DNA of 64,000 nt from Fibrobacter sp. (GTDB lineage: Bacteria; Fibrobacterota; Fibrobacteria; Fibrobacterales; Fibrobacteraceae). Shown here one piece after another: positions 1 to 64,000 of the stretch (positions within the stretch are counted from its first letter, which is position 1; every line of letters starts with the position of its first letter). A program made the position numbers and the translations under genes. A model generated the notes under the pieces. That model had not been told where the DNA came from and ran no database searches. It saw only the letters and a program-made list of their open reading frames with translations. Where the stretch lies: positions 1 through 64,000 of the forward strand of contig JAKSIH010000006.1 in assembly GCA_024398935.1 (NCBI GenBank), in the 5' to 3' direction.

Positions 1-328
1 CAGCAGCACCGGCGATCACACCAGTACCCGGAGCAGCCGGCATCAGGAGGATGCGGGTTGCACCGCTCTTGACTTCGATGTCATGAGGAATGGTGCCGTC
101 CAGGAGCTGGACTTCAACGATGTTGCGGTGAGCAGCTTCGGTACCCTTACGGATAGCTTCGGAAACTTCCTTAGCCTTACCGAGGCCTACGCCGACCTTA
201 CCATTCTTGTTGCCGATGACAACGAGAGCGGAGAAGGACATGCGACGACCACCCTTAACAGTCTTAGCGCAACGGTTGATGTGTACAACCTTGTCTTCAA
301 ATTCAGAAACTTGAGCTTCGCGTTCCAA
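1..328 (-). CDS. rpsE: 30S ribosomal protein S5 (partial, 3' end outside window)
   Basis: The first 109 codons of ribosomal protein S5 are visible; the rest lies beyond the left edge. S5 is a small-subunit protein needed for decoding accuracy. The N-terminal double-stranded-RNA-binding fold is recognisable from the segment around [17 protein letters not shown] and the following residues [10 protein letters not shown]. The start is a TTG at 328-326, preceded six bases upstream by GAGAGG; the next in-frame ATG lies inside the conserved domain, so the rare start is the best choice. It follows rplR by 14 bases in the spc part of the ribosomal operon. Confidence 0.93.
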
Positions 329-342
329 AGTGTACCTCTCAA

Positions 343-714
343 TTAGAACTTCAAGCCGCCTTCACGAGCACCTTCTGCAAGGGCCTGAACGCGACCATGA
401 TAGATGTAACCGCCGCGGTCAAAAACCACGGATTCAATGCCCTTGGACTTAGCGACTTCAGCAATCAAGAGACCGAGCTGCTTGCTCTGTTCAGTCTTAG
501 TCATTTCGCCATACTTGCCCTGGAAATCCTTGGAAGTAGTGGTGAGCTGAGCGATAGACTTGTTGTTTGCGTCATCGATAATCTGGGCGACCATGTGGGA
601 CAAGGAACGGCGAACAGCCAAACGAGGGCATTCTGCAGTTCCGACAACAGACTTACGTACGCGTTCGTGGCGTGCGATTCTGGACTGGATTCTTTTCTTA
701 GCAATTGCAGTCAT
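343..714 (-). CDS. rplR: 50S ribosomal protein L18
   Basis: L18 binds 5S rRNA in the central protuberance of the large subunit. The 123-residue product has the usual length, a basic N-terminus ([17 protein letters not shown]) and the conserved C-terminal stretch [20 protein letters not shown]. It sits between rplF and rpsE, the standard spc-operon order, and is co-transcribed right to left. Confidence 0.97.
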
Positions 715-723
715 AGTTTACCC

Positions 724-1263
724 TTATTTACCTGTCTTCTTACCCTGCTTGCGACGGACAATTTCGCCAGCGTACTTAATGCCCTTACCCTTATACGGTT
801 CAGGACGACGGTACTTGCGAATTTCTGCTGCAGCCTGGCCGACCTTCTGCTTGTCGATACCCTTGATGGAAATCTTCAGGGGATCGAGAGCCTTCAGTTC
901 AACGCCTTCCGGTGCCTGGTAGATAACCGGGTGAGAGAAACCGAGAACGAGGTTCAGGTCCTTACCCTTCTGTTCTACACGGTAGCCAACGCCAACGATT
1001 TCGAGAACTTTTTCGAAACCCTTGGTCACGCCTTCGACCATATTGGCAACGAGAGCGCGGGTGGTGCCGTGAATAGCACGGGAGAACTTCTGATCGTCAG
1101 GACGAGTGAAGGACAGCTGGTTGTTTTCGAACTTGATAGAAATCAGTTCGTGAACGTCAGCTTCGAGCTTGCCGAGGGGACCTTCAACCTTAATGTTCTG
1201 ACCATTGATGGCAACCTTAACGTTTGCCGGAACATTGATAATAGCTTTACCGATACGGGACAT
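724..1263 (-). CDS. rplF: 50S ribosomal protein L6
   Basis: L6 lies near the factor-binding site of the large subunit. The product begins MSRIGKAIINVPANVKV and carries the two L6 repeats, ending with the conserved RKYRRPEPYKGKGIKYAGE. I chose the ATG at 1263, two bases past the rpsH stop codon, giving 179 residues. An upstream in-frame TTG would add only three residues and overlaps the rpsH stop. Confidence 0.97.
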   Translation of the reverse strand: MSRIGKAIINVPANVKVAINGQNIKVEGPLGKLEADVHELISIKFENNQLSFTRPDDQKFSRAIHGTTRALVANMVEGVTKGFEKVLEIVGVGYRVEQKGKDLNLVLGFSHPVIYQAPEGVELKALDPLKISIKGIDKQKVGQAAAEIRKYRRPEPYKGKGIKYAGEIVRRKQGKKTGK

Positions 1264-1265
1264 CT

Positions 1266-1661
1266 TTACCAAACCTTTGCGATGACTTCGCCGCCCACAT
1301 TTTCCTTGCGAGCTTCGTGGTCAGTCATGACGCCTTTAGAGGTGGAGATGATAGCATAACCGAGGCCATTGCGAACGCGCGGGAGCTTAGCTGCGTCAAC
1401 ATAGTGACGAAGACCCGGCGTAGAAACGCGCTGGATGCCCTGGATAGCGGATTCGCCATTGGTGTAGCGGAGGAGGACCTTGAGCATGCCCTGCTTGCCG
1501 TCTTCAACTACGACGAACTTCTTAATGAAACCTTTTTCCTGCAACACGCGAGCGATTTCACGCTTCAGGTTGCTGGCAGGAATGTCCACCACGGGGAGCT
1601 TTGCCGTAGAGGCATTGCGGATACGGGTGAGCATATCGGCGATAGGATCTGTCATTGCCAT
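1266..1661 (-). CDS. rpsH: 30S ribosomal protein S8
   Basis: S8 is an early-assembling 16S rRNA-binding protein and, in other bacteria, the repressor of the spc operon. The product starts [17 protein letters not shown] and ends with the conserved [16 protein letters not shown] motif. The start at 1661 has GGAG nine bases upstream and gives the normal 131 residues. The open frame runs further upstream into rpsN, but that extension has no S8 homology. Confidence 0.97.
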
Positions 1662-1674
1662 GAGTATACTCTCC

Positions 1675-1860
1675 TTACCAAGATGACTTAGTGATACCGG
1701 GGATTTCGCCGGCGAGTGCCATTTCGCGGAAGCAAATACGGCAAAGGCCAAAGCGGCGCATAAAGGCGTGCGGCCTACCGCAACGCTTGCAACGGTTGTA
1801 CCCACGAACGGTATACTTCGGAGTACGCTTGCATTTTTCAATCATTCTTTTGCTTGCCAT
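1675..1860 (-). CDS. rpsN: 30S ribosomal protein S14, zinc-binding short form
   Basis: S14 sits in the head of the small subunit. At 61 residues this is the short zinc-ribbon form: Cys24, Cys27, Cys40 and Cys43 make two CxxC pairs around [12 protein letters not shown]. The zinc form needs Zn2+ for folding, unlike the longer Cys-less form. It lies between rplE and rpsH, its normal position in the spc operon. Confidence 0.97.
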
Positions 1861-1869
1861 GGTATTACC

Positions 1870-2409
1870 TTACTTACGGAAGGGGAGTCCAAGTTCTTCA
1901 AGCAGGGCACGGCCTTCGTCGTCAGTCTTTGCAGAGGTGACAAAGGAGATGTCCATACCGAAAGTGCGAGAGATCTTGTCGATGTCGATTTCGACGAAGA
2001 TGGTCTGTTCCTTAATGCCGAGGGTAAAGTTACCCATGCCATCGAAGCCACGACGTGCGAGACCACGGAAGTCACGAACACGAGGAAGGTCGATGTTGAT
2101 AAAGCGGAAGAGGAAGTCCCACATGTTATCACCATGGAGAGTTACCTTAGCGCCGATACCGATACCTTCACGGAGGTGGAAGTTAGCGATAGCCTTCTTA
2201 GCATTAGTAACGATAGCCTTCTGACCGGAGATAGCAGTCAGGGTATCAACGGCTTCGTCAAGAATCTTGCGGTTCTGGGAAGCAGCGCCTACACCCATAT
2301 TGATCACGATCTTCTGGAGGCGGGGAATTTCCATCACGTTCTTGTAAGCAAACTTCTGCTGCAAGGCCGGGACGACTTTTTCGAGATAAAATTGCTTCAT
2401 CTGGTTCAT
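1870..2409 (-). CDS. rplE: 50S ribosomal protein L5
   Basis: L5 binds 5S rRNA and contacts the P-site tRNA. The 179-residue protein has the conserved [19 protein letters not shown] and the family C-terminal region [20 protein letters not shown]. The start at 2409 lies two bases after the rplX stop. A second ATG three codons later is possible, but it is farther from the purine-rich segment inside the end of rplX. Confidence 0.97.
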
Positions 2410-2411
2410 AG

Positions 2412-2711
2412 TTATACCGCCTTACCGGTTTTAACACTCACGCGGACAGCCTTCTTACCAGCTTCACGAACAATGCGAGTGCGAACAGGAGTATTGCCTT
2501 CGAGAAGCATCACGTTAGAAATGTCGATAGGCATTTCCTTTTCAATGATGCCACCAGTCTGATTGGTCTGGCTCGGCTTTTCATGACGCTTGCAGACGTT
2601 AACGCCGCTAACGGTCACCTTGCCGCCCTTGACACTGATCACGGTGCCGGTCTTGCCCTTGTTGGCACCGGAAATCACCTTGACGTTATCATTCTTCTTG
2701 ATGTTAGCCAT
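2412..2711 (-). CDS. rplX: 50S ribosomal protein L24
   Basis: L24 is an assembly initiator of the large subunit. The product has the KOW motif near its N-terminus ([19 protein letters not shown]) and 99 residues, the normal bacterial length. Its ATG shares a base with the rplN stop (TAATG), which points to translational coupling. Confidence 0.97.
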
Positions 2712-3079
2712 TAGAGAACCTCAGGTGCGAGGGAGATGATCTTCATGTACTTCTTGTCGCGGAGCTCACGAGCCACCGGTCCAAAAATACGGGTTCCACG
2801 CGGTTCACCTTCCTTGTTGATGAGAACCACTGCATTGTCGGAGAAACGGATCAGCGTTCCATCCGGACGTGCGATTTCCTTACGGGTGCGGACGACTACT
2901 GCGTCGGCCACGGAACCCTTCTTCACCTTGCTCTGGGGGATAGCGTCTTTAACGGCTACCTTGATGACATCACCGATGCTAGCATAGCGACGGTTTGTGC
3001 CACCCAAAACACGGATGCAGGCGACTTCCTTGGCACCACTGTTATCGGCCACGACGAGTCTGGTTTCTTCTTGAATCAT
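2711..3079 (-). CDS. rplN: 50S ribosomal protein L14
   Basis: L14 lies at the subunit interface. The product starts [19 protein letters not shown], the universal L14 beginning, and ends [18 protein letters not shown]; 122 residues is the standard length. It follows rpsQ and overlaps rplX by one base. Confidence 0.98.
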
Positions 3080-3100
3080 ATTCGCCTTACTCCAAAAAGA

Positions 3101-3355
3101 TTATTTCTTCTTTTCCACAATGCGAACCAAGCGCCAGCGCTTAGTTGCAGAGAGGGGACGAGTTTCCATGATTTCTACCAAGTCACCTTCCTGGGCTTCA
3201 TTGTTTTCATCATGAGCCTTGAGCTTCTTAGTAGTAGTCATGATCTTGTTATACATCGGGTGACGCTTGCGGTTTTCAACCACAACCGTGATGGTCTTAT
3301 CCATCTTGTCGGAAGAGACAACGCCCTGCTTAACCTTACGAAGGTTTCTATCCAT
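3101..3355 (-). CDS. rpsQ: 30S ribosomal protein S17
   Basis: S17 is a primary 16S rRNA-binding protein with an OB fold. The sequence shows the conserved [19 protein letters not shown] and the downstream [19 protein letters not shown]. At 84 residues it has normal length. It lies between rpmC and rplN as in the S10-spc cluster of most bacteria. Confidence 0.97.
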
Positions 3356-3373
3356 TTCCTGCTCCTGCCTGGC

Positions 3374-3565
3374 TTAAGCCTTGGCCTTTTCGGTGAGGAT
3401 GGTCTTGACTCGAGCGATATCCTTGCGGGTAAGCTGAATCAAAGAGGGTTTTTCCAAGTTACCGAGCTTAGCAGCCATGCGGTAATTGAACAGATCGAGA
3501 TTCAACTGGGCCAGCTTTTCCTTGAGCTGGTCAACGCCCAGTTCCTTTAATTCACGTGCCTTCAT
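3374..3565 (-). CDS. rpmC: 50S ribosomal protein L29
   Basis: L29 lies near the peptide exit tunnel, where trigger factor and SRP dock. The product begins [18 protein letters not shown] and is 63 residues of two helices. The start at 3565 overlaps the rplP stop (TAATG); the longer open frame runs back into rplP and has no L29 homology. Confidence 0.96.
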   Translation of the reverse strand: MKARELKELGVDQLKEKLAQLNLDLFNYRMAAKLGNLEKPSLIQLTRKDIARVKTILTEKAKA

Positions 3566-3978
3566 TAGATCTCCGATTCTTCGATGATTTTGCACTTAAG
3601 GGGGAGCTTCTGAGCTGCCACGTGGAGAGCTTCCAGTGCCAGTTCGCGTTCAACACCGCCCATTTCGAAAATGATGCGACCCGGGAGAATCACGGCTGCC
3701 CAGAATTCAACAGCACCCTTACCCTTACCCATACGAGCTTCTGCAGGATGGCGGGTTACCGGCTTGTCAGGGAAGACGCGAATCCAAACGCGGCCACCGC
3801 GCTTGATCTTACGAGTCATGGCGATACGAGCAGCTTCAATCTGACGAGCAGTGAGCCAGCACTTTTCGAGAGCCTGAATGCCGAATTCGCCGAAGGCGAT
3901 GGAGTTGCCGCGAGAGGCGACGCCCTTCATGCGGCCTTTCATCTGCTTACGATGTAATGTTCTTTTAGGACTCAGCAT
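3565..3978 (-). CDS. rplP: 50S ribosomal protein L16
   Basis: L16 helps to position tRNA in the A site. The 137-residue product starts [19 protein letters not shown] and contains the conserved [20 protein letters not shown] and the [16 protein letters not shown] loop that reaches the catalytic centre. It follows rpsC by three bases and overlaps rpmC. Confidence 0.98.
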
Positions 3979-3981
3979 ATA

Positions 3982-4641
3982 TTACTTCTCTCTCTTGTTA
4001 TCGGACATGACGTCCTTACCAATCTTTTCACCGTGCATGATCCACACCTTGATACCGATAGCACCGTAAACGGTCTTAGCGATAGCAGTGGCGTAGTCGA
4101 TGTCAGCGCGAAGGGTGTGCAGGGGCACGCGACCTTCAGCGTACTTTTCAACGCGGGCAATTTCAGCACCACCGAGGCGGCCGCCGCACTGAATCTTGAT
4201 ACCTTCCACACCAGCGCGCATAGCGTTCTGGATGGCGCGCTTCATTGCGCGACGGAAGGAAATACGCTTTTCCAGCTGGCGAGCGATGTTTTCGGCAACG
4301 AGCTTAGCATCGGCATCGGGACGCTTGATTTCCTGGACGTTAATATAGATTTCTTTACCGGTGAGGTACTGGAGTTCGCTCTTCAGCTTGTCCAATTCTT
4401 CGCCCTTTTTGCCGATTACGAGACCGGGACGGGCGGTAAAGAGGTTAACGTTCACCTTCTTGACGGTACGTTCGATACCAACCTTGGAAAGGAAGGCGTG
4501 TTCGAAACGCTTCATGACATAGCGACGAATCGTGATGTCTTCGTAGAGAAGATCGGCAAACTTGTCTTCGGCATACCACTTGGATTCCCAGCCGCGGATG
4601 ACGCCAAGACGAAGACCATTCGGATGAGTTTTCTGACCCAT
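3982..4641 (-). CDS. rpsC: 30S ribosomal protein S3
   Basis: S3 lines the mRNA entry channel. It starts [20 protein letters not shown]; a KH domain follows with [16 protein letters not shown], and the C-terminal domain has [20 protein letters not shown]. The product has 219 residues, normal for S3. It lies five bases downstream of rplV. Confidence 0.98.
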
Positions 4642-4646
4642 TTTAA

Positions 4647-4994
4647 TTACTCCTTGTTGGCCACAACGACTGTGATGTGAGAGAGCGGCTTTTCGATACG
4701 GAAAGCACGACCCTGAGAACGCGGATGGATGCGCTTCATGATGGTAGCACCGTCAGCAGTAATGGTCTTGATGACCAGTTCTTCTGCGGCGACCGGAGCG
4801 GCAGACTTCTGCTTGAAGTTAGCAACAGCGGACTTCAAAGCATTTTCTACCAGGGGAGCGCCCTTGGTCTGCGTGTGGAGGATGGAAAGCATTGCGAATG
4901 CTTCTGCAACGGACTTGCCGCGAACCAGGTCGACAACGCGACGCAGCTTGCGAACACCGTAGCGAACGTTTTTCACTTTAGCGACAGCTTGCAT
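4647..4994 (-). CDS. rplV: 50S ribosomal protein L22
   Basis: L22 lines the exit tunnel and its loop is a macrolide-resistance site. The 115-residue sequence has [18 protein letters not shown] near the start and the loop region [20 protein letters not shown]. The start overlaps the rpsS stop by one base. Confidence 0.97.
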
Positions 4995-5275
4995 TATTTC
5001 TTGCCTCCAGCAGCTTCAGTCTTACGGTGGCCCTTGAAAGTACGGGTCAGGGAGAATTCACCGAGCTTATGACCGACCATGTTTTCGGTTACATAAACGG
5101 GGATGAACTGCTTGCCGTTATAGACGGAGAAAGTGAGACCGACCATATCGGGAATGATAGTGGAACGGCGGGACCAGGTCTTGATGGCCTGCTTCTTGTC
5201 GGAACCAGCCATTGCCTGGGCTTTGCTGAGAACGTGGGAATCCACGAACGCACCTTTCTTAAGGGATCTGGACAT
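4994..5275 (-). CDS. rpsS: 30S ribosomal protein S19
   Basis: S19 lies in the head of the small subunit next to the A-site finger. The product begins [19 protein letters not shown] and has the conserved [20 protein letters not shown] and [15 protein letters not shown]; 93 residues. It lies between rplB and rplV. Confidence 0.98.
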
Positions 5276-5278
5276 GAA

Positions 5279-6106
5279 TTAGGCCCTCTTCTGACGACGA
5301 CGTACGATGAAACGATCGGTACGCTTATTGTTACGAGTTTTTGCACCCTTAGAGTTCTTACCCCAAGGAGAGCAGGGATGACGACCACCAGAGGTACGAC
5401 CTTCACCACCACCAAGGGGGTGATCGACCGGGTTCATAACGACACCACGGACGGCGGGGCGCTTACCAAGCCAGCGAGAGCGGCCAGCAGAACCCGAGGA
5501 TTCATTCATGTGATCGATATTGGAAACCTGACCAACGGTAGCGAGGCAGTCTTCCGAGATGTAGCGAACTTCGCCACTCGGGAGACGAACCTGGCAGAGC
5601 TTGCCGTCCTTAGCAACCAGTTCTGCACCGGCACCAGCGGAACGAGCAATCTGGGCACCCTTGCCCGGCTTCATTTCGATGTTGTGGATAATGGTGTTCA
5701 GCGGAATATCGCGGAGCGGAAGAGCGTTACCCACGCGGAATGCAGCACCTTCGCCAGCATTCAGCACATCGCCAACCTTGATTTCGGCCGGAGCGATGAT
5801 GTAAGCGCGCTTACCGTTTTCGTACTTGACGAGAGCGATACGTGCGGAACGGTTCGGATCGTATTCAATGGTTTCAACAGTGCAGGAAACGACATCCTTA
5901 CGCTTGAAGTCGATGATACGATACAGTTTCTTGTGACCACCACCGCGACGGCGGGAAGTGATTTCACCGGCGTTGTTACGGCCAGAGCTACGCTTGATAC
6001 CTTCGGTAAGCGGCTTGTACGGCTTGTCAGCAGTGATTTCCTTACGGTCACCAATCTGCTTGTAACGAAGCGTCGGGGTAAGCGGGCGATAAGACTTCAA
6101 ACCCAT
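5279..6106 (-). CDS. rplB: 50S ribosomal protein L2
   Basis: L2 is required for subunit joining and peptidyl transfer. The 275-residue protein shows the RNA-binding core [20 protein letters not shown] and the C-terminal conserved region [19 protein letters not shown], which includes the universally conserved histidine of the VDHPLGGG motif. Its stop is three bases ahead of rpsS. Confidence 0.98.
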
Positions 6107-6108
6107 GA

Positions 6109-6414
6109 TTATACTCCTTCGAACTCAGCGATGGACTGACCGGCCTTCAAAGTAATGTAGGCCTTCTTCCAGTTGGACTTCTTGCCAGCAACCATGCCCA
6201 TACGGACACGCTTCATCTTACCACGGTTGATCAAGGTATTGACGGATTCAACAGAAACGTTGAAACGCTTTTCAATAGCTTCCTTGATTTCGGTCTTGGT
6301 GGCAGACTTGGCAACCTTGAACACGTACTTCTTTGCACCCTTGGAGGCAGCCATAACCTTGGCGGCATCTTCGGTGATGTGCGGAGCAACGAGAATTTCG
6401 TGAATTTCAGCCAT
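6109..6414 (-). CDS. rplW: 50S ribosomal protein L23
   Basis: L23 is the tunnel-exit docking site for trigger factor and SRP. The 101-residue protein has the family core [20 protein letters not shown] and [16 protein letters not shown]. It begins on the last base of the rplD stop codon and is followed two bases later by rplB. Confidence 0.96.
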
Positions 6415-7034
6415 TAGCGGCCTCCTTCAAGTTCTGCGAGAGCAGCCTGAGAGATGACGACGTTGTTTGCACGAACGATATCGTAGGTGTTGACGTCAGC
6501 AACGCGTGCGCAACGGCACCAAGGAATGTTGTTGGAGGACAGGTAGAGGTTCTGATCCTTTTCGCTCACGATGAAGAGAGCGTTGCGCTGTTCCAGACCG
6601 GACTTAGCGAGGACAGAAAGGAGATCCTTGGTCTTGGGGGCTGCGAAGCTGAGAGCTTCGAACACAACCACCTTACCTTCTGCAGCCTTAGAGGACAGAG
6701 CAGAGTGGAAAGCGATCTTCTTAACCTTCTTGTTCACCTTTTCAAAGTAGTCATGAGCCTTAGGACCATGAGCCTTAGCACCACGAACCCACACTGCAGA
6801 GGTGTTCTGACCGGAACGAGCGCGGCCGGTGCCCTTCTGCTTCCAAGGCTTCTGACCACCGCCGGAAACTTCGGACTTGGTCTTGGTCTTGGCGGTACCC
6901 TGACGGTTGTTGTTCAGGATAGCCTTGATGTGGAGATACATGCAGACCTTGTTGACTTCTGCGTCGAACAGAGCCGGGAGCTGAATATCATTCTTGAAAT
7001 CGCCAGTAGCGGCGAAGAGCTTTGCATTAGCCAT
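6414..7034 (-). CDS. rplD: 50S ribosomal protein L4
   Basis: L4 reaches into the exit tunnel and in E. coli is the autogenous repressor of the S10 operon. The loop GGGQKPWKQKGTGRARSGQN is clear around residue 60-80. Total length is 206 residues. It overlaps both rplC (upstream) and rplW (downstream) by one base. Confidence 0.97.
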   Translation of the reverse strand: MANAKLFAATGDFKNDIQLPALFDAEVNKVCMYLHIKAILNNNRQGTAKTKTKSEVSGGGQKPWKQKGTGRARSGQNTSAVWVRGAKAHGPKAHDYFEKVNKKVKKIAFHSALSSKAAEGKVVVFEALSFAAPKTKDLLSVLAKSGLEQRNALFIVSEKDQNLYLSSNNIPWCRCARVADVNTYDIVRANNVVISQAALAELEGGR

Positions 7035-7651
7035 TAGTCTTTCCTCACCACGATAATGCTGTTCTTTGCACCGGGAACTGCGCCACGGACGAAGATCAGG
7101 TTGCGGTCGCCATCAACTTTAACGACCTGGAGGTGCTTAACGGTAACCTTCTTGTTACCGAACTGGCCAGCCATGCGCTTACCCGGGAAAACACGACCCG
7201 GATAGGAGTGAGCGGAAGTACCACCCGGTTCGCGCATATTGTGCGTACCATGGGAACGAGGACCGCTGTGGAAGTTGTGGCGCTTGATGGTACCAGAGAA
7301 GCCGTGACCCTTGGAGATACCGGAAACGTTGACGACCTTAACGTCAGCGAAATCAGCAGCACCAAATTCCTTGCCAACCGGCCAGGATTCGAGATCAGCG
7401 ACATCAAATTCAGCGAGGTGTTCACGAACAGCAACGTCAGCCTTCTTAAAGTGGCCGATTTCTGCCTTGTTGGCACGCTGTTCCTTCTTGAGACCAAAGC
7501 CGATCTGGACAGCAGTATAGCCGTCCTTCTCTTCTGTCTTGTGGGAAACAACCACGCACGGACCGGCTTCGAGAACCGTTACAGGAACGCATTCGCCCTG
7601 TTCCGTGAATACTTGGGTCATTCCCAATTTCTTTGCGAGAATACCGTTCAT
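7034..7651 (-). CDS. rplC: 50S ribosomal protein L3
   Basis: L3 is an assembly initiator close to the peptidyl transferase centre. The product starts MNGILAKKLGMTQVFTEQGE and contains the loop HNFHSGPRSHGTHNMREPGG and PGRVFPGKRMAGQFGN; 205 residues. The gene lies five bases after rpsJ. Confidence 0.98.
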   Translation of the reverse strand: MNGILAKKLGMTQVFTEQGECVPVTVLEAGPCVVVSHKTEEKDGYTAVQIGFGLKKEQRANKAEIGHFKKADVAVREHLAEFDVADLESWPVGKEFGAADFADVKVVNVSGISKGHGFSGTIKRHNFHSGPRSHGTHNMREPGGTSAHSYPGRVFPGKRMAGQFGNKKVTVKHLQVVKVDGDRNLIFVRGAVPGAKNSIIVVRKD

Positions 7652-7656
7652 TGTTA

Positions 7657-7965
7657 TTAAACCTTAATTTCGACTTCAACGCCTGCGGGCAAGTCAAGTT
7701 TCATGAGGGAATCTACAGTCTGCGGAGTAGCATCAAGGATGTCGATAAGACGCTTGTGCGTACGGGATTCGAACTGTTCACGAGAAGTCTTGTCAATATG
7801 CGGAGAGCGGAGCACCGTATACTTCTGGATCTTCGTCGGGAGAGGGATGGGGCCAGCAATGCGGGCACCAGTGTTCTTAGCTGTATTCACGATGTCTTGA
7901 GCAGAGCGGTCGATCATGCGATGATCGAAGCTCTTCAAGCGAATACGAATGCGTTCACCAGCCAT
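7657..7965 (-). CDS. rpsJ: 30S ribosomal protein S10
   Basis: S10 is a head protein of the small subunit and also NusE, a partner of NusB and NusG in antitermination. The 102-residue product has [20 protein letters not shown] and the conserved [20 protein letters not shown]. It is the first ribosomal protein gene after tuf, 10 bases downstream of it. Confidence 0.98.
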
Positions 7966-7975
7966 TGTAAATTCC

Positions 7976-9160
7976 TTACTTGATGATTTCGGTTACAGAA
8001 CCAGCACCAACGGTACGGCCACCTTCGCGGATTGCGAAGCGGAGCTGCTTTTCCATTGCGATCGGGGCAATGAGAGTGGTGTGGATGGTCACGGTGTCAC
8101 CCGGGGTCACCATTTCGACACCTTCCGGAAGCTGGATGGTACCAGTAACGTCGGTGGTGCGGAAGTAGAACTGGGGACGATAGCCGTTCATGAACGGAGT
8201 ATGGCGGCCACCTTCGTCCTTGGTCAGAACGTAGATTTCAGCCTTGAATTCGGTGTGCGGAGTCACGGACTTCGGAGCAGCCAGAACCTGGCCACGGCTG
8301 ATGTCCTTCTTTTCTGCACCGCGGAGGAGGAGACCAACGTTGTCACCTGCCTGGGCGTCGTCGAGGAGCTTGCGGAACATTTCAACACCGGTAACCACGT
8401 ATTCGGTGGTTTCGCCGAGGCCGACGCGTTCGACCTTGTCGTTCAGGTGAACGACGCCGCGTTCGATACGACCGGTAGCAACGGTGCCACGACCGGTGAT
8501 GGTGAACACGTCTTCGATAGGCATCAGGAAGGGCTTTTCGGTTTCACGGGCAGGCAGCGGGATGTAGGTGTCGCATGCTTCCATGAGTTCCATGATCTTG
8601 TCCTGGTATTCTGCGTCGCCTTCGAGGGCCTTGAGTGCAGAGCCGCGGACGATCGGGGTGTCGTCGCCGTCAAATTCGTACTTGGAGAGCAGTTCGCGAA
8701 CTTCCATTTCGACCAGGTCGAGGAGTTCGACATCGTCAACCATGTCAACCTTGTTCATGAAAACAACGATCTTGGGCACGCCGACCTGGTGTGCGAGCAG
8801 GATGTGTTCACGAGTCTGGGGCATGGGACCGTCGGTAGCAGCAACAACGAGGATTGCGCCGTCCATCTGGGCAGCACCAGTCACCATGTTCTTGACATAG
8901 TCAGCATGGCCCGGGCAGTCAACGTGAGCGTAGTGACGTGCAGCGGAGGTGTATTCGACGTGAGAAGTATTAATCGTGATACCACGTGCCTTTTCTTCGG
9001 GAGCGTTGTCGATTTCGTCGAAACGCTTTGCAGCAGCCAGGCCCTTAGCGGCGAGGGTGGTGCAGATTGCAGCGGTCAAAGTGGTCTTACCGTGGTCAAC
9101 GTGGCCGATGGTGCCGATGTTGCAGTGCGGCTTACTTCTGTCAAAATGTTCTTTTGCCAT
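7976..9160 (-). CDS. tuf: Elongation factor Tu
   Basis: EF-Tu carries aminoacyl-tRNA to the ribosome and hydrolyses GTP. The 394-residue product has the G1 loop GHVDHGKT at residues 19-26, the G3 motif DCPGHADY near residue 80 and G4 NKVD near residue 135, followed by the two beta-barrel domains. It heads the transcription unit that continues into rpsJ. A candidate promoter lies about 125 bases upstream (9283-9310). Confidence 0.98.
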
Positions 9161-9282
9161 TTTATTCCTCTTCTTCAGCAGAAGGTTTATCGCTTCGAAA
9201 CCTAGGAACTACGCGGGTTTCACGCGGTTCCGTTTGATTTCGCAGAGCATAGGAAGCGGTACTCTACGAATTTTGCTGCTCA

Positions 9283-9310
9283 AATTTAGCAAATTCAAGA
9301 AATATTTCAA
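9283..9310 (-). promoter_or_regulatory. Candidate sigma70 promoter of the tuf-S10 operon
   Basis: On the minus strand TTGAAA (9310-9305) is separated by 16 bases from TAAATT (9288-9283). Transcription would start near 9276 and give a leader of about 115 bases before tuf. The match to the consensus is fair, and the position suits a highly expressed operon. No test of activity is possible here. Confidence 0.45.
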
Positions 9311-9778
9311 GGATTTTTCTTTGATTTTTCGCTAAAAACGCAATTTTTGGGGTTTTCAACACCCCGACAGGTCCCTCGGGGCGGTCTGGGATTTCACGGT
9401 CCGGCATTTTACAGAAAATGGCGAATTTCGCAAAATTTCAAGGGTTCAACATTTTTATATTCACAGCCGTCCCAACTTATCAACATTTTTTCAACTTGTA
9501 CGAATTGCGCTGCACAAGATCGAAACAGTCTCTTTATTAAAATTGTAAAATATTTTTTACAATATAAAATTTTACATAAATTTACGTTTCATTCTATCCC
9601 CCACTCCGACTTAGAGTTAGCATCATTTTCATTAACGATACGAACATTCCCGATGTGCGACCATCCGGGAACACAATAGGAACAAAATCTATCAACATCA
9701 ACATCTTTTTACTTTTAATTCCCATTCCCTGTAACTATCTTTAGACCCGGATGTGTTTATGGGCTTATGAGGACAACT
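9311..9778. other. Intergenic region between tuf and first GH45 gene
   Basis: About 470 bases without a gene. It holds a small GC-rich hairpin (CCCCGA at 9362-9367 with TCGGGG at 9376-9381), a TTATCAACA-like motif near 9477, and from about 9530 a very AT-rich stretch with a perfect palindrome (9542-9563). The promoter of the cellulase gene must lie here, but no clear -35/-10 pair stands out. Confidence 0.5.
9542..9563. promoter_or_regulatory. AT-rich palindrome upstream of the GH45 gene, possible operator
   Basis: ATTGTAAAA (9542-9550) and TTTTACAAT (9555-9563) form a perfect 9-bp inverted repeat with a 4-base centre, 216 bases ahead of the cellulase start. The form is that of a dimeric regulator site. 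The neighbouring motif AAAATTTTAC (9566-9575) recurs at 11428-11437 ahead of the second GH45 gene. Confidence 0.35.
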
Positions 9779-11170
9779 ATGAAATTTCCATTTTTTAAAG
9801 CTATTCTCGCAGCTAGTGCAATTTTTACCCTGGTAGGCTGTGGAGAAGACTCTCCCAGCAAGAGTAGCGACGAAAACCAGCCGTCCCAGGCAATCGTCGT
9901 GGAGCAGCCCTCCTGGATCTTTACCCAGAAGGGACAGCAATACGCCATCGGCGTAGACAATTCCGTTACAGATACAAATGGAGCCCCCGTAGGCACTTTC
10001 GACCCCGCTACCGGCAATATCGTGGCAGCGGATATGGCTGTCATCGCAAGCGGCATCGATTTGAACACCCTGACCGTGGTCCTGCCGCCGGTCATCAATT
10101 CTACCGCATGGATCCTCTCCGCCGACCAGCTCTACATCATCTACCCCGCCGTTTCCGGGGCAGTAGATGCCGCAGGTAACAGCGTGGGCACCGTGACCGA
10201 CGCCGAAGGAAACCAGATCGGCACATTCGTCTATGACGCCACCCTTACGGGGAGCATCATCGGTATGGACGGCGTGACCCCCATAATCGGAGGCGTAAAC
10301 GCCGCCGAGCTGAAGGTCCACGAATCAAATGTTATCGTAGAAACTCCGGTCCTGTCCAGCAGTTCTGTCAGCCAGCCGGTAAGCTCCGCAAATGTGCCCA
10401 AGAGTTCCAGCTCTGTCGTCGCGTCCTCCAGCAGCGTAGTCCAGTCTTCCAGCAGCCAGGCAAGCGGATTTACCATCAAGTATGTTTCCGGCGGTAAGTC
10501 CGGTTCCGGTTGGGCAACCCGTTATTGGGACTGCTGTAAACCCCACTGCGCATGGCCCGACAAGGGCGGCCTCAAGGCTCACGCCTGCGACGCACAGGGC
10601 AACAAGATTAACGACGACGGCGCATCCTCCATGTGCGACGGCGGCAACGCAGGAACCTGCGTAAGCCAGATTCCCCAGGTTTACAACGACACCATTGCGT
10701 TCGCCTTCGCAGCCGTTCCCGGCAGCGCAGGCGGAAAGTGCGGTAAGTGCTTCGACCTCGCCTTTACTGGTAAGGGCAAGTACGCAAGCGACAATAACCT
10801 GGCAAAGCTCAAGGGCAAGCACCTGATCGTGATCGCCTCCAACATCGGTTACGACGTGGCAGAAGGCCAGTTCGACGTGATGATTCCTGGTGGCGGTACC
10901 GGCATTTTCAACGGTTGCGCTTCCAAGATGGGCTGGGGTTCCCAGGGCGCCCAGTACGGCGGTCTCCTTTCCGAATGCGAAACCGAAAGCAACTACACCG
11001 CTTCCAAGTACAAGAGCTGCCTGACCAGCAAGTGCGAAAAGTCCTTCGCCAACGACCCGAAGGCCAAGGAAGGCTGCCTGTTCCTCGCCAACTGGATGAA
11101 CGCCGCTGGCAACCCGCTTCACAACTACAAGGAAGTGGAATGCCCCAAGGAACTTCTCGATAAGTTCTAA
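9779..11170 (+). CDS. GH45 endoglucanase, lipoprotein (first of tandem pair)
   Basis: This is a predicted outer-surface endo-beta-1,4-glucanase of glycoside hydrolase family 45. The start at 9779 has AGGA five bases upstream; an ATG four codons earlier lacks such a site. Layout of the 463 residues: lipoprotein signal with lipobox LVGC (lipid Cys21); two related repeats of about 60 residues (near 45-105 and 110-175), each with an aromatic W-I start and a VGT-D/T turn; a serine-rich linker (192-229); and the catalytic domain (231-463). The family signature ATRYWDCCKP places the catalytic Asp at 251. QFD supplies Asp366 and YD Asp359, matching Asp121 and Asp114 of the Humicola enzyme. Many cysteines suggest disulfides. 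A close paralog follows at 11536. Confidence 0.93.
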   Translation: MKFPFFKAILAASAIFTLVGCGEDSPSKSSDENQPSQAIVVEQPSWIFTQKGQQYAIGVDNSVTDTNGAPVGTFDPATGNIVAADMAVIASGIDLNTLTVVLPPVINSTAWILSADQLYIIYPAVSGAVDAAGNSVGTVTDAEGNQIGTFVYDATLTGSIIGMDGVTPIIGGVNAAELKVHESNVIVETPVLSSSSVSQPVSSANVPKSSSSVVASSSSVVQSSSSQASGFTIKYVSGGKSGSGWATRYWDCCKPHCAWPDKGGLKAHACDAQGNKINDDGASSMCDGGNAGTCVSQIPQVYNDTIAFAFAAVPGSAGGKCGKCFDLAFTGKGKYASDNNLAKLKGKHLIVIASNIGYDVAEGQFDVMIPGGGTGIFNGCASKMGWGSQGAQYGGLLSECETESNYTASKYKSCLTSKCEKSFANDPKAKEGCLFLANWMNAAGNPLHNYKEVECPKELLDKF

Positions 11171-11231
11171 TAATGCCCCAGGAGGCTCCGCCCCCTGGAC
11201 TCCTAGGCTCTCTCCGAGAGCGATTGCATTT

Positions 11232-11264
11232 AGGTCCCGCAAGTCATTGCGGGGCTTTTTTTTT
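11232..11264 (+). terminator. Rho-independent terminator 1 after the first GH45 gene
   Basis: CCCGCAA (11236-11242) pairs with TTGCGGG (11247-11253) around a 4-base loop, and nine T residues follow at 11256-11264. It ends the transcript of the first cellulase gene. Confidence 0.85.
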
Positions 11265-11327
11265 CTTAGCCCCAGGAGGCTCCGCCCCCTGGACTCCTAG
11301 GCTCTCCCCGAGAGCGATTGCATTTAG

Positions 11328-11354
11328 GTCCCGCAAGTCATTGCGGGACTTTTT
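11328..11354 (+). terminator. Rho-independent terminator 2 (duplicate)
   Basis: A perfect 9-bp stem, GTCCCGCAA (11328-11336) with TTGCGGGAC (11341-11349), is followed by TTTTT. It is the second copy of the terminator carried by the 94-bp repeat. Confidence 0.8.
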
Positions 11355-11535
11355 CTTGTTTTCGCCCCAAAGAACTCCCCCACCACCCCAGGATGTGTGA
11401 TAAAAATCTCGTAAGTTGTTAGGTTACAAAATTTTACGTGCTTTTTTCCTTTTCAGAAGTTATTTTTGGGCGCGGATGGAATTGGAAGGGCTTTCTTCAG
11501 AAAGTCACTGTTTTTGGTTTTTTATAGAGGTTACC

Positions 11536-13122
11536 ATGAAGCACCCCTTTACTAAGTCCGTTCTGCTCCTCAGCGCGGCCCTCGCCCTGGTCAATTGCGG
11601 CGATGAAGCCACTAGCATGATGCCCATGCCTGGGCTCGGCACAACAGAACCTAGCCCCAGCAGTCCTATCGTCTCCGGCACCTCCGCAGGCGACATCGTG
11701 GTAAGCGAACCCTGCTGGATTCTTAACGCAGACCAGGTCTATGTTATCACCACCAAGATGGAAGTGTTTACTGCAGCCGGCGTTAAGGTCGGTAGCTACG
11801 ACCCGGCAACTTCCGTCATCGTCGATGCAGCAGGCGCAGTCTTTATGGATGGCGTGAACTATCTGGAACTGCCCATTGTCGATCCGGGTAGCTACGGCAC
11901 TCCGAGCACAACCCCCTCCACCCCTATTGCTAGTTCCGCAAGTAACGGCGGTCAGACCAATATTCCCGTAAGTTCCGCAGGTAACGGTGGACAGGTTCAG
12001 CCCAACATTCCCGCGAGTTCTTCTAGCATCGGTGGACAGACTCAGCCCACTACTCCTAAAAGCTCTAGCTCTGTAGGAAACAGCCAGCCCCAGCAGGGCG
12101 CCGACGGCACCTGCTTCGACAAGGCTTCCAACAAGTATGTAAAGCCCTACGACAACCTGGTGGGCAAGAACGGTGAAGCTTACGCCTATGCCCAGGATTG
12201 CTCTCTCAACTGCTATTACGACCCGGCAAACAAGAACTGCGCCTCTATTGGCACCAGCACCGGTTCCAACAACAACCAGCAGCAACAGCAGCAGCCTCAG
12301 TCCTCCTCCAGCCAGCCCAAGTCTTCCAGCTCCGTCGCACGTTCTTCCAGCTCTGTAGTTCGCTCCTCTAGCAGCCAGGGCACCAACGGTGGTACAACTA
12401 CCGGCGGCACCGTCAGCAGTAATTACACCATCAAGTACGTTTCTGGCGGTAAGTCCGGTTCCGGCTGGGCAACCCGTTACTGGGACTGCTGTAAGCCCCA
12501 CTGCGCATGGCCCGGCAAGGGCGGCCTCAAGGCACACGCCTGTGATGCCCAGGGCAACAGAATCAGCGACGATGGCGCAAAGTCCATGTGCGACGGCGGT
12601 AACGCAGGCATTTGCCGCGGTCAGTTCCCCATCGTTGTCAACGACAATCTGGCATTTGCATTTGCAGCCGTTCCCGGCAGCGCAGGCGCCCAGTGCGGTA
12701 AGTGCTACGATCTCGCCTTTACCGGTAAGGGCAAGTACGCTACCGACAACCACAAGGCCCTGGCAGGTAAGCACCTGATCGTGATCGCATCCAACATCGG
12801 CTACGATGTGGCTGACGGTCAGTTCGACATCATGATTCCGGGCGGTGGCGTCGGTATCTTTGACGGTTGCTCCGCCAAGATGGGCTGGGGTTCCCAGGGT
12901 GCACGCTACGGTGGACTTCTCACCGAATGCGAAGAATCCTCCGGTTACAAGGCTTCCACCTACAAGAGCTGCCTGACCAACAAGTGCAACACATCCTTTG
13001 CAAACGACCCCGAAGCAAAGCAAGGTTGCCTCTTCCTCGCCAACTGGATGAACGCTTCCGGCAACCCGCTTCACGAATATAAGGAAGTGGAATGCCCCAA
13101 GGAACTCCTGGACCGCTTCTAA
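11536..13122 (+). CDS. GH45 endoglucanase, lipoprotein (second of tandem pair)
   Basis: A second family-45 endoglucanase of 528 residues, closely similar to its upstream neighbour in the catalytic part. The start at 11536 has GAGG five bases ahead; the frame is open further upstream without signal-peptide features. Layout: lipobox LVNC (lipid Cys21); one copy of the W-I repeat (about 60-118); a serine/threonine/glycine linker; a small Cys-containing insert (about 190-240) absent from the first paralog; a Gln-rich and Ser-rich linker with NNNQQQQQQ and SSSSV repeats (245-296); and the catalytic domain (297-528). Catalytic residues are Asp317 (TRYWDCC) and Asp431 (QFD), with supporting Asp424. 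It keeps the canonical IFDGC where the first paralog has IFNGC. Confidence 0.93.
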   Translation: MKHPFTKSVLLLSAALALVNCGDEATSMMPMPGLGTTEPSPSSPIVSGTSAGDIVVSEPCWILNADQVYVITTKMEVFTAAGVKVGSYDPATSVIVDAAGAVFMDGVNYLELPIVDPGSYGTPSTTPSTPIASSASNGGQTNIPVSSAGNGGQVQPNIPASSSSIGGQTQPTTPKSSSSVGNSQPQQGADGTCFDKASNKYVKPYDNLVGKNGEAYAYAQDCSLNCYYDPANKNCASIGTSTGSNNNQQQQQQPQSSSSQPKSSSSVARSSSSVVRSSSSQGTNGGTTTGGTVSSNYTIKYVSGGKSGSGWATRYWDCCKPHCAWPGKGGLKAHACDAQGNRISDDGAKSMCDGGNAGICRGQFPIVVNDNLAFAFAAVPGSAGAQCGKCYDLAFTGKGKYATDNHKALAGKHLIVIASNIGYDVADGQFDIMIPGGGVGIFDGCSAKMGWGSQGARYGGLLTECEESSGYKASTYKSCLTNKCNTSFANDPEAKQGCLFLANWMNASGNPLHEYKEVECPKELLDRF

Positions 13123-13126
13123 TATA

Positions 13127-13218
13127 GCCCCAGGAGGCTTCGCCCCCTGGACTCCTGAGCTCCCTTCGGGAGCGGTGGATTTTAAAGTCCTGCAGGTTTT
13201 TCTGCGGGGCTTTTTTTT
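13127..13218 (+). repeat. Third, diverged copy of the 94-bp terminator repeat
   Basis: This copy starts with GCCCCAGGAGGC as at 11175 and 11269, has its own hairpin GCTCCC/GGGAGC (13159-13173) and ends in the terminator at 13189-13218. It is more divergent than the first two copies, mainly in its second half. Confidence 0.75.
13189..13218 (+). terminator. Rho-independent terminator after the second GH45 gene
   Basis: CCTGCAG (13189-13195) pairs with CTGCGGG (13202-13208) with one G-T pair, followed by eight T residues (13211-13218). Confidence 0.8.
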
Positions 13219-13232
13219 GCGGGATAGGCGAA

Positions 13233-13442
13233 TTTACCTATAAATCCCCAAAAATTGAATGATTTATGGGTAATTTTTTGAGAAAATAAGATTGCAATGC
13301 TAAAAGTCGCCTAACATACTACCTATAAAAAGGTAAAAATGGTGCTTTTATGGGTAAAAGGGATTCGGCTTAACCAAATTTTCGGCAATTCCTCTACAAG
13401 TTTACCTATAAAAAGCCTGTGCAGCCGATGTTTATGGGTAAA
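13233..13442 (+). repeat. Three evenly spaced inverted repeats, ACCTATAAA / TTTATGGGT
   Basis: Arms lie at 13233-13244 and 13263-13273, 13321-13329 and 13347-13357, and 13401-13412 and 13431-13442. Each element is an about 40-bp hairpin with a 17-18-base loop; the left arms are 85 and 80 bases apart. In all three, a T-A step in the left arm faces a G in the right arm, so plus-strand RNA would form a U-G pair while minus-strand RNA would have a mismatch. The region is intergenic between two converging genes. Confidence 0.75.
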
Positions 13443-13469
13443 ATCCTTGCCCCTTGGCCGGGAGGAGTG

Positions 13470-14495
13470 CTACTTATTGAAAAGGCTGTCCAGAAACCGG
13501 ATTGTTGCCCGATAGGCATGCTCGCGGACAGGTTTTCTGGAAAGGTATAGATCGTGGAGGCCGCCTTCGATGGTTTCCATCTTCACGTTCTTGCCAAGCC
13601 ACTTGCCGTAGCGGCGGATATCCCTGACATCCAGCACGCCATCGCAGCGGGAATAGGCTTCGACCCACTTGTCCGTGCCCGCGGGTACGCTGCAATCGCT
13701 GTGAAGCACCAGGATGGGCGGTGTCAGTTTCAGTCCACGCTGTACCAGGGCATGCCCCGCATGGATGGCAGCAGACCAGCCGAAATCCACGGGAAGGCTG
13801 GTAAATGTCTTGAGGTCCTGATTGAATTCCCACTCGCCGCGGTGGGTTTTCAGCAGGCTTTCGCTATAGCTGCTATTTTCGGCGCGATCAATCCTGATAT
13901 CCGGCTTTACCGTCCCTACAAGCGCAATGAGGGGAACAAGCGCCTCCACCAGGGGAGACATGTTCATGTCCAGAAAGGGGCTGTTCAGCACGATGGCGTC
14001 CAATGCGCTGGCGTTATCCCGGTAGGCGCCGTAGACGGTTGCAATAAGCCCCCCTGTACTGTGGCCTAGCATCACCAGCGGCGTGTTCTCCAAAGTGCGG
14101 ATTTTCTGGAGGGCGGAATCCAGTTCCGGGAAGTAGCTGGTCAGGGAGCGCAACTCGCCAAGGACTTCCCCCTTGCGGTAGGAACGGCCGTAATTATGCA
14201 GGTCGATGGCATAGAAGGCGTATCCTGCGGCATCCAGCGTCTGGGCCAGTTCCCACTGGAAGAAGTAATCATTAAAACCGTGAATGTAGAGGATGGACGC
14301 CTTCGGCTTTTCCCGATGGCTCCAGGGGTAGCGAACGAGAGTCGCATGATACCTGCCACCCTCCCCCGCATCGTAGTAATGGACCTGGAAAGGCTTACCC
14401 AATTCCGGATCGTCCACAAAGGATATGCCAGGTGCACCTGCGTGAAGGACACCCCACAGGGCCAATGCTAGAAGACTGATAATCCGGAATTTCAT
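13470..14495 (-). CDS. Exported alpha/beta hydrolase (serine esterase or lysophospholipase type)
   Basis: The 341-residue product has an N-terminal signal peptide (hydrophobic 5-18, then HAGAPG) and an alpha/beta-hydrolase domain. The oxyanion segment is ILYIHGFND (68-76); the nucleophile elbow GHSTGG puts the catalytic Ser at 146; Asp267 (VLHSD) and His314 (GGLHD) complete a plausible triad. The family includes lysophospholipases and monoacylglycerol lipases, so the true substrate is open; in a fibre degrader a carbohydrate or feruloyl esterase role is possible but unproven. The start has AGGTG seven bases upstream. It converges on the GH45 gene. Confidence 0.82.
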   Translation of the reverse strand: MKFRIISLLALALWGVLHAGAPGISFVDDPELGKPFQVHYYDAGEGGRYHATLVRYPWSHREKPKASILYIHGFNDYFFQWELAQTLDAAGYAFYAIDLHNYGRSYRKGEVLGELRSLTSYFPELDSALQKIRTLENTPLVMLGHSTGGLIATVYGAYRDNASALDAIVLNSPFLDMNMSPLVEALVPLIALVGTVKPDIRIDRAENSSYSESLLKTHRGEWEFNQDLKTFTSLPVDFGWSAAIHAGHALVQRGLKLTPPILVLHSDCSVPAGTDKWVEAYSRCDGVLDVRDIRRYGKWLGKNVKMETIEGGLHDLYLSRKPVREHAYRATIRFLDSLFNK

Positions 14496-14638
14496 AACCG
14501 CACCTAATATAGGTTATTTCACACCGCGTTGCGAAGGGCAAAATTATACCAGCGCATCAAATAGACGCGTAATTCCACCGGCATAAAAAATTCAAAAAGA
14601 CAACTATTGTTGGCTCTATTTTCTGTAGCCCCTTTGTA

Positions 14639-14995
14639 TTGTTCATTATAGTGTTCTCGGCAAATGTACATCAGGAAGCGCTCAAGCGTCTCATGAAGAG
14701 ACTTCGAGCTGAAAAGACACAGAGCAAGCTGTCTTTTCTCAGCGATGTGTCCCGGGAATACCTGCGCTGTCTGGAAAAAGGCACCAAGAAACCCTCCTTC
14801 ATGAACATCATCAACATTATCGAGGCTTCCGGCCTGGACCTGAAGGAAACCCTCTGTGATTTCGTGGACATGCTGAATGAGGAAAACCAGAAAATCCAGA
14901 ATTCCGCTGCCATGAAATACATCCTGGACGCAAAGAACATCGGCAAGAAGGCAAGCCGGAAAAGCGAAAGGAAATCCCCTTCCAAAAAAATCTGA
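14639..14995 (+). CDS. Small XRE-like helix-turn-helix protein
   Basis: The recognisable part, from the ATG at 14693, is a helix-turn-helix of the Cro/CI (XRE) type: KRLRAEKTQSKLSFLSDVS followed by YLRCLEKGTKKPSF fits the family pattern of five helices. The C-terminus is basic. The start is uncertain: the frame stays open to a TTG at 14639, and a GTG (14651) or the ATG at 14693 (100 residues) are alternatives; none has a clear Shine-Dalgarno sequence. A transcriptional regulator role is inferred. Confidence 0.65.
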   Translation: MFIIVFSANVHQEALKRLMKRLRAEKTQSKLSFLSDVSREYLRCLEKGTKKPSFMNIINIIEASGLDLKETLCDFVDMLNEENQKIQNSAAMKYILDAKNIGKKASRKSERKSPSKKI

Positions 14996-15000
14996 AAAGA

Positions 15001-15042
15001 AAGGACGGTCCAGGTGAAACCTTGAACCGCCCTTGTTTTTTT
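15001..15042 (+). terminator. Rho-independent terminator after the HTH gene
   Basis: An interrupted stem (AAGG-CGGT-CAGGT pairing with ACCTTG-ACCG-CCTT) around a GAA loop is followed by a run of seven T from about 15036. It lies directly after the HTH gene stop. Confidence 0.75.
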
Positions 15043-15061
15043 AAGGAGATGAGATGAAAAA

Positions 15062-15502
15062 TCAGTTCTCGCCGTGCCGCATTTCGGTCTGCTCACGGTC
15101 CATGGTGTAAGTCAGATATTCCCTGAAATCGCGATCGATAGAAACTCCGTCGAAATCCTCGATGTTGTCTTCCAGAATGGAGAACATGGAAGGATCGTCT
15201 ACGAAACCACTGATGTCGAACTCTTCCATATTGATGGTCCGATCACCGGGTTTCTGGGCTACATATTCGATCTTGGATTTGGGAACCCAGCCGGTGCAAT
15301 CTCCCTTTACCAGGGCGTCCGTTTCCGCTTCCTTGATCAGAGCCAATTCTGCGTTGAAACCCATGGTGCAGAGAATCTTGCTGCCACCCTTTTCTGCCAT
15401 CAGGTCCAGGTCACCCCATTTGGACTTAACCATCCTGGATGCGAAGGACATGGATACCATAAGGGATAAAGCCAGAAGCAGAGTAAATTTTAAAGTCTTC
15501 AT
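15062..15502 (-). CDS. Exported protein of unknown function
   Basis: The 146-residue product starts MKTLKFTLLLALSLMVSMSF, a clear Sec signal peptide cleaved near SFA-S, so the protein is periplasmic or secreted. The start at 15502 has AAGGAGG six bases ahead; an upstream extension of the frame lacks the signal. The mature part is short and acidic and contains two cysteines (CTMGF and GDCTGW), possibly a disulfide. I do not recognise a family. Confidence 0.7.
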   Translation of the reverse strand: MKTLKFTLLLALSLMVSMSFASRMVKSKWGDLDLMAEKGGSKILCTMGFNAELALIKEAETDALVKGDCTGWVPKSKIEYVAQKPGDRTINMEEFDISGFVDDPSMFSILEDNIEDFDGVSIDRDFREYLTYTMDREQTEMRHGEN

Positions 15503-15823
15503 GATGAGCCTCCTTGAATGGGGCGGCAACCTCGTCGTCCTAAGAATCAATGTACAAAGCGGGTTGCGTGTAAACCAGTGTTTACATGGTTTGTGTTGGA
15601 ATACGCAGATACTGGTTTTGGGATGAGTTTTTTTGTATAGGACAGAGCAGGATGTTCATTCTGAAAAATAGAGGCTGTCCGGGATGGAACGTCTATTTTC
15701 TTTTTATGCATTTAACTATATTTATGCATAAAAGAACTTCAATGGATTCTATCGCTGCGCTCCAGAATGACATTTTTAGGAATGTCCAGAATGAAGTGTC
15801 GCGATATCAATCGAGGAAATAAA
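15503..15823. other. Intergenic region before ahcY
   Basis: About 320 bases with the promoters of two diverging genes. It holds a palindrome GTAAAC-CAGT-GTTTAC (about 15570-15585), an inverted repeat with ATGCAT arms (about 15706-15730), and a copy of a dispersed repeat (15744-15772). No SAM or SAH riboswitch fold was recognised. Confidence 0.5.
15744..15772 (+). repeat. Dispersed short repeat, family A (CTATCGCTGCGCTCCAGAAT core)
   Basis: A 29-bp copy of an element that starts GGATTC and ends AATGACA. Near-identical copies lie at 22421-22449 and, inverted, inside rsmG at 53142-53170; looser relatives lie near 46076 and 59387. Confidence 0.75.
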
Positions 15824-17284
15824 ATGGAATACAAAGTTAAAGACATTAACCTTGCCGCCTGGGGCCGCAAGGAACTGGACCTGGCCGAAACCGAAATGCC
15901 GGGCCTCATGGCTCTCCGCAAGGAATACGAAGGCAAGAAGCCTCTCGCTGGCGCCCGCATCATGGGTTCCTTGCACATGACCGTGCAGACCGCAATCCTT
16001 ATCGAAACTCTCGTTGACCTGGGCGCAGACGTCCGCTGGGTCAGCTGCAACATTTTCAGCACCCAGGACCACGCCGCAGCTGCTGTCGTAGTCGGCAAGA
16101 AGGGCACTGTTGAAAATCCGCAGGGCGTTCCTGTTTTCGCCTGGAAGGGTGAATCTCTTGAAGAATACTGGGAAAACACTGCAAAGGCTCTCGTTTGGCC
16201 AGACGGCAAGACTGCAGACTTGATCGTTGACGACGGTGGCGACGCTACCATGCTCGTGACCTGCGGTGCAGAATTTGAAGAAGCAGGCAAGGTTCCTGAA
16301 TTCAACCCGGAAACTGACTCCGAAGAATGGGGCGTTTTCCTTGCAACTTGCCGTAAGATTTTCGCTCGTGATCCGAAGCAGTGGACACGCGCTCGCGAAG
16401 CCCTGAAGGGTGTTTCCGAAGAAACCACTACCGGCGTACATCGCCTGTACCAGATGGCCAAGGAAGGCCGTCTGAAGTTCCCGGCAATCAACGTGAACGA
16501 CTCCGTGACCAAGTCCAAGTTCGACAACCTCTACGGCTGCCGCCACTCACTCATCGACGGCATCAACCGCGCTACCGACGTGATGATGGCCGGTAAGATC
16601 GCTGTAGTCTGCGGCTACGGCGACGTGGGTAAGGGCTGCGCTCAGTCCCTGCGTGGCCAGGGCGCTCGCGTGATTGTTACTGAAGTGGACCCGATTTGCG
16701 CCCTGCAGGCTGTGATGGAAGGCTACGAAGTGAAGACTCTGGACGAAGTTGTTAGCTACGCCGACATCTTTGTTACCACCACCGGTAACATCGGTATCAT
16801 CTCTGCCGCTCAGATGGGCAAGATGAAGCATCGCGCCATCGTGGGTAACATCGGCCACTTCGATAACGAAATCGACATGGCTGGCCTGAAGAAGATTCCG
16901 GGCATTGTCCGTAACGAAATCAAGCCCCAGTACGACGAATGGATCTTCCCCGATGGTCACAGCATTCTGGTTCTTGCTGAAGGCCGTCTCCTGAACCTGG
17001 GCTGCGCTACCGGCCACCCCAGCTTCGTGATGTCTGCAAGCTTCACCAACCAGACCATCGCCCAGATCGACCTGTGGCTCAACGCTACCGGCAAGCCGAC
17101 CGTTGCTGGCCTCAAGTACGAAACCGGCGTTGTCTATACCTTGCCGAAGATTTTGGACGAAAAGGTTGCACGCCTCCACCTGGAAAAGCTGGGCGTTCAC
17201 CTGACCACTTTGACCCAGGCTCAGGCTGATTACATCGGCGTGAAAGTTGAAGGTCCCTACAAGGTGGACTTCTACCGTTACTAA
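15824..17284 (+). CDS. ahcY: S-adenosylhomocysteine hydrolase (adenosylhomocysteinase)
   Basis: AhcY splits S-adenosylhomocysteine into adenosine and homocysteine, clearing the inhibitor left by methyltransferases. The 486-residue product shows the substrate-binding [29 protein letters not shown], the NAD+ Rossmann motif [10 protein letters not shown] and the family C-terminus PYKVDFYRY. The ATG at 15824 is chosen because GAGGAA lies six bases upstream and homology begins at [14 protein letters not shown]; the frame is open 19 codons further up without homology. A strong terminator follows. Confidence 0.97.
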
Positions 17285-17286
17285 CA

Positions 17287-17360
17287 GAAGGTCGGCCTAC
17301 GGCCTATGAGGCATGAGGTCGCTCACGCCTTCGGCGATCGCTTTGAGGTGTGAGGTCTTC
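17287..17360. repeat. Dispersed repeat, family B (TGAGGTCGCT / TTGAGGTGTGAGG)
   Basis: A mosaic of GGCCTACGGCC-type palindromes and TGAGGTCGCT...TTGAGGTGTGAGG modules after ahcY. The same modules recur between tmk and secA (39914-40040) and at 59203-59267. No coding function is seen. Confidence 0.6.
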
Positions 17361-17364
17361 TAGA

Positions 17365-17398
17365 AAAAACGGCTGCGTTGGACGCAGTCGTTTTTTTT
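17365..17398. terminator. Terminator between ahcY and the clamp-fusion gene
   Basis: CGGCTGCG pairs with CGCAGTCG (one G-T) around a short loop, with A residues before and eight T residues after. The symmetric layout suits termination from both sides, where ahcY and the minus-strand gene converge. Confidence 0.85.
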
Positions 17399-17411
17399 GA
17401 TGTTTATTCTA

Positions 17412-19304
17412 TTAGTTAATTCTCATGGGCATCATAAAGAATAAGGCATCGCTTGAGCCAACGGGTTCTACAACGCACACTGTTGTCGGCGAGGTGAATT
17501 TCATCCTCAACGAATCCGTCTTTACCTTGGAAATTACATTTGTCAAAAGGTTAACATCAAAACCTATATCAAATTGTTCTCCGCCATCCTTTGCTGCCTT
17601 GATAGCCACAGAATCGTCGTCAATTGCAACAGATAGCATTCCTTCCTTATAAGAGAGAATGGCTAATCCGAAAGACTCCTTAATTTTCGAGGCGAGCTTT
17701 TGACAGGAAGCTTGTAACTCACTACGATTCACATCAAGGGTGAATGCAAAATCCGCTGGAATTATGCCATCAACATTTGGGTAGGTGAGATCATTCAAAT
17801 AAGCTCTATAGCTAAAGAGATCATTTTCAAAAGCAATGCGTTCCTTGGAAATTTTAATCTTGACTAATTCACCCGGCAAATGATTTCTGACGTAATTCAA
17901 GACACCAGGCAGCAAAACACTGCAGAAATCTTCTTTACAGGATGTCGCCTTAACGAAGGCTTTTCCACCTTGATGTCCATCGCAGCCAACAAAGCACAAC
18001 TCGCCATCTGAAATTTTTAGATAAACACCATGCAAGCCATACCGATCATATTCTTCAGAAATTAAACCTATTACCGAATCAATCGCTTCTTTCAATTCCT
18101 TTACGGAAACTTCAACAGATATGAAAAATTCCTCGTTTAGATAGTCACAGCGCTCATTGAGCTTCCATGACATTATATTGCCTGCAAAATCGCATTTCTC
18201 AAACACATCGTTTATTTTCATCACGTTAGAAACATTCCAACGGGAAATATCGCCATTGAATTTGCTCCCCATGAACATCCCCTGCATATTCGTCACATTG
18301 GAAACGTCCCAGCTGGAGATATCACCATCGAACTTGCTAAAGGCGAACATGTCGCACATATTCGTTACATTGGAAACATCCCAGCGAGAGATATCTCCCT
18401 TGAACTTGCTAAGCTTGAACATGCAACTCATATCCGTCACATTGGAAACATCAATATGGTTCAGGTCACATTTCTTTCCATATTTCGCTATTTCCCTCTC
18501 GATGATTTCCTTCAAATCATCATGGTCCTTAGCCACGATTGTTTCCAAAGATTCTGCTTTTGGGGACTCTTTTTCTACATTGGCTTTCTTTATATTTTCT
18601 TCACTGTTCACCCTGCCACAACAATCGACAGAAACGAATTCGTAACCCTCGTAATTAGAGCCTTCAAAGGTTTTTGCAAAATCGAAGCACGAAAGGTCAT
18701 GGACAAGATCACCGCATTCATCCACTAGATCAATGCCATCGACACACAGCCGGTATTCGCCATTTTCCACTTTATTGTATAGAGATTCGCCGTCATCTTC
18801 AGTAGGCCAAACTTCTACGGGGAAAGACTCTTCTTTTCCGGTATCCTTATTCCTAAGCCTTAAGACGACAGGCTTTTTGCCATCACCGATTAAAGATCCG
18901 TAACAGGAATCAATAGTAAATTTGGTACCATAGACATCGGAATAATAAAAGAAATCTACTACTCTAAATTTGCCGTCTTTAAAGTTCCCTTCCGCATAAA
19001 AATTGCCATTTTCCAGACGGTAATCTGTTAAGTTGATATCACAAGTCGCTTCCATCAGTTCCGGATTTACATCTCTACAGGCCGATTTCAGCCAGTCAAA
19101 CGGCTCACTTTCTGCATCAAAGTCCACATCAGAACCATAGTCATTATCGTAATCCGTATGGATGACATTGTCTTCCAGAACCATCGAATCATTAAACCAG
19201 TCATATTCTTCTTGACAGTAGTCGAAAAGTTTTTGGGCCATGGCATTTGACGGTTTCCCAGTCTTGGTCATGATCTTGATTTCAAAGAAAACTGCAGAGC
19301 TCAT
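17412..19304 (-). CDS. Three-part protein: new N-terminal module, BspA/DUF285 repeats, sliding-clamp domains II-III
   Basis: A 630-residue cytoplasmic protein without signal peptide. Residues 1-228 are a module found three more times in the next gene (markers AQKLFDYCQEEYDWF at 23-37 and KTFEGSNYEGYEF at 211-223). Residues 262-380 are DUF285/BspA leucine-rich repeats with DVSNVTDM and W-DVSNVTNM-MF-SKF-GDIS units of about 24 residues. Residues 393-630 match domains II and III of the DNA polymerase III beta subunit: GVYLKISDGELCFVGCDGHQ aligns with the DnaN segment ending in TDGHR, and the end GFDVNLLTNVISKVK...MMPMRI aligns with the clamp C-terminus. Domain I is not visible. The pocket residues DGH (442-444), Pro516 and MPMR (625-628) that bind partner peptides are kept, while R and L of DGHRL are changed. 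The start at 19304 has AGGGA six bases ahead. Function unknown. Confidence 0.85.
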   Translation of the reverse strand: MSSAVFFEIKIMTKTGKPSNAMAQKLFDYCQEEYDWFNDSMVLEDNVIHTDYDNDYGSDVDFDAESEPFDWLKSACRDVNPELMEATCDINLTDYRLENGNFYAEGNFKDGKFRVVDFFYYSDVYGTKFTIDSCYGSLIGDGKKPVVLRLRNKDTGKEESFPVEVWPTEDDGESLYNKVENGEYRLCVDGIDLVDECGDLVHDLSCFDFAKTFEGSNYEGYEFVSVDCCGRVNSEENIKKANVEKESPKAESLETIVAKDHDDLKEIIEREIAKYGKKCDLNHIDVSNVTDMSCMFKLSKFKGDISRWDVSNVTNMCDMFAFSKFDGDISSWDVSNVTNMQGMFMGSKFNGDISRWNVSNVMKINDVFEKCDFAGNIMSWKLNERCDYLNEEFFISVEVSVKELKEAIDSVIGLISEEYDRYGLHGVYLKISDGELCFVGCDGHQGGKAFVKATSCKEDFCSVLLPGVLNYVRNHLPGELVKIKISKERIAFENDLFSYRAYLNDLTYPNVDGIIPADFAFTLDVNRSELQASCQKLASKIKESFGLAILSYKEGMLSVAIDDDSVAIKAAKDGGEQFDIGFDVNLLTNVISKVKTDSLRMKFTSPTTVCVVEPVGSSDALFFMMPMRIN

Positions 19305-19342
19305 ATTGATTCCCTATTTTGTTAAACACTTTTTGTCTGGAC

Positions 19343-19432
19343 TCAAAATTTTCGGATGAAACAGTTGTGACCATTGCGGTCCAGATATTTGCGGGCTATA
19401 TCTGGAGTTATGTCCACAAGTTCACGCTTCAT
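19343..19432 (-). CDS. Short leader ORF (29 codons) upstream of the clamp-fusion gene
   Basis: The ATG at 19432 opens a frame of 29 codons containing ELVDITPDIARKYLDRNGHN and ending at 19343, 38 bases before the clamp-fusion start. The same peptide, with ELVDIAPDIARSYLDHNGHN, opens the leader ORF of the paralogous gene at 22301. Third-position changes between the two keep the amino acids, which suggests translation. The sequence resembles the start of phage/ParB-like proteins with an I-T-P-E-x-A...N-T-H-N-R-P pattern, so it may be a truncated relic. No Shine-Dalgarno is seen. Confidence 0.4.
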   Translation of the reverse strand: MKRELVDITPDIARKYLDRNGHNCFIRKF

Positions 19433-19465
19433 AAGATATATACCGAGAAACTTAAAGTTTACTCT

Positions 19466-19494
19466 AATATATATCGCGATTTATACTTTGGCAA
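19466..19494 (-). promoter_or_regulatory. Promoter of the clamp-fusion gene
   Basis: TTGCCA (19494-19489), 17 bases, TATATT (19471-19466) on the minus strand. It is a one-base variant of the promoter of the neighbouring module gene (TTGACA, same spacer length and same -10). The transcript would begin near 19459 and carry the leader ORF. Confidence 0.75.
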
Positions 19495-19503
19495 GAAATT
19501 TTT

Positions 19504-19552
19504 CGAGCCCCCCTGGGCCCCTCGGTTACGCTACGCTTCACTCGGGGAACTT
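19504..19552. repeat. Dispersed repeat, family C (CCCCTCGG...ACGCTTCACTCGGGG)
   Basis: A hairpin-forming element with CCCCTCGG and CTCGGGG arms around GTTACGCTACGCTTCA. A second copy lies at 22374-22412 and a degenerate one near 29657. Both main copies sit immediately upstream of the duplicated promoters of this island. Confidence 0.6.
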
Positions 19553-19574
19553 GGCAATGCGAAGGTTGGCGAGC

Positions 19575-22103
19575 CTATCGGTCGATGCCAGGCTGCTCGG
19601 GCTCAGCATCTTTCTGGAAACGAATCCCAATGAACTCATAATCATTAAGTTTGGTTCCCTCGAAGGTTTTCTTAGCGTCCATACGATCAATATTGTGGAT
19701 TCTCTGTCCAGAAGAATCCAACAGGGGAATTTCGTTGTCACAAATTGCTAGACAAATACAACCCTTTCTAACAGAAGATTTAATATCATCCATAAAAGGA
19801 GCCTCTGTTTCATCATCTGAATAGGGCCGAATTTCTACAACCTCCTCACGAGATTCCTGTCCCATCTTAAAGCAAAGAGCAGTTGTGAAAGCTGGATCAC
19901 TAGAGTCCTCGCCTAGCATCAATCCGTAACAGCCCTTATTCCTATAGTAAAACAAGGGGTAGTCATCTTCCCAAAAGTAATCAACTTGACCGGCAATAAA
20001 GTCATCCTTCACGACGAACTTTCCGTTCTCGACAGATGCGACAATGTAACGATGGTCAGAAGCGTAGCCTTCATAATACTCATATTGAGTACATACATTC
20101 ATTTGTGCAGGGTGGAAGTGTTCAAACACTTTCTCCATCCAGGTTATAGGTTCCTCATCAAGGTATTGGTCCTCGCTCTGAAAATTAGAAGCTAGTCTAG
20201 AGTCCGATAGATAAATGGATTCATTCTTGGCGTGTTCACCAAACCAATTAAATTGTTCACAACACCAATCAAAAATCTTTTGGGCAAGCTCGCAATCATC
20301 ATCCCCATTTTCCTTTTTAAAGGTAATATCAATGTTGATTATAAGGGTAGATTCGGTTTCTTCAAATTCGTCATTGAATTCTTCAGCCTCAGATTCTTCT
20401 TGGATTATTTTCTTTGCAGATTTTGCAGGGATTAATGGTTCCACTTTACCAAATTCATACTCAATACCTTCGAAAGTCCAATCCTCATAAATGGTTCCGG
20501 CGAAAGTCCTTTGCACGTCCATGGCCTCAAGCATGGAAACAGGACTGCCTTCGGAATCCAGCAAGGGTATAGCATGATAACCGCCGACTGCTAGGAAAAA
20601 CTCATCATTGATAATGGCATCTTCCGTTTTTACACTGCCACATTCCATTTTTCGTGCTAAGGTATCCTCATCCATTTCTAATGTGGACAGGGGCCAGATT
20701 TCAACAACTTCATAGGCCGTCTGTTCATCCTTTTTTAGGCGAAGGGCTATGTTATGGGGATTTTCCTCTTCCCGAAAATTCTTTACTAATAAGAACGCCT
20801 CTTGTGCGTCAACCAACTGGTAATAATATTCACGTGTTTCACCGGAATCCGTTACACAATCGAACTTTCCGAAGCAGATGTCCATTAACCGGCGAAATCT
20901 ATACGCCGCGGGTAGATCTGGATGGGCTTCTGCGGTAACAATGTAGGAACTGGCTTTATGAGGGTTGCATACGCCATTGTCATCAGTAACATGAACTAAA
21001 TTACGAACACTTAGCTTGTCCGGCTTGAACTGCTTGTAAACATCTATGGTCCAATCGAAAATAATTGAGTCATCTTCAAAGGGGATGCTGAATTCAGAAG
21101 AAACAATCTTATTCCCCTCCAAAACGATCTTACCATCGTTGCAAGCTTCGGCAAACCACGAATATTGTTCCTTGCACCATTTGAACACCTGCTTGGCCAT
21201 CCATGCATCCATGGACAATCCCATTTTTGAGCCTATTGAAACATTGAAGTCAATCCAAACTACACTCATAACCATTGTTTCCTTACACAAATCCGAGCCT
21301 TTTCCCGATTTGTCCCGTTTTAGTTTCGGCATTTCAATTTCGCCATCAGAAGTCCACTGAATGCCTAGAAATTCCATTTTTTCAAATTCTGTACCTTTGA
21401 AAGTCTTTTCAAGATCCATCTTTTCAAAACGATCAATGACACGACCCGCAGCATTGAGCAGGGGAATTTCCGAGTCGCAGATGGTAAGACAGAAATCGTT
21501 GTTAATTACAGCCGATTCAATTTCATCAGCAGCATTTAGCTTTCTGGGCCATAATTCGACAAGTTCCTTTATGATGCGATTGCCATCCTTAAAGCAAAGC
21601 TTCACCATGTCATCGGGTTTATTGCGGAAATTCGTTCCCAACATATATCCATGAAAATCATCCGCTTGATAAGAGAACTGGAAAAAGTCTTTGAATGAAG
21701 GATCCTCATATTCTCCATAACAAAAGTCTCCTTCTAATACAAGTTCTCCATCCTGTACACAAGCTGCAACGAGTCGGAAGCAGGCACTTCCCGGTGTATA
21801 TTCACCGGCTGCGTTGGTGTAGTGATAGACATTTCGGACAATCATCTGTTCTGGATGAAACTCTTCATAGACTTCATTTAGCCAGCCAAGCGGTTTCATT
21901 TCTACAGAATAATCTTCAACGCAGAAATCATTGTCAGAGTATATTTTACCATCTTCTAGGCAAAGCTGTTCGTTTTCAACACCCTCGCCAAACCAGTCAA
22001 AATGTTCCTTGCACCAGTCAAATATTTTTTGGGCAAGTTTTTTGTCCATAGTCTTGTTAGACTTTTTAATTTCTATGCTAAAGTAGCCCCAAGTTGCGCT
22101 CAT
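19575..22103 (-). CDS. Protein with three copies of the island's new module
   Basis: An 842-residue cytoplasmic acidic protein made of three modules of about 250 residues: about 1-251, 278-551 and 584-830. Each opens with a short beta segment (SIEIK, DFNVSI, NIDITF), then a helix with the pattern AQKIFDWCKEHFDWFGE (copy 1), AKQVFKWCKEQYSWF (copy 2), AQKIFDWCCEQFNWFGE (copy 3). Each has W...F.P..M.V in the middle, a VELWP or VEIWP-like strand, IPLLNAAG-type turns and closes with KTFKGTEFEKMEFLGI or a variant. A fourth copy is the N-terminus of the clamp-fusion protein. I recognise no named family, signal peptide or catalytic motif. The start at 22103 has AAAGGA seven bases ahead. Its last codons lie in or near an intergenic repeat, so the C-terminal tail may be recent. 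Confidence 0.75.
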   Translation of the reverse strand: MSATWGYFSIEIKKSNKTMDKKLAQKIFDWCKEHFDWFGEGVENEQLCLEDGKIYSDNDFCVEDYSVEMKPLGWLNEVYEEFHPEQMIVRNVYHYTNAAGEYTPGSACFRLVAACVQDGELVLEGDFCYGEYEDPSFKDFFQFSYQADDFHGYMLGTNFRNKPDDMVKLCFKDGNRIIKELVELWPRKLNAADEIESAVINNDFCLTICDSEIPLLNAAGRVIDRFEKMDLEKTFKGTEFEKMEFLGIQWTSDGEIEMPKLKRDKSGKGSDLCKETMVMSVVWIDFNVSIGSKMGLSMDAWMAKQVFKWCKEQYSWFAEACNDGKIVLEGNKIVSSEFSIPFEDDSIIFDWTIDVYKQFKPDKLSVRNLVHVTDDNGVCNPHKASSYIVTAEAHPDLPAAYRFRRLMDICFGKFDCVTDSGETREYYYQLVDAQEAFLLVKNFREEENPHNIALRLKKDEQTAYEVVEIWPLSTLEMDEDTLARKMECGSVKTEDAIINDEFFLAVGGYHAIPLLDSEGSPVSMLEAMDVQRTFAGTIYEDWTFEGIEYEFGKVEPLIPAKSAKKIIQEESEAEEFNDEFEETESTLIINIDITFKKENGDDDCELAQKIFDWCCEQFNWFGEHAKNESIYLSDSRLASNFQSEDQYLDEEPITWMEKVFEHFHPAQMNVCTQYEYYEGYASDHRYIVASVENGKFVVKDDFIAGQVDYFWEDDYPLFYYRNKGCYGLMLGEDSSDPAFTTALCFKMGQESREEVVEIRPYSDDETEAPFMDDIKSSVRKGCICLAICDNEIPLLDSSGQRIHNIDRMDAKKTFEGTKLNDYEFIGIRFQKDAEPEQPGIDR

Positions 22104-22118
22104 GTTTTAATCCTTTTT

Positions 22119-22301
22119 TCAAAATTCTTTGTGGTTACCCACATTTTTACTGTGCATCCACTTTCTACGACCGCAGAAAGGCGATGCTGACCATTTAAAA
22201 GATTCCCGTACCCAGAATTTTCTGATGGGACGGTTGTGACCATTGTGGTCCAGGTAGCTGCGAGCAATATCTGGAGCTATGTCCACAAGTTCACAATTCA
22301 T
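22119..22301 (-). CDS. Short leader ORF (60 codons) upstream of the three-module gene
   Basis: The first 28 codons match the leader ORF at 19343-19432 (conserved VDIAPDIARSYLDHNGHN, then PIRKF); here the frame continues with WVRESFKW and a basic tail to 22119, 15 bases before the start of the three-module gene. The pattern NGHNRPIRKFWV resembles the NTHNRP..VxRYA start of ParB-like/phage proteins, so this may be a remnant of such a gene used as a leader. Translation coupling to the next gene is possible because its Shine-Dalgarno lies right after the stop. Confidence 0.42.
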   Translation of the reverse strand: MNCELVDIAPDIARSYLDHNGHNRPIRKFWVRESFKWSASPFCGRRKWMHSKNVGNHKEF

Positions 22302-22334
22302 AAGATATATACCGAGAAACTTAAAGTTTACTCT

Positions 22335-22363
22335 AATATATATCGCGATTTATACTTTGTCAA
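22335..22363 (-). promoter_or_regulatory. Promoter of the three-module gene
   Basis: A near-consensus sigma70 promoter on the minus strand: TTGACA (22363-22358), 17 bases, TATATT (22340-22335). The spacer and about 90 bases downstream are almost the same as at 19466-19494, so promoter and leader were duplicated together with the gene. Confidence 0.82.
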
Positions 22364-22373
22364 TAAATTTTTT

Positions 22374-22412
22374 GAACCCCTCGGTTGCGCTACGCTTCAC
22401 TCGGGGGACTTT
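22374..22412. repeat. Dispersed repeat, family C, second copy
   Basis: Same CCCCTCGG...CTCGGGG hairpin as at 19504-19552, with GTTGCGCTACGCTTCA in the loop and a T-run after it on the plus strand. Confidence 0.6.
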
Positions 22413-22420
22413 TTTTGAGG

Positions 22421-22500
22421 GGATTCTATCGCTACGCTCCAGAATGACAGAGGGTCAGGAAGTTCCAGAATGACAGAGGGTCAGGAAGTTCCAGAATGAC
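22421..22500 (+). repeat. Dispersed repeat, family A, with a 26-bp tandem duplication
   Basis: A family A copy (22421-22449) whose end is amplified: the 26-bp unit AGAATGACAGAGGGTCAG plus GAAGTTCC stands at 22441-22466 and 22467-22492, with a third partial unit. This shows how the element grows by tandem copying. Confidence 0.7.
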
Positions 22501-22555
22501 TGGGCTACAGATGACGATGCGAAAAAAATCGGGATGATGTTGGAGTACGGGGAAC

Positions 22556-24889
22556 TTATTGTTCAGCGAACGCATCTTCGAAAGGAACTTCTTCGAAGCA
22601 GGCGGGGATTTGCGGGATGATGATGCGGGTGGGATCCTTAGTGAATTCTTCCTGATTGAAATAATATCCGAACTCTTTTCTTTTTTGATTTTCCTGCCCT
22701 TCATCTGATTTGTGAGACTCCAATAGATTCTTCACAAAGGGTAGCTGTGAAATACTATCCGGAAGAGGCCCCGAATTCTTCTCCACATAACGGTAGCAAT
22801 GGTAGCTAGTAACGCCGCCTGTAGCCACATTCCTGGAGAATTCAATTTCATTGCAAGGTTTTTCGCTACGTTCCTTTTGCCACTCCTCTATTTTAATGCC
22901 CTTCAACACAACATTAGCCTGGGCATCCTGACCGTTTTCCTTACAGACCATGCGATGGTCCTGAGTAAAGAAAATCATTACTTTTTCTGTTCTGACAAAT
23001 CCCTGAAGCACAAGGTCGTTGCCTATATAGCTACGAGACCTTGAAGGTAAATATGCATAATAAAGGGCAGCCTTTATTTCATCCAGGAATTTCTTGTAGG
23101 GTGCGTTTTTGGTTTTCAGCTTGACCTTTGTGACTTTGCCCTTTTTGTCAAAGGAAAGTTCCGCCTCTACAGACAAGTTAAAGCCATCCTTGTAATGCTT
23201 TTGGAGAACTTGCTGGAGGCGCCAGCCGCAACTGAATTCAATTGCCTTCGCCATGGCATCTCGATACTCAACAATTCCGTTATGGGATTCCTTTGCTTCC
23301 TTTAAATATTTTTTATCGGCAGTGAAATCCTTGACATAAAATTCCATTTTCGGAAGGGACTTGTTCTCGGCGAGCTCCGGGGAAACACCCTCTGTAGAAA
23401 TGTTTTTCTTGCGCAGGTATTCCTGAACGGAAGCGGTATCCCGAAAGCCACCAAAACCATGGAGAGATGCCATGACGGGACCATAGAAAACTGTGTGTTC
23501 AATCAGCTCACCCTTACGGTAGAAATTCATGGAGAGACTTTTACGGAATTGTTCATCAAGAGTCATGCGTACATTGTACGGGTCGTCGGGATATTCCTGC
23601 TCGTATTCAAAGGTGGCGGCAAATTCCAGGAGATCGTTCTTGTCCTTGGTAGCATAGGCCACGCCATTCTGACCGACAATGTTCATGGAATCGACGATAG
23701 CAAGTACCTCCTGCAGGCGCATGGGCTTACCGGGAATGTATTCCAGATTCTTCGCAACCTTTTCTTGATTGCACCACCCGCACTGGGAAACAAGGGCGTA
23801 GCCCCTGGAAGCTTTTAACATCTCGTTTTTCTTGTCGTACTGCACGCCGATAAAGCCGGTGTAGAGTTTCAGGGGAACCGTTCTCCCCATGTAATGCCAT
23901 TGGATATTGACGTCGGTAATTCCCTTGGGCACGGCATCGAATTCCATATTCTTGTCCCAGGATGTACGTTTTTCGAAGTTGTCTTCAAAGTCCGTGGTGT
24001 AAGGGAAAAACTTGGAAATCCATCCGTTGAATTTCGGCGAGCCGCAGCCCTTGGGATCGATTCGCTTGAAAATTTCTTTCCAGAAATCAAGGTTGATGTT
24101 GCCGCTTTGGACGTTGATGAATTCGTCCAGCACCGGGTTCAGTTCGTCGGCCCACCACTTTAAATCCAGGCGGGCGGCAAGCTGATTGTAGGCTTCCTTC
24201 AACTTGATCCAGTCTTCCTTGGTACCCTTGATCTTAATCTTGGGAATGCCACACATGGTATAGACATGGTAGGAATAATATTCTGAAGACACCGCAAGAA
24301 CCATGGAACTGGATACGGTAAAATCCACATTGCTGGTAGTGGAGAATCGAGTCTTCAGAGGCGCACCCGTTTCGGCGGGAAGCTTTTCCTGCAGTCCATC
24401 GAATAGGCCGTTAATGACGGCGGTCCATTCCTTCGGGGAAGATTCAAAAGTCAGGTTGTCGTTCTGAATTTTCACCGTAGTGTCTGCACCAGGACCGACG
24501 AACTTGTCCTTTAAAGAATCCCGATTGACTTTCACGTGAATGCGGATTCCATCCAGAATCATGAGCCAGATGTCATCGGGAGAAATCTCCATGCCGTAAT
24601 GGCTGGCATAGGCCATCGACACCAGACTGAGAAAGTCAGGCTCCTCGGAAAAACCTTCCACGAAAGGACTGGTGGAGTCGGAATAGACCTTCACTAGAAC
24701 GTCGCCGGCATTTTTACCATTTTTCGTTTCCTCAGCAAAATACTCCAGGAAACCACCCTGAGAGACGGGAATCGTTTTCTCGTGGAATGCGGAGTCGCGA
24801 ACATCCTTATTTTCGATAAGGACAAAACTTTCTTGAGAGAATACAGCGCTGGCAAAGAGCAGCAAGCATATAAAAAGACGCCTAACCAT
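22556..24889 (-). CDS. Exported DUF4419 protein
   Basis: A 777-residue protein with signal peptide (MVRRLFICLLLFASAVFSQ). Residues about 85-400 match DUF4419: ISPDDIWLMILDGIRIHVK, the EWTAVINGLFD region, YSYHVYTMCGIPKIKIKGT, EDWIKL and GWISKFFPY. The function of that family is unknown. A later segment (about 555-640; LSVEAELSFDKKGKVTKVKL and YYAYLPSRSR) looks like a TonB/AgmX C-terminal-type fold. The -10 box TATATT ends exactly six bases before the ATG, so the mRNA is probably leaderless. It follows the module genes on the same strand but has its own promoter. Confidence 0.75.
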   Translation of the reverse strand: MVRRLFICLLLFASAVFSQESFVLIENKDVRDSAFHEKTIPVSQGGFLEYFAEETKNGKNAGDVLVKVYSDSTSPFVEGFSEEPDFLSLVSMAYASHYGMEISPDDIWLMILDGIRIHVKVNRDSLKDKFVGPGADTTVKIQNDNLTFESSPKEWTAVINGLFDGLQEKLPAETGAPLKTRFSTTSNVDFTVSSSMVLAVSSEYYSYHVYTMCGIPKIKIKGTKEDWIKLKEAYNQLAARLDLKWWADELNPVLDEFINVQSGNINLDFWKEIFKRIDPKGCGSPKFNGWISKFFPYTTDFEDNFEKRTSWDKNMEFDAVPKGITDVNIQWHYMGRTVPLKLYTGFIGVQYDKKNEMLKASRGYALVSQCGWCNQEKVAKNLEYIPGKPMRLQEVLAIVDSMNIVGQNGVAYATKDKNDLLEFAATFEYEQEYPDDPYNVRMTLDEQFRKSLSMNFYRKGELIEHTVFYGPVMASLHGFGGFRDTASVQEYLRKKNISTEGVSPELAENKSLPKMEFYVKDFTADKKYLKEAKESHNGIVEYRDAMAKAIEFSCGWRLQQVLQKHYKDGFNLSVEAELSFDKKGKVTKVKLKTKNAPYKKFLDEIKAALYYAYLPSRSRSYIGNDLVLQGFVRTEKVMIFFTQDHRMVCKENGQDAQANVVLKGIKIEEWQKERSEKPCNEIEFSRNVATGGVTSYHCYRYVEKNSGPLPDSISQLPFVKNLLESHKSDEGQENQKRKEFGYYFNQEEFTKDPTRIIIPQIPACFEEVPFEDAFAEQ

Positions 24890-24968
24890 ACCTTGAATAT
24901 AGGATAATGGGAGTCTTGAAAGACGTAAAAAGATATTTATGCAGCTGAGGACGAGATTATGGATCTCG

Positions 24969-27900
24969 TTACTTCACACCGGCCTGTTCGACCAGTTCGA
25001 TGGCAAGCTTCTTCATGTTGGTGAAATCCCACTTGCCGGATCCCAGCTTGGGAATGCTTTCCACGCGGAAGACGGAACCCGGAATCATAAGGGGCGGAAT
25101 GCCGGACTTGCGGATCTTGCGGGAGAGATCTTCGGGATCGAAGTCGCCCACCACCAGAAGCACGATGCGTTCGCCCTTCACGGAATCGGGAACGGCAACC
25201 ACCGCAAATTCCATACCTTCCAGAAGGCCGGTTTCTGCAAGACGGAGTTCCACCGCGGTCAAAGAAATCATTTCGCCGCCAAGCTTTGCAAAGCGACTGT
25301 AACGACCAAGGATTTGAACAAATCCGTCTGCTGTAATCGTACACTTGTCGCCGGTCTTGTACCAGCGGCGGCCATCCTTCTCGAATACAACCTGGGAAGT
25401 CTTCTCGGGATCCTTCAGGTAGCCGCGAAGAACCTGGGGACCGGTAACGGCCAGCATGCCTTCGCTGGAGGGAGCCAGGAACTCGTTTGTCTCGGGATCG
25501 ATAATGGCGCCGTAGGAACCCGGAATGATCTGCCCGATGCTGGAGGTGTCGCTGCACTTGCACATGGTGAGGAAGTCGTCCAGAAGCACGTTAGGCGCGT
25601 TGAGGGTTGCCAGCGGAGATAGTTCCGTACAGCCATAGGCCTCGTAGATATCCTTACCGAACTTCAGCTTGAAGGCGTCGCGCATTTCGGGGCGGAGCTT
25701 TTCGGCACCGGCCACAATCATGCGGATGGAATCCAGGCACATGGGGTGAACCCAGCGGTTGATGGCGATGGCGCGCAGGAAGGTGGGCGTTCCCATCAGG
25801 ATGGTGGTCTTGTACTGGGCGCAGACGCGGGCCAGAGTCTTGATGTCCGTCGGGTCGGGGCACAGCACCATGGGGACGCCATCCAGAAGCGCCATCATGA
25901 AGGTCATGGTAAAGCCGAAGGAATGGAACAGCGGCAAAAGCGCCGTCATCACGTCGCCACGGTGAAGCTTTACGATGTAGTCGCACTGCTGGGAATTGGA
26001 TACGATGTTCTTGTGGGTCAGTTCCACACCCTTGGGCGTACCCTCGGAACCGGAACTGAACAGGATGATGGCATCGTCTTCCAGCCTGGCGGAAGTAAAC
26101 CAGCAGAACTTTACCAGGGCGCGGGGCAGGACCTTGATGACGAAGTTGTCATACAGGCGAGAGACCATGCCAAGCTTGGATTCCTCCTCGTCCAGGTAGA
26201 TCATCTTGCACACCTTTCCCACTTCTGCAAATGCGGCGTTCTTCCCGCAAAGCTTATCGAAGAAGGCGCGGGTCGTGACCACCGTGGAAATTTCCGCCTT
26301 GGCGATACAGCCCAGCACCGTATCTACGGGAGCGGTGTAGTTCAGGTTCACCGTAGTCTTGCCCGTGCCCAGGATAGACATGATACCCAGTGCCGCGTCA
26401 CGGCTGGTAGGCAACATGAAGCCCACCCGCTTCTCGCCTCGGGATACGGCCTTGATACGGTCACCGAACTGGTGACAAAGGCGAATCATGGTGTAGCCGG
26501 AAACATGCCTGCCCGCAGGATCAATAAGAATCGGGCGGTTGCGACGCTTCATCATGGCCCTGAACCAGAGAGGAACGATGGTCTTGGAATGGTCCATGGC
26601 CAGATTCCACACATCGGTACTCAGCATCTGGATATGGTCACGGATCTGCTCTTCGGAAGTCTCGTGAGGAACAGGCTTTGAAAAGCCCACGCTTACGGTA
26701 CGATTGAATGTCTGGGGACGGTTCACGCATTCGTTTGCATGGCTATAGCGGCTGCCCCAGAGACCCTGGATATAGAAAGGCACCACCTGGGCATCGGTAT
26801 CAGCCACGGCGTCGTGATAGTTCAGGGAGAACTTGGAAATGAAGGGGGACTTGGAAACCTCGCCCTCGGGGAAGATGACCACCACTTCGCCATTCTTCAG
26901 AGCCTTGTTGATCTCTTCCATGGCGGGCTTCGGGTCACGACGATTGATGGGAATGAGGAACTTCCCGTGAAATAGCCAGCGCTGGTACCAGTCCGCAAAG
27001 GTATTGCGATTGCTGGCGATGCGCAGGGGACGGGGGCTAGCAATCTGGAGGACCGCCCAGTCGATATAGCTGAAGTGGGGACCGACCAAAAGCACCGGAC
27101 CAGTCTCGGGAATATTCTGCACGCCCATCACGTTTACACGGTAGCGGAATACAAAGGCGAATGCAAAGCGGAGACCTGCACGGAGCAGGGCCATGGGCGT
27201 CTTACGCAAGGTAAGCCAGAAACAGATTGTCAAGATGGCGCCTACGATGGGGAACAGCTGGGGAAGATCCAGATCCGTGAAAGCCAACAGCAGACACTGG
27301 GCTCCCAGGAAAACGAACATGACGCTCATCTGGATCATGGAGGAAACGGAATGGATACGGCCAGACGTATTGGGCTTGGCATAATGCTGAATAATGGTTC
27401 TCAGCAGTACGAAAAGCGAACCTGCCACAAAGCCTAAAGCCGCATACAGGACGGAAACCACGATCTTGTTCTGGACAAAGGGTAGAACAAAGGAGATAAT
27501 GGCGGCGGCCACTACGGCAAAGGGGATCATGCCCGTCTCGTAGAAATTGTGGGAGGCACGAGCCGCTGCAAAGGCGCCCACGATGTAGCCCACCGCGGTA
27601 AGGATCAGGGACCCCTGGAAAAGGCTAACCAAATGTTCGCCCGTAAGGTCCTGGGAAAGCATGAGGAACAGCTGGGAGATGGCCCAGAAGATGGACAGGC
27701 CCAGAATGGAAAGACGGATCAGGGGAATGGACCAGGTCGCGGAGAAAATGCGCTTCGGGGAGCGGAACCTGGACCTGGAATGATGGGCGCCTCCCCTGAT
27801 GAAAAAGCAGGACACCGCAGACAGGACGCTCACCCCCAGGAAGAGATAGGGCAGGACGGAGAAGTTGAAAACTGTCCCCGGCAGGTTGATTTCCTGGACG

Positions 27901-28409
27901 AAGGCCGTCTCCGGACTCACTTCCGGCAGGGCACCCACCGTAAGGCAGGACACGCCGGCAATGCCCAGCACGGAAAAAACCATCTGCCAGGCGTTGGCGG
28001 CGGCAAGATTCTCCTCGCCAAAAATTTCCTTGATGACCGCCAGTTTCGCCGGCGTAAAGATTGCATAGAATATGCCAAAGAGAAGCACGAGACCGAAGGC
28101 CACCCAGCCAATGTCCAGGCCGAACAGCACCGCAATGGGAATGAGGGAAGCCGCCATGCCTACAGAAGACCAGGCCATGACACGCCCCTTGCGGAAGCGG
28201 CTGGTAAAGTAGCTGGAGGCAGGCATCATGAAGATGCAGGGGATGAAAATGGCGAACTGCAGCAGCATGCTGCGCCAGAAGAAACTAGGACCTACAAAGG
28301 AGAAAGACAACCAGCGCTGAAAAACGATAAAAAGCCCCATCTGCACGAAAGCGGTGCAAAAGGACGCCAAAAAAAACGGAACGGCCCCGGAATTCTTCCA
28401 AAGTCTCAT
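24969..28409 (-). CDS. aas: LplT-Aas type fusion: lysophospholipid transporter, acyltransferase and acyl-ACP synthetase
   Basis: A 1146-residue inner-membrane enzyme of the bifunctional Aas class with a fused LplT-like transporter. It imports lysophospholipid and re-acylates it. Residues about 1-400 form a 12-helix MFS domain. About 420-600 is a PlsC acyltransferase with GPHFSYIDW (the H-x4-D motif) and FPEGEVSK. About 630 to the end is an AMP-forming acyl-activating domain with FSSGSEGTPKGVELTHKN, EAYGCTELSPL and YKTGDKC. The start at 28409 has AGAGG four bases upstream; a start 19 codons earlier has no ribosome site. In E. coli the transporter and the enzyme are separate proteins; fusion is common elsewhere. 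Confidence 0.9.
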   Translation of the reverse strand: MRLWKNSGAVPFFLASFCTAFVQMGLFIVFQRWLSFSFVGPSFFWRSMLLQFAIFIPCIFMMPASSYFTSRFRKGRVMAWSSVGMAASLIPIAVLFGLDIGWVAFGLVLLFGIFYAIFTPAKLAVIKEIFGEENLAAANAWQMVFSVLGIAGVSCLTVGALPEVSPETAFVQEINLPGTVFNFSVLPYLFLGVSVLSAVSCFFIRGGAHHSRSRFRSPKRIFSATWSIPLIRLSILGLSIFWAISQLFLMLSQDLTGEHLVSLFQGSLILTAVGYIVGAFAAARASHNFYETGMIPFAVVAAAIISFVLPFVQNKIVVSVLYAALGFVAGSLFVLLRTIIQHYAKPNTSGRIHSVSSMIQMSVMFVFLGAQCLLLAFTDLDLPQLFPIVGAILTICFWLTLRKTPMALLRAGLRFAFAFVFRYRVNVMGVQNIPETGPVLLVGPHFSYIDWAVLQIASPRPLRIASNRNTFADWYQRWLFHGKFLIPINRRDPKPAMEEINKALKNGEVVVIFPEGEVSKSPFISKFSLNYHDAVADTDAQVVPFYIQGLWGSRYSHANECVNRPQTFNRTVSVGFSKPVPHETSEEQIRDHIQMLSTDVWNLAMDHSKTIVPLWFRAMMKRRNRPILIDPAGRHVSGYTMIRLCHQFGDRIKAVSRGEKRVGFMLPTSRDAALGIMSILGTGKTTVNLNYTAPVDTVLGCIAKAEISTVVTTRAFFDKLCGKNAAFAEVGKVCKMIYLDEEESKLGMVSRLYDNFVIKVLPRALVKFCWFTSARLEDDAIILFSSGSEGTPKGVELTHKNIVSNSQQCDYIVKLHRGDVMTALLPLFHSFGFTMTFMMALLDGVPMVLCPDPTDIKTLARVCAQYKTTILMGTPTFLRAIAINRWVHPMCLDSIRMIVAGAEKLRPEMRDAFKLKFGKDIYEAYGCTELSPLATLNAPNVLLDDFLTMCKCSDTSSIGQIIPGSYGAIIDPETNEFLAPSSEGMLAVTGPQVLRGYLKDPEKTSQVVFEKDGRRWYKTGDKCTITADGFVQILGRYSRFAKLGGEMISLTAVELRLAETGLLEGMEFAVVAVPDSVKGERIVLLVVGDFDPEDLSRKIRKSGIPPLMIPGSVFRVESIPKLGSGKWDFTNMKKLAIELVEQAGVK

Positions 28410-28560
28410 AAAACCTCTAAATATGCGCCGAAAATATAGAAAAGGGGATTTTTCCCAAATCGCCATCCAAAAATTTAGGGACTAACTTCTACCCTATTTT
28501 AAAGCGCGGGAACACCCCGCCGGTAAAGGGCCGGAGGCCAAAAAAAACGGGTGTCTTTTT

Positions 28561-28589
28561 TTGTCAGGGCAAATAATGTAATTTATAGA
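28561..28589 (+). promoter_or_regulatory. Promoter of the ImmA/IrrE-like gene
   Basis: TTGTCA (28561-28566), 17 bases, TATAGA (28584-28589), with the gene start 16 bases further on. Confidence 0.6.
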
Positions 28590-28604
28590 GGTAAGCTATA
28601 GGCA

Positions 28605-29651
28605 ATGACCATTATGGATGAACATATCCGGAAAAAACTGCAGGAAAGGCAATACACACAGGAAGAATGCTACAAGCGTCTCGGGCGTACCCGTGACGAC
28701 ATTGCAGGGGATATCCAGCCCGCCATCGCAGTGGAACTGGAATTCCTGCTGGATATGGACGCCAGGAATATCTGCGACTGTTCCGCCCAGAGGCTGACCG
28801 CGGAAAGGAAGCGCTTCCTGAAAAGGCTGGAAGGCAGGGAAATGGAGGACTTCGCCCGGAAATTCCCGGTAAGGGCCCTAAAAGGCATGGGATATCTTTC
28901 CGGAGGGCATTCCCTCCCCTGGGAAATCCTGAAATTTATGGGGGTATCGTCCATCGAGGGCTGGAAAAGCTACTACGGCGACCTGCAGGGGACCGTGAAT
29001 CCCTACGCCTACTCCGCCTGGATCCGGCTGGGGGAACTCAAGTGCGAACGCCCCAAGGGAGAAATCCCGCTGGACCGTAGCGAAATCGAGGAAAACCTTT
29101 TTTTCCTGCGGAAAAACGCGTTCTCGTTGCAGATAAACTTACGCAAGATGGCGAAGGAGGCGCTGGAGGCCTGCGGATTCCTGATGCTGCAGGAACCCGC
29201 CTTCACGACGGCCCCCCTCCCCGACGCCGCCTGCTACTGGTGCGGAAACCGCCCCGTCATACAGTTTTCCGGAAACACCATTTCCGACGTGCGGTTCCTG
29301 AAGGCACTCTACCACGCAGTAGGGCATATCCTGATGCATCCCAAGCGGAGCGTCTGCCTGCAGGGTTCCCTGACGCAACCTACCGCGGATAGACAGTCCG
29401 CCGATGTAAATCCCGAGGGCGCCATCCGCAATAAGCGGGAGCAGGAAGCGGAACTTTTTGCAGAGCGCCTTCTCCTGACGGAAGCAGAGGAATGCGAAAT
29501 CATCTGCTGTGGCAGATTTGCAGAAAGGGGATGCATCGAGTATTTCTCGCGGGTCTTCAAGGTTCGCCCGGGAATCATCGTAGACCGCCTCCAGCAACAA
29601 AAAAAACTGCCCCGCAGAACATTGCTGAACAGTTTCAAGGTCGCGGTCTAG
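28605..29651 (+). CDS. HTH and ImmA/IrrE-like protein with a lost catalytic glutamate
   Basis: A 348-residue protein of the type with an N-terminal helix-turn-helix and a C-terminal ImmA/IrrE metallopeptidase domain, seen in HigA/ImmA-type regulators. The N-terminal part (QERQYTQEECYKRLGRTRDD) is a weak match. In the C-terminal part, YHAVGHILMHPKRS (236-249) stands where family members have the zinc motif H-E-x-x-H, so His237 and His241 are kept but the catalytic Glu is Ala238. REQEAELFAERLLL (278-291) fits the third-ligand helix. It may bind metal or a partner without cleaving. No toxin-like gene is adjacent. Confidence 0.72.
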   Translation: MTIMDEHIRKKLQERQYTQEECYKRLGRTRDDIAGDIQPAIAVELEFLLDMDARNICDCSAQRLTAERKRFLKRLEGREMEDFARKFPVRALKGMGYLSGGHSLPWEILKFMGVSSIEGWKSYYGDLQGTVNPYAYSAWIRLGELKCERPKGEIPLDRSEIEENLFFLRKNAFSLQINLRKMAKEALEACGFLMLQEPAFTTAPLPDAACYWCGNRPVIQFSGNTISDVRFLKALYHAVGHILMHPKRSVCLQGSLTQPTADRQSADVNPEGAIRNKREQEAELFAERLLLTEAEECEIICCGRFAERGCIEYFSRVFKVRPGIIVDRLQQQKKLPRRTLLNSFKVAV

Positions 29652-29691
29652 CGAGTCACCCCTCGGCTAGGCACGGGGAACTTTGGGAAAA

Positions 29692-30414
29692 TTAGTAGTT
29701 GATGGCTATATAGAAGTTGAAGGAGCCGAATCTCCTGTCAAAGTCCAGGTAATCCAGGACACTGTCGTAGGAACAGCCGATTTCCAGCTGGGTCTGGGAT
29801 GTCCTGAAGATAGTAAGGCCCACTTCGCCGCCAAAGGCGAGTCCCACGGCGAACCCATCGGAAAAGTCGTCATAGTGGCCATCCAGCTGGATACCCAGAC
29901 CGATACCTATGCCGAGGAAGGGGGCGAACACGGCGTCTGCAAAATAGACACGGCCGCCGATTCTTGAAACTTCACCCCACTGCCAGTGATCCCCGAGGGA
30001 AATTTCCGAATTATTCACCAGGGTGATGGCCCCATAGGTACCCATCTCCCAGATGCGGGCGTGATGAAGATTGAAGCCCTGATCCCAGTCCCGCTTGGGA
30101 TTCTTCTTGCTGTCCTCCCAGTTGTGCCATACGGTGACACCCAGGCCATAGCTGTTGAAGTTGTAGGTGGGACGCTTGGGCTTGGGCAGGTCATTGTTGC
30201 CTTCGCCGGGAGCCTGGCGGATATCTGTTGGAGCGTCGGGATTGAAGCCCGTGTTTCCTACCGTTTCCGGATTTTCTGCGCTTTGTGCGTCGGGCTGCTC
30301 AACATTCGCTTCCGTGCCTGCAGCGGCTTCCGACGGGGTTTCGGTATTGGCGTCCTGGGCAAAGGCCATGCCGGCAAGAGCCAGACTGGAAATCATTACG
30401 ACAAACTTATTCAT
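29692..30414 (-). CDS. Outer-membrane beta-barrel protein
   Basis: A 240-residue protein with a signal peptide (MNKFVVMISSLALAGMAFAQ), an acidic low-complexity region to about residue 75, and then alternating strands rich in Gly and aromatic residues, ending in FYIAINY with an aromatic last residue, as expected for an outer-membrane barrel. No named family recognised. TATATT lies exactly six bases before the ATG, so a leaderless transcript is likely. It diverges from murJ with only 41 bases between the start codons. Confidence 0.65.
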   Translation of the reverse strand: MNKFVVMISSLALAGMAFAQDANTETPSEAAAGTEANVEQPDAQSAENPETVGNTGFNPDAPTDIRQAPGEGNNDLPKPKRPTYNFNSYGLGVTVWHNWEDSKKNPKRDWDQGFNLHHARIWEMGTYGAITLVNNSEISLGDHWQWGEVSRIGGRVYFADAVFAPFLGIGIGLGIQLDGHYDDFSDGFAVGLAFGGEVGLTIFRTSQTQLEIGCSYDSVLDYLDFDRRFGSFNFYIAINY

Positions 30415-30455
30415 GCCTTAAATATACAAAGAAACAAATTTCTAATTTTGGCCCC

Positions 30456-32060
30456 ATGAACAAAGCTGCCATTATTGTCGCTGTCAGTATGCTTCTCAGC
30501 CGCGTGCTGGGAATTTTCCGCGAAATGCTCCTGGCCCATGCCGCCGGCGTGTCCCTGGAAAAGAACGCCCTGGATCTGGCCTTCATGATTCCGGATATCC
30601 TGAACCACGTGGTCAGTACCGGATTTTTGAGCATTATCTTTATCCCCATTTTCACTGGCTATAAAGTTGCAGGCGACGAGGAGAAGAGCTGGAAGTTCTT
30701 CAGCAACGTGCTGAACACCTTCGGCATGATCCTGCTTGTGCTTGTGGTTCCCGCATTCATCTTCATGCCGGAACTTTTGCAGCTGCTCACCACAAACGGG
30801 ACCACTCCCCAGCAGGTGGCGGAACACGCCGCCCTCATCGAGCGCGCCTCCTACTATGGACGCATTATTTTGCCGGGCCAGATCTTCATCTTCGTGGGAA
30901 GCATTCTCGTTGCCGTGCAGCACACCCGTAAGCAGTTCCTTATCCCGTCCCTTACCGGCCTCATCTACAACGTGGCTATCGTAGGCGGCGGCTATGCGGG
31001 AATTCTCCTGAGCAGGCACTCCGGCGTAAGCTACGGCCTGGAAGGATTCGCCTGGGGTGTTCCCGTAGGCGCCTTCATCGGTTTCTTCGCCCTGCAGATC
31101 CTGGGCGCCAAGCGCGGCGGCGTAAAGTATGAACTGACTTTGCAGCCCACCCATCCCGATATCGTGCGCTACTTCAAGATGATGCTTCCCATGTCCCTGG
31201 GCGTGGGCTCCATGTTCGGCCTGGAGTTCATTATCCGAAGTTTCGGGTCCAGCTTCGGAAGCAGCGGAATCTCCAGCCTGAACTACGCCTACCGCGTGAT
31301 GTACACCCTGGTGGCCGTCTTCGGCTTTTCCGTTTCCGTCACAAGCTATCCTGACATGGCCCGCCTGGTGAAGGAAGGCCAGATCAGGCAGCTCAACGAA
31401 AAAATCTGGAAGAGCCTTTCCCGCATGTTCTGCATCTTGATTCCCGCTGTGGTTGCAGTCTGGGCGCTATCCTTCCCCGCCGTGCGAATCCTCTTTGAAC
31501 GGGGCGCCTTCCATCGCGAGACCACGGAAGCCATTACCGAGATTTTGCGCTGGTATCTGCCCGTCTCCCTGGGCCTTTGCCTCCAGGCGGTTCTTGTCCG
31601 CAGCTTCTACGCGGCAGAACGCATGTGGCTTCCAACTCTCCTGAACACCGGAATCTTTGCGGCTACCATTCCCGCCTATATCTGGCTTGCCGAACCCCTC
31701 GGCATCAAGAGCGTACCCATCATCGGGGCTACCGGCGCCCTCCTGCAGGTCATCTCCATGATTGTCATGTGGGCAAGGAAGAACGGTACCGACGGCATGA
31801 AGGACGCCCTGCTGAACATGCTCCGCGCCATAGTCGCACTGGGAATCATGATCGGTGCGGCCCTGGGCCTGGACCACGTGACAGGTGAATTCGTCCGCAC
31901 CACAAGCCTTGCGATTCTCGTAGTCTACAGCTGCGCCGCAGGCGTCGTCCTGCTGGGCGTAACCCTTGTCATCCAGAAAATTCTAGGCAGCAAGGACGCA
32001 GGCGATATCCTCAACGAACTTCTGGGCAAGTTCCTTAGAAAGCTTCACCTGAAAAAATAA
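30456..32060 (+). CDS. murJ: Lipid II flippase MurJ
   Basis: MurJ flips lipid II across the inner membrane for peptidoglycan synthesis. The 534-residue product starts MNKAAIIVAVSMLLSRVLGI and continues FREMLLAHAAG, the typical N-terminus, and has about 14 membrane segments plus the conserved ALDLAFMIPDI. The frame runs 57 codons further upstream across the promoter of the divergent gene, but that part has no homology. The ribosome site is weak. Confidence 0.93.
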   Translation: MNKAAIIVAVSMLLSRVLGIFREMLLAHAAGVSLEKNALDLAFMIPDILNHVVSTGFLSIIFIPIFTGYKVAGDEEKSWKFFSNVLNTFGMILLVLVVPAFIFMPELLQLLTTNGTTPQQVAEHAALIERASYYGRIILPGQIFIFVGSILVAVQHTRKQFLIPSLTGLIYNVAIVGGGYAGILLSRHSGVSYGLEGFAWGVPVGAFIGFFALQILGAKRGGVKYELTLQPTHPDIVRYFKMMLPMSLGVGSMFGLEFIIRSFGSSFGSSGISSLNYAYRVMYTLVAVFGFSVSVTSYPDMARLVKEGQIRQLNEKIWKSLSRMFCILIPAVVAVWALSFPAVRILFERGAFHRETTEAITEILRWYLPVSLGLCLQAVLVRSFYAAERMWLPTLLNTGIFAATIPAYIWLAEPLGIKSVPIIGATGALLQVISMIVMWARKNGTDGMKDALLNMLRAIVALGIMIGAALGLDHVTGEFVRTTSLAILVVYSCAAGVVLLGVTLVIQKILGSKDAGDILNELLGKFLRKLHLKK

Positions 32061-32123
32061 GGGCGAAGCGCGGAAACGGGACCGCAGCAAAAAAAAGAAC
32101 CTCGAATTTTATATATTTCAACC

Positions 32124-32369
32124 ATGCAGAAAAAAGAATTCAAGACGAGCGGCACCTGTGCCCAACTGATTACCTTCGACTACGAAGACGGCAAGATGTA
32201 CAACCTGAAGTTTTTGGGCGGCTGCAACGGCAACCTGAAGGCTATCGGCAAGCTTTGCGAAGGCAAGGACATGGCTGAAATTGCAGGAATCCTGGAAGGG
32301 AACACCTGCAACGGAAAGTCAACCTCCTGCGCAGACCAGCTGGCAAAGGCAATCAGGGAAGTGCTGTAG
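32124..32369 (+). CDS. TSCPD-domain protein (TIGR03905 type)
   Basis: An 81-residue protein of the small TSCPD family: TSGTCAQLITFDYEDGK, then FLGGCNGNLKAIGKLCEGKD, and the C-terminal TSCADQLAKAI that gives the family its name. The same domain is found at the end of some ribonucleotide reductases; the stand-alone form has no assigned role. TATATT (32112-32117) ends six bases before the ATG and there is no Shine-Dalgarno sequence, so the message is probably leaderless. Confidence 0.88.
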   Translation: MQKKEFKTSGTCAQLITFDYEDGKMYNLKFLGGCNGNLKAIGKLCEGKDMAEIAGILEGNTCNGKSTSCADQLAKAIREVL

Positions 32370-32413
32370 CGCTCCCTTTTGCTGAACCTTATTGTACCGG
32401 AAATTCTTCCCGT

Positions 32414-32443
32414 GAACGTCCATAAAAGGGGCGTTCTTTTTTT
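32414..32443 (+). terminator. Terminator after the TSCPD gene
   Basis: GAACG-CC pairs with GG-CGTTC around an A-rich loop, with a T-run at 32436-32443. Confidence 0.75.
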
Positions 32444-32462
32444 GCATGGAAAACTCTAGGCC

Positions 32463-33713
32463 CTAATCCTTGACGCAGCGGACAAAGAGTTCCTTCGCAC
32501 CTTCACACTCGCCCTTGACGGCATGCTCAAGGCAGCGCTCATCCCCGTTGCACTGGTCGTGATGGAAATTGGGGCCACCCCAGAACGAACCGTAACGGAT
32601 ATAGGACAACTGGTTCAGCTCCGGCTTTCCCTCGAATCCGCAGCTGGTCCAGTCGTATTCCGTAGGTTCTGTCCAGAAGCCGGTCTTGTAGTCTATTTCC
32701 CTTTCCGGGTGGTATTTCAAGTATAGGTCGATGCTGCCCTGCTCCGTTTCGTCCACATCGCCATCGCAGCCCGCATCATAGCACTGGCACATTTCCAGGG
32801 TATAGTAGTTTAGGCCGAAACTGTTCAGGGAAACTCCCTGGGCAAAAGCCTCCCGGTAGCTCAGCTCCACACTGCCGCCCGTGGAAAATTCCGCCAGATA
32901 ACTGTTCATCTCCTCGAATTCCTTCTTGGTGGCCATGTGCCAGCCGGCGGGACAGACTCCGCTTCTTGCCGCACTTACGGGATACAGGCGGCCGGCAGGA
33001 TCGCATTCCTTCGCCTTGCGGTTCGAGTAGCAGTAGCTTCCCTTCGCATTGTAGGAGAGATTTTCCGCAAGCCAGGTCCTGTCGCCCATCTTCAGGGTCT
33101 TGTAGGTTTTATTGTCGCGGGGATCCGTCATGGTTCCCGCCTCGGGCTTGTAACTTTCCATTACAGGATTTTTTGCGTAGCCCATGATTCCAATGGTCCC
33201 CAAGCACACGTCCTTCCACTTCTTGCCGGGATAGATGTCCGTAATCTCCAGGATGACCTTCTGCACGTCCGTCTGGGTAGGAAACGAGATTTTCTCGCTG
33301 TACATGACGGGGGCGTTGACCTCGCCCGTTTCCGAGTACCTGTTCAGGTAGGGGCTCCAGCCGAAATTCTTGAAGGTAAAGGTTTTTACCAGACGGTCCC
33401 TGGAATTGATGTAGACCTTCATGGTCTTTACCCGGCTGTTGCTCTCGTAGGACTTCTTGTCGCGACGGTAGCCGTTCGTGAGCTCTATGGAACTGACCGC
33501 ATAGGCTTCCACATCGATCTCGATGGTAAGGGGCTCGCCCTTGAAGGTGGCGGCCCACACCTTGCCGACATCGCCGTCCAGCAGGTTCACGACGTCGTAG
33601 CTGTTCTTTCCCTGGTTCGGGAGGGTGGAGGAAGCCTCCAGCTTCTTAATGAGGATATTGTCTGCAAGGCAGGTCACTGCCGTGACAGCGAGTAAAAGTA
33701 GCATCCTTTTCAT
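32463..33713 (-). CDS. Exported Fibrobacter succinogenes major paralogous domain protein
   Basis: A 416-residue protein with a signal peptide (MKRMLLLLAVTAVTCLA). Residues about 20-185 resemble a discoidin-like carbohydrate- or ligand-binding fold (NSYDVVNLLDGDVGKVWA at 38-55). Residues about 200-416 are the Fibrobacter major paralogous domain (TIGR02145): DPRDNKTYKTLKMGDRTWLA, then ENLSYNA, SYCYSN, GRLYPVSAA and GVCPAGWHMATKKEFEEM. This domain is abundant in F. succinogenes and is good evidence for the lineage. Function unknown; probably surface or periplasmic. Confidence 0.85.
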   Translation of the reverse strand: MKRMLLLLAVTAVTCLADNILIKKLEASSTLPNQGKNSYDVVNLLDGDVGKVWAATFKGEPLTIEIDVEAYAVSSIELTNGYRRDKKSYESNSRVKTMKVYINSRDRLVKTFTFKNFGWSPYLNRYSETGEVNAPVMYSEKISFPTQTDVQKVILEITDIYPGKKWKDVCLGTIGIMGYAKNPVMESYKPEAGTMTDPRDNKTYKTLKMGDRTWLAENLSYNAKGSYCYSNRKAKECDPAGRLYPVSAARSGVCPAGWHMATKKEFEEMNSYLAEFSTGGSVELSYREAFAQGVSLNSFGLNYYTLEMCQCYDAGCDGDVDETEQGSIDLYLKYHPEREIDYKTGFWTEPTEYDWTSCGFEGKPELNQLSYIRYGSFWGGPNFHHDQCNGDERCLEHAVKGECEGAKELFVRCVKD

Positions 33714-33764
33714 ACTGCAGACAAGATAGCTAAAAATCTTTTTTATATTTGAAAGTCCTAAAGC

Positions 33765-33844
33765 GCGAGAGTGGCGGAATTGGCAGACGCGCCAGACTTA
33801 GGATCTGGTACCTCGGTGTGTGGGTTCGACTCCCACCCCTCGCA
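33765..33844 (+). tRNA. tRNA-Leu (TAG)
   Basis: A cloverleaf can be drawn: acceptor GCGAGAG with CCCTCGC (one A-C mismatch), D arm with GGCGGAATTGGCAGACGC, anticodon stem CCAGA/TCTGG with loop CTTAGGA (anticodon TAG), a short class-II variable arm, and T arm GTGGG-TTCGACT-CCCAC. CCA is not encoded. A TATATT -10 box lies at 33744-33749. Confidence 0.95.
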
Positions 33845-33850
33845 TAAAAA

Positions 33851-33880
33851 ACTTCCCAGGCGATCCCGGGAAGTTTTTTT
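33851..33880 (+). terminator. Terminator after tRNA-Leu
   Basis: ACTTCCC-GG pairs with CC-GGGAAGT, followed by seven T residues. Confidence 0.85.
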
Positions 33881-33963
33881 GTCAGCGTCCCCCCCAGGGC
33901 GCTGCCAAAATGCCGTATGGATTACCGACGACATTGAATGAACGGCGACAGCCAGCCTTTTAT

Positions 33964-34626
33964 CTACCGGCGGCGGCCGCGCTTACGGGAATCCTCCTCC
34001 ACCTCTTCCTTCCAGCTATTGTCGAAGTCCTTAACGGACTCGCATAGGCGCAGGTTGGAAACGATACGGCTCTGGGCGCGGTACATGACCTCGATACCTC
34101 CCTCGTCGCAGACAAAGTTTGCGGCACGGCTTGCGTCGATGCCATAGTTTGCGGCAGTACTTACCGCATCGATGTTTGCTCCCAGGAAAATGAATTCCCA
34201 GCCATACTTTCCCTTCTGGCGCTCGATCATCTGGCGCACCTGTTCAATGCGATACTTATGGCTACAGTTTTCATGGCCGTCGGTAGTGATGATGAAGATG
34301 GTCTTTTCGGGACGGTCCTCGTCACGGGCGTACTTATGGACATTGCCTATATGATGGATGGCGGAACCCAGGGCGTCCACCAGGGCGGTACCGCCCCTTG
34401 CAAAATACTCCCTGTCCGTAAGGGGCTGGATGTCTATCAGGGGAACGCGGTCGTGGAGAACCTCGTTCTGGTCGTCAAACAGGACGGTGGATACCAGCGC
34501 CTCCCCGGGCTCTCTCTTCTGCTTCTCGATGGTGGCGTTGAAGCCCCCGATGGCATCCGATTCCATGCCCGCCATGGAGCCGCTGCGGTCCAGGATGAAT
34601 ACAAGTTCCGTGAGTCCCTTCTTCAT
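33964..34626 (-). CDS. VWA-domain protein (TerY-like)
   Basis: A 220-residue protein made of one von Willebrand A domain with an intact metal site: Asp13, Ser15 and Ser17 of DRSGSM, Thr80 (RGGTAL) and Asp116 (TTDGHE). No signal peptide or membrane helix, so cytoplasmic; the basic tail RKRGRRR is unusual. The family binds partners through Mg2+ and is often near stress or defence genes. GGAGG precedes the start. A hairpin (34646-34660) lies between the -10-like TATAAT and the start. Confidence 0.85.
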   Translation of the reverse strand: MKKGLTELVFILDRSGSMAGMESDAIGGFNATIEKQKREPGEALVSTVLFDDQNEVLHDRVPLIDIQPLTDREYFARGGTALVDALGSAIHHIGNVHKYARDEDRPEKTIFIITTDGHENCSHKYRIEQVRQMIERQKGKYGWEFIFLGANIDAVSTAANYGIDASRAANFVCDEGGIEVMYRAQSRIVSNLRLCESVKDFDNSWKEEVEEDSRKRGRRR

Positions 34627-34645
34627 ATTTTGCCTCCGTTTATTT

Positions 34646-34660
34646 GCGGTTCTGAACCGC
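34646..34660. promoter_or_regulatory. Palindrome in the leader of the VWA gene
   Basis: GCGGTTC-T-GAACCGC is a perfect 7-bp inverted repeat 20 bases before the VWA start and downstream of a TATAAT box on the same strand, so it could be an operator or a leader hairpin. Confidence 0.4.
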
Positions 34661-34727
34661 GCTGTGATTGTTACGAAGACAATTATATGTTTTGCAGGGG
34701 CTCCCGAGGTCGCCTAAAAAGCGACAC

Positions 34728-34756
34728 AAAAAAACGACCCCGTCATCTACGGAGCC
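34728..34756 (-). terminator. Terminator after the macrodomain-HTH gene
   Basis: On the minus strand GGCTCCGT pairs imperfectly with ACGGGGTC and is followed by GTTTTTTT, 20 bases after the stop of the macrodomain-HTH gene. Confidence 0.65.
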
Positions 34757-34776
34757 GCAAGAAAAAGGAAGTTCTG

Positions 34777-35937
34777 CTAGGAATCGCCCAGAGGTTCTTC
34801 CCTGAAGCAGGTAAGATAGTCGTTGATGACATCGATGGGACGACTGGCGCCTTTCTTATAGAGATTGCCACGCTCTATAAAGTGCCTGATGATGACATCC
34901 CGCTTGCTGGAAGGGGAAAAGGCATGGTTTGCCCTGCTAAGCAAATCCGTAGTCTCTTCCAGATTCAGCTGAAGGCCCACTGCAAGGGCAAGCACCGTGT
35001 TCTTGCTGGGAACGTAGCCATCCTTCTTTACCTTGCTGAAAAGTTTACGGTCCAGATTTGCCGCGCGGTACACGGTGGCGGGATCCATGCCCTTCTCCGT
35101 GATATAGCCCATCATCTTGTCCTGGAAGGTATCGTCGTCCATGGCCAGGATGGCACTTGCGATTTCGTCTTCCAGCTGGAGCTTTTGCGGGGCAGGCGCC
35201 TTGGGCTTCGTCTTGACGGTAGCGTAACCTTCCAGGAACTTGGGAAGCCCGGTCTGGCTTAATTCAGGGGATTCGTCGGGAACAAAGGACTGCCTGGATT
35301 CCAGGAGCGAGCAGCGGTATTTTTCCTCCCGGGGGATCTCAACCTGGAAATCCGCCAGGGAGGCGCATTCCGCAGGAGCTTCATCCTCCATGGCACAGGC
35401 AAGACTCTCGCTCTCGGAAGGGTTCAGCAGGTCATCGACCCGAGGGCACATTTCCGCGGCAATCGCAAAGGCCTCGTCGTCATAGACCACCAGGATGATT
35501 TCAATATCCTGCTGCTCGTACAGCCTGAAAACACCGGTGGCGACTTCCAGCGCAACAGCCTTTGGAAAACGGTAGACTCCGCTGGACAGTAGCGGGAACG
35601 CCACGGACTTTGCTCCCAGCTGGAGAGCCTTCTCGACAACCGCCGCATAGCAAGTGACGAGAACCTCCTGGGATTCTTCCGGATTTTCATCGTCCCACCA
35701 GGGGCAGGAAATATGGACAATGTTTTTTGCAGGAAGATTAAACGCGGGAGTCACTCCCAGCTGGCCAATTTCCAGCGGGCCGATTTCCTGACGGGCCTCC
35801 AGGAGCTCGTCGTAGCCTGCGGCGTCATAAATGGCGGCTTCGGTACTGCCCCCGCAGATAGGCCGCGGGTTCGCGGAGTTTACGATCACATCTGCTGCAA
35901 CCCGAGTAATGTCGCTACGTATAATTCTAAAAGCCAT
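34777..35937 (-). CDS. Macrodomain protein with C-terminal HTH domain
   Basis: A 386-residue cytoplasmic protein. Residues 1-165 are a macrodomain: DITRVAADVIVNSANPRPIC, the G-S loop GGSTEAAIYDAAG and FPLLSSGVYRFP, the ADP-ribose-binding signature. After an acidic linker, residues about 265-386 are a helix-turn-helix type found fused to macrodomains in many bacteria (DKMMGYITEKGMDPATVYRA, NLDRKLFSKVKKDGYVPSK, ALAVGLQLNLEETTDLL). It probably senses or removes ADP-ribose marks. It starts two bases after the stop of the flavodoxin gene, so the two form an operon. Confidence 0.87.
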   Translation of the reverse strand: MAFRIIRSDITRVAADVIVNSANPRPICGGSTEAAIYDAAGYDELLEARQEIGPLEIGQLGVTPAFNLPAKNIVHISCPWWDDENPEESQEVLVTCYAAVVEKALQLGAKSVAFPLLSSGVYRFPKAVALEVATGVFRLYEQQDIEIILVVYDDEAFAIAAEMCPRVDDLLNPSESESLACAMEDEAPAECASLADFQVEIPREEKYRCSLLESRQSFVPDESPELSQTGLPKFLEGYATVKTKPKAPAPQKLQLEDEIASAILAMDDDTFQDKMMGYITEKGMDPATVYRAANLDRKLFSKVKKDGYVPSKNTVLALAVGLQLNLEETTDLLSRANHAFSPSSKRDVIIRHFIERGNLYKKGASRPIDVINDYLTCFREEPLGDS

Positions 35938-35939
35938 CT

Positions 35940-36590
35940 TTATGCTTCCGCCAGAGTCTGCATCCTTTTTGTGAACCCGCGCATCCGTTCCAGGTCGTTT
36001 GCATCCGGATGTCCCGCCGCCGCTGCCCAGCGCTTCTTGCAGGCTTCCAGGTCCTCGCCCCTGTGGCCAGGAACATTACCTTCAAGACGCCGCCTGATAA
36101 GCGCCGGGTTCACCGCGGCCTGGCAGCCAAAGGTACCGAGAACCATATTGTCGGGACCCAGCAGGGCACCAGCCCGTGCAAATGCAGTCACCGCGTGTTC
36201 GCTCCCCTCGTAGGCGCCATGAGTCTGGAAAAACGCAACCCGCTTCCCGGAAATCTTCGGCAGCAGGGCAGCCATCCTCTGGTCAGGGGCGCCCCGGCGT
36301 AGCCAGTAGCCCACCATAATGCAATCGTACCTGTCGAGCCTTGCGGAAATTTCGCTCAGGTCCTCTGCGGAAATCACCATGCTCCTGCGCCTAGCCTCAA
36401 TTTCCACCGACGACCTTTCGGAGGGTCCGCCCATATCCGACAGGTCCCCATCCATTTCGGAACTGCCCGGCAAAAATCCCAGAAGGTCATTTACGTTCAG
36501 GAGGTCCGCTTCCAGGGTTTCAGCGGCGACCTGCGCAAGCTTACGGGTATTTCCCGTAACCGAAGAATATAACACACACCATTTTACCAT
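35940..36590 (-). CDS. Flavodoxin-family protein
   Basis: A 216-residue protein with the flavodoxin FMN-phosphate loop at the N-terminus (VLYSSVTGNTRKLA) and the flavodoxin fold, with YDCIMVGYWLRRGAPD in the middle. An insert of about 40 residues with Ser and Asp after strand 2 is unusual. A redox-transfer role is inferred from the family; the partner is unknown. It is the first gene of a two-gene unit with the macrodomain-HTH protein. Confidence 0.83.
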   Translation of the reverse strand: MVKWCVLYSSVTGNTRKLAQVAAETLEADLLNVNDLLGFLPGSSEMDGDLSDMGGPSERSSVEIEARRRSMVISAEDLSEISARLDRYDCIMVGYWLRRGAPDQRMAALLPKISGKRVAFFQTHGAYEGSEHAVTAFARAGALLGPDNMVLGTFGCQAAVNPALIRRRLEGNVPGHRGEDLEACKKRWAAAAGHPDANDLERMRGFTKRMQTLAEA

Positions 36591-36696
36591 AAATGAAATT
36601 GTAGAAATATCCTTTTCAGAACGAATTCCAATTTTTAAATTTTCACAAAAAACTTATTCCAAGTGATACTACGCACAAATTCCCCCGCTGAAAAAC

Positions 36697-37647
36697 ATGG
36701 AACCTAGGAAAACTTCCAGCAACATCGTCGCTCACCTCTGTATGTACCTTGCGGCCACCAGCTGGGGCCTCATGGCCCCTATCGGCAAGGACGCCATGAT
36801 GCACGGCATTACGGGGCTGGACATGGTGTTCTTCCGGGTGGCAGGCGCCGCTGTCAGTTTCTGGATCGCCTCCCTTTTTATGCAATTCTTCAACCGCGCT
36901 GGAATTCAAAAAAAGGACGCTCAAGGCCAGAGCCAAAAGCCTCCCAGGAAAGACATCCTGAAATTTGCCGCCGCGGGATTTTTCGCCATCGTCTGTAACC
37001 AGTGCTGCTTTACCGTGGGGCTTTCCATCACGTCCCCCATCAACGCTTCCATCGTGGCAACGAGCCTCCCCATCTTCGCGCTGATTTCGTCGGCCATTTT
37101 CCTTCGGGAGAAGGTCACCCTCCAGAAAATTCTTGGCATCGGGCTCGGGCTTTCCGGCGCCCTCATGCTGGTGCTAGGCAGCGCCTCCGCCAACAACGCC
37201 AAGGCGGGAAACATCGTGGGGGATCTCATGTGCATGGCTTCCCAGTGCAGCTTCGCCATCTACCTGGGCCTCTTCAAGAATCTCATTGGCAAGTACCATG
37301 TGGTGACCTGCATGAAGTGGATGTTCACCTTCTCCACCCTCATGGTGGCACCCTTCACCTTAGGCGGCGTGGCTTCCATTCCCTTTGCAGAAATCGCGCC
37401 TGTCACCTGGGCCGAAACCGGCTTCGTAGTTTTTGGCGGCACCTTCGTCGCCTACCTGCTCATGGCAAGGGCACAGAAGGCGTTGCGCCCCACGGTGGTG
37501 GCCATGTACAACTATGTGCAGCCCATGACCTCCGTGGTGGTATCCGTCATCGCGGGGCTTGCCATTTTCGGCATTACCCACGGGCTCGCCATCCTCCTGA
37601 TTGTTGCGGGCGTCTATACCGTCAACTCCGCAAAGGCGAAAAAATAA
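36697..37647 (+). CDS. EamA/DMT-family transporter
   Basis: A 316-residue inner-membrane protein with ten hydrophobic segments arranged as two EamA repeats (first from about 13, second from about 165 with GDLMCMASQCSFAIYLGLFK). The drug/metabolite transporter superfamily exports amino acids, nucleotide precursors or other metabolites; the substrate cannot be read from the sequence. No clear Shine-Dalgarno. Confidence 0.88.
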   Translation: MEPRKTSSNIVAHLCMYLAATSWGLMAPIGKDAMMHGITGLDMVFFRVAGAAVSFWIASLFMQFFNRAGIQKKDAQGQSQKPPRKDILKFAAAGFFAIVCNQCCFTVGLSITSPINASIVATSLPIFALISSAIFLREKVTLQKILGIGLGLSGALMLVLGSASANNAKAGNIVGDLMCMASQCSFAIYLGLFKNLIGKYHVVTCMKWMFTFSTLMVAPFTLGGVASIPFAEIAPVTWAETGFVVFGGTFVAYLLMARAQKALRPTVVAMYNYVQPMTSVVVSVIAGLAIFGITHGLAILLIVAGVYTVNSAKAKK

Positions 37648-37727
37648 CGGCCCTATTTTTATCATCGCGGGAATATTTCTGCTGAAAACCCTTTTGCAGC
37701 TGGTTCCAAATTTTTAACTTTACCGCC

Positions 37728-38474
37728 ATGGAAAACGAACAGCTGGAACAGAGAATCGCCCTCTTTATCGACTGCGACAACGCAAGCGTCAAGGCCATCT
37801 ACGGCATCATGGAAGAACTGGCCAAGTATGGCGAAACGGGCATCCGCCGGGCCTACGGCAACTGGAAGGAAAAGAACCCCTGGGAGGAAGTCCTTCACGA
37901 CTACGCCATCCAGCCGTTCCAGCAGTTCCCCTACACCAAGGGGAAGAACGCCACCGACATGGCCATGGCAATCGACGTGATGGACACTCTCTATTCCGAG
38001 GACATCGACATCTTCGCCATTGTCAGCAGCGATTCCGACTTTACGCCTCTTGCCATGAAGCTTCGCGCAAAGTCCAAGATGGTCATCGGATTTGGCGAGG
38101 AAAAGACCCCCAGCCCCTTCATTCACTCCTGCAATCTTTTTGTCTTTACGGACAAGCTGGGCGAAATGGCCGAAATGGACGGCATGCCGGAAGTCGCGGA
38201 ACCCAAGGACGAGAAAAAGGACAAGAAGAAACTCCGCAGCGACACGAAGCTCATGAATGCCATCCGTCAGGCTATTGCCGAATCCAAGGACGATGACGAC
38301 TGGGCACTGGCCGCAAAGGTCTCCCAGCAGATCAGCCGCCGTACTTCCATGTCCCCCAAGAACTTCGGCTATTCCACCTGGCCAAAGCTCATTCATGCTA
38401 CCGAATCCTTCGAGGAACGGAAGAACTCCAAGGGCCACCAGGAATTCAAGCTGAAAGTAAAATCCAGTAAGTAA
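37728..38474 (+). CDS. NYN-domain ribonuclease-like protein with C-terminal LOTUS/OST-HTH domain
   Basis: A 248-residue protein. Residues 8-150 are a NYN (PIN-like) domain with acidic residues in the right places: Asp15 and Asp17 (FIDCDNA), Asp77 (ATDMAM), Asp102 and Asp104 (SSDSDF). Residues about 173-245 are a LOTUS/OST-HTH-type winged helix that binds RNA in other proteins. The pair suggests RNA cleavage or processing. The gene ends exactly where the frameshifted outer-membrane gene ends on the other strand. Confidence 0.85.
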   Translation: MENEQLEQRIALFIDCDNASVKAIYGIMEELAKYGETGIRRAYGNWKEKNPWEEVLHDYAIQPFQQFPYTKGKNATDMAMAIDVMDTLYSEDIDIFAIVSSDSDFTPLAMKLRAKSKMVIGFGEEKTPSPFIHSCNLFVFTDKLGEMAEMDGMPEVAEPKDEKKDKKKLRSDTKLMNAIRQAIAESKDDDDWALAAKVSQQISRRTSMSPKNFGYSTWPKLIHATESFEERKNSKGHQEFKLKVKSSK

Positions 38475-39165
38475 CTATCTTCTGGAAACTTTCAGGCCCG
38501 CGCTTAAGGTGTAGGCGTTTTCATCGAACTCTCCCCCAGTGGAGCCTCCAAGCATAAAGGAGGTACCTACGCCCAGAAGCCAGTGGTTGGTCACGTACCA
38601 TTCCTTTCCGGCTTCCAACTTAATGCCTAAACCACTCATGCTGATGCGGGAACTGAAATAATCGTCATCCCCCCATCTTCAGCGAGGACGCGCCTATAGA
38701 CACTCCGATAAAGGAGCCTCTCCAAAAAGAAGTGGAATCGAAATCGGGATAAACCGTAATACCCACAGAGACGAAGGCATAAGTCAAATCCACTTGTCCC
38801 TCCTTGTCCGTCTTATACCCATTGGAACGTTTTTTTACACGATGCCTATCCGCATCAATGAACGCCAAATCCACACCTACGTGAAAAGCCACGTTACTGG
38901 TGGTCATGCCGCCCACCTTAAAACCTCCACCAAAACCGCAGCCATCGGCATCGTCCGTAATATCATCATGATTCCAGTCCGAATAATCCGGATCCGAAGA
39001 GGCGCTATATCCAAGACACCTAAAATCGGCACTAAAATCAAGAAATAAATTTAAGTCCGGATACTGTCTCACTTGAGTCTTGGAAGAATCCTGGACTAAA
39101 GTGCTATCTGCATCCGCAAATGCAAAAGCCGCAAGGGCTAGCAGAACTATCAAAAATCTTTTCAT
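38475..39165 (-). pseudogene. Outer-membrane barrel protein broken by a frameshift in a G6 tract
   Basis: The reading frame from 39165 (AAGGAGG before the ATG; signal peptide MKRFLIVLLALAAFAFA) stops at 38665 after 166 residues, right after a run of six G (C at 38669-38674). Shifting by one base at that run restores a frame that continues GDDDYFSSRISMSGLGIKL and NHWLLGVGTSFMLGGS to a stop at 38475, giving about 229 residues with the aromatic-Gly pattern of a barrel. It may be a pseudogene, a phase-variable gene or a sequencing error in the homopolymer. Confidence 0.7.
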
Positions 39166-39225
39166 ATTTCCTCCTTATAAAATAATGTAGTAATAAACGG
39201 ACGCAGAAACTTTCCGCCAGTAAAC

Positions 39226-39258
39226 AAAAAAAATCTGCCGACTTCCCGACAGATTTTT
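39226..39258 (-). terminator. Terminator after tmk
   Basis: On the minus strand AAAATCTGTC pairs with GGCAGATTTT (one G-T), flanked by A and T runs, 23 bases after the tmk stop; the symmetric shape also suits the opposite direction. Confidence 0.75.
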
Positions 39259-39282
39259 AAACATTTGGATTGAATCGCTAAA

Positions 39283-39915
39283 CTAAGCCAGCTTGGTCTT
39301 TACCAGCTTGATGAGATCCGCGAAGACTTCATCCGGAGTACGTTCGCCGTTAATGGCGGAAACGCAGTCACTGTAATCGCGGGCCGCAGCCAGATAGCCT
39401 TCACGAACCTTCTCAAAAAATTCAGCCTTCTCGCTTTCCAGACGGTCCGGAGCCTCCCCGCGCCTGGAGGTGCGCTCACGGCTGCATTCCACGCTGATGT
39501 CGATAACCACCGTCAGTTCCGGGAAACAGTCACCGCAGGTCAGTTCCGTAAGGCGCTGCACCTTGTCGGCACCAAGACCGCGGGCGTATCCCTGGTAGGC
39601 AAAGGTACTCCAGGCAAAGCGATCCGCGATCACCACCTTTCCTTCTTCAAGAGCGGGGCGGATGATTTCGTGAATCACCTGGGCGCGTGCTGCATTATAC
39701 AGCAACAGCTCGGTGTCGTCCCCCATGATTCCCTTGAAGGATGGATCCAGCAATAGCTCGCGGATGCGTTCGGAAATCTTCGCGCCACCGGGTTCACGCA
39801 GGCGCACCACCTGGTAGCCTTCGGATTCAAGCGCGGACACCAGCATGTCGATCTGCGTCGACTTGCCGGAACCGTCAATACCTTCCAATGAAAAGAAACG
39901 CCTTGCAGTCTTCAT
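39283..39915 (-). CDS. tmk: Thymidylate kinase
   Basis: Tmk phosphorylates dTMP to dTDP. The 210-residue protein has the P-loop EGIDGSGKST (11-20), LREPGG and the DR-F motif VVIADRFAWST; the lid has TSRRGEAPDR. I chose the ATG at 39915; the frame is open 16 codons further, but those residues (SERSERP) are the translation of an intergenic repeat of family B. It lies downstream of secA on the same strand. Confidence 0.95.
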   Translation of the reverse strand: MKTARRFFSLEGIDGSGKSTQIDMLVSALESEGYQVVRLREPGGAKISERIRELLLDPSFKGIMGDDTELLLYNAARAQVIHEIIRPALEEGKVVIADRFAWSTFAYQGYARGLGADKVQRLTELTCGDCFPELTVVIDISVECSRERTSRRGEAPDRLESEKAEFFEKVREGYLAAARDYSDCVSAINGERTPDEVFADLIKLVKTKLA

Positions 39916-40040
39916 AAGAGGTCGCTCACTTCGTTCGCTTTGAGCTATGAGGTCGCTGCGCATTGAGGTGTGAGGAATTCCTCAAAGGCCGAAGGCCGGC
40001 CTCATACCTCAGAGCACCGTAGGTGCGACCTCAAACCTCA
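39916..40040. repeat. Dispersed repeat, family B, inverted pair between secA and tmk
   Basis: The modules GAGGTCGCT...TTGAGGTGTGAGG (left) and CCTCATACCTC...GCGACCTC (right) stand in opposite orientation around AAAGGCCGAAGGCCGGCC, so the whole 125 bases can fold into a long hairpin. It fills the space between secA and tmk. Confidence 0.65.
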
Positions 40041-42989
40041 TTAATCTTCAGAATCGCCTTCGCCCTTGCCGTGGCACTTCTTGTACTTGAGGCCGGAACC
40101 GCACCAGCAAAGGTCATTGCGACCGATCTTGGGAGCGGACTGGGCGGCACGCTTTGCAGCAAGAACGCGAGGATCCGTATAGGTGCGGCGAACCGTAGGA
40201 CGACCGCCTTCGGCAGCACCTGCAGGAGCTTCCGTAGCCTGCTGCTGTGCCTGCTGTTCTTCGCTAATTGCGTTGGATTCAGAAGATGCAGCCTGACCGG
40301 CGAGACCGGCGGCCTTTGCGCCTTCGGCACCATTGTTTTCAGCAGCTTGATTATCTGCGTTGCCCATCGCTTCGCGAGCAGCCTTTTCAGCAGCAATTTC
40401 TTCGTCCGTCTTCAGGCGGATCATATCCGGGGAAACGGTCTGGCCGTTGGGCAGGGTAATGCGGATGTTCAGGATACGCAGGCTGGTAAGAGTTGCAATC
40501 TTTTCCAGGCAGCTTTCGAACATGCTAAAGCCTTCGTTCTTATAGACCATCAGGGGATCCTTCTGGGCGTAACCGTGGAAGCGGATGGCGTCCTTCAGCT
40601 GGTCCATGGCATAGAGATGTTCCTTCCATACCTGGTCGATGGTCATGAGGAGGAAGCGGCGTTCAATCTGCTTGAAGTCTTCTTCCGGGATAATCTTGGT
40701 CAGCTTGTCGTAGCGAGCCTTGCACAGGTCGATGATTTCCTGAAGGATCACTTCAGGAGTCTTGGTCATAGCCTCTTCAAGAGTCAGCTTGTAATTCAGG
40801 GCCATGGAACGTTCCAGATCCGTGCCCAGTTCCTCCAGCTTCCATTCTTCCGGATAGCTCTTGGCGGCAATGTACTGGGAAACCTTGATATCGCAGGCAT
40901 CCTCGATACGGTTCAGGATTTCCTCGCGGACATCCTCACCATTCAGGATACGGCGACGCAGGCCGTAGATCACCTTACGCTGTTCGTTCATCACGTTATC
41001 GTAATCCAGCAGGTGCTTACGGATGTCGAAGCTCTGGCCTTCCACGCGGCGCTGTGCGCTACGGATGGAACGGCTGACGATGGGATGGGTAATCACCTCG
41101 TCGTCCTTCACGCCGAAACGGGTCATCAGGTTCTTCACGTTAGCGCCACCAAAGATACGCATCAGGTTGTCATCCAGGGACAGGAAGTACTGGCTGGAAC
41201 CCGGGTCACCCTGACGGCCGGAACGACCGCGGAGCTGGTTGTCGATACGGCGGGATTCATGACGTTCGGTACCCAGCACATGGAGACCGCCCAGTTCGGT
41301 TACCCCTTCGCCAAGGGCAATGTCGGTACCACGACCGGCCATGTTGGTCGCGATGGTCACCTTGCCCTTGTGACCGGCATACTGGATGATTTCAGCTTCA
41401 CGGCCATGGTTCTTTGCGTTCAGCACTTCATGAGGAATACCCGCCTGTTCGAGAAGGACATGGAGATGCTCGGACTTTTCAATGGAGGCGGTACCCACCA
41501 GCAAGGGCTGTCCCTTGGCATGGCGTTCCCTAATCTCTTCAACGATTGCGCTCCACTTGGCGTCCTCGGTCTTGTACACCAGGTCCTGTTCATCCTTACG
41601 GATACAGGGACGGTTGGTGGGAATCACCCAGGTGTTCATGTTGTAGATCTTGATAAATTCCGTAGCTTCCGTTTCGGCGGTACCGGTCATACCGGACAGC
41701 TTCTTGTACATGCGGAAGTAGTTCTGGAAGGTAATGGTGGCAAGAGTCTGGTTCTCGCGACGGATCTGCACGTTCTCCTTGGCTTCGATAGCCTGGTGCA
41801 TGCCGTTGCTGTAACGGCGGCCTTCCATGAGACGGCCAGTGTTTTCGTCCACGATAATGACCTCGCCATCGCGCACGATGTAGTCCACGTCGCGGGTGTA
41901 GATATGCCATGCCTTCAGGGCCTGGTCAATGAAATGAACCCAGTCCGCATGCTCGCCGTACAGGTTGGTCACCTGAAGAATGCTTTCGATGTGGGCGACA
42001 CCCTTGGAAGTGAGCTGGATGACCTTGTCCTTCTCATCTACGCCGAAGTCCTTGTTCTTCACAAGCTTCTTCGCGATCTCGTTTGCCTTGGCATACTTGT
42101 CGGTGGCGTCCTCGGCAGGACCGGAAATAATAAGCGGGGTACGGGCTTCGTCGATCAGGATGGAGTCCACTTCGTCAACGATACAGAAATTCAGTTCGCG
42201 CTGCACCAGCTGATTGGGCTCGATCGCCATGTTGTCACGGAGGTAGTCGAAACCGAATTCGTTGTTGGTACCATAAGTCACGTCGGAGTTGTAACTTTCG
42301 CGGCGCTGTTCCGGATTGAGGCCATTCACGATAAGGCCAACGGTGAGACCCAGGAACTTATAGACCATGCCCATCTGCTTGGCATCACGGCCGGCCAGGT
42401 AGTCGTTCACGGTCACCACGTGGACACCCTTTCCGGAAAGGGCATTCAGGTAAACGGGAAGGGCCGCAGCAAGTGTCTTACCTTCACCGGTTGCCATTTC
42501 GGAAATGGCACCTTCGTGAAGAACAAGGCCACCGATCATCTGCACGTCGAAAGGCATCATGCGGAAAGGCTTCACGGAGTCGGGATACAGCTCGCGGACC
42601 TTGGCATAGACGGAAGCCGGCAGGTAGACTTCCCATTCGTTCTTTCCGGCGGCAAGTTCTGCCTTTGCCGCATCCGTATACTGCTGCAGGTCACCCAGCT
42701 TGCTGAAATCGAAATTGTTTTCAGGCTTGAAGATATTGAAAATACCCAGACGGCGGTCGCAAGCTTCCTTACAGACGGCGAATGCCTCCACCTTGATATC
42801 GTCCAGAGTGGCACCGTTCTTCAGCTTCTCGCGGAGTTCGGCGCTCTTTGCAGCAAGAGCCACGTCATCCAAGGCTTCCAGACTTTCGCGGGTTTTGTTA
42901 ATCTGTGCGATGACGGGACGCAGCTGCTTCACCTTGCGTTCATGGGGTGTACCGAAAACCTTGTGCAAGACGGTATCAATAATGCTCAT
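40041..42989 (-). CDS. secA: Preprotein translocase ATPase SecA
   Basis: SecA drives Sec-dependent export. The 982-residue protein has the Walker A motif MATGEGKTLAAALP, the DEAD-box-like VDEVDSILIDEARTPL, RGTDI in the second motor domain (NMAGRGTDIALGEGV) and QLRGRSGRQGDPGSS. The C-terminus ends in the zinc-binding SEC-C motif CWCGSGLKYKKCHG, which binds SecB and phospholipid. An Ala/Glu-rich linker of about 70 residues precedes it. Confidence 0.98.
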   Translation of the reverse strand: MSIIDTVLHKVFGTPHERKVKQLRPVIAQINKTRESLEALDDVALAAKSAELREKLKNGATLDDIKVEAFAVCKEACDRRLGIFNIFKPENNFDFSKLGDLQQYTDAAKAELAAGKNEWEVYLPASVYAKVRELYPDSVKPFRMMPFDVQMIGGLVLHEGAISEMATGEGKTLAAALPVYLNALSGKGVHVVTVNDYLAGRDAKQMGMVYKFLGLTVGLIVNGLNPEQRRESYNSDVTYGTNNEFGFDYLRDNMAIEPNQLVQRELNFCIVDEVDSILIDEARTPLIISGPAEDATDKYAKANEIAKKLVKNKDFGVDEKDKVIQLTSKGVAHIESILQVTNLYGEHADWVHFIDQALKAWHIYTRDVDYIVRDGEVIIVDENTGRLMEGRRYSNGMHQAIEAKENVQIRRENQTLATITFQNYFRMYKKLSGMTGTAETEATEFIKIYNMNTWVIPTNRPCIRKDEQDLVYKTEDAKWSAIVEEIRERHAKGQPLLVGTASIEKSEHLHVLLEQAGIPHEVLNAKNHGREAEIIQYAGHKGKVTIATNMAGRGTDIALGEGVTELGGLHVLGTERHESRRIDNQLRGRSGRQGDPGSSQYFLSLDDNLMRIFGGANVKNLMTRFGVKDDEVITHPIVSRSIRSAQRRVEGQSFDIRKHLLDYDNVMNEQRKVIYGLRRRILNGEDVREEILNRIEDACDIKVSQYIAAKSYPEEWKLEELGTDLERSMALNYKLTLEEAMTKTPEVILQEIIDLCKARYDKLTKIIPEEDFKQIERRFLLMTIDQVWKEHLYAMDQLKDAIRFHGYAQKDPLMVYKNEGFSMFESCLEKIATLTSLRILNIRITLPNGQTVSPDMIRLKTDEEIAAEKAAREAMGNADNQAAENNGAEGAKAAGLAGQAASSESNAISEEQQAQQQATEAPAGAAEGGRPTVRRTYTDPRVLAAKRAAQSAPKIGRNDLCWCGSGLKYKKCHGKGEGDSED

Positions 42990-43146
42990 TTTGTTTCCTT
43001 TTTACGGCCGAAGGCTACGCCCGCGGTCTCTGTTAAATTTTTACGCGGATAATTTAGCAAATCACATGCCAAGCCGGTTTTGTAGCAAAGTGAAACAGGC
43101 GCAATAAATAATACATCGCGGGCAAGGACTTCCGCAAACCAGGGAA

Positions 43147-43176
43147 TTGACACTTTCGCCACCACGGAACGATAAA
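43147..43176 (+). promoter_or_regulatory. Candidate promoter of the 43205 gene
   Basis: TTGACA (43147-43152), 18 bases, GATAAA (43171-43176), 28 bases before the start of the hypothetical gene. Confidence 0.5.
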
Positions 43177-43204
43177 ACAGGAAACACCGGGAGAGGAAAC
43201 CCAT

Positions 43205-43675
43205 ATGCAAGAATACAGCTTCTTTTTCGACGAGGAAATCCTAAGGGGCTTTTCAGCCCTGAGACTTGTGGAATGGTTCAGGATGTACCGCAATGTAAGA
43301 CTGCAAATGATGGAAATCGTTTCCGCCGACATAGACAGCGGCGAGGCGGCAAAGGCTAATTTCACAGCGGGACCAGGCTTTCCCAGCTACCCCGACAGCG
43401 TCCTGCAGGGTGTTACCGGAATCCGCCTCGAGAGAAACAGGCTCAACGTCACCCTATGCGACCAGGACCTGCTAAAAGCCACAAGGCAACTCTGCAAGAT
43501 CATGCAGGAGGCAAACTTTCACCACCGCTGTGTCATCAGGGGCCACGGACACAACGGGGACTGCACCTACGCCGTCCATTACAAAGGCGCCACCTGCAAC
43601 CGCGACAACGCCGAAAACCACCAGATTACAATTAAATTTTCGGACTCGCCGAAACCCATGGTAATAAAAATCTAG
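43205..43675 (+). CDS. Hypothetical protein, 156 residues
   Basis: No family recognised. The frame has a good start with GAGAGGA ahead of the ATG. The sequence is without signal peptide or membrane helix, starts with aromatic and acidic residues (SFFFDEEILRGF) and has five Cys and several His in its second half (CKIM, HHRCVIRGHGHNGDC, ATCNRDNAENH), which could bind metal. It converges with the DUF4421 gene, overlapping by four bases. Confidence 0.6.
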   Translation: MQEYSFFFDEEILRGFSALRLVEWFRMYRNVRLQMMEIVSADIDSGEAAKANFTAGPGFPSYPDSVLQGVTGIRLERNRLNVTLCDQDLLKATRQLCKIMQEANFHHRCVIRGHGHNGDCTYAVHYKGATCNRDNAENHQITIKFSDSPKPMVIKI

Positions 43676-44559
43676 AACCTTCTCACCACGAGAATCTTGA
43701 AGGCGGCCACCAGCTTTTGTTCCCAATGGTGGTCGAATACCTCGGGCATGTATTCCATTTCCATCACCATATTCCAGGACCAGGTTTCGCCAATACTTCC
43801 CCAGGCCATCTTGGCGATCACTTCCGGGAGAAGCAGCGCCTCGCTGGCATCCTCGTCGCTACCGATGGCAATGCCCGCAACGCCCCACAGGTTGATGAAC
43901 ATGCCGTTATCATAAACCCAACTGTAGGTGTATCCCAGATCCACCCAGGTGCTGTAGGTCTCACGGCTATGACTGTAGAAGGGAAGATACCCGCTATGAT
44001 CCTTCGCCATGACGGACTGAAAGCGGCCACCCACAATCCAGCTGCCCGCCGATGTTTCCTGTTTCAGGTCCAGGAAATAGGCAGCCCGGGGAGTAAAGTA
44101 CTCGTCGGCAGTGGCCATCCACAGAGCGGACAGGTACATGTCACGCTGCCAGAGATCGACGAAAATGTCTTCGGACTTGTCGCCATTTTCATCTATTTTT
44201 CCCCCAGCGGTAAATCCACTATATCTACGATACTTTGTCTGTAACCACCAGTTGCCAGGGAAAAAATCCAGACCCGTTTCGAAGGCAACGGACTTGGAGC
44301 GGTCATGGCCTGTAGTGAAAGGCAGAGAATAGATAAAGTCGAAGTACAGATCCCTGTAGCCAAATCCAAGACCCACATCCACGGGGCGATTGGAATTCAT
44401 GGCACCCTTGTTAAATTCGCTACTCCAGAAGGAGACGAAATTGTAGTTGCACAAAAATCGCAGGGGGAACTTTTTCTCGAATTCCGCGATAGCCCCAAAA
44501 GAAAGGCTCGCCCCAATGGAAAGGGCAAAAATAAGGGCTGCTGAAAAACGGAAAAACAT
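43672..44559 (-). CDS. DUF4421-like outer-membrane protein
   Basis: A 295-residue protein with a signal peptide (FFRFSAALIFALSIGASLSFG), followed by alternating strands with many aromatic residues (GYRDLYFDFIYSL, NWWLQTKYRRYSGF) and an aromatic-ending C-terminus (KILVVRRF), typical of an outer-membrane barrel. The general pattern fits DUF4421, known from Bacteroidota and Fibrobacterota; the family assignment is by eye. Confidence 0.68.
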   Translation of the reverse strand: MFFRFSAALIFALSIGASLSFGAIAEFEKKFPLRFLCNYNFVSFWSSEFNKGAMNSNRPVDVGLGFGYRDLYFDFIYSLPFTTGHDRSKSVAFETGLDFFPGNWWLQTKYRRYSGFTAGGKIDENGDKSEDIFVDLWQRDMYLSALWMATADEYFTPRAAYFLDLKQETSAGSWIVGGRFQSVMAKDHSGYLPFYSHSRETYSTWVDLGYTYSWVYDNGMFINLWGVAGIAIGSDEDASEALLLPEVIAKMAWGSIGETWSWNMVMEMEYMPEVFDHHWEQKLVAAFKILVVRRF

Positions 44560-44608
44560 CGGGCCAAAGCTAGAAAATTTATCTTTTCACCAAAACGGGT
44601 ATTCCATC

Positions 44609-46072
44609 ATGTCTCTATTTTTCAGAAGTAAATCACCTGACCTGTCCAGGTCCATTTCCGCCCTTGGCACAGCACTTGCAACGGCCGGCCTGACACTTTT
44701 CGCAATGGCCGCACCCCTGAAGGCCCAGACCTCCATGGAAGAACTGCGGGCCCATCCGGAATACACCGCCAGCAATTATCTTGTCTATCCAGAACCGGAC
44801 AAGAATGTCAAATATACCAAGGCGCCCAAGGGATACAAGCCTTTCTATATCAGCCATTACGGTCGCCATGGAAGCCGCTACCATCACAGCGCCGACGAAT
44901 ACAACTACCTGTTCGAAACTCTCCAGAAGGCGGATGCCGCAAAGGCCCTGACCCTGGATGGAAAGCGCCTGCTAATCGCCACCCAGCTTCTTTCCCAGAA
45001 GGCGGCCCCCCGCGCCGGTGACCTGACCCAGGTAGGCGCCGCCCAGCATCAGGGAATTGCAAAGCGCATGGTGAAAAACTTCCCGGAACTTTTCAAGAGC
45101 AAGAAGGTGAAGGGCAAGAAAATCCAGCCGCATGTCGACGCCTACGCAAGTACCTCGGGCCGCTGCATCGTCAGCATGTCCGCCTTCGCCGCAGGCATGG
45201 GCTCCGTAGCTCCCGATGTGGATTTCAGCCTGGAATCCGGCAAGGACCTGATGAGCTTTATCTGCACCTACAACTGGGGCGATATGGACTACACCCGTCC
45301 CGCCGCCTACATGCAGGAAAGTGACAAGCTGTGGGGCGCCATCGATCCCAAGCCCCTCATGAAAAAGCTGTTCAGCGACAGTACCTACGTGGTAGCCAAC
45401 ATCGACGCCCATAATTTTTACAACAAGCTGTTCGAAATCGTAAGCAGCATGCAGGGCATGGACGCTCCCCTCAAGGATGTAATCCACGCCAATCTCTGCG
45501 ACGTAAAGACCGGCAGCTGTAACGATATCCTGGACAGCCTCTTTACCGTGGAAGAATCCATCACCCGCTGGAAGGCGCAGAATTCCTGGTGGTACAGCCT
45601 GCTGGGAACAAGCCCCCTCCAGAATACCACCAAGGGCATTGACTACGCCAGGGGAACTCTGGAGCACATCATCGGGGAAGCAAACCGCGCCATCGCCAAC
45701 AATGCCACCGTAGCAACGCTCCGCTTCGGGCATGACGCCGGCCTATTACCTTTAGCGGGCCTGATGCAGCTCTCCATCGCAAACGCAAGGGTAAGCGACC
45801 TCTCGAAATTACATGAGGAATGGAACGACTTCCGGGTCATTCCCATGGCGGCAAACCTGCAGATTATTTTCTACAAGAAACAGGGCGCCACAGGTACCAC
45901 GAAAAAGGCTGGCAGTCCCGCCGCAACAAAGTCTAACGATATCCTGGTGAAGTTCCTCTACAACGAGCGGGAAATCACGGCACCCATCCCCTGCGAGGAA
46001 AACTGCCCCGCGGCTCCCTACTACAAGTGGGACGACGTAAAGAATTTCTACAAGGGAATTCTCGCGCAGTAA
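44609..46072 (+). CDS. Exported histidine-type acid phosphatase
   Basis: A 487-residue protein with an N-terminal signal (cleavage near LKAQ-T, residue 40). The histidine phosphatase signature YGRHGSRY (84-91) gives the catalytic His87 with Arg86 and Arg90, and RFGHDAG later supplies the general acid motif HD. Branch-2 histidine phosphatases include phytases and inositol polyphosphate phosphatases, so phosphate release in the periplasm is likely. The ATG at 44609 is the first that starts a signal peptide; the frame is open upstream. Confidence 0.85.
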   Translation: MSLFFRSKSPDLSRSISALGTALATAGLTLFAMAAPLKAQTSMEELRAHPEYTASNYLVYPEPDKNVKYTKAPKGYKPFYISHYGRHGSRYHHSADEYNYLFETLQKADAAKALTLDGKRLLIATQLLSQKAAPRAGDLTQVGAAQHQGIAKRMVKNFPELFKSKKVKGKKIQPHVDAYASTSGRCIVSMSAFAAGMGSVAPDVDFSLESGKDLMSFICTYNWGDMDYTRPAAYMQESDKLWGAIDPKPLMKKLFSDSTYVVANIDAHNFYNKLFEIVSSMQGMDAPLKDVIHANLCDVKTGSCNDILDSLFTVEESITRWKAQNSWWYSLLGTSPLQNTTKGIDYARGTLEHIIGEANRAIANNATVATLRFGHDAGLLPLAGLMQLSIANARVSDLSKLHEEWNDFRVIPMAANLQIIFYKKQGATGTTKKAGSPAATKSNDILVKFLYNEREITAPIPCEENCPAAPYYKWDDVKNFYKGILAQ

Positions 46073-46075
46073 CTG

Positions 46076-46135
46076 GATCCTTCGCCCTTGCGGGCTCAGG
46101 ATGACGGAAACATTGTGGGCTCAGGATGACAGAGA
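46076..46135 (+). repeat. Dispersed repeat related to family A
   Basis: GGATCCTTCGCCC then GGGCTCAGGATGACGG and a second GGGCTCAGGATGACAG: two copies of a CAGGATGAC module, related to the end of family A elements, in the short gap between converging genes. Confidence 0.5.
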
Positions 46136-46158
46136 GCGTCACAGGGACAGGATACGCT

Positions 46159-47745
46159 TTACTCCCCTGTCATGATATGGAAATTGAGATACAGGGAGAA
46201 GGTAAAGATGGTACGGCTCATGGGCTCGAAAATATCCGAGGAATAGGCCGCCAGCTTCACATAGGAATCCAGACGGTTGCCGATATCGATACGGTCCGTC
46301 AGCTTGTATTCCAGTGCGGTATTGTTCAACAGCAAGAAGTCCCATCCGCGGGCTCCGTAATGGGGCATGGATCCGGGAATCGTGCGCATGGCATCCAGAG
46401 TCATCTTGTTGTAGAGGCGCCACTTGTCTCTATACAGGAACTCAACCATCAGGCTATATTTCACACCCATATTATACTGGTAGTTATTCATGTCGGAAGT
46501 GTATTCCGGATGAACCTCCTGGATCAGGTCATCGTAGCCCATGTCCGCGGTTCCCAGCAGAATCCAGTACAGCTGATTCATAATGCGGAACCGGAAGTTT
46601 GGTGTCACCCACAAGGCAAGATCCAGTGCACCGCCCAGGGAAATCGTGCTGACCGTCGCCAGTTCCCCGTAGAAACTGTCGAAGTCCAGATTGATGGCAA
46701 AGTCCAGCCAGTGACCGCGACCGTGAATCCCGATATTCTTCAGCTTTCCCATGACGTCAAGCTGGAGCAGGTTCCCCTCGAAACCGCTTTCCCCAAAGAC
46801 ATCCACAGTAAAGTAATCAAAAGGCTGCTTCACGATAGTATAGGGCCTGCCATATTCCAGATGAAGCCCCATCATGCCGTGATGATCGTTCCACTCCTCG
46901 TCCAGTTCATCTGCACTCTGGCTACCGATGCGGTAGTTACTGCCAAACCGGGATCCTGCACCTGCCGCAATGGCAAGCTCCACCGGGACCCAGCCCGTGT
47001 AGAAATCCCTGTTCCCGAAAGCCTTGCGCTGCAGGTATCCCGCAGGCTCCAGCACGAATGCGACAAGCTGGCGGTACCAGGGGACATCTCCCGTGTTGTA
47101 CGCCAGACGCGAAAGCCTATATAGAGCTTCGCCATAGATGGAGCCGCCAATGGTCGTAGTGATCAGGTCGTTCGGAGCAGGGTATTCCGTCTCCGCGAAC
47201 ATCTCCCAGGTAAAGCTTCCCAGGGCCGTCCACACCATGCTGCGGTAAAATCCGTTTCCCCCCGCCCTGGCGGCCGCATAGTAGAAGGACCCCTGGTAGG
47301 GATGGCCGTAGAAGTTGATGGCCCAGTGATTGTGGTCCCACTTCCAGCCCTCCTCGAAGTTACGCTTCCAGTAATCGGGACCCGTATGGGCGTAATGCTT
47401 GTCCAGTACATAGTAGTCCCAGGCCCACACAAAAACATTCTGCCCAAGTACCTCGGCAGCCGTCACGAAGGGAGACACCACGTTCCGGGCAATGCTATCC
47501 TCCGGCAGCATGAATACGCGTTCCAGGGTATCCGGCACAAATCCCGCCAGACGCAGGGAATCCGCAACGCGGATTGAATCCGCATGCAGCCTGTCCTTGC
47601 GCCTTCGCATAGCTTCCTGGATACTGAGGACCGAATCCCGCACCATGGAAGTATTGCCTTTTTCTAACTCCGCAGTCGAGAGCTGCGCCCACGCCAAATT
47701 AGCGAGGACGAAAACAGAGAGAAAAAAACACCAGACAACTTTCAT
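46159..47745 (-). CDS. DUF3943 protein, outer-membrane or exported
   Basis: A 528-residue protein with signal peptide (CFFLSVFVLANLAWAQ). The DUF3943 core is visible: NHWAINFYGHPYQGSFYYAA, RAGGNGFYRSMVWTALGSF and TWEMFAETEYPAPNDLITT. The remainder has long amphipathic aromatic strands as in outer-membrane proteins. The N-terminal mature part has charged heptad-like helices (about 30-70). Function unknown. Confidence 0.8.
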   Translation of the reverse strand: MKVVWCFFLSVFVLANLAWAQLSTAELEKGNTSMVRDSVLSIQEAMRRRKDRLHADSIRVADSLRLAGFVPDTLERVFMLPEDSIARNVVSPFVTAAEVLGQNVFVWAWDYYVLDKHYAHTGPDYWKRNFEEGWKWDHNHWAINFYGHPYQGSFYYAAARAGGNGFYRSMVWTALGSFTWEMFAETEYPAPNDLITTTIGGSIYGEALYRLSRLAYNTGDVPWYRQLVAFVLEPAGYLQRKAFGNRDFYTGWVPVELAIAAGAGSRFGSNYRIGSQSADELDEEWNDHHGMMGLHLEYGRPYTIVKQPFDYFTVDVFGESGFEGNLLQLDVMGKLKNIGIHGRGHWLDFAINLDFDSFYGELATVSTISLGGALDLALWVTPNFRFRIMNQLYWILLGTADMGYDDLIQEVHPEYTSDMNNYQYNMGVKYSLMVEFLYRDKWRLYNKMTLDAMRTIPGSMPHYGARGWDFLLLNNTALEYKLTDRIDIGNRLDSYVKLAAYSSDIFEPMSRTIFTFSLYLNFHIMTGE

Positions 47746-47846
47746 GGCCTAAAAGTTAGCTATATAGACGCGTGCCTGGTCCAAAAAAAACATTTTACAG
47801 ACCAATCCTTTTTTTTTCTGACGAACAGAGCAAAAGACGAACAGAA

Positions 47847-47870
47847 CAAAAAAAGCGGACCATGTCCGCC
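47847..47870 (-). terminator. Terminator of the tRNA-lipoprotein transcript
   Basis: On the minus strand GCGGAC-ATG-GTCCGC is a perfect 6-bp hairpin followed by seven T residues, about 50 bases after the lipoprotein stop. Confidence 0.85.
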
Positions 47871-47921
47871 TTTCATTCTAAAAAGTGATTTCAAAGTCCG
47901 GACACATCCGGAAGCTGGAAA

Positions 47922-48380
47922 CTAGTTTCCGGTTCTCACACCGGCCGCCTCGAACACCGCCTTGTTCTTGGGATCGGGCATGGCGACAGAAGTAATCCAG
48001 TTGTATTCCGCGATGCCTGCAAGGCCGGTACGGGCGCAAAGCTGGTCGCGGGCCACGTTGTAGGCATTGAGAATCTGGATCTTTTCGTTGTCCGGAGCCT
48101 TGTCGATGCGTTCGGACCAGCGGACACCCAGTTCTACCAGGGCGGCACTAGTCTTTGCATAGAGCTTTGCCTTCTCGGAAGAGATTACGCTGCTTGCCGG
48201 AGCCTTGAACTGATCTACCTGGACAATGGGCTGGGTCTTGGGAGCGGCGACAGGCGCCTGCATCTGGGGCACCTCGGCCTGTTCCTCGTTACAGGCGACG
48301 AGAGCTGCAGACATAAAAAAAGAGGCGACCGCCAAGAACGTGATTCTGAGGATTCTGTTTCCAAGAACTCGTTTCGACAT
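47922..48380 (-). CDS. Small lipoprotein of unknown function
   Basis: A 152-residue lipoprotein: basic start MSKRVLGNRILR, hydrophobic helix and lipobox ALVAC. The mature part has a Pro/Gln-rich stretch and then a helical region (KLYAKTSAALVELGVRWSER). No family recognised. GAGGCAGAT gives a ribosome site for the ATG at 48380. It begins 22 bases after the 3' end of a tRNA gene on the same strand and has no promoter space of its own, so the two are probably co-transcribed. Confidence 0.72.
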   Translation of the reverse strand: MSKRVLGNRILRITFLAVASFFMSAALVACNEEQAEVPQMQAPVAAPKTQPIVQVDQFKAPASSVISSEKAKLYAKTSAALVELGVRWSERIDKAPDNEKIQILNAYNVARDQLCARTGLAGIAEYNWITSVAMPDPKNKAVFEAAGVRTGN

Positions 48381-48401
48381 ATCTGCCTCTTTTTTATTTA
48401 A

Positions 48402-48474
48402 TAGCGGCTTGTGGGCTCGAACCACAGACCTGCGGATTATGATTCCGACGCTCTACCAACTGAGCTAAGCCGCC
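48402..48474 (-). tRNA. tRNA-Met (CAT), or tRNA-Ile2
   Basis: Acceptor GGCGGCT with AGCCGCT (G-T last pair), D arm TTAGCTCAGTTGGTAGAGC, anticodon stem CGGA/TCCG with loop ATCATAA (anticodon CAT), T arm TGTGG-TTCGAGC-CCACA; CCA not encoded. The paired first base argues against initiator tRNA. A CAT anticodon with modified C34 would read Ile AUA, so tRNA-Ile2 cannot be excluded. Confidence 0.9.
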
Positions 48475-48520
48475 ATAAGTTGAACCAAAGTTAGTTAATC
48501 ATCCGAAGAATTTCAAGGGG

Positions 48521-49264
48521 TTATTCAAAATAAACTTCAGAATCTACAAAATCTTTTCCAAATTTTATGACCTGCCACCCCGGATTCGAACTTTTCAGGT
48601 TGAAATACGGCGTATTCGGGTCAATCTGCATCTGGCTAGCCGGTGCCACATGGACCACCTGACGGCCAAGCTTCACCTCGAACTGGTGGTGGTAGTGACC
48701 CGCAAAGATATGGGTCAGGTTCGGGATGCCGGCAAGGACCTGCTGCACTTCCAGCATGTTACGCAGGTAGAAGCGCAGATCCATGAAGCGATGATTGCAG
48801 AAACAGGGGGGGTGATGCAAAAACAGGATAATCTCTCCCTGAACCTTTGCGGCTTCCTGCTTCAGCCAGTCCAGCTGTTCAGCGGAAACTTCGCCGCAGG
48901 CACTATCCAGAAAGAAAATGCTGCGACCGGCAATGTCATAGCGGTAATAGCACTTGCCATCGTGAATCTTGCCTTCCAGGTCCAGGTACTTTTCCATGAC
49001 GTCGATACGGTCGTGGTTGCCGGGAATCACGCAAACGGGGAAGGGAGAATTCTTGATGAAGTCGGCAAAGTACTTGTAGGCGCCAGGTTCGGCATCCTCG
49101 TTTGCCAGGTCACCGGAAAGAATCAGCAAGTCCAGGTCGGCCATGGAAGGTGAGTGCAGCGCCTTCATAAAATTGGCACGCACATCGATGCCTTGCACGA
49201 GGCTTTCGTCATCACCGATATGCATGTCGGATATCTGACCTATTTTTAGAACTTCTGATTTCAT
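48521..49264 (-). CDS. Metallophosphoesterase (CpdA-like)
   Basis: A 247-residue cytoplasmic calcineurin-like phosphoesterase with the full two-metal site: Asp13 and His15 (SDMH), Asp52 (GDLA), Asn83 and His84 (GNHD), His150 (HHPP), His190 and His192 (GHYHH). The order and length fit class III cyclic-nucleotide phosphodiesterases such as CpdA, but the substrate is not certain. Confidence 0.88.
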   Translation of the reverse strand: MKSEVLKIGQISDMHIGDDESLVQGIDVRANFMKALHSPSMADLDLLILSGDLANEDAEPGAYKYFADFIKNSPFPVCVIPGNHDRIDVMEKYLDLEGKIHDGKCYYRYDIAGRSIFFLDSACGEVSAEQLDWLKQEAAKVQGEIILFLHHPPCFCNHRFMDLRFYLRNMLEVQQVLAGIPNLTHIFAGHYHHQFEVKLGRQVVHVAPASQMQIDPNTPYFNLKSSNPGWQVIKFGKDFVDSEVYFE

Positions 49265-49642
49265 AGAGTCTTTCTAATATAGCTTAAATTTTTCTCACAA
49301 AGTAAGATTAAGTCAATTTTCTATCCTTTATGTGAACTTTATCATTCCCTGGATAGGCTTTTTTTGACAATCTTCAACATTTCCAGGTTGAACCAGTGTG
49401 AATTCATATTGAAAAAACGACTTCAACACCTGTCAACGTTGAAAAATGTGAATATCCCTTTTAATTTTCAACATTTCCAAACCTGCTCGTTAAATCTATA
49501 ACTTTTTGACCATCATAGGGTTACATTTTTTCAGCAAAGTTTTTGTACACTATTCACTAAACCAATTACCAATACTATTTATATAAATAACTGATTATTA
49601 ATAGTAAGTGTGTTGAAAATACGGGAACCTGCCTCCGGTGGA
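49265..49642. other. AT-rich intergenic region with repeated TTCAACA motifs
   Basis: About 380 bases with no gene. TTCAAC or its complement GTTGAA occurs at least six times (near 49368, 49387, 49429, 49438, 49464 and 49612), with TTTCAACATTTCC or close forms twice and a TTCAAC/GTTGAA hairpin near 49430-49445. The motifs resemble relaxed DnaA boxes (TTTTCAACA). The promoter of the metallophosphoesterase gene must lie at its left end. Confidence 0.45.
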
Positions 49643-49999
49643 TTACTTATCCTTGGGCTGAGCCTGGGAAATCGCACCCATCTGGCAGTTACCCTGGAAA
49701 AGTGCCCCTTCCTGGATGATCAGCTGCTTAGTCTTGATGTTGCCCACGAACTTGGAAGAGCTTTCCAGGATCAGTTTTTCGGAGCATTCGATATTCCCCT
49801 TGATGGAACCTGCAATCACGGCGGAATTGGACTTGATTTCGCCTTCCACATAACCCTGGCGCTCAATGATGATTTCACCCTCGATAACGACGCTGCCCAC
49901 CACGTTACCGGCGACGCGTACATCGCTCTTGCCGCTGATATCACCCTTGAAATTTACACCATTACCAATCTGGGTGATTTCCTGTTCACCTTTAGCCAT
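49643..49999 (-). CDS. Bactofilin
   Basis: A 118-residue bactofilin, a small beta-helical cytoskeletal protein that forms filaments without nucleotide. The DUF583 core shows repeating hydrophobic-Gly units: VRVAGNVVGSVVIEGEI, YVEGEIKSNSAVIAGSIKGN and KFVGNIKTKQLIIQEGALF. It is the last gene of the rsmG-parA-parB-M23 cluster, next to a peptidoglycan hydrolase, a pairing known from cell-shape systems. Confidence 0.92.
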   Translation of the reverse strand: MAKGEQEITQIGNGVNFKGDISGKSDVRVAGNVVGSVVIEGEIIIERQGYVEGEIKSNSAVIAGSIKGNIECSEKLILESSSKFVGNIKTKQLIIQEGALFQGNCQMGAISQAQPKDK

Positions 50000-50014
50000 A
50001 TTATCCTCGTATTT

Positions 50015-50815
50015 TTAGAAGTTAAACATTTTTTCCGGGTCGATCTCCTTGCCATCCTTCGTAATGACATAGTGGAGATGGGGACCATTTGTATTGCCGG
50101 TCATTCCTACGGATCCGATGACATCGCCCTTGGTGACGGAACGACCCTTCGTGACGCGCAGGTCCTTCATGTGGGAATAGGCTGTTACATAGCCGTTATG
50201 GTGGTTGATAATGACCATATTTCCCAGGTCCTCTTTCTTGCCGGCAAATTCAACCGTGCCGCTACCTGCGGCAAAGACTGGATTGCCCAGGGTTGCAGCA
50301 AGGTCTGTCCCCAGGTGCTTATCCTGGATAGAGAACTTTTTGCTGACAATACCGATTACAGGAACCACATTTGGAATTCTTTCCAGCTTCAGATGTTCCT
50401 CCGGCGATTTCCAGCCGTGGATTCCTTCAAAATCGACATCGATTTTTTCAGACTCCGTGTGTGCGAACTTATCCTTTTCAATCAAGCTATTGACTTTATT
50501 GGAATCATTCTCGACGAAAGTCTCGAAAATATTCTGAATTCTTTCCTCAAGAACCCAAAGCGAGTTAATTCTTGAAAAAAGTTCCTCGTAGTTTGCATTT
50601 TTCTTTGCAAGTTGCGCATTTGCGATCTTCAGGTTTTCGTAATTGGTTAAAACACTTGTACCTTTCTTGACTCCAAATACGATTGCAATAATGGAAACAA
50701 CTAGAATGAAGGCGAAGATTTTCAGAAAAGTAAACCACCACGTGGAGACGCGGTAGGTTTTTATTCGCTGGGAATCGTCTGGAATAATCTGGATGGTGTA
50801 GTACTTGCTTTTCAC
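50015..50815 (-). CDS. Membrane-anchored M23 peptidase
   Basis: A 266-residue protein with one membrane helix (about 27-48), a coiled-coil region (about 58-105) and a C-terminal LytM/M23 zinc endopeptidase domain. The metal ligands are intact: His167 and Asp171 (KHLGTD), His248 of GPHLHY, with catalytic His246 and His215 (AYSH). It is therefore probably an active peptidoglycan cross-link hydrolase. It lies 15 bases upstream of the bactofilin gene. Confidence 0.92.
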   Translation of the reverse strand: MKSKYYTIQIIPDDSQRIKTYRVSTWWFTFLKIFAFILVVSIIAIVFGVKKGTSVLTNYENLKIANAQLAKKNANYEELFSRINSLWVLEERIQNIFETFVENDSNKVNSLIEKDKFAHTESEKIDVDFEGIHGWKSPEEHLKLERIPNVVPVIGIVSKKFSIQDKHLGTDLAATLGNPVFAAGSGTVEFAGKKEDLGNMVIINHHNGYVTAYSHMKDLRVTKGRSVTKGDVIGSVGMTGNTNGPHLHYVITKDGKEIDPEKMFNF

Positions 50816-50852
50816 AGTTTCCTCAAAAGGATTTTCAGGTACGAACTGGTTA

Positions 50853-51884
50853 TTAGCGGTTTTCCATCAGTTCCTGGATTCGGTTAAGGTCATCCATGCT
50901 GTAGTAGTTGATGACGATGGTGCCCTTCGTCTCGGTGGCGGCGCTGGGGTTCAGCTGGACCTTGGTACCGAAGAAGGTTTCCAGACGGGTCTCGAAATTC
51001 TTCATGTCCGCACTAAGTTCCTTCTTGACTACAGGCGGCTGGGCAGCCGTAGGTTCGGAGGGTTCACTAGGTTCATCAACCGGACTTGAAGGTTCTTCGC
51101 CACCTTCGTTGCCGGTGTGAATTTCAACTTCGGCTGGCTGGGGGTTAATGTCCTCGCCGCGGGAAAGTGCTTCCAGCTGGCGGACGTTCAGACCTTCCTC
51201 GATGGCACGACGGGCAATCTCTTCGGGATTGTCGATCTTGTCGGAGCAGAGCACGCGGGCGGCACCGGAGGAAATCTTGCCTTCCTGGATCCAGGCGAGA
51301 ACCTGGGCGGGCAGCTTCAGCAGGCGAAGTGCGTTGGTGATTGCGGAGCGGGACTTGCCAACGGTCTTGGCCAGATCGTCGTGGGTATAGCCGTGAAGAT
51401 CAATCAACTGTTGGTAGGATTGTGCAATTTCCACAGGGTTCAGGTCAACGCGCTGGATGTTTTCGATGAGGGCCCATTCGCCCATGATCTTGTCGTCCAG
51501 GTTTTCATAGACCTGTGCCTTGATGGTAGAAAGACCGGCAAGCTTTGTAGCGCGGGTACGGCGTTCACCGCTGATAATCTGGTAACGGTCGCCCACCTTG
51601 CGGACAGCGATGGGCTGGATCAGGCCATGCTTCTCGATGGTCTCGGCCAGTTCCACCAGTTCGTCGTCGTTGAAGGACTTGCGAGGCTGGAAGGGATTGG
51701 GATCCACCAAGTTGACATCGATCTCGATAATCTTCTGGGAATTATCAACAGAAGAATTCGGGGACGCATTTTCAGAAGTGACTTCGTTAGCAGAAGTCTG
51801 TTCCTGGTTTACAGGAGTTTCAGCGGAGTGGTCCTTTAAAATATCAGCGAGACTACGTCCCAGAGAAAAAGATTTCTTACCCAT
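50853..51884 (-). CDS. parB: Chromosome-partitioning protein ParB
   Basis: ParB is a CTP-dependent DNA clamp that loads at parS and spreads. The 343-residue protein has the CTP-binding boxes NPFQPR (63-68) and ISGERRTRA (104-112), the helix-turn-helix around TVGKSRSAITNALRLLKLP, a long Pro/Ser/Glu linker (about 255-295) and the C-terminal dimerisation domain. It follows parA by eight bases; six parS-like sites lie up to 9 kb upstream. Confidence 0.97.
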   Translation of the reverse strand: MGKKSFSLGRSLADILKDHSAETPVNQEQTSANEVTSENASPNSSVDNSQKIIEIDVNLVDPNPFQPRKSFNDDELVELAETIEKHGLIQPIAVRKVGDRYQIISGERRTRATKLAGLSTIKAQVYENLDDKIMGEWALIENIQRVDLNPVEIAQSYQQLIDLHGYTHDDLAKTVGKSRSAITNALRLLKLPAQVLAWIQEGKISSGAARVLCSDKIDNPEEIARRAIEEGLNVRQLEALSRGEDINPQPAEVEIHTGNEGGEEPSSPVDEPSEPSEPTAAQPPVVKKELSADMKNFETRLETFFGTKVQLNPSAATETKGTIVINYYSMDDLNRIQELMENR

Positions 51885-51892
51885 TATAAAAC

Positions 51893-52678
51893 CTACTTGT
51901 CCTTATTCAAAATTTCTTCAGCCAGCTTCATATAAGCCTGGGCGCCACTGCTCTGCACATCGTACAGGATGGCGGGCTTGCCGTGGGAGGGTGCTTCACT
52001 CAGTTTCACGTTTCTAGGAATCATTGCCTGGAACACGGTATCGCTGAGGTTTTCGCGGACTTCTTCTGCAACCTGCTTGGAGAGGCTGAGGCGGGAGTCG
52101 TACATGGTCAGCAGTGCACCCTCGATTTTCAGACCGGCGTTCAGATTCTTCTGGACTTCGCGGATGGTCTTGAAAAGTTCAGTCATACCCTGGAGGGCGT
52201 AGTATTCGCACTGCACCGGAATCAGCACGCTGGTTGCTGCGGTAAGGACATTCAGAGTCAGGAGGTTCAGGCTGGGAGGTGCATCGATGATGATGTACTC
52301 GAAGGACTGCTTCAGGATGTTGATCACTCGTTCCAGACGGTGTTCACGGCTCATGGCGTTCACCAGCTCGATTTCCATGACGGCCAGGTCCGGGCCGGAG
52401 GTAATGACCTTCAGGTAGTCCAGACTGGTATCGAGAATTGCCGGCTTCAGGTTTTCGAAGGTGACATTGTCCGGATTGACAGCCAGGTCCAGGATTTCGT
52501 GGGCATCCACTTCCTGGGATTCGTTGAAGCCAAGACCCTGGGAGGCGTTACCCTGGGGGTCCATATCGATGAGAAGTGTCTTCTTCTCAAGGGCGGCAAA
52601 ACTTGCAGCCAGGTTCACGGCGGTAGTGGTCTTACCCACGCCACCCTTCTGGTTGCATATAGCGATCACTTTACTCAT
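51893..52678 (-). CDS. parA: Chromosome-partitioning ATPase ParA
   Basis: ParA is the Walker ATPase that moves ParB-parS complexes over the nucleoid. The 261-residue protein has the deviant Walker A box CNQKGGVGKTTTA (8-20), the DMDPQGNAS motif (38-46) and IDAPPSLNLLTLNVL. Without an N-terminal regulatory domain it is the chromosomal (Soj-like) type. Its start overlaps the end of rsmG by four bases. Confidence 0.97.
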   Translation of the reverse strand: MSKVIAICNQKGGVGKTTTAVNLAASFAALEKKTLLIDMDPQGNASQGLGFNESQEVDAHEILDLAVNPDNVTFENLKPAILDTSLDYLKVITSGPDLAVMEIELVNAMSREHRLERVINILKQSFEYIIIDAPPSLNLLTLNVLTAATSVLIPVQCEYYALQGMTELFKTIREVQKNLNAGLKIEGALLTMYDSRLSLSKQVAEEVRENLSDTVFQAMIPRNVKLSEAPSHGKPAILYDVQSSGAQAYMKLAEEILNKDK

Positions 52679-53397
52679 TCGTTACCTCTTGTAACAAGGG
52701 CGTATTCCTGTTCTTCCTGGGGCAGTGCATATTTATATATGTGTACTGCAGGATCGTTTTCCAGGTGAACGATATTGTTATAACTCTTAAGGGTCACAAA
52801 CTGACCACCGCGGGCAAGACCCGGCTGGGCGCGTTCCCAGTCATTTTCAAAAGTCGAGAGGGCGCGGCAGCTGACAAAATCCAGATAGGCCAGGCCCGAA
52901 GTTTCAAAACGCTTGCCCACAACAGTCATGTTGTCCAGGTGCAATTTTTCCTTGACGAAGTTCATGAACTGCACCCGCTTGTTGCGGGGTTCCACTGCGT
53001 AGAACTGAACTTCCGGCATAACGATTGCCAACGGAAAACTGGGGCAACCTGCACCGGCACCCATGTCCGCCCAACGCTTACCCTTCAGCTTGCTGAGTAT
53101 ATCTACGCGAAAGTTTGCGGTGTCATCCTGGACTTTGAATCTGTCATCCTGGAGCGCAGCGATAGGATCCACCAATTTACCTATATATATATAAGGCACC
53201 AGTGAGTCGGCGATATGTCGAGACAAGAACTTCTGAGAATCCTTCTCGGAAATCAAGTTGCCGTATTCCTTGGTTTCAACCACAAGGTCTGCAAAGGCAT
53301 ACAATTTTGCCAATACGTCAGCAGACAATTCCACCCCGTTGGAGGCCAGGAACTGGTTCAAAAGATTCTTCTGTTCTTCGTTTTCAGAGTACTTCAT
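52675..53397 (-). CDS. rsmG: 16S rRNA (guanine527-N7)-methyltransferase with a repeat-derived insert
   Basis: RsmG methylates G527 of 16S rRNA. The 240-residue protein has the family N-terminus (NLISEKDSQKFLSRHIADSL, 47-66) and the SAM motif DMGAGAGCPSFPLAI (111-125). Between them the sequence is about 25 residues longer than usual: residues 76-93 (VDPIAALQDDRFKVQDDT) are the in-frame translation of a dispersed family A repeat (53142-53170 plus its tail). The start at 53397 (MKYSENEEQ) was chosen over an upstream one that reads through intergenic sequence; the ribosome site is weak. The linkage rsmG-parA-parB is typical of origins. Confidence 0.93.
   Translation of the reverse strand: MKYSENEEQKNLLNQFLASNGVELSADVLAKLYAFADLVVETKEYGNLISEKDSQKFLSRHIADSLVPYIYIGKLVDPIAALQDDRFKVQDDTANFRVDILSKLKGKRWADMGAGAGCPSFPLAIVMPEVQFYAVEPRNKRVQFMNFVKEKLHLDNMTVVGKRFETSGLAYLDFVSCRALSTFENDWERAQPGLARGGQFVTLKSYNNIVHLENDPAVHIYKYALPQEEQEYALVTRGNE
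53142..53170 (-). repeat. Dispersed repeat family A inserted within rsmG
   Basis: The reverse complement starts GGATCCTATCGCTGCG and ends CAGGATGACA, matching the intergenic copies at 15744 and 22421 except for two substitutions. It lies in frame in rsmG and is followed by a second CCAGGATGACA module. Confidence 0.8.
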
Positions 53398-53516
53398 AAA
53401 TCCAAGGTTCAAGAATGTTGGCACTTGGTTTGTGGATGTTGGCACACTGCGTGCGCAACACCCTTCGCCTCGGTCATGTCAGTGAGCAAGCTCTCTGCCG
53501 CGACACTCGGTATTGG

Positions 53517-53612
53517 TTGGCATGCTTCGCATGCTACACCCTGCGGTTTGGCTATAAAAACAAGCAAGCTTGTTTTTGCATCCAAACCTTGTGCGTGTTT
53601 CACGTGAAACAT
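53517..53612. repeat. 96-bp repeat carrying parS, copy 1
   Basis: Identical over 96 bases to 56256-56351. It is built of nested palindromes: GCATGC-TTC-GCATGC, AAAAACAAG-CAAG-CTTGTTTTT and the parS site at its end. Both copies are preceded, 26-35 bases up, by GGTCATGTCAGTGAGCAAGC. Confidence 0.9.
53596..53611. promoter_or_regulatory. parS: parS site 1 (perfect)
   Basis: TGTTTCACGTGAAACA, an exact match to the 16-bp ParB-binding consensus, 0.2 kb upstream of rsmG-parA-parB. Confidence 0.93.
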
Positions 53613-53827
53613 GCTTCCAAAATTTAAATATCCCAAAAAATAAAATCAACAAAACTAGGGGTTGGCCCTGCATTTAATTAAAATATCTGTGGATATTTTT
53701 TTGATTGGTGTTAGGTTTTTGTGAATAAAAAAATTGCAGACGGTCTAACTCATTAAATCAAAAAGAATTATGTTTTAGAAGAATTGTGATTTTCTTTGTG
53801 AATCTTCCTCATATCAGGAGATTTTTT

Positions 53828-54337
53828 ATGGTAGAAATTGAGGTTGTCCAGGGTGACATTACCAAGCTGAATGTGGATGCAATTGTGAATGCTGCCAACA
53901 GATCTTTGCTGGGTGGTGGCGGTGTGGATGGCGCTATTCATCGGGCGGCTGGCAGTGAGTTGTATCAGGCTTGTCTCAAGTTTGGAGGTTGCGAAACTGG
54001 CGAGGCTCGAATTACTCCCGGGTTCAGGTTGCCGGCAAAGTTCGTAATCCATACCCCCGGACCCATCTATAACGATGGCCTTCATGGGGAGCCGGAACTG
54101 CTCCGATCCTGCTACGAAAACTCCATGAAGCTGGCGGAAGAAAACGGTTGCGAGACGGTAGCCTTCTCGGCAATCTCTACCGGAGTGTATGGCTACCCGA
54201 AAAAGGCTGCTACCGAAATCGCGGTGAAGACCATTCGGGAATATCCAACGCAGAATGTGAAGAAGGTAATCTTCTGCTGCTTTGGTGAAGACATGTTGAA
54301 GATTTACCAGGATGTTTTGAAGATGATGGCGCCTTGA
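53828..54337 (+). CDS. Macrodomain protein (O-acetyl-ADP-ribose deacetylase type)
   Basis: A 169-residue single macrodomain of the YmdB/MacroD type: VVQGDITKLNVDAIVNAANR, LLGGGGVDGAIHRAAG and the loop AFSAISTGVYGYP. These bind ADP-ribose and, in the family, remove O-acetyl-ADP-ribose or mono-ADP-ribose. AGGAG lies seven bases before the ATG at 53828. It stands alone between the two parS repeats. Confidence 0.93.
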   Translation: MVEIEVVQGDITKLNVDAIVNAANRSLLGGGGVDGAIHRAAGSELYQACLKFGGCETGEARITPGFRLPAKFVIHTPGPIYNDGLHGEPELLRSCYENSMKLAEENGCETVAFSAISTGVYGYPKKAATEIAVKTIREYPTQNVKKVIFCCFGEDMLKIYQDVLKMMAP

Positions 54338-54424
54338 ACTGCTAGAAAGTAAGAAAAATATTTGAAGAAAATTCGTACCAATTATGCCTTCCTTTGCTAG
54401 ATTTTTGGCAACAGGAAGGCATTT

Positions 54425-55132
54425 ATGATTTCTGAAATTGCCCCCATACTTGCTCAGCTGAGGGGTACTGAAGAATACGACATCCTGGTCGAGATGGATG
54501 CTGTTTATTCCCGGATCGAAGAAAAGCAACGGGAATGGTTTGAAAAGTCCAAGTTCACCTGCCCTCAGGGCTGTGGCAAATGCTGTGAACATTTTGAGCC
54601 TGACTTGCTGGAAAGTGAAGCTCTTTACATGGCCGCCTGGCTATTGTGCAATCAGCCTGACGTAGCCCAGAATGTTGCCGAAGGGAAGTTTCCTTTGATA
54701 AATGTTTCACGTGAAACTTTTGCAACATTCCAACATTGCCCCTTCTTTCGGGAGGATATTTCGGGGACGAATCTTCCAGGGCATTGTACTATTTATGGTG
54801 GCCGGGCATCCATTTGCCGTCTCTTCGGAGCTGCCGGATCTCGGGATAAGCATGGCAATGAAGTCTGGAAACCCTGCAAGTTTTACCCCGCAGAAGAACT
54901 TGCTGCTGTCAAGACTCTATCTGGCGAACCGATCCTTCATCGGCAATACACTGCAGAAGAAGTAAAGAATCTCTTTGGTGTACTCCCTCCTGTCATGAGC
55001 GACATGATGGAGCAGGAAGAGACATTTACCCCCGACGATGATTCTTCAACATTAATCCACGATATCCTGCCTAAGTACATCCAGCGGTTAATGTGGATTG
55101 TGGATTTAAATTCTGGGAAAGATTCCATATAA
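54425..55132 (+). CDS. YkgJ-family cysteine-cluster protein
   Basis: A 235-residue protein of the CxxxCxxCC zinc/iron-chelating family: CPQGCGKCCEHFEPD near residue 41, then CPFF, HCTIYGGRASICRLFG and KPCKFYP supply further Cys ligands. The role is not known; a metal-binding or iron-sulfur function is assumed for the family. A parS-like site (54703-54718) lies within the coding sequence. Confidence 0.85.
   Translation: MISEIAPILAQLRGTEEYDILVEMDAVYSRIEEKQREWFEKSKFTCPQGCGKCCEHFEPDLLESEALYMAAWLLCNQPDVAQNVAEGKFPLINVSRETFATFQHCPFFREDISGTNLPGHCTIYGGRASICRLFGAAGSRDKHGNEVWKPCKFYPAEELAAVKTLSGEPILHRQYTAEEVKNLFGVLPPVMSDMMEQEETFTPDDDSSTLIHDILPKYIQRLMWIVDLNSGKDSI
54703..54718. promoter_or_regulatory. parS: parS-like site 2, inside the YkgJ-type gene
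   Basis: TGTTTCACGTGAAACT, one mismatch at the last base. It encodes NVSRET in the gene's frame. Confidence 0.85.
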
Positions 55133-55175
55133 GAAAAAGCCTCCGCAAGATTTGCCCAAAAAAATGATTTTTCTT

Positions 55176-55298
55176 TTGACAATTCTTTTGGAAGTGCCGA
55201 TATAATAAATGAGGGTTGGTTACCCTCCCGTACTAGTCATACGGTTCTCCTTTGTTAATGGTTGGAAATCCCCGGGGCGAAAGCTCCGGGGATTTTTT
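55176..55298 (+). ncRNA. Small RNA gene 1 with promoter and terminator
   Basis: TTGACA (55176-55181) and a GATATAAT box (55199-55206) are followed by about 90 transcribed bases and a strong terminator (AATCCCCGG / CCGGGGATT with a GCGAAAGC tip, then seven T). The RNA would form two hairpins before the terminator: GAGGGT-TGGTT-ACCCTC and CCGTA-CTAGTCA-TACGG, then a free TTCTCCTTT. No plausible ORF of size. The same layout recurs at 58256-58388. Confidence 0.72.
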
Positions 55299-55319
55299 TG
55301 CAGGTACAATCTCGCTAAA

Positions 55320-56150
55320 TTATAGAAGGTTGATGAAGACAATTTCAGGTCTGTTGAATATTCTGGGAAGTCTTGTGCTTTCCTTCGCAAGACCTCGACT
55401 TACAATCATAACAGTTTCTTTCTTTTGGTGAATGCCGCCTGTGTATTTTGGAAAGAATCCCTGATCTGGCGCATATAATCCATCTTCAAGAAAAAACGGC
55501 AGTCTCCATTGCCCTCCGTGAGCATGGCCTGCGGTTACCAAGTCGAATCCATATTCAGCGTATATATCCACAAGTTCAGGTCGGTGGGCTAGCAAAATGT
55601 TGTATTTACCCTTGTCCAGAAATTTCATTGTTGATTCGAGTTGAACTTTTAGGGAATCTAATCCGATGTATGTAGGGTCGTCGATGCCACATATATTGAT
55701 GGTGTCATTGGACTTCTTTAACTGTAAACAGTTTCCTTCTAAGACTGTTGCGCCGGCTTTTGTTGTTACTTCTTTTATGAAGTCCATTTGGCTGCTCCAG
55801 TATTCGTGATTTCCGGAGACATAGAATGAGGGATACTTCTGGGAGACTGCCTGAATGAAATCAGCGGCAATTTCTATGGGGAGATCGTCATCATAGATAT
55901 CGCCACCTAGCAAAACAATGTCGGGCTGTTCGGCATCAATAAGCTCTAGGATAGGTTTTTCGTTCTCCCCATATTTGCAGGAGTGGAGATCAGTTATAAG
56001 GGCTATCCTTAGAGGTGAATGAATTTTGCCTGTTTCTATGTCGTAGTTGGTGGTTTGGATTCGGTAGCTGAGAAAGAGAAATAATAGAATAGCCAAAAAG
56101 AATATGATGGCCATAATGAATAGTTTTCGAATCCGCTTGGAAGTAAACAT
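55320..56150 (-). CDS. Membrane-anchored metallophosphoesterase (YkuE-like)
   Basis: A 276-residue protein with an N-terminal membrane helix (about 13-29) and a calcineurin-like domain: ITDLHS (Asp and His), LGGDIYDD, SGNHEYW, LLAHRPE and TAGHAHGGQWRLP. The layout fits YkuE/YaeI phosphoesterases, which act on phospholipid pyrophosphates in some species. TATATT (56162-56157) ends six bases before the ATG at 56150, so translation is probably leaderless; a start five codons earlier lies inside that -10 box. Confidence 0.86.
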   Translation of the reverse strand: MFTSKRIRKLFIMAIIFFLAILLFLFLSYRIQTTNYDIETGKIHSPLRIALITDLHSCKYGENEKPILELIDAEQPDIVLLGGDIYDDDLPIEIAADFIQAVSQKYPSFYVSGNHEYWSSQMDFIKEVTTKAGATVLEGNCLQLKKSNDTINICGIDDPTYIGLDSLKVQLESTMKFLDKGKYNILLAHRPELVDIYAEYGFDLVTAGHAHGGQWRLPFFLEDGLYAPDQGFFPKYTGGIHQKKETVMIVSRGLAKESTRLPRIFNRPEIVFINLL

Positions 56151-56255
56151 AAATCCAATATACAAAAACAGAATGTTAGCGTACTTCGTGCGCTACATGC
56201 TCATGTTCGGTCATGTCAGTGAGCAAGCCCCCCCGTCGCATCTTCGGTTTGCGTG

Positions 56256-56351
56256 TTGGCATGCTTCGCATGCTACACCCTGCGGTTTGGCTATAAAAAC
56301 AAGCAAGCTTGTTTTTGCATCCAAACCTTGTGCGTGTTTCACGTGAAACAT
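56256..56351. repeat. 96-bp repeat carrying parS, copy 2
   Basis: Identical to 53517-53612, in the same orientation, 2.7 kb away. Confidence 0.9.
56335..56350. promoter_or_regulatory. parS: parS site 3 (perfect)
   Basis: TGTTTCACGTGAAACA, exact consensus, at the end of the second 96-bp repeat. Confidence 0.93.
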
Positions 56352-56650
56352 CCGCAGACCGAGTGCAGCAAAAACAAATTTATTTGTTTTTATTTCCGAG
56401 CCGATTAAGGTAGTGTGCGAAGCACACAAACATGCAGACCGAGTGCAGCGGAAAAGTTTACTTTCCCATTGCCGAGGTCCAGGATGTAGCACTTGCTCCC
56501 GATGAACTCATTCTGCTTTTGCAAGTGCCAACATTTTGAGGCGAGTTAATTTCCGAGCCGATTAAGGTAGGACACGAAGTGTCCTAACACGTAGGGATAG
56601 TGTCGCAACAGTCCTTGACATTAGTCCCAACTTACAGAGTGAAAAAAGCT

Positions 56651-57034
56651 TTATACGGTCAGTTCTACTAGATTGCCTTCGGGATCTTGGACTACGCTTT
56701 CGTAGTAACCGTCTCCAGTGGTACGAGGCTGTCCAACGACAGTGACTCCATCAGCTTCCATTTGGACGGTCAACTTATCCACATTTTCCTTTGAACCAAG
56801 AGATATTGCAACATGGCACCAGCCAAAATGTGGATAGGATATTGAAGATTCAACATCAGTTCGGTGCATCACTTCAATGCGGGCGCCGTTTTCGAAGGTA
56901 ACGAACCTGCTGGTAAAACCTTTGGTCGGATTATGATATTCCGGCTGGACTGCTCCACCTAAATACTTCTGGTAGAACTCGCAGACCTTTTCGATATCCC
57001 GAACCCAGATGGCGATATGTTCCACGTGAAACAT
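56651..57034 (-). CDS. VOC (glyoxalase-type) protein
   Basis: A 127-residue vicinal-oxygen-chelate protein: HIAIWVRDIEKVCEFYQKYL at the start, FENGARIEVMHR, HVAISLGSKENVDKL and YESVVQDPEGNLVEL at the end. His6, Glu54, His75 and Glu125 could make the metal site. The reaction is unknown. Its first six codons (MFHVEH) overlap a parS-like site. Confidence 0.9.
   Translation of the reverse strand: MFHVEHIAIWVRDIEKVCEFYQKYLGGAVQPEYHNPTKGFTSRFVTFENGARIEVMHRTDVESSISYPHFGWCHVAISLGSKENVDKLTVQMEADGVTVVGQPRTTGDGYYESVVQDPEGNLVELTV
57018..57033. promoter_or_regulatory. parS: parS-like site 4, at the start of the VOC gene
   Basis: TGTTCCACGTGAAACA, one mismatch; on the minus strand it is the start of the VOC gene (codons for MFHVEH). 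Confidence 0.85.
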
Positions 57035-57118
57035 TTTGGATTTTCCTTAAATAACCTTTCTTTCCAATATAAAGAAAATTGCTCCACAAAGAGCATTTCA
57101 AGTTATTAAAAAATCAAT

Positions 57119-57790
57119 TTAAACTCCCCTGGCGTCGGGGTTCCAAATGATCTTGTGGAGCTGGACTTGGAACCGGACATTGTTCCTTCTCATGGTTGCG
57201 TTATGGAGAATCCAGTTGACCATGTCCTCATATTTCATGGTTCCGAAGATGGGAGAAACATAGAAGGTAGGGAGCTTCAAATCGTCTTTGGCATATTCCG
57301 CTTCCATGGCCCCGATGACCCGGGCGGCATCCTGAAGATCTTCGTCGGAACCTACCACGAACTTCAAAACATCCTTCCCCCTGAGGGTCATCATGTTCTC
57401 TAGTTTCATCTTGGGCTGCATTCCGCTGGAGATACTCTTCCAGTCCATGGTGCAGAAAATGTTCCTGAATCCAGATGGCTTGGGCTGGGTTCCGTTGGTC
57501 TCAATATTCACTTCGAAGCCGTAATCGTCCAACATTATCAATAAAACTTCCACATCCTTGTGGATAAGTGGCTCCCCTCCGGTCAATGTGACGAAGTGGG
57601 TGTTGAAAGATTTCACCTTCTCGAAGACTTCCACGGGGGACATTTCCTGGAAATCGCTACCCTCCACGGCATACATGGAGTCGCAGTAGGCGCAGCGGAG
57701 ATTGCATCCGAACAGTCGGATGAATACGGCAGGTGCGCCTGTGCGAATCCCCTCGCCCTCGATACTCAAAAATATTTCAGAGATTTTCAT
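57119..57790 (-). CDS. queE: 7-carboxy-7-deazaguanine synthase QueE
   Basis: QueE is a radical-SAM enzyme that makes the 7-deazaguanine core on the way to queuosine. The 223-residue protein starts KISEIFLSIEGEGIRTGAP; the cluster motif is CNLRCAYC with Cys29, Cys33 and Cys36; TLTGGEPL follows. It lies nine bases after queD in the same direction, so the two form an operon. Confidence 0.95.
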   Translation of the reverse strand: MKISEIFLSIEGEGIRTGAPAVFIRLFGCNLRCAYCDSMYAVEGSDFQEMSPVEVFEKVKSFNTHFVTLTGGEPLIHKDVEVLLIMLDDYGFEVNIETNGTQPKPSGFRNIFCTMDWKSISSGMQPKMKLENMMTLRGKDVLKFVVGSDEDLQDAARVIGAMEAEYAKDDLKLPTFYVSPIFGTMKYEDMVNWILHNATMRRNNVRFQVQLHKIIWNPDARGV

Positions 57791-57799
57791 AAGTCGACC

Positions 57800-58132
57800 C
57801 TAATCAACTTCATATTCCGCGATATTGTTTTCGCTTTCCTGGACGGTCACCTTGTAGCAATTGGGAATCTGGTCGCAGATCCACTTGGCCAAGTTTTCGG
57901 CGGTAGGATTGAAGTCCACCACGTCGTTGATGTACTTGTGGTCCAGTTGCTGGGAAATGATTTCCTTGGCGGCCTTGAAGTCGATGACCATGCCGTTGGC
58001 GTCCAAGGTCTTGGACTGACAATAGACGGTAATGATCCAGTTGTGTCCGTGAAGATTCTGACACTTGCTTTCGTAGTTCAGTGCCAGCTTGTGTGCGCCC
58101 GATACTTCGAAGCGCTTCATGATTCTGTACAT
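57800..58132 (-). CDS. queD: 6-carboxy-5,6,7,8-tetrahydropterin synthase QueD
   Basis: QueD makes carboxytetrahydropterin, the substrate of QueE. The 110-residue product has zinc ligands His14 (SGAHKL), His28 and His30 (LHGHNW), and catalytic Cys24 (SKCQNLHGH). The start at 58132 (MYRIMKRF) has no strong ribosome site; the ATG four codons on is an alternative. Confidence 0.95.
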   Translation of the reverse strand: MYRIMKRFEVSGAHKLALNYESKCQNLHGHNWIITVYCQSKTLDANGMVIDFKAAKEIISQQLDHKYINDVVDFNPTAENLAKWICDQIPNCYKVTVQESENNIAEYEVD

Positions 58133-58213
58133 GAGATACCTAGTTTTGTTTAAAGACAGGATGGTTTTCGAACTGTCCCGCGGCTCGATAATAAACCGCT
58201 TTGGATAGATAAT

Positions 58214-58234
58214 GAAAGTTATGTAGAAACTTTC
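58214..58234. promoter_or_regulatory. Inverted repeat between queD and small RNA 2
   Basis: GAAAGTT (58214-58220), seven bases, AACTTTC (58228-58234): a perfect inverted repeat between two divergent promoters; possible operator for queD or the RNA. Confidence 0.4.
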
Positions 58235-58255
58235 ACAAAAAATATAGAAAAAATT

Positions 58256-58389
58256 TTGACAGTTTAAGTGTTAAGGAACGATATATAAAGTGAGGGGTGG
58301 TTCCCTCACAAAGTCATAGTTGTGACCTTGTTGGTTGTGTTGTCTGGGCCCTGAGCTGGTTTTCTCCTGGCTGGCTCAGGGATTTTTTT
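58256..58389 (+). ncRNA. Small RNA gene 2, same design as small RNA 1
   Basis: TTGACA (58256-58261), 18 bases, then GATATATAAA at 58280-58289 and about 98 transcribed bases. The RNA has a 5' hairpin GTGAGGG-GTGGTT-CCCTCAC, a second small hairpin GTCA-TAGTTG-TGAC, an unpaired TTCTCC within the last hairpin and a terminator stem CCCTGAGC/GGCTCAGGG with seven T. It shares with RNA 1 the promoter, the TGGTT loop in a GAGGG/CCCTC stem, the GTCATA motif and TTCTCC. Confidence 0.7.
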
Positions 58390-58627
58390 ATTAAATCCTA
58401 CGCCACGGTCATGTCGGTGAGCTTACTCTCTATGTACTTATCACCTATTTCCAATTTGATAATGTTCATAAAATTTGTGGTTCGCGACCCGCCCCTTTGT
58501 AATCACTTTTCTGCCACCTCGTCAGGCGACTATATAAATATAGACCCGGCCCTAAGGGACGAGTCAATAGGAAAAGTGAAAAAAATATTAATTAGATCGA
58601 TAAGAAAAAACTTCGGTTTGTTGATAA

Positions 58628-59149
58628 TTACAGTTCCATAAAGAAGATCACCGCATCCACGAATCCCAGCTTCTTGTGGTTGAAGGCTCCCGGAAGGCGG
58701 CAAAGTTCCTTGAAGCCGAGGCTTTTCCAAAGGTGCATGGCAGGTTCGTTGGTGCTGATGACGAAGTTGAACTGGATTGCCCTGAAACCCATGGCCTTGG
58801 CATTCCGGATGCAATCCTCGCCCATTTTACGACCGATTCCCTTTCCGCGTGTTTCACGTGAAACCATGAATGAGGCGTTGGCCACATGGCTGCCTCGTCC
58901 GCGATGGTTCTGGATGATCTTATAAAAACCAAGAATCTTGGAGCCTGCGCTATCCTTGTCTGCGTCAGAAATGGTTTCTTCCATGACCCAGCTGTTCACG
59001 CCCTTGCCGAACCAGTAGTCGAATGCGTCCTGGTCGCTGGCGGTTTCTTCGAAGTCGTAGGTGTCACCGCCCTGAATCACTTCGCGAAAAATGGGCAGCA
59101 TCTGGGGAAAATCATCTGGAGTAGCTTTGCGGATTTGCATATTTGGCAA
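58628..59149 (-). CDS. GNAT-family acetyltransferase
   Basis: A 173-residue acetyltransferase: TPDDFPQMLPIFREVI at the start, acetyl-CoA motif ETRGKGIGRKMGED and FNFVISTNEPAMHLWKSLGF at the end. The substrate is unknown; the pattern fits phosphinothricin/amino-acid acetyltransferases. A parS-like site (58850-58865) encodes VSRET just ahead of the acetyl-CoA loop. The start could be MPNMQ or MQIRK three codons on. Confidence 0.9.
   Translation of the reverse strand: MPNMQIRKATPDDFPQMLPIFREVIQGGDTYDFEETASDQDAFDYWFGKGVNSWVMEETISDADKDSAGSKILGFYKIIQNHRGRGSHVANASFMVSRETRGKGIGRKMGEDCIRNAKAMGFRAIQFNFVISTNEPAMHLWKSLGFKELCRLPGAFNHKKLGFVDAVIFFMEL
58850..58865. promoter_or_regulatory. parS: parS-like site 5, inside the GNAT gene
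   Basis: TGTTTCACGTGAAACC, one mismatch at the last base; in the gene it encodes part of MVSRET. Confidence 0.87.
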
Positions 59150-59512
59150 GTAAGCAGTGGTTAGTGGCTAGTGATTAGGAATCTCGAATATTCTGCAACA
59201 AAGTGTGAGGTCGCAGCTTTGCCGCTTTGAGGTATGAGGTTGGTCGCTTGCGCTCCCTTTGAGCTATATAATATAGTAAGTGGGAGGTTTGCGGCAATTA
59301 TATCTGGAAAAATAATGATGTTTTTCAAATTTAATAGCGGAAATTCCGCAACATATATATATTAGTGTAGTAAATACCAAAAGACTGGATGCTTCGCTCC
59401 ACTATGTTATGCTCAGCATGACACTAGGGGGCAGAACGCCAAGTATTTCAAACCTCAACGCATCTGTAAGATGCTACCAACCACTAACCACTAATCACTA
59501 ACCACTATAATT
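59150..59512. other. Intergenic region flanked by inverted CTAACCACT repeats
   Basis: About 360 bases. The left end (59155-59179) reads CAGTGGTTAGTGGCTAGTG, the right end (59477-59506) is its complement-like ACCACTAATCACTAACCACT. Inside lie a family B repeat (59203-59267), an ATATATATA stretch and a family A-like piece (59387-59424). The end-to-end symmetry suggests an inserted element without genes. The promoter of the next gene is not clear. Confidence 0.5.
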
Positions 59513-59911
59513 ATGGAAGAAGTAGTAAAGTTTCTCAAGGAATGTGGCGCCTATTTCCTGGCAACCGTCAATGGTGATCAGCCCAAGGTTCGCCCTTTCG
59601 GCACCGCAGAAATCTTCGAAGGCAAGCTGTACATTCAGACCGGCAAGTCCAAGAACGTTTCCAAGCAGATTGCCGCAAACCCCAAGGTTCAGATTTGCGC
59701 TATGGACAAGTCCGGTGCAAAATGGGTTAGAATCACCGGCACCCTGGTGGAAGATGACCGCCTGGAACCCAAGGTTCACATGCTGGATGCCTACCCCAGC
59801 CTCAAGGCCATGTACAAGGCTGAAGATCCCAACACCCAGGTACTCTACTTCAAGGATGCCGAGGCTACCTTCTGCAGTTTCACAGAAGCGCCTCGCACCG
59901 TGAAGTTCTAA
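59513..59911 (+). CDS. Pyridoxamine 5'-phosphate oxidase-family protein
   Basis: A 132-residue flavin-binding split-barrel protein: FLATVNGDQPKVRPFGTAEI at the start, LYIQTGKSKNVSKQIAANPK and WVRITGTLVEDD. The family includes NimA-like and general FMN oxidoreductases; the substrate is unknown. A terminator follows 48 bases after the stop. Confidence 0.88.
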   Translation: MEEVVKFLKECGAYFLATVNGDQPKVRPFGTAEIFEGKLYIQTGKSKNVSKQIAANPKVQICAMDKSGAKWVRITGTLVEDDRLEPKVHMLDAYPSLKAMYKAEDPNTQVLYFKDAEATFCSFTEAPRTVKF

Positions 59912-59959
59912 TTTCAGCGGATTACATTTTTCGCATAAATTCGGAATTTTAAAAAATCA

Positions 59960-59984
59960 GGTCGGCGAAAGCCGGCCCTTTTTT
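59960..59984 (+). terminator. Terminator before the origin region
   Basis: GGTCGGC-GAAA-GCCGGCC with six T after it; ends transcription before it enters the DnaA-box region. Confidence 0.85.
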
Positions 59985-60360
59985 GTTGATAGATTATTCA
60001 CGAATAATTAACAATTTTGCCATTTATATCTACAAATAGTGCAAATGTTGATATTTTTATCCACAAAAATTTAAATCCCAATTTATCAACAGTAAATAAA
60101 TGTTTAATGTCTATTTGTGAATAATTTTGGGTTAAAAACAAGCCAACGGCTATTTCTTCCGTTAAATCTTGTTGAAAATCAAAAAGTTACAACATTGTTT
60201 CACGTGGAACATTTCGGCTGGATTGTTGTTGATTTGTTGAAAAGTCCTCTGGGAGACACAAAATTATGAAAAATCAGTATGTGAATACTTTGTGAAAATT
60301 TTAGAGAATATTTGTTTATGTTTTAAACTTATACCACAATTTATCAACATACGGAAAAAT
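59985..60360. other. Candidate replication origin (oriC)
   Basis: An AT-rich stretch without genes. DnaA boxes: TTATCCACA (60057-60065, perfect), TTATTCACA on the minus strand (60116-60124, perfect), TTATCAACA (60083-60091 and 60341-60349), TTATTCACG (59994-60002), GTATTCACA on the minus strand (60280-60288), and several TGTTGATA/TGTTGAAAA forms (60046, 60170, 60235). A parS-like site lies in the middle. Nearby genes (rsmG, parA, parB) are typical neighbours of bacterial origins. dnaA is not in this window, which is the main gap in the argument. Confidence 0.65.
60196..60211. promoter_or_regulatory. parS: parS-like site 6, within the candidate origin
   Basis: TGTTTCACGTGGAACA, one mismatch, in the DnaA-box region. 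Confidence 0.85.
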
Positions 60361-60423
60361 TCGCCTGAATTCATAATAGCTATGTTTTTCCATCAAAAAA
60401 GAGCGCTTGCGCGCCCTTCGTTC

Positions 60424-61050
60424 TTATTTTTTGCAGCCGGCTCGTTCCTTTAGGCGGTCACGATCCGTGGGACATTTTTTCATGACTTCGCAGACCTGGT
60501 CTTTTTTACCATCGCGGAAAAGCTGGAAGGCAAAAATGCAGGCGGCCTTCTCGTTGCCCGCTTCGATTTCGCTTTTGAATAGGTCGTCGGCAGCGGTTAG
60601 CTTTTCGCTGTTCTTTTCCGCCTTGGCGATTTCACGGAGAACGATGGCGTATTCCGGATTCAGAATCTTGGTGTCGCCTCCATGCCCGAGGGCCTTTTCA
60701 TAGTAATGCTTGGCGGATTCCAGATTTCCCAGTCGGGATTCGGCGGCCGCAAAACCCCAGTAGCTTTCGTAGCGGGTGGAGTCGATAAGCCAGGCCTGAT
60801 TGAATCGCTTGATGGCGGTTCGGTTATCGCCCCGCTGGATAAATCCCCAGCCGTAGTTAGTCATCTTCTCGAAGGAACCTTCCTCCTTTTTGGCGGATTC
60901 CACAAACTCCCGGTCCGCTTCCAGAAGGTCGGGATTTTTTTGCTGGTGGCCGTATTCGGGAAGTTCGTTCATAGCTGGTTGACGAGGGCCCATGGCACAA
61001 CCTGCCAGAGCGAGAATTCCGAAAATAGAAAGAACGGTGGAATGTTTCAT
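60424..61050 (-). CDS. TPR-like lipoprotein
   Basis: A 208-residue lipoprotein with lipobox LALAGC and two or three TPR-like helical repeats in the middle (NYGWGFIQRGDNRTAIKRF, YWGFAAAESRLGNLESAKHY). GGAGG five bases before the ATG at 61050 decides the start. Likely a scaffold in the envelope; partner unknown. Confidence 0.82.
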   Translation of the reverse strand: MKHSTVLSIFGILALAGCAMGPRQPAMNELPEYGHQQKNPDLLEADREFVESAKKEEGSFEKMTNYGWGFIQRGDNRTAIKRFNQAWLIDSTRYESYWGFAAAESRLGNLESAKHYYEKALGHGGDTKILNPEYAIVLREIAKAEKNSEKLTAADDLFKSEIEAGNEKAACIFAFQLFRDGKKDQVCEVMKKCPTDRDRLKERAGCKK

Positions 61051-61222
61051 CTTAACCTCCAAAATATGCATGCTACGTCGGCGAAAATCGCCGCAGATTT
61101 TACGTTACGAAATGTAAGAAAAAAAACAGAAACGGTACGTTCCCGTAGGCAAAACATGAAAAAATTTATAGGTGGAGTTACTAGGTGTTTTTTTGTATTT
61201 TTCCTTCAAATTAGGAGGATTT

Positions 61223-62032
61223 ATGACAAAGATTCTTTTGGGATTGTGTATGTTCCTGTTGGTTGCCTGTGCTGGCAACCGTGCAGTCGAACCCCGTGAA
61301 AATGTTGCAGTTCAGCCTGCAGCCGATCAAGAAGTTTCACAGAATCAGGCGCCTGCAGAAAGTCAGGCAGTTGCAGAAAAAGAGGTTCCTACTGAAGAGC
61401 CGAAGCCCGCTCAGGAATACGTTCCCATGAGTAAGTTGCCGCCCTACGATGAGGCAGCCATCGCCGCCTCCTACTATACCACTCAGCTGGAAGTTTTGAA
61501 GAAGGGTTCCATCGAGGATGCCAAGGCAACAGACTGGTTGAAATTCCGCAAGGAATACTGGAGATGCAGATTGTCCCAGTCCAGCAGTTCTGTGGCATCT
61601 ATGGTAACGGGCGCCCTTAACTCCAAAATGAATGAAGCCCTTCGTAAAGGGGACCGAGTCGCTGCGGCCAAATCCGCAAAAGAGATTCTGGACGTGAACT
61701 TTACAAATATGTACGCCCATTATGTTGTTACATCCGATACTACTGCGGACAGCGCCACCATTGCATTTCACAATGAAGCGTTGAAGGGACTTTTCGAGTC
61801 TATCTACAATTCCGGTAAGGGAATTTCTGAGGAAACCGCCCTGTATGTCATTAACATTTCCGAAGAATATGATTTTATCGGTTTTCTGGGATTTAAGTTT
61901 GAAAAGCAGAGACTCGTTGAAAAGAATGGCCACTACTACGACATTATGGAGGCTTCCAACGGGGCTACAGGCGAGGCCCGTAAAGAATACAGAATTTATT
62001 TCGACGTGACAGATTTCTTCGGTCACTACTGA
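61223..62032 (+). CDS. Lipoprotein of unknown function
   Basis: A 269-residue lipoprotein (lipobox LLVAC), with a Gln/Ala/Glu-rich spacer (about 25-68) and a helical domain. No family recognised. AGGAGG lies six bases before the ATG at 61223; the longer frame upstream has no signal. Its end overlaps the converging YwqK-type gene by seven bases. Confidence 0.78.
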   Translation: MTKILLGLCMFLLVACAGNRAVEPRENVAVQPAADQEVSQNQAPAESQAVAEKEVPTEEPKPAQEYVPMSKLPPYDEAAIAASYYTTQLEVLKKGSIEDAKATDWLKFRKEYWRCRLSQSSSSVASMVTGALNSKMNEALRKGDRVAAAKSAKEILDVNFTNMYAHYVVTSDTTADSATIAFHNEALKGLFESIYNSGKGISEETALYVINISEEYDFIGFLGFKFEKQRLVEKNGHYYDIMEASNGATGEARKEYRIYFDVTDFFGHY

Positions 62033-62844
62033 TCTAAAAATTTCTGAGCTGCGGGATTTTCGGCAAGCAGTTTTTCCAACTCGCGGCAGGTGGCCTGGTA
62101 TTGCTCCGGGACGAAGGGCTTGACTTTTGGGGCGCCAGTTTCATCGGCTGCTTTGCCGAGGTTTGCGTCGTCCTCCCCCGCTTTTTTCACTATTTTTTCC
62201 TTTATGTTGGCTTCCGGATTTTGCGGGTCGGTGGCCTGGTCCAGATAGAGAATGTAGGTGGCGGTAGAATCCGTGTAGTCCACCGCAAACTTCAGGTTGC
62301 CCGACGGATAAAAATGACGCTGATGGTAGCAGCTGTATTCCTCCTGGACTCCCCCGCTTTCGAAATAAACCCGCTTGAATTGCGGCCCCTGGACATTGCC
62401 TAAGATGGCGTCGTAATCGTGTTGGCCATCGGGCAGAAAGTGCCGCATGGTCCGGAACTTTTCATTAATGGCGAACTCCTCCGTTTTAGGGGTTCCGTTT
62501 TCGTAAAAACTGTGGTAGGAAACTTCGTTGACGAAACGGTACTGTAAGGCGCCTGATTCGTAGAAACCTTCAACGGTATCGCCTTTCACTGTTCGCTGGA
62601 TGGCTCCCGATTCGTAGTAGCTGGTCTCGTAAAGGGAATCATTTTGGTAGAGCCGCACCGACTTCAATGCGCCCGAGGGATAGAAAAATTTCTGGGGGAT
62701 GGGCTTCCTGTATTCTAGGATTTCCCTTTTTGGTATCTCGTTCTTGTCCCTGTTGTGGGCGCACCCCGCGAGAATGACGGTCGCGATCAGCGTCAAGGCG
62801 AGAAAGCCTTTCCTTAATATGAAATTGCAGTTGAAGAGTCGCAT
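62026..62844 (-). CDS. Lipoprotein with YwqK/MORN-like repeats
   Basis: A 272-residue lipoprotein (lipobox ILAGC) with repeats of the type FYPSGALKSVRLYQN, YYESGAIQRTVKG, FYESGALQYRF and FYPSGNLKFAV, as in the YwqK family (often labelled antitoxin-like) and MORN proteins. Such repeats form beta-sheets that bind protein or lipid. The C-terminal 70 residues are charged and helical. No toxin gene is adjacent. Confidence 0.8.
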   Translation of the reverse strand: MRLFNCNFILRKGFLALTLIATVILAGCAHNRDKNEIPKREILEYRKPIPQKFFYPSGALKSVRLYQNDSLYETSYYESGAIQRTVKGDTVEGFYESGALQYRFVNEVSYHSFYENGTPKTEEFAINEKFRTMRHFLPDGQHDYDAILGNVQGPQFKRVYFESGGVQEEYSCYHQRHFYPSGNLKFAVDYTDSTATYILYLDQATDPQNPEANIKEKIVKKAGEDDANLGKAADETGAPKVKPFVPEQYQATCRELEKLLAENPAAQKFLDQ

Positions 62845-62859
62845 AAAAAGGGAACTCCG

Positions 62860-63837
62860 TCAACGGTAGATTTCGGGATTCTTACTGCGGAAACGCCGGT
62901 GGGTCCAGCCGTACCAAAGAGCGGGATTTTCCTGGATGCGTTCTTCCAGCCAGCTGCGGTAGGCGCCATCCACGATGGATTCGAGTGTGCTTTTTTCGCC
63001 TGTCATTCTGGAGGGAGCGTCGCGACCGATAGAATCCACCGCGTGTAAAATTTTACGATTTCCCCGCTCTTCGATCCAGCAGAAAAACACGGGAGTGTCC
63101 GGACGATGCTTCAGCAGGAAATCCGGCAGCGGGTTTATTTTTGCGGGGCGTCTCAAAAAGGTTCCGTCCATTGCGCTATTGATGCGGCTGTCCTGATCTG
63201 CCAGCAGGCAGAACAGCTGGCGATTTCCCCGCGGTTCATCTGGTGCAGGTTTCTGCAGGTTAGACTTGCCGTTTTCTTTCGTGCATGTCCCGCGGGATTT
63301 TTCGGGCTTGCCGTCCAGCAGGTTCAAGAATTCCCGAGGCGTCTTGGCGTTTATGGAATAAGGCCGCCCGCGGACGCATCTCACATTTTCATAGACATAG
63401 CGGTTGAGCCATTCGGGTTTCAGCGGGATAAAGCTCGCCTTTAGCGGGACGCCGAGGGCGCACAGCCAGGCTCCGCTTGCCTCGTAATTTCCGTAATGTG
63501 CCGTCAGGAAAATTCCGCCCCCGCGCATCTTGTCGATAACCGCAGCCGCCCCTTCTGCGATTTCAAAATTCCAGCCGTCTCTCTTGCAGGGGTAGGCTGC
63601 GCAATTCTCGGGCAACTTCTTGTAAGTGTCGAAACAGAACAGCAGCTCCCCCACATGCCGCGTCAGGTTTTTAAGCATTTTTTTGTAGAGCTCGCGCGGT
63701 TCCTCCCTGCCCCATGTACCCTGTGAAACGTGCCTAAGGTTTGCTTCCACTATCTTCTTTTTCCAGCCGGTTGCGGCAAGCACCGCATAGGCGATGCCTG
63801 CAAAAATGCGAGCTGAAAATTGACCGAGCGTTGACAT
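62860..63837 (-). CDS. LpxL/HtrB-family acyltransferase
   Basis: A 325-residue lysophospholipid or lipid A acyltransferase of the LpxL class, acting at the inner membrane. The catalytic motif H-x4-E is TAHYGNYEASG (His114, Glu119). The N-terminal helix (about 8-25) anchors it. The motif region of the second half (LLADQDSRINSAMDGTFLRR, then PALWYGWTHRRF at the end) fits the family. An insert of about 30 Lys/Glu/Pro-rich residues (175-205) is unusual. It follows the ribonuclease gene by 17 bases. Confidence 0.87.
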   Translation of the reverse strand: MSTLGQFSARIFAGIAYAVLAATGWKKKIVEANLRHVSQGTWGREEPRELYKKMLKNLTRHVGELLFCFDTYKKLPENCAAYPCKRDGWNFEIAEGAAAVIDKMRGGGIFLTAHYGNYEASGAWLCALGVPLKASFIPLKPEWLNRYVYENVRCVRGRPYSINAKTPREFLNLLDGKPEKSRGTCTKENGKSNLQKPAPDEPRGNRQLFCLLADQDSRINSAMDGTFLRRPAKINPLPDFLLKHRPDTPVFFCWIEERGNRKILHAVDSIGRDAPSRMTGEKSTLESIVDGAYRSWLEERIQENPALWYGWTHRRFRSKNPEIYR

Positions 63838-63854
63838 TGCTATGATGGGGAAAA

Positions 63855-64000
63855 TCAGAAGTTGATTCTTGAAAAACTTTCGTAATGGTCCGCAGTATAA
63901 TATATGACGCAGCCACTCTGGTAAACAAGTCGTTTTGTTCCACGGCTTGTGGCGTTACCGTAATCCACGTCGGCTTCGCGGTAATTTCCTTCGGGCAATG
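63855..64000 (-). CDS. Barnase-like ribonuclease, C-terminal 47 residues (partial)
   Basis: The last 47 codons of a protein that runs off the right edge: YREADVDYGNATSRGTKRL, then VYQSGCVIYYTADHYESF and SRINF. It matches the end of barnase-type guanyl-specific ribonucleases (READINY...DRILYSSDWLIYKTTDHYQTF): the catalytic Glu (READ), Arg (TKRL) and His (DHY) are all present. The stop is at 63855-63857, 17 bases before the acyltransferase start. Whether it is secreted or a toxin, and whether an inhibitor is near, cannot be seen. Confidence 0.75.
   Translation of the reverse strand, partial: LPEGNYREADVDYGNATSRGTKRLVYQSGCVIYYTADHYESFSRINF

Follow-up and report, generated by a model that had tools for sequence, protein, structure and literature searches.

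A rare acidic protein module of Fibrobacter adjoins a ParB-like gene and is fused to sliding-clamp domains

Two adjoining minus-strand genes in the window, the 64,000-nt stretch of Fibrobacter DNA analyzed here, encode four divergent copies of a protein module of ~235–285 residues that represents a real, undescribed protein family, found in none of the searched libraries. The module gene adjoins a small gene for a ParB-like protein in two bacterial phyla, and the two form a gene pair. The explanation that we put foremost, although tentatively, is that the acidic module is a partner of the small basic ParB/Srx-superfamily protein, restraining or directing it, and that the pair constitutes a rare mobile two-gene cassette.

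The verified open reading frames encode proteins of 630 aa (17412–19304, minus strand) and 842 aa (19575–22103, minus strand), and the positions of the modules and associated features are given in Table 1. The original prediction of a four-copy module was borne out: each copy was detected by a profile built from the remaining ones (A1, E 1.4e-22; B1, 5.6e-52; B2, 5.0e-31; B3, 1.1e-49), with a top score of 8.1 bits in a control of 200 shuffles per copy. The span proposed for the module, 19575–22103, holds the three copies of the 842-aa protein, but the fourth lies at 18600–19304 in the neighboring gene. Similarly, the helix motif thought to be common to all four, A-x-K-[IVL]-F-x-[WY]-C-x-E-x-[FY]-x-W-F, is exact in A1, B1 and B3, but B2 departs from it, reading AKQVFKWCKEQYSWF at this site. 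An alignment of five module sequences has 17 invariant columns, with 28–39% identity to B1. The source genome, a 2.9-Mb draft of 76 contigs that is 82.6% complete and has Fibrobacter relatives, contains a fifth copy on contig C8, a 272-aa gene that stands alone. The modules are acidic (pI 4.05–4.53, net charge −23 to −42 each), and the whole 842-aa protein has a net charge of −81. The claim that the module is unnamed also stands. No family match was obtained in Pfam, NCBIfam, PHROGs, PADLOC or PDB sequences, which together with the Foldseek searches rules out a known family; PADLOC models run against nine proteins gave nothing at E <= 0.01, and no copy matched a Pfam family of known function, the kind of hit that had been named as counting against novelty.

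Table 1. Modules, fusion domains and upstream elements of the two adjoining genes (window coordinates)
Feature	Position	Strand	Description
Module B1	21339-22103	-	residues 1-255 of 842-aa protein
Module B2	20421-21275	-	residues 277-561 of 842-aa protein
Module B3	19578-20351	-	residues 585-842 of 842-aa protein
Module A1	18600-19304	-	residues 1-235 of 630-aa protein
DUF285 (BspA/PARCEL-type) repeats	18165-18470	-	residues 279-380 of 630-aa protein; PF03382 E 9.5e-29
Sliding-clamp central domain (II), 630-aa protein	17775-18110	-	PF02767 E 8.6e-8
Sliding-clamp C-terminal domain (III), 630-aa protein	17421-17762	-	PF02768 E 1.3e-9; end FFMMPMRIN
Promoter-like site, 842-aa unit	22335-22363	-	TTGACA - 17 nt - TATATT, read from sequence
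Promoter-like site, 630-aa unit	19466-19494	-	TTGCCA - 17 nt - TATATT, read from sequence
Decayed ParB-like gene upstream of 842-aa gene	22112-22298	-	internal deletion and frameshift
Decayed ParB-like gene upstream of 630-aa gene	19319-19432	-	first ~30 codons left; two stops inside
Near-palindrome CCCCTCGGTT[AG]CGCTACGCTTCACTCGGGG, copy 1	22377-22406	.	before promoter
Near-palindrome CCCCTCGGTT[AG]CGCTACGCTTCACTCGGGG, copy 2	19518-19547	.	marks duplicated unit

The module is very rare and not a widespread family. The genome search with a module profile, which had been proposed as a check, recovered intact copies in only two of 168 Fibrobacterota genomes, the source genome and Fibrobacter sp. 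UBA1765 (G165). Genome G106 has a broken module remnant, and in G057 a ParB-like ORF is followed by a weak one. A 4-kb contig filed as Bacteroidales (JAKSMD010000142.1, L021) carries the 630-aa gene at 99.0% nucleotide identity to that of the window. Since this gene is nearly identical and its neighbors are Fibrobacter-type FISUMP genes, the contig is probably wrongly binned Fibrobacter DNA, and Bacteroidales was set aside as its true host. The one homologue found beyond the phylum is a 281-aa protein (WP_002702302.1) encoded by plasmid pTS1 of Treponema saccharophilum. Judging from its sequence, it is a true module homologue (E 1.3e-15 when left out of the profile; hhalign, 97%), which agrees with the expectation that the family is old. 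Near the Treponema module pair (pTS1 419398–423790; L079:24399–28791) are also genes for a DEAD/DEAH helicase, an Eco57I-type methylase and two WYL regulators. A viral origin of the module was rejected: the module, 272-aa, Treponema and clamp queries had no match in IMG/VR, and phage records had none to the 842-aa protein.

The adjacency of the module and ParB-like genes is best seen where both are intact. In UBA1765, an 88-aa ParB-like gene (L019:4731–4997) lies directly before a 547-aa gene, the module of which starts at 5001 after a three-base gap, and a 95-aa ParB-like ORF (L020:4717–5004) overlaps the start of the stand-alone 272-aa module gene (L020:5001–5819). In pTS1, 30 bp separate the module gene from the ParB-like ORF that follows it. 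The module is thus probably part of a small DNA-related cassette. The ParB-like partner has no Pfam match; the protein of L020:4717–5001 matches phrog_5931 (E 6.6e-25), a relative from genome G019 matches the ParB-like phrog_1033 (E 0.0045), and the phage relatives are annotated as ParB-like nuclease domain. The motif NGQHRL or NGLHRL (NG[QL]HRL) is present in the copies of L020, L019, C8, Treponema and G019, and its arginine, presumably the pocket arginine of the family, is lost in the copies of G039 and G106 (SGLQYL and SGLHYL). These similarities place the short ParB-like form of Fibrobacter and Treponema in the ParB/Srx superfamily. The reviewed domains of this superfamily act as NTPases and, for the most part, as non-specific DNases (PMC5512222), and the short form may have such an activity. 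The partner proteins are basic (pI 9.3–9.6), and the contrast with the acidic modules is weak support for a partnership. A ParB-like query matched only nine of 72,556 records in the plasmid search, pTS1 among them. Most phage ParB-like relatives occur without the module, and 12 phage ParB-like loci of IMG/VR scanned with the module profile were all negative and were rejected as module hosts; no ParB-like gene accompanies the B2–B3 gene of UBA1765. A second family of ~89-aa ParB-like ORFs (L023, L025, L026, L028; genomes G039, G106, G053, G035) carries SGL[QH]Y[LV], with a substitution of the motif arginine, and has no module neighbors. Directly before the ParB-like and module pair lies a gene of the uracil-DNA-glycosylase superfamily (L020:3540–4598 and L002:549–1187), with a PF03167 match of E 2.6e-9 in L002 and a longer version in UBA1765.

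Remnants of the same ParB-like gene are found upstream of both window genes. These genes had been credited with almost identical promoters, and the 171 nt upstream of them are indeed 89% identical to each other, but over half of this region is decayed ParB-like gene: the shared ~170 nt comprise a sigma70-type promoter, whose core does not differ between the two copies, and after it the beginning of a ParB-like gene. The remnant upstream of the 842-aa gene gives two matches in different frames, at 67% and 91% identity, to the intact ParB-like protein of UBA1765, and both remnants of the window also aligned at the DNA level. Contig L021 contains such a remnant too. A near-palindrome (Table 1) has two exact copies in the window versus none expected. 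Further upstream of the 842-aa unit, TCCAGAATGACAGAGGGTCAGGAAGT occurs twice as an exact tandem (22438–22489). A gene for a 777-aa DUF4419 protein (22556–24889, minus strand; PF14388 E 2.6e-57) also lies upstream of the module genes; UBA1765 instead carries a DUF4919 gene behind its 547-aa gene. No known RNA families were found at the locus. The shared upstream region thus includes remnants of a ParB-like gene that usually goes with the module, and these point to a DNA-linked role more strongly than does the clamp, which had been taken as a hint of such a role.

The pairing with a clamp is nevertheless genuine. Other fusion partners, which were to be looked for, are DUF285 repeats and a clamp in the 630-aa protein and a clamp in the 547-aa protein of UBA1765, the second case of such a fusion. 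The DUF285 match of the 630-aa protein scores 100 bits versus a cut-off of 25, and both clamp domain matches are over their cut-offs; PDB clamps match the tail over domains II–III, from E 1.2e-15. By comparison with complete DnaN (PF00712/PF02767/PF02768), domain I is absent from both fusions, in which the clamp stands behind the module; in the 630-aa protein, the matches start at clamp residue ~120–160, with DUF285 before them. The fusion clamps are ~44% identical to each other and 21–27% identical to Fibrobacter DnaN. A clamp match is found in 75 of 80 Fibrobacter genomes, one in each except for the source genome, where a second match, the module fusion, adds to a normal 370-aa DnaN encoded on contig C33. 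The 630-aa protein retains part of the peptide pocket (CDGHQGG and MPMRI; reference TDGHRL and MPxRL), which is more altered in the 547-aa protein (CDGRFGG and VPARC). Because domain I is missing and the tail consists of domains II–III only, ring formation is unlikely, and peptide binding appears possible. Upstream of the 630-aa homologue on L021 lies an ORF, open at the contig end, which matches the finger domain of DNA polymerase III alpha (L021:21–803; PF17657 E 5.6e-9) and is a second replisome-like fragment beside a clamp fusion; no match to this DnaE-finger-like protein was obtained in other Fibrobacter, in a search run without a positive control.

Comparison with UBA1765 reveals reshuffling of the array. 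The order there is a 630-aa module–DUF285–clamp gene, a 566-aa B2–B3 gene, the ParB-like gene and the 547-aa B1–clamp gene. The prediction of three copies in a single protein is correct here, but B2–B3 and B1 are separate genes in UBA1765, and the three-module 842-aa protein was found in this assembly only. B2–B3 of the window is 99.6% identical in nucleotide sequence to the separate 566-aa gene, and B1 is 87% identical in amino acid sequence to its counterpart, which is fused to its own clamp; in the window, B1 is in frame with B2–B3, with the junction near residues 270–277, and its own clamp is gone. Because the two clamps are ~44% identical, we infer that the clamp-bearing B1 is the older state; the B1–B2 junction of the window may also be an assembly error. 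Synonymous divergence between the two genomes is 0.009 for B2–B3, 0.07 for the 630-aa gene, 0.27 for the neighboring ahcY and 0.75 for B1, and from this unevenness it follows that parts of the array exchanged DNA after the two genomes parted. The dN/dS ratios, simple Nei-Gojobori estimates from few substitutions of which the direction alone is safe, are 0.05, 0.21 and 0.25 for the A1 module, DUF285 and clamp parts of the 630-aa gene, 0.10 for B1 (at dS 0.75), 0.13 for the 272-aa gene and 0.12 for the two intact ParB-like genes (at dS 0.9). By these estimates the modules are under purifying selection. The ParB-like copy on contig C8 of the source genome, with a ratio of 0.62, few changes and an altered start region, looks to be under relaxed selection.

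These observations can be joined as follows. In the Fibrobacter lineage, the cassette of adjoining module and ParB-like genes was duplicated and the ParB-like gene decayed beside the duplicates, while the modules stayed open under purifying selection; the partner gene became fused with itself, with DUF285 repeats and with a sliding clamp devoid of domain I. We infer that the basic ParB-like protein is a binding target of the acidic module, or one for which module and DNA compete, and that the module in this way restrains its nucleotide- or DNA-directed activity as an immunity or regulatory partner. Module copies without a ParB-like gene of their own would act in trans, and the clamp tail, instead of encircling DNA, would tether the protein to partners that bind clamps. 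Counted against such a partnership are the lack of a PADLOC match, the B2–B3 gene of UBA1765 without a ParB-like gene, the mostly module-free phage relatives and the relaxed-looking C8 copy; also, Foldseek yielded no fold relation of the module to known immunity proteins.

A possible though rather doubtful alternative is that the module is a far-diverged relative of Api92/YubB (DUF1281), known from phages and plasmids, with a ferredoxin-like front half and a small rear domain, serving as a DNA-metabolism accessory of mobile elements. The structure prediction asked for was run on B1 and the 272-aa protein and yielded AF2 models (mean pLDDT 74.6 and 69.8) in which the front half runs beta-alpha-beta-beta-alpha-beta and the rear half is a small alpha/beta unit, but Foldseek against PDB and viral models returned nothing at E <= 0.001. 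The order of strands and helices in the front half is compatible with a ferredoxin-like fold. In G019, the genome of another Fibrobacter, Api92-like proteins take the place of the module in an otherwise equal gene set: this parallel locus (C7, L032:7073–10646) encodes a DUF285 protein, a 315-aa DUF1281_C protein, the ParB-like protein and an Api92-like protein of 147 aa. The rear halves of the module and Api92-like proteins match by hhalign with a score of 30.4 versus at most 19.0 in 100 column shuffles, but the matched stretch is only 40 residues long at a probability of 28–38%. The front halves score 12.5 versus up to 26.1 in shuffles, leaving front-half sequence kinship with Api92 unsupported, the W..NWGTK motif is absent from the module alignments, and PF06924 and PF18406 do not recognize the 842-aa, 272-aa, 566-aa or Treponema proteins at E <= 1. 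Thus, Api92 kinship is a lead, compatible with the acidic-partner reading, and both can be true together. In the G019 array, the ParB-like gene stands between the genes for the 147-aa and 315-aa proteins, and one of its two DUF285 proteins has a Lys/Ala-rich head; another genome (G101:C13; L038, L054) encodes a protein of at least 633 aa with two DUF285 blocks, an Api92-like part and the rear domain of the 315-aa G019 protein.

The remaining explanations concern the role of the module and its clamp. It is unlikely that the modules are lineage-specific paralogs that serve no dedicated system and are shuffled by recombination like FISUMP, with the ParB-like neighbor as a passenger: FISUMP genes do flank the C8, UBA1765 and L021 copies and reshuffling between relatives is heavy, but the pairing recurs in Treponema and both partners appear to be under purifying selection. 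Still less probable is a DNA mimic, anti-restriction or replication-blocking, delivered to the replication fork by the clamp tail. The strong negative charge of the modules, their tandem copies and the location of the pTS1 copy ~2.8 kb from the helicase and Eco57I-type methylase gene would fit such a function; yet many cytosolic proteins are acidic, the AF2 models show no elongated single-fold mimic, and no neighboring restriction system was observed for the Fibrobacter copies. Least credible of all is a working processivity factor, in which the 630-aa and 547-aa proteins would form rings for a mobile replicon. Domains II–III clearly belong to the clamp family, the 630-aa protein retains DGH and MPMRI of the pocket, and the clamp part evolves at a ratio of 0.25, but both fusions lack domain I, which is needed for the beta-dimer interface, pocket residues are changed (DGHQGG; DGRFGG and VPARC in the 547-aa protein) and no replicon genes adjoin.

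The new module family thus sits in a known kind of setting, that of ParB/Srx-associated accessory cassettes. Several divergent acidic-domain copies per polypeptide are known from the tandem polyimmunity proteins of toxin systems, which the 842-aa protein resembles in this respect, although neither a toxin nor a known immunity family turned up here. Small ParB/Srx proteins of phages and plasmids (phrog_5931) are similar to the companion protein of ~90 aa, which has NG[QL]HRL with its arginine and phage and plasmid matches; the phage members seen, however, are ~280 aa long with a C-terminal extension, the companion being a short form. Api92/YubB-like proteins (DUF1281, DUF1281_C) resemble the module in their position next to ParB-like and DUF285 genes in G019, and differ from it as set out above. 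Osa, DdrB-type ParB domains and GmrS are among the reviewed proteins of the ParB/Srx superfamily, and the polyvalent proteins of phages and conjugative elements are likewise multi-domain mosaics with ParB-like domains in mobile conflict settings (PMC5512222); here, by contrast, the ParB-like part is a separate gene on a MAG contig. The same work makes no mention of clamp, DnaN, YubB or DUF1281, and our literature search found no description of the pairing of a ParB-like protein with an acidic module. It is a long shot that the locus represents an undescribed intracellular conflict or control system, in which a ParB/Srx-like effector is held by a cognate acidic partner and duplicated partners are sent to the replication machinery by a truncated clamp tail, with one relative adding the DnaE-finger-like protein.

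The rarity of the module, with intact copies in two of 168 Fibrobacterota genomes, limits its general weight. Nevertheless, a protein family outside all searched libraries is now delimited and, in two phyla, tied to a partner of ParB/Srx type; two natural fusions join it to a sliding clamp without domain I, an arrangement not found in our literature search. As only two small genes are involved, the pair is directly testable.
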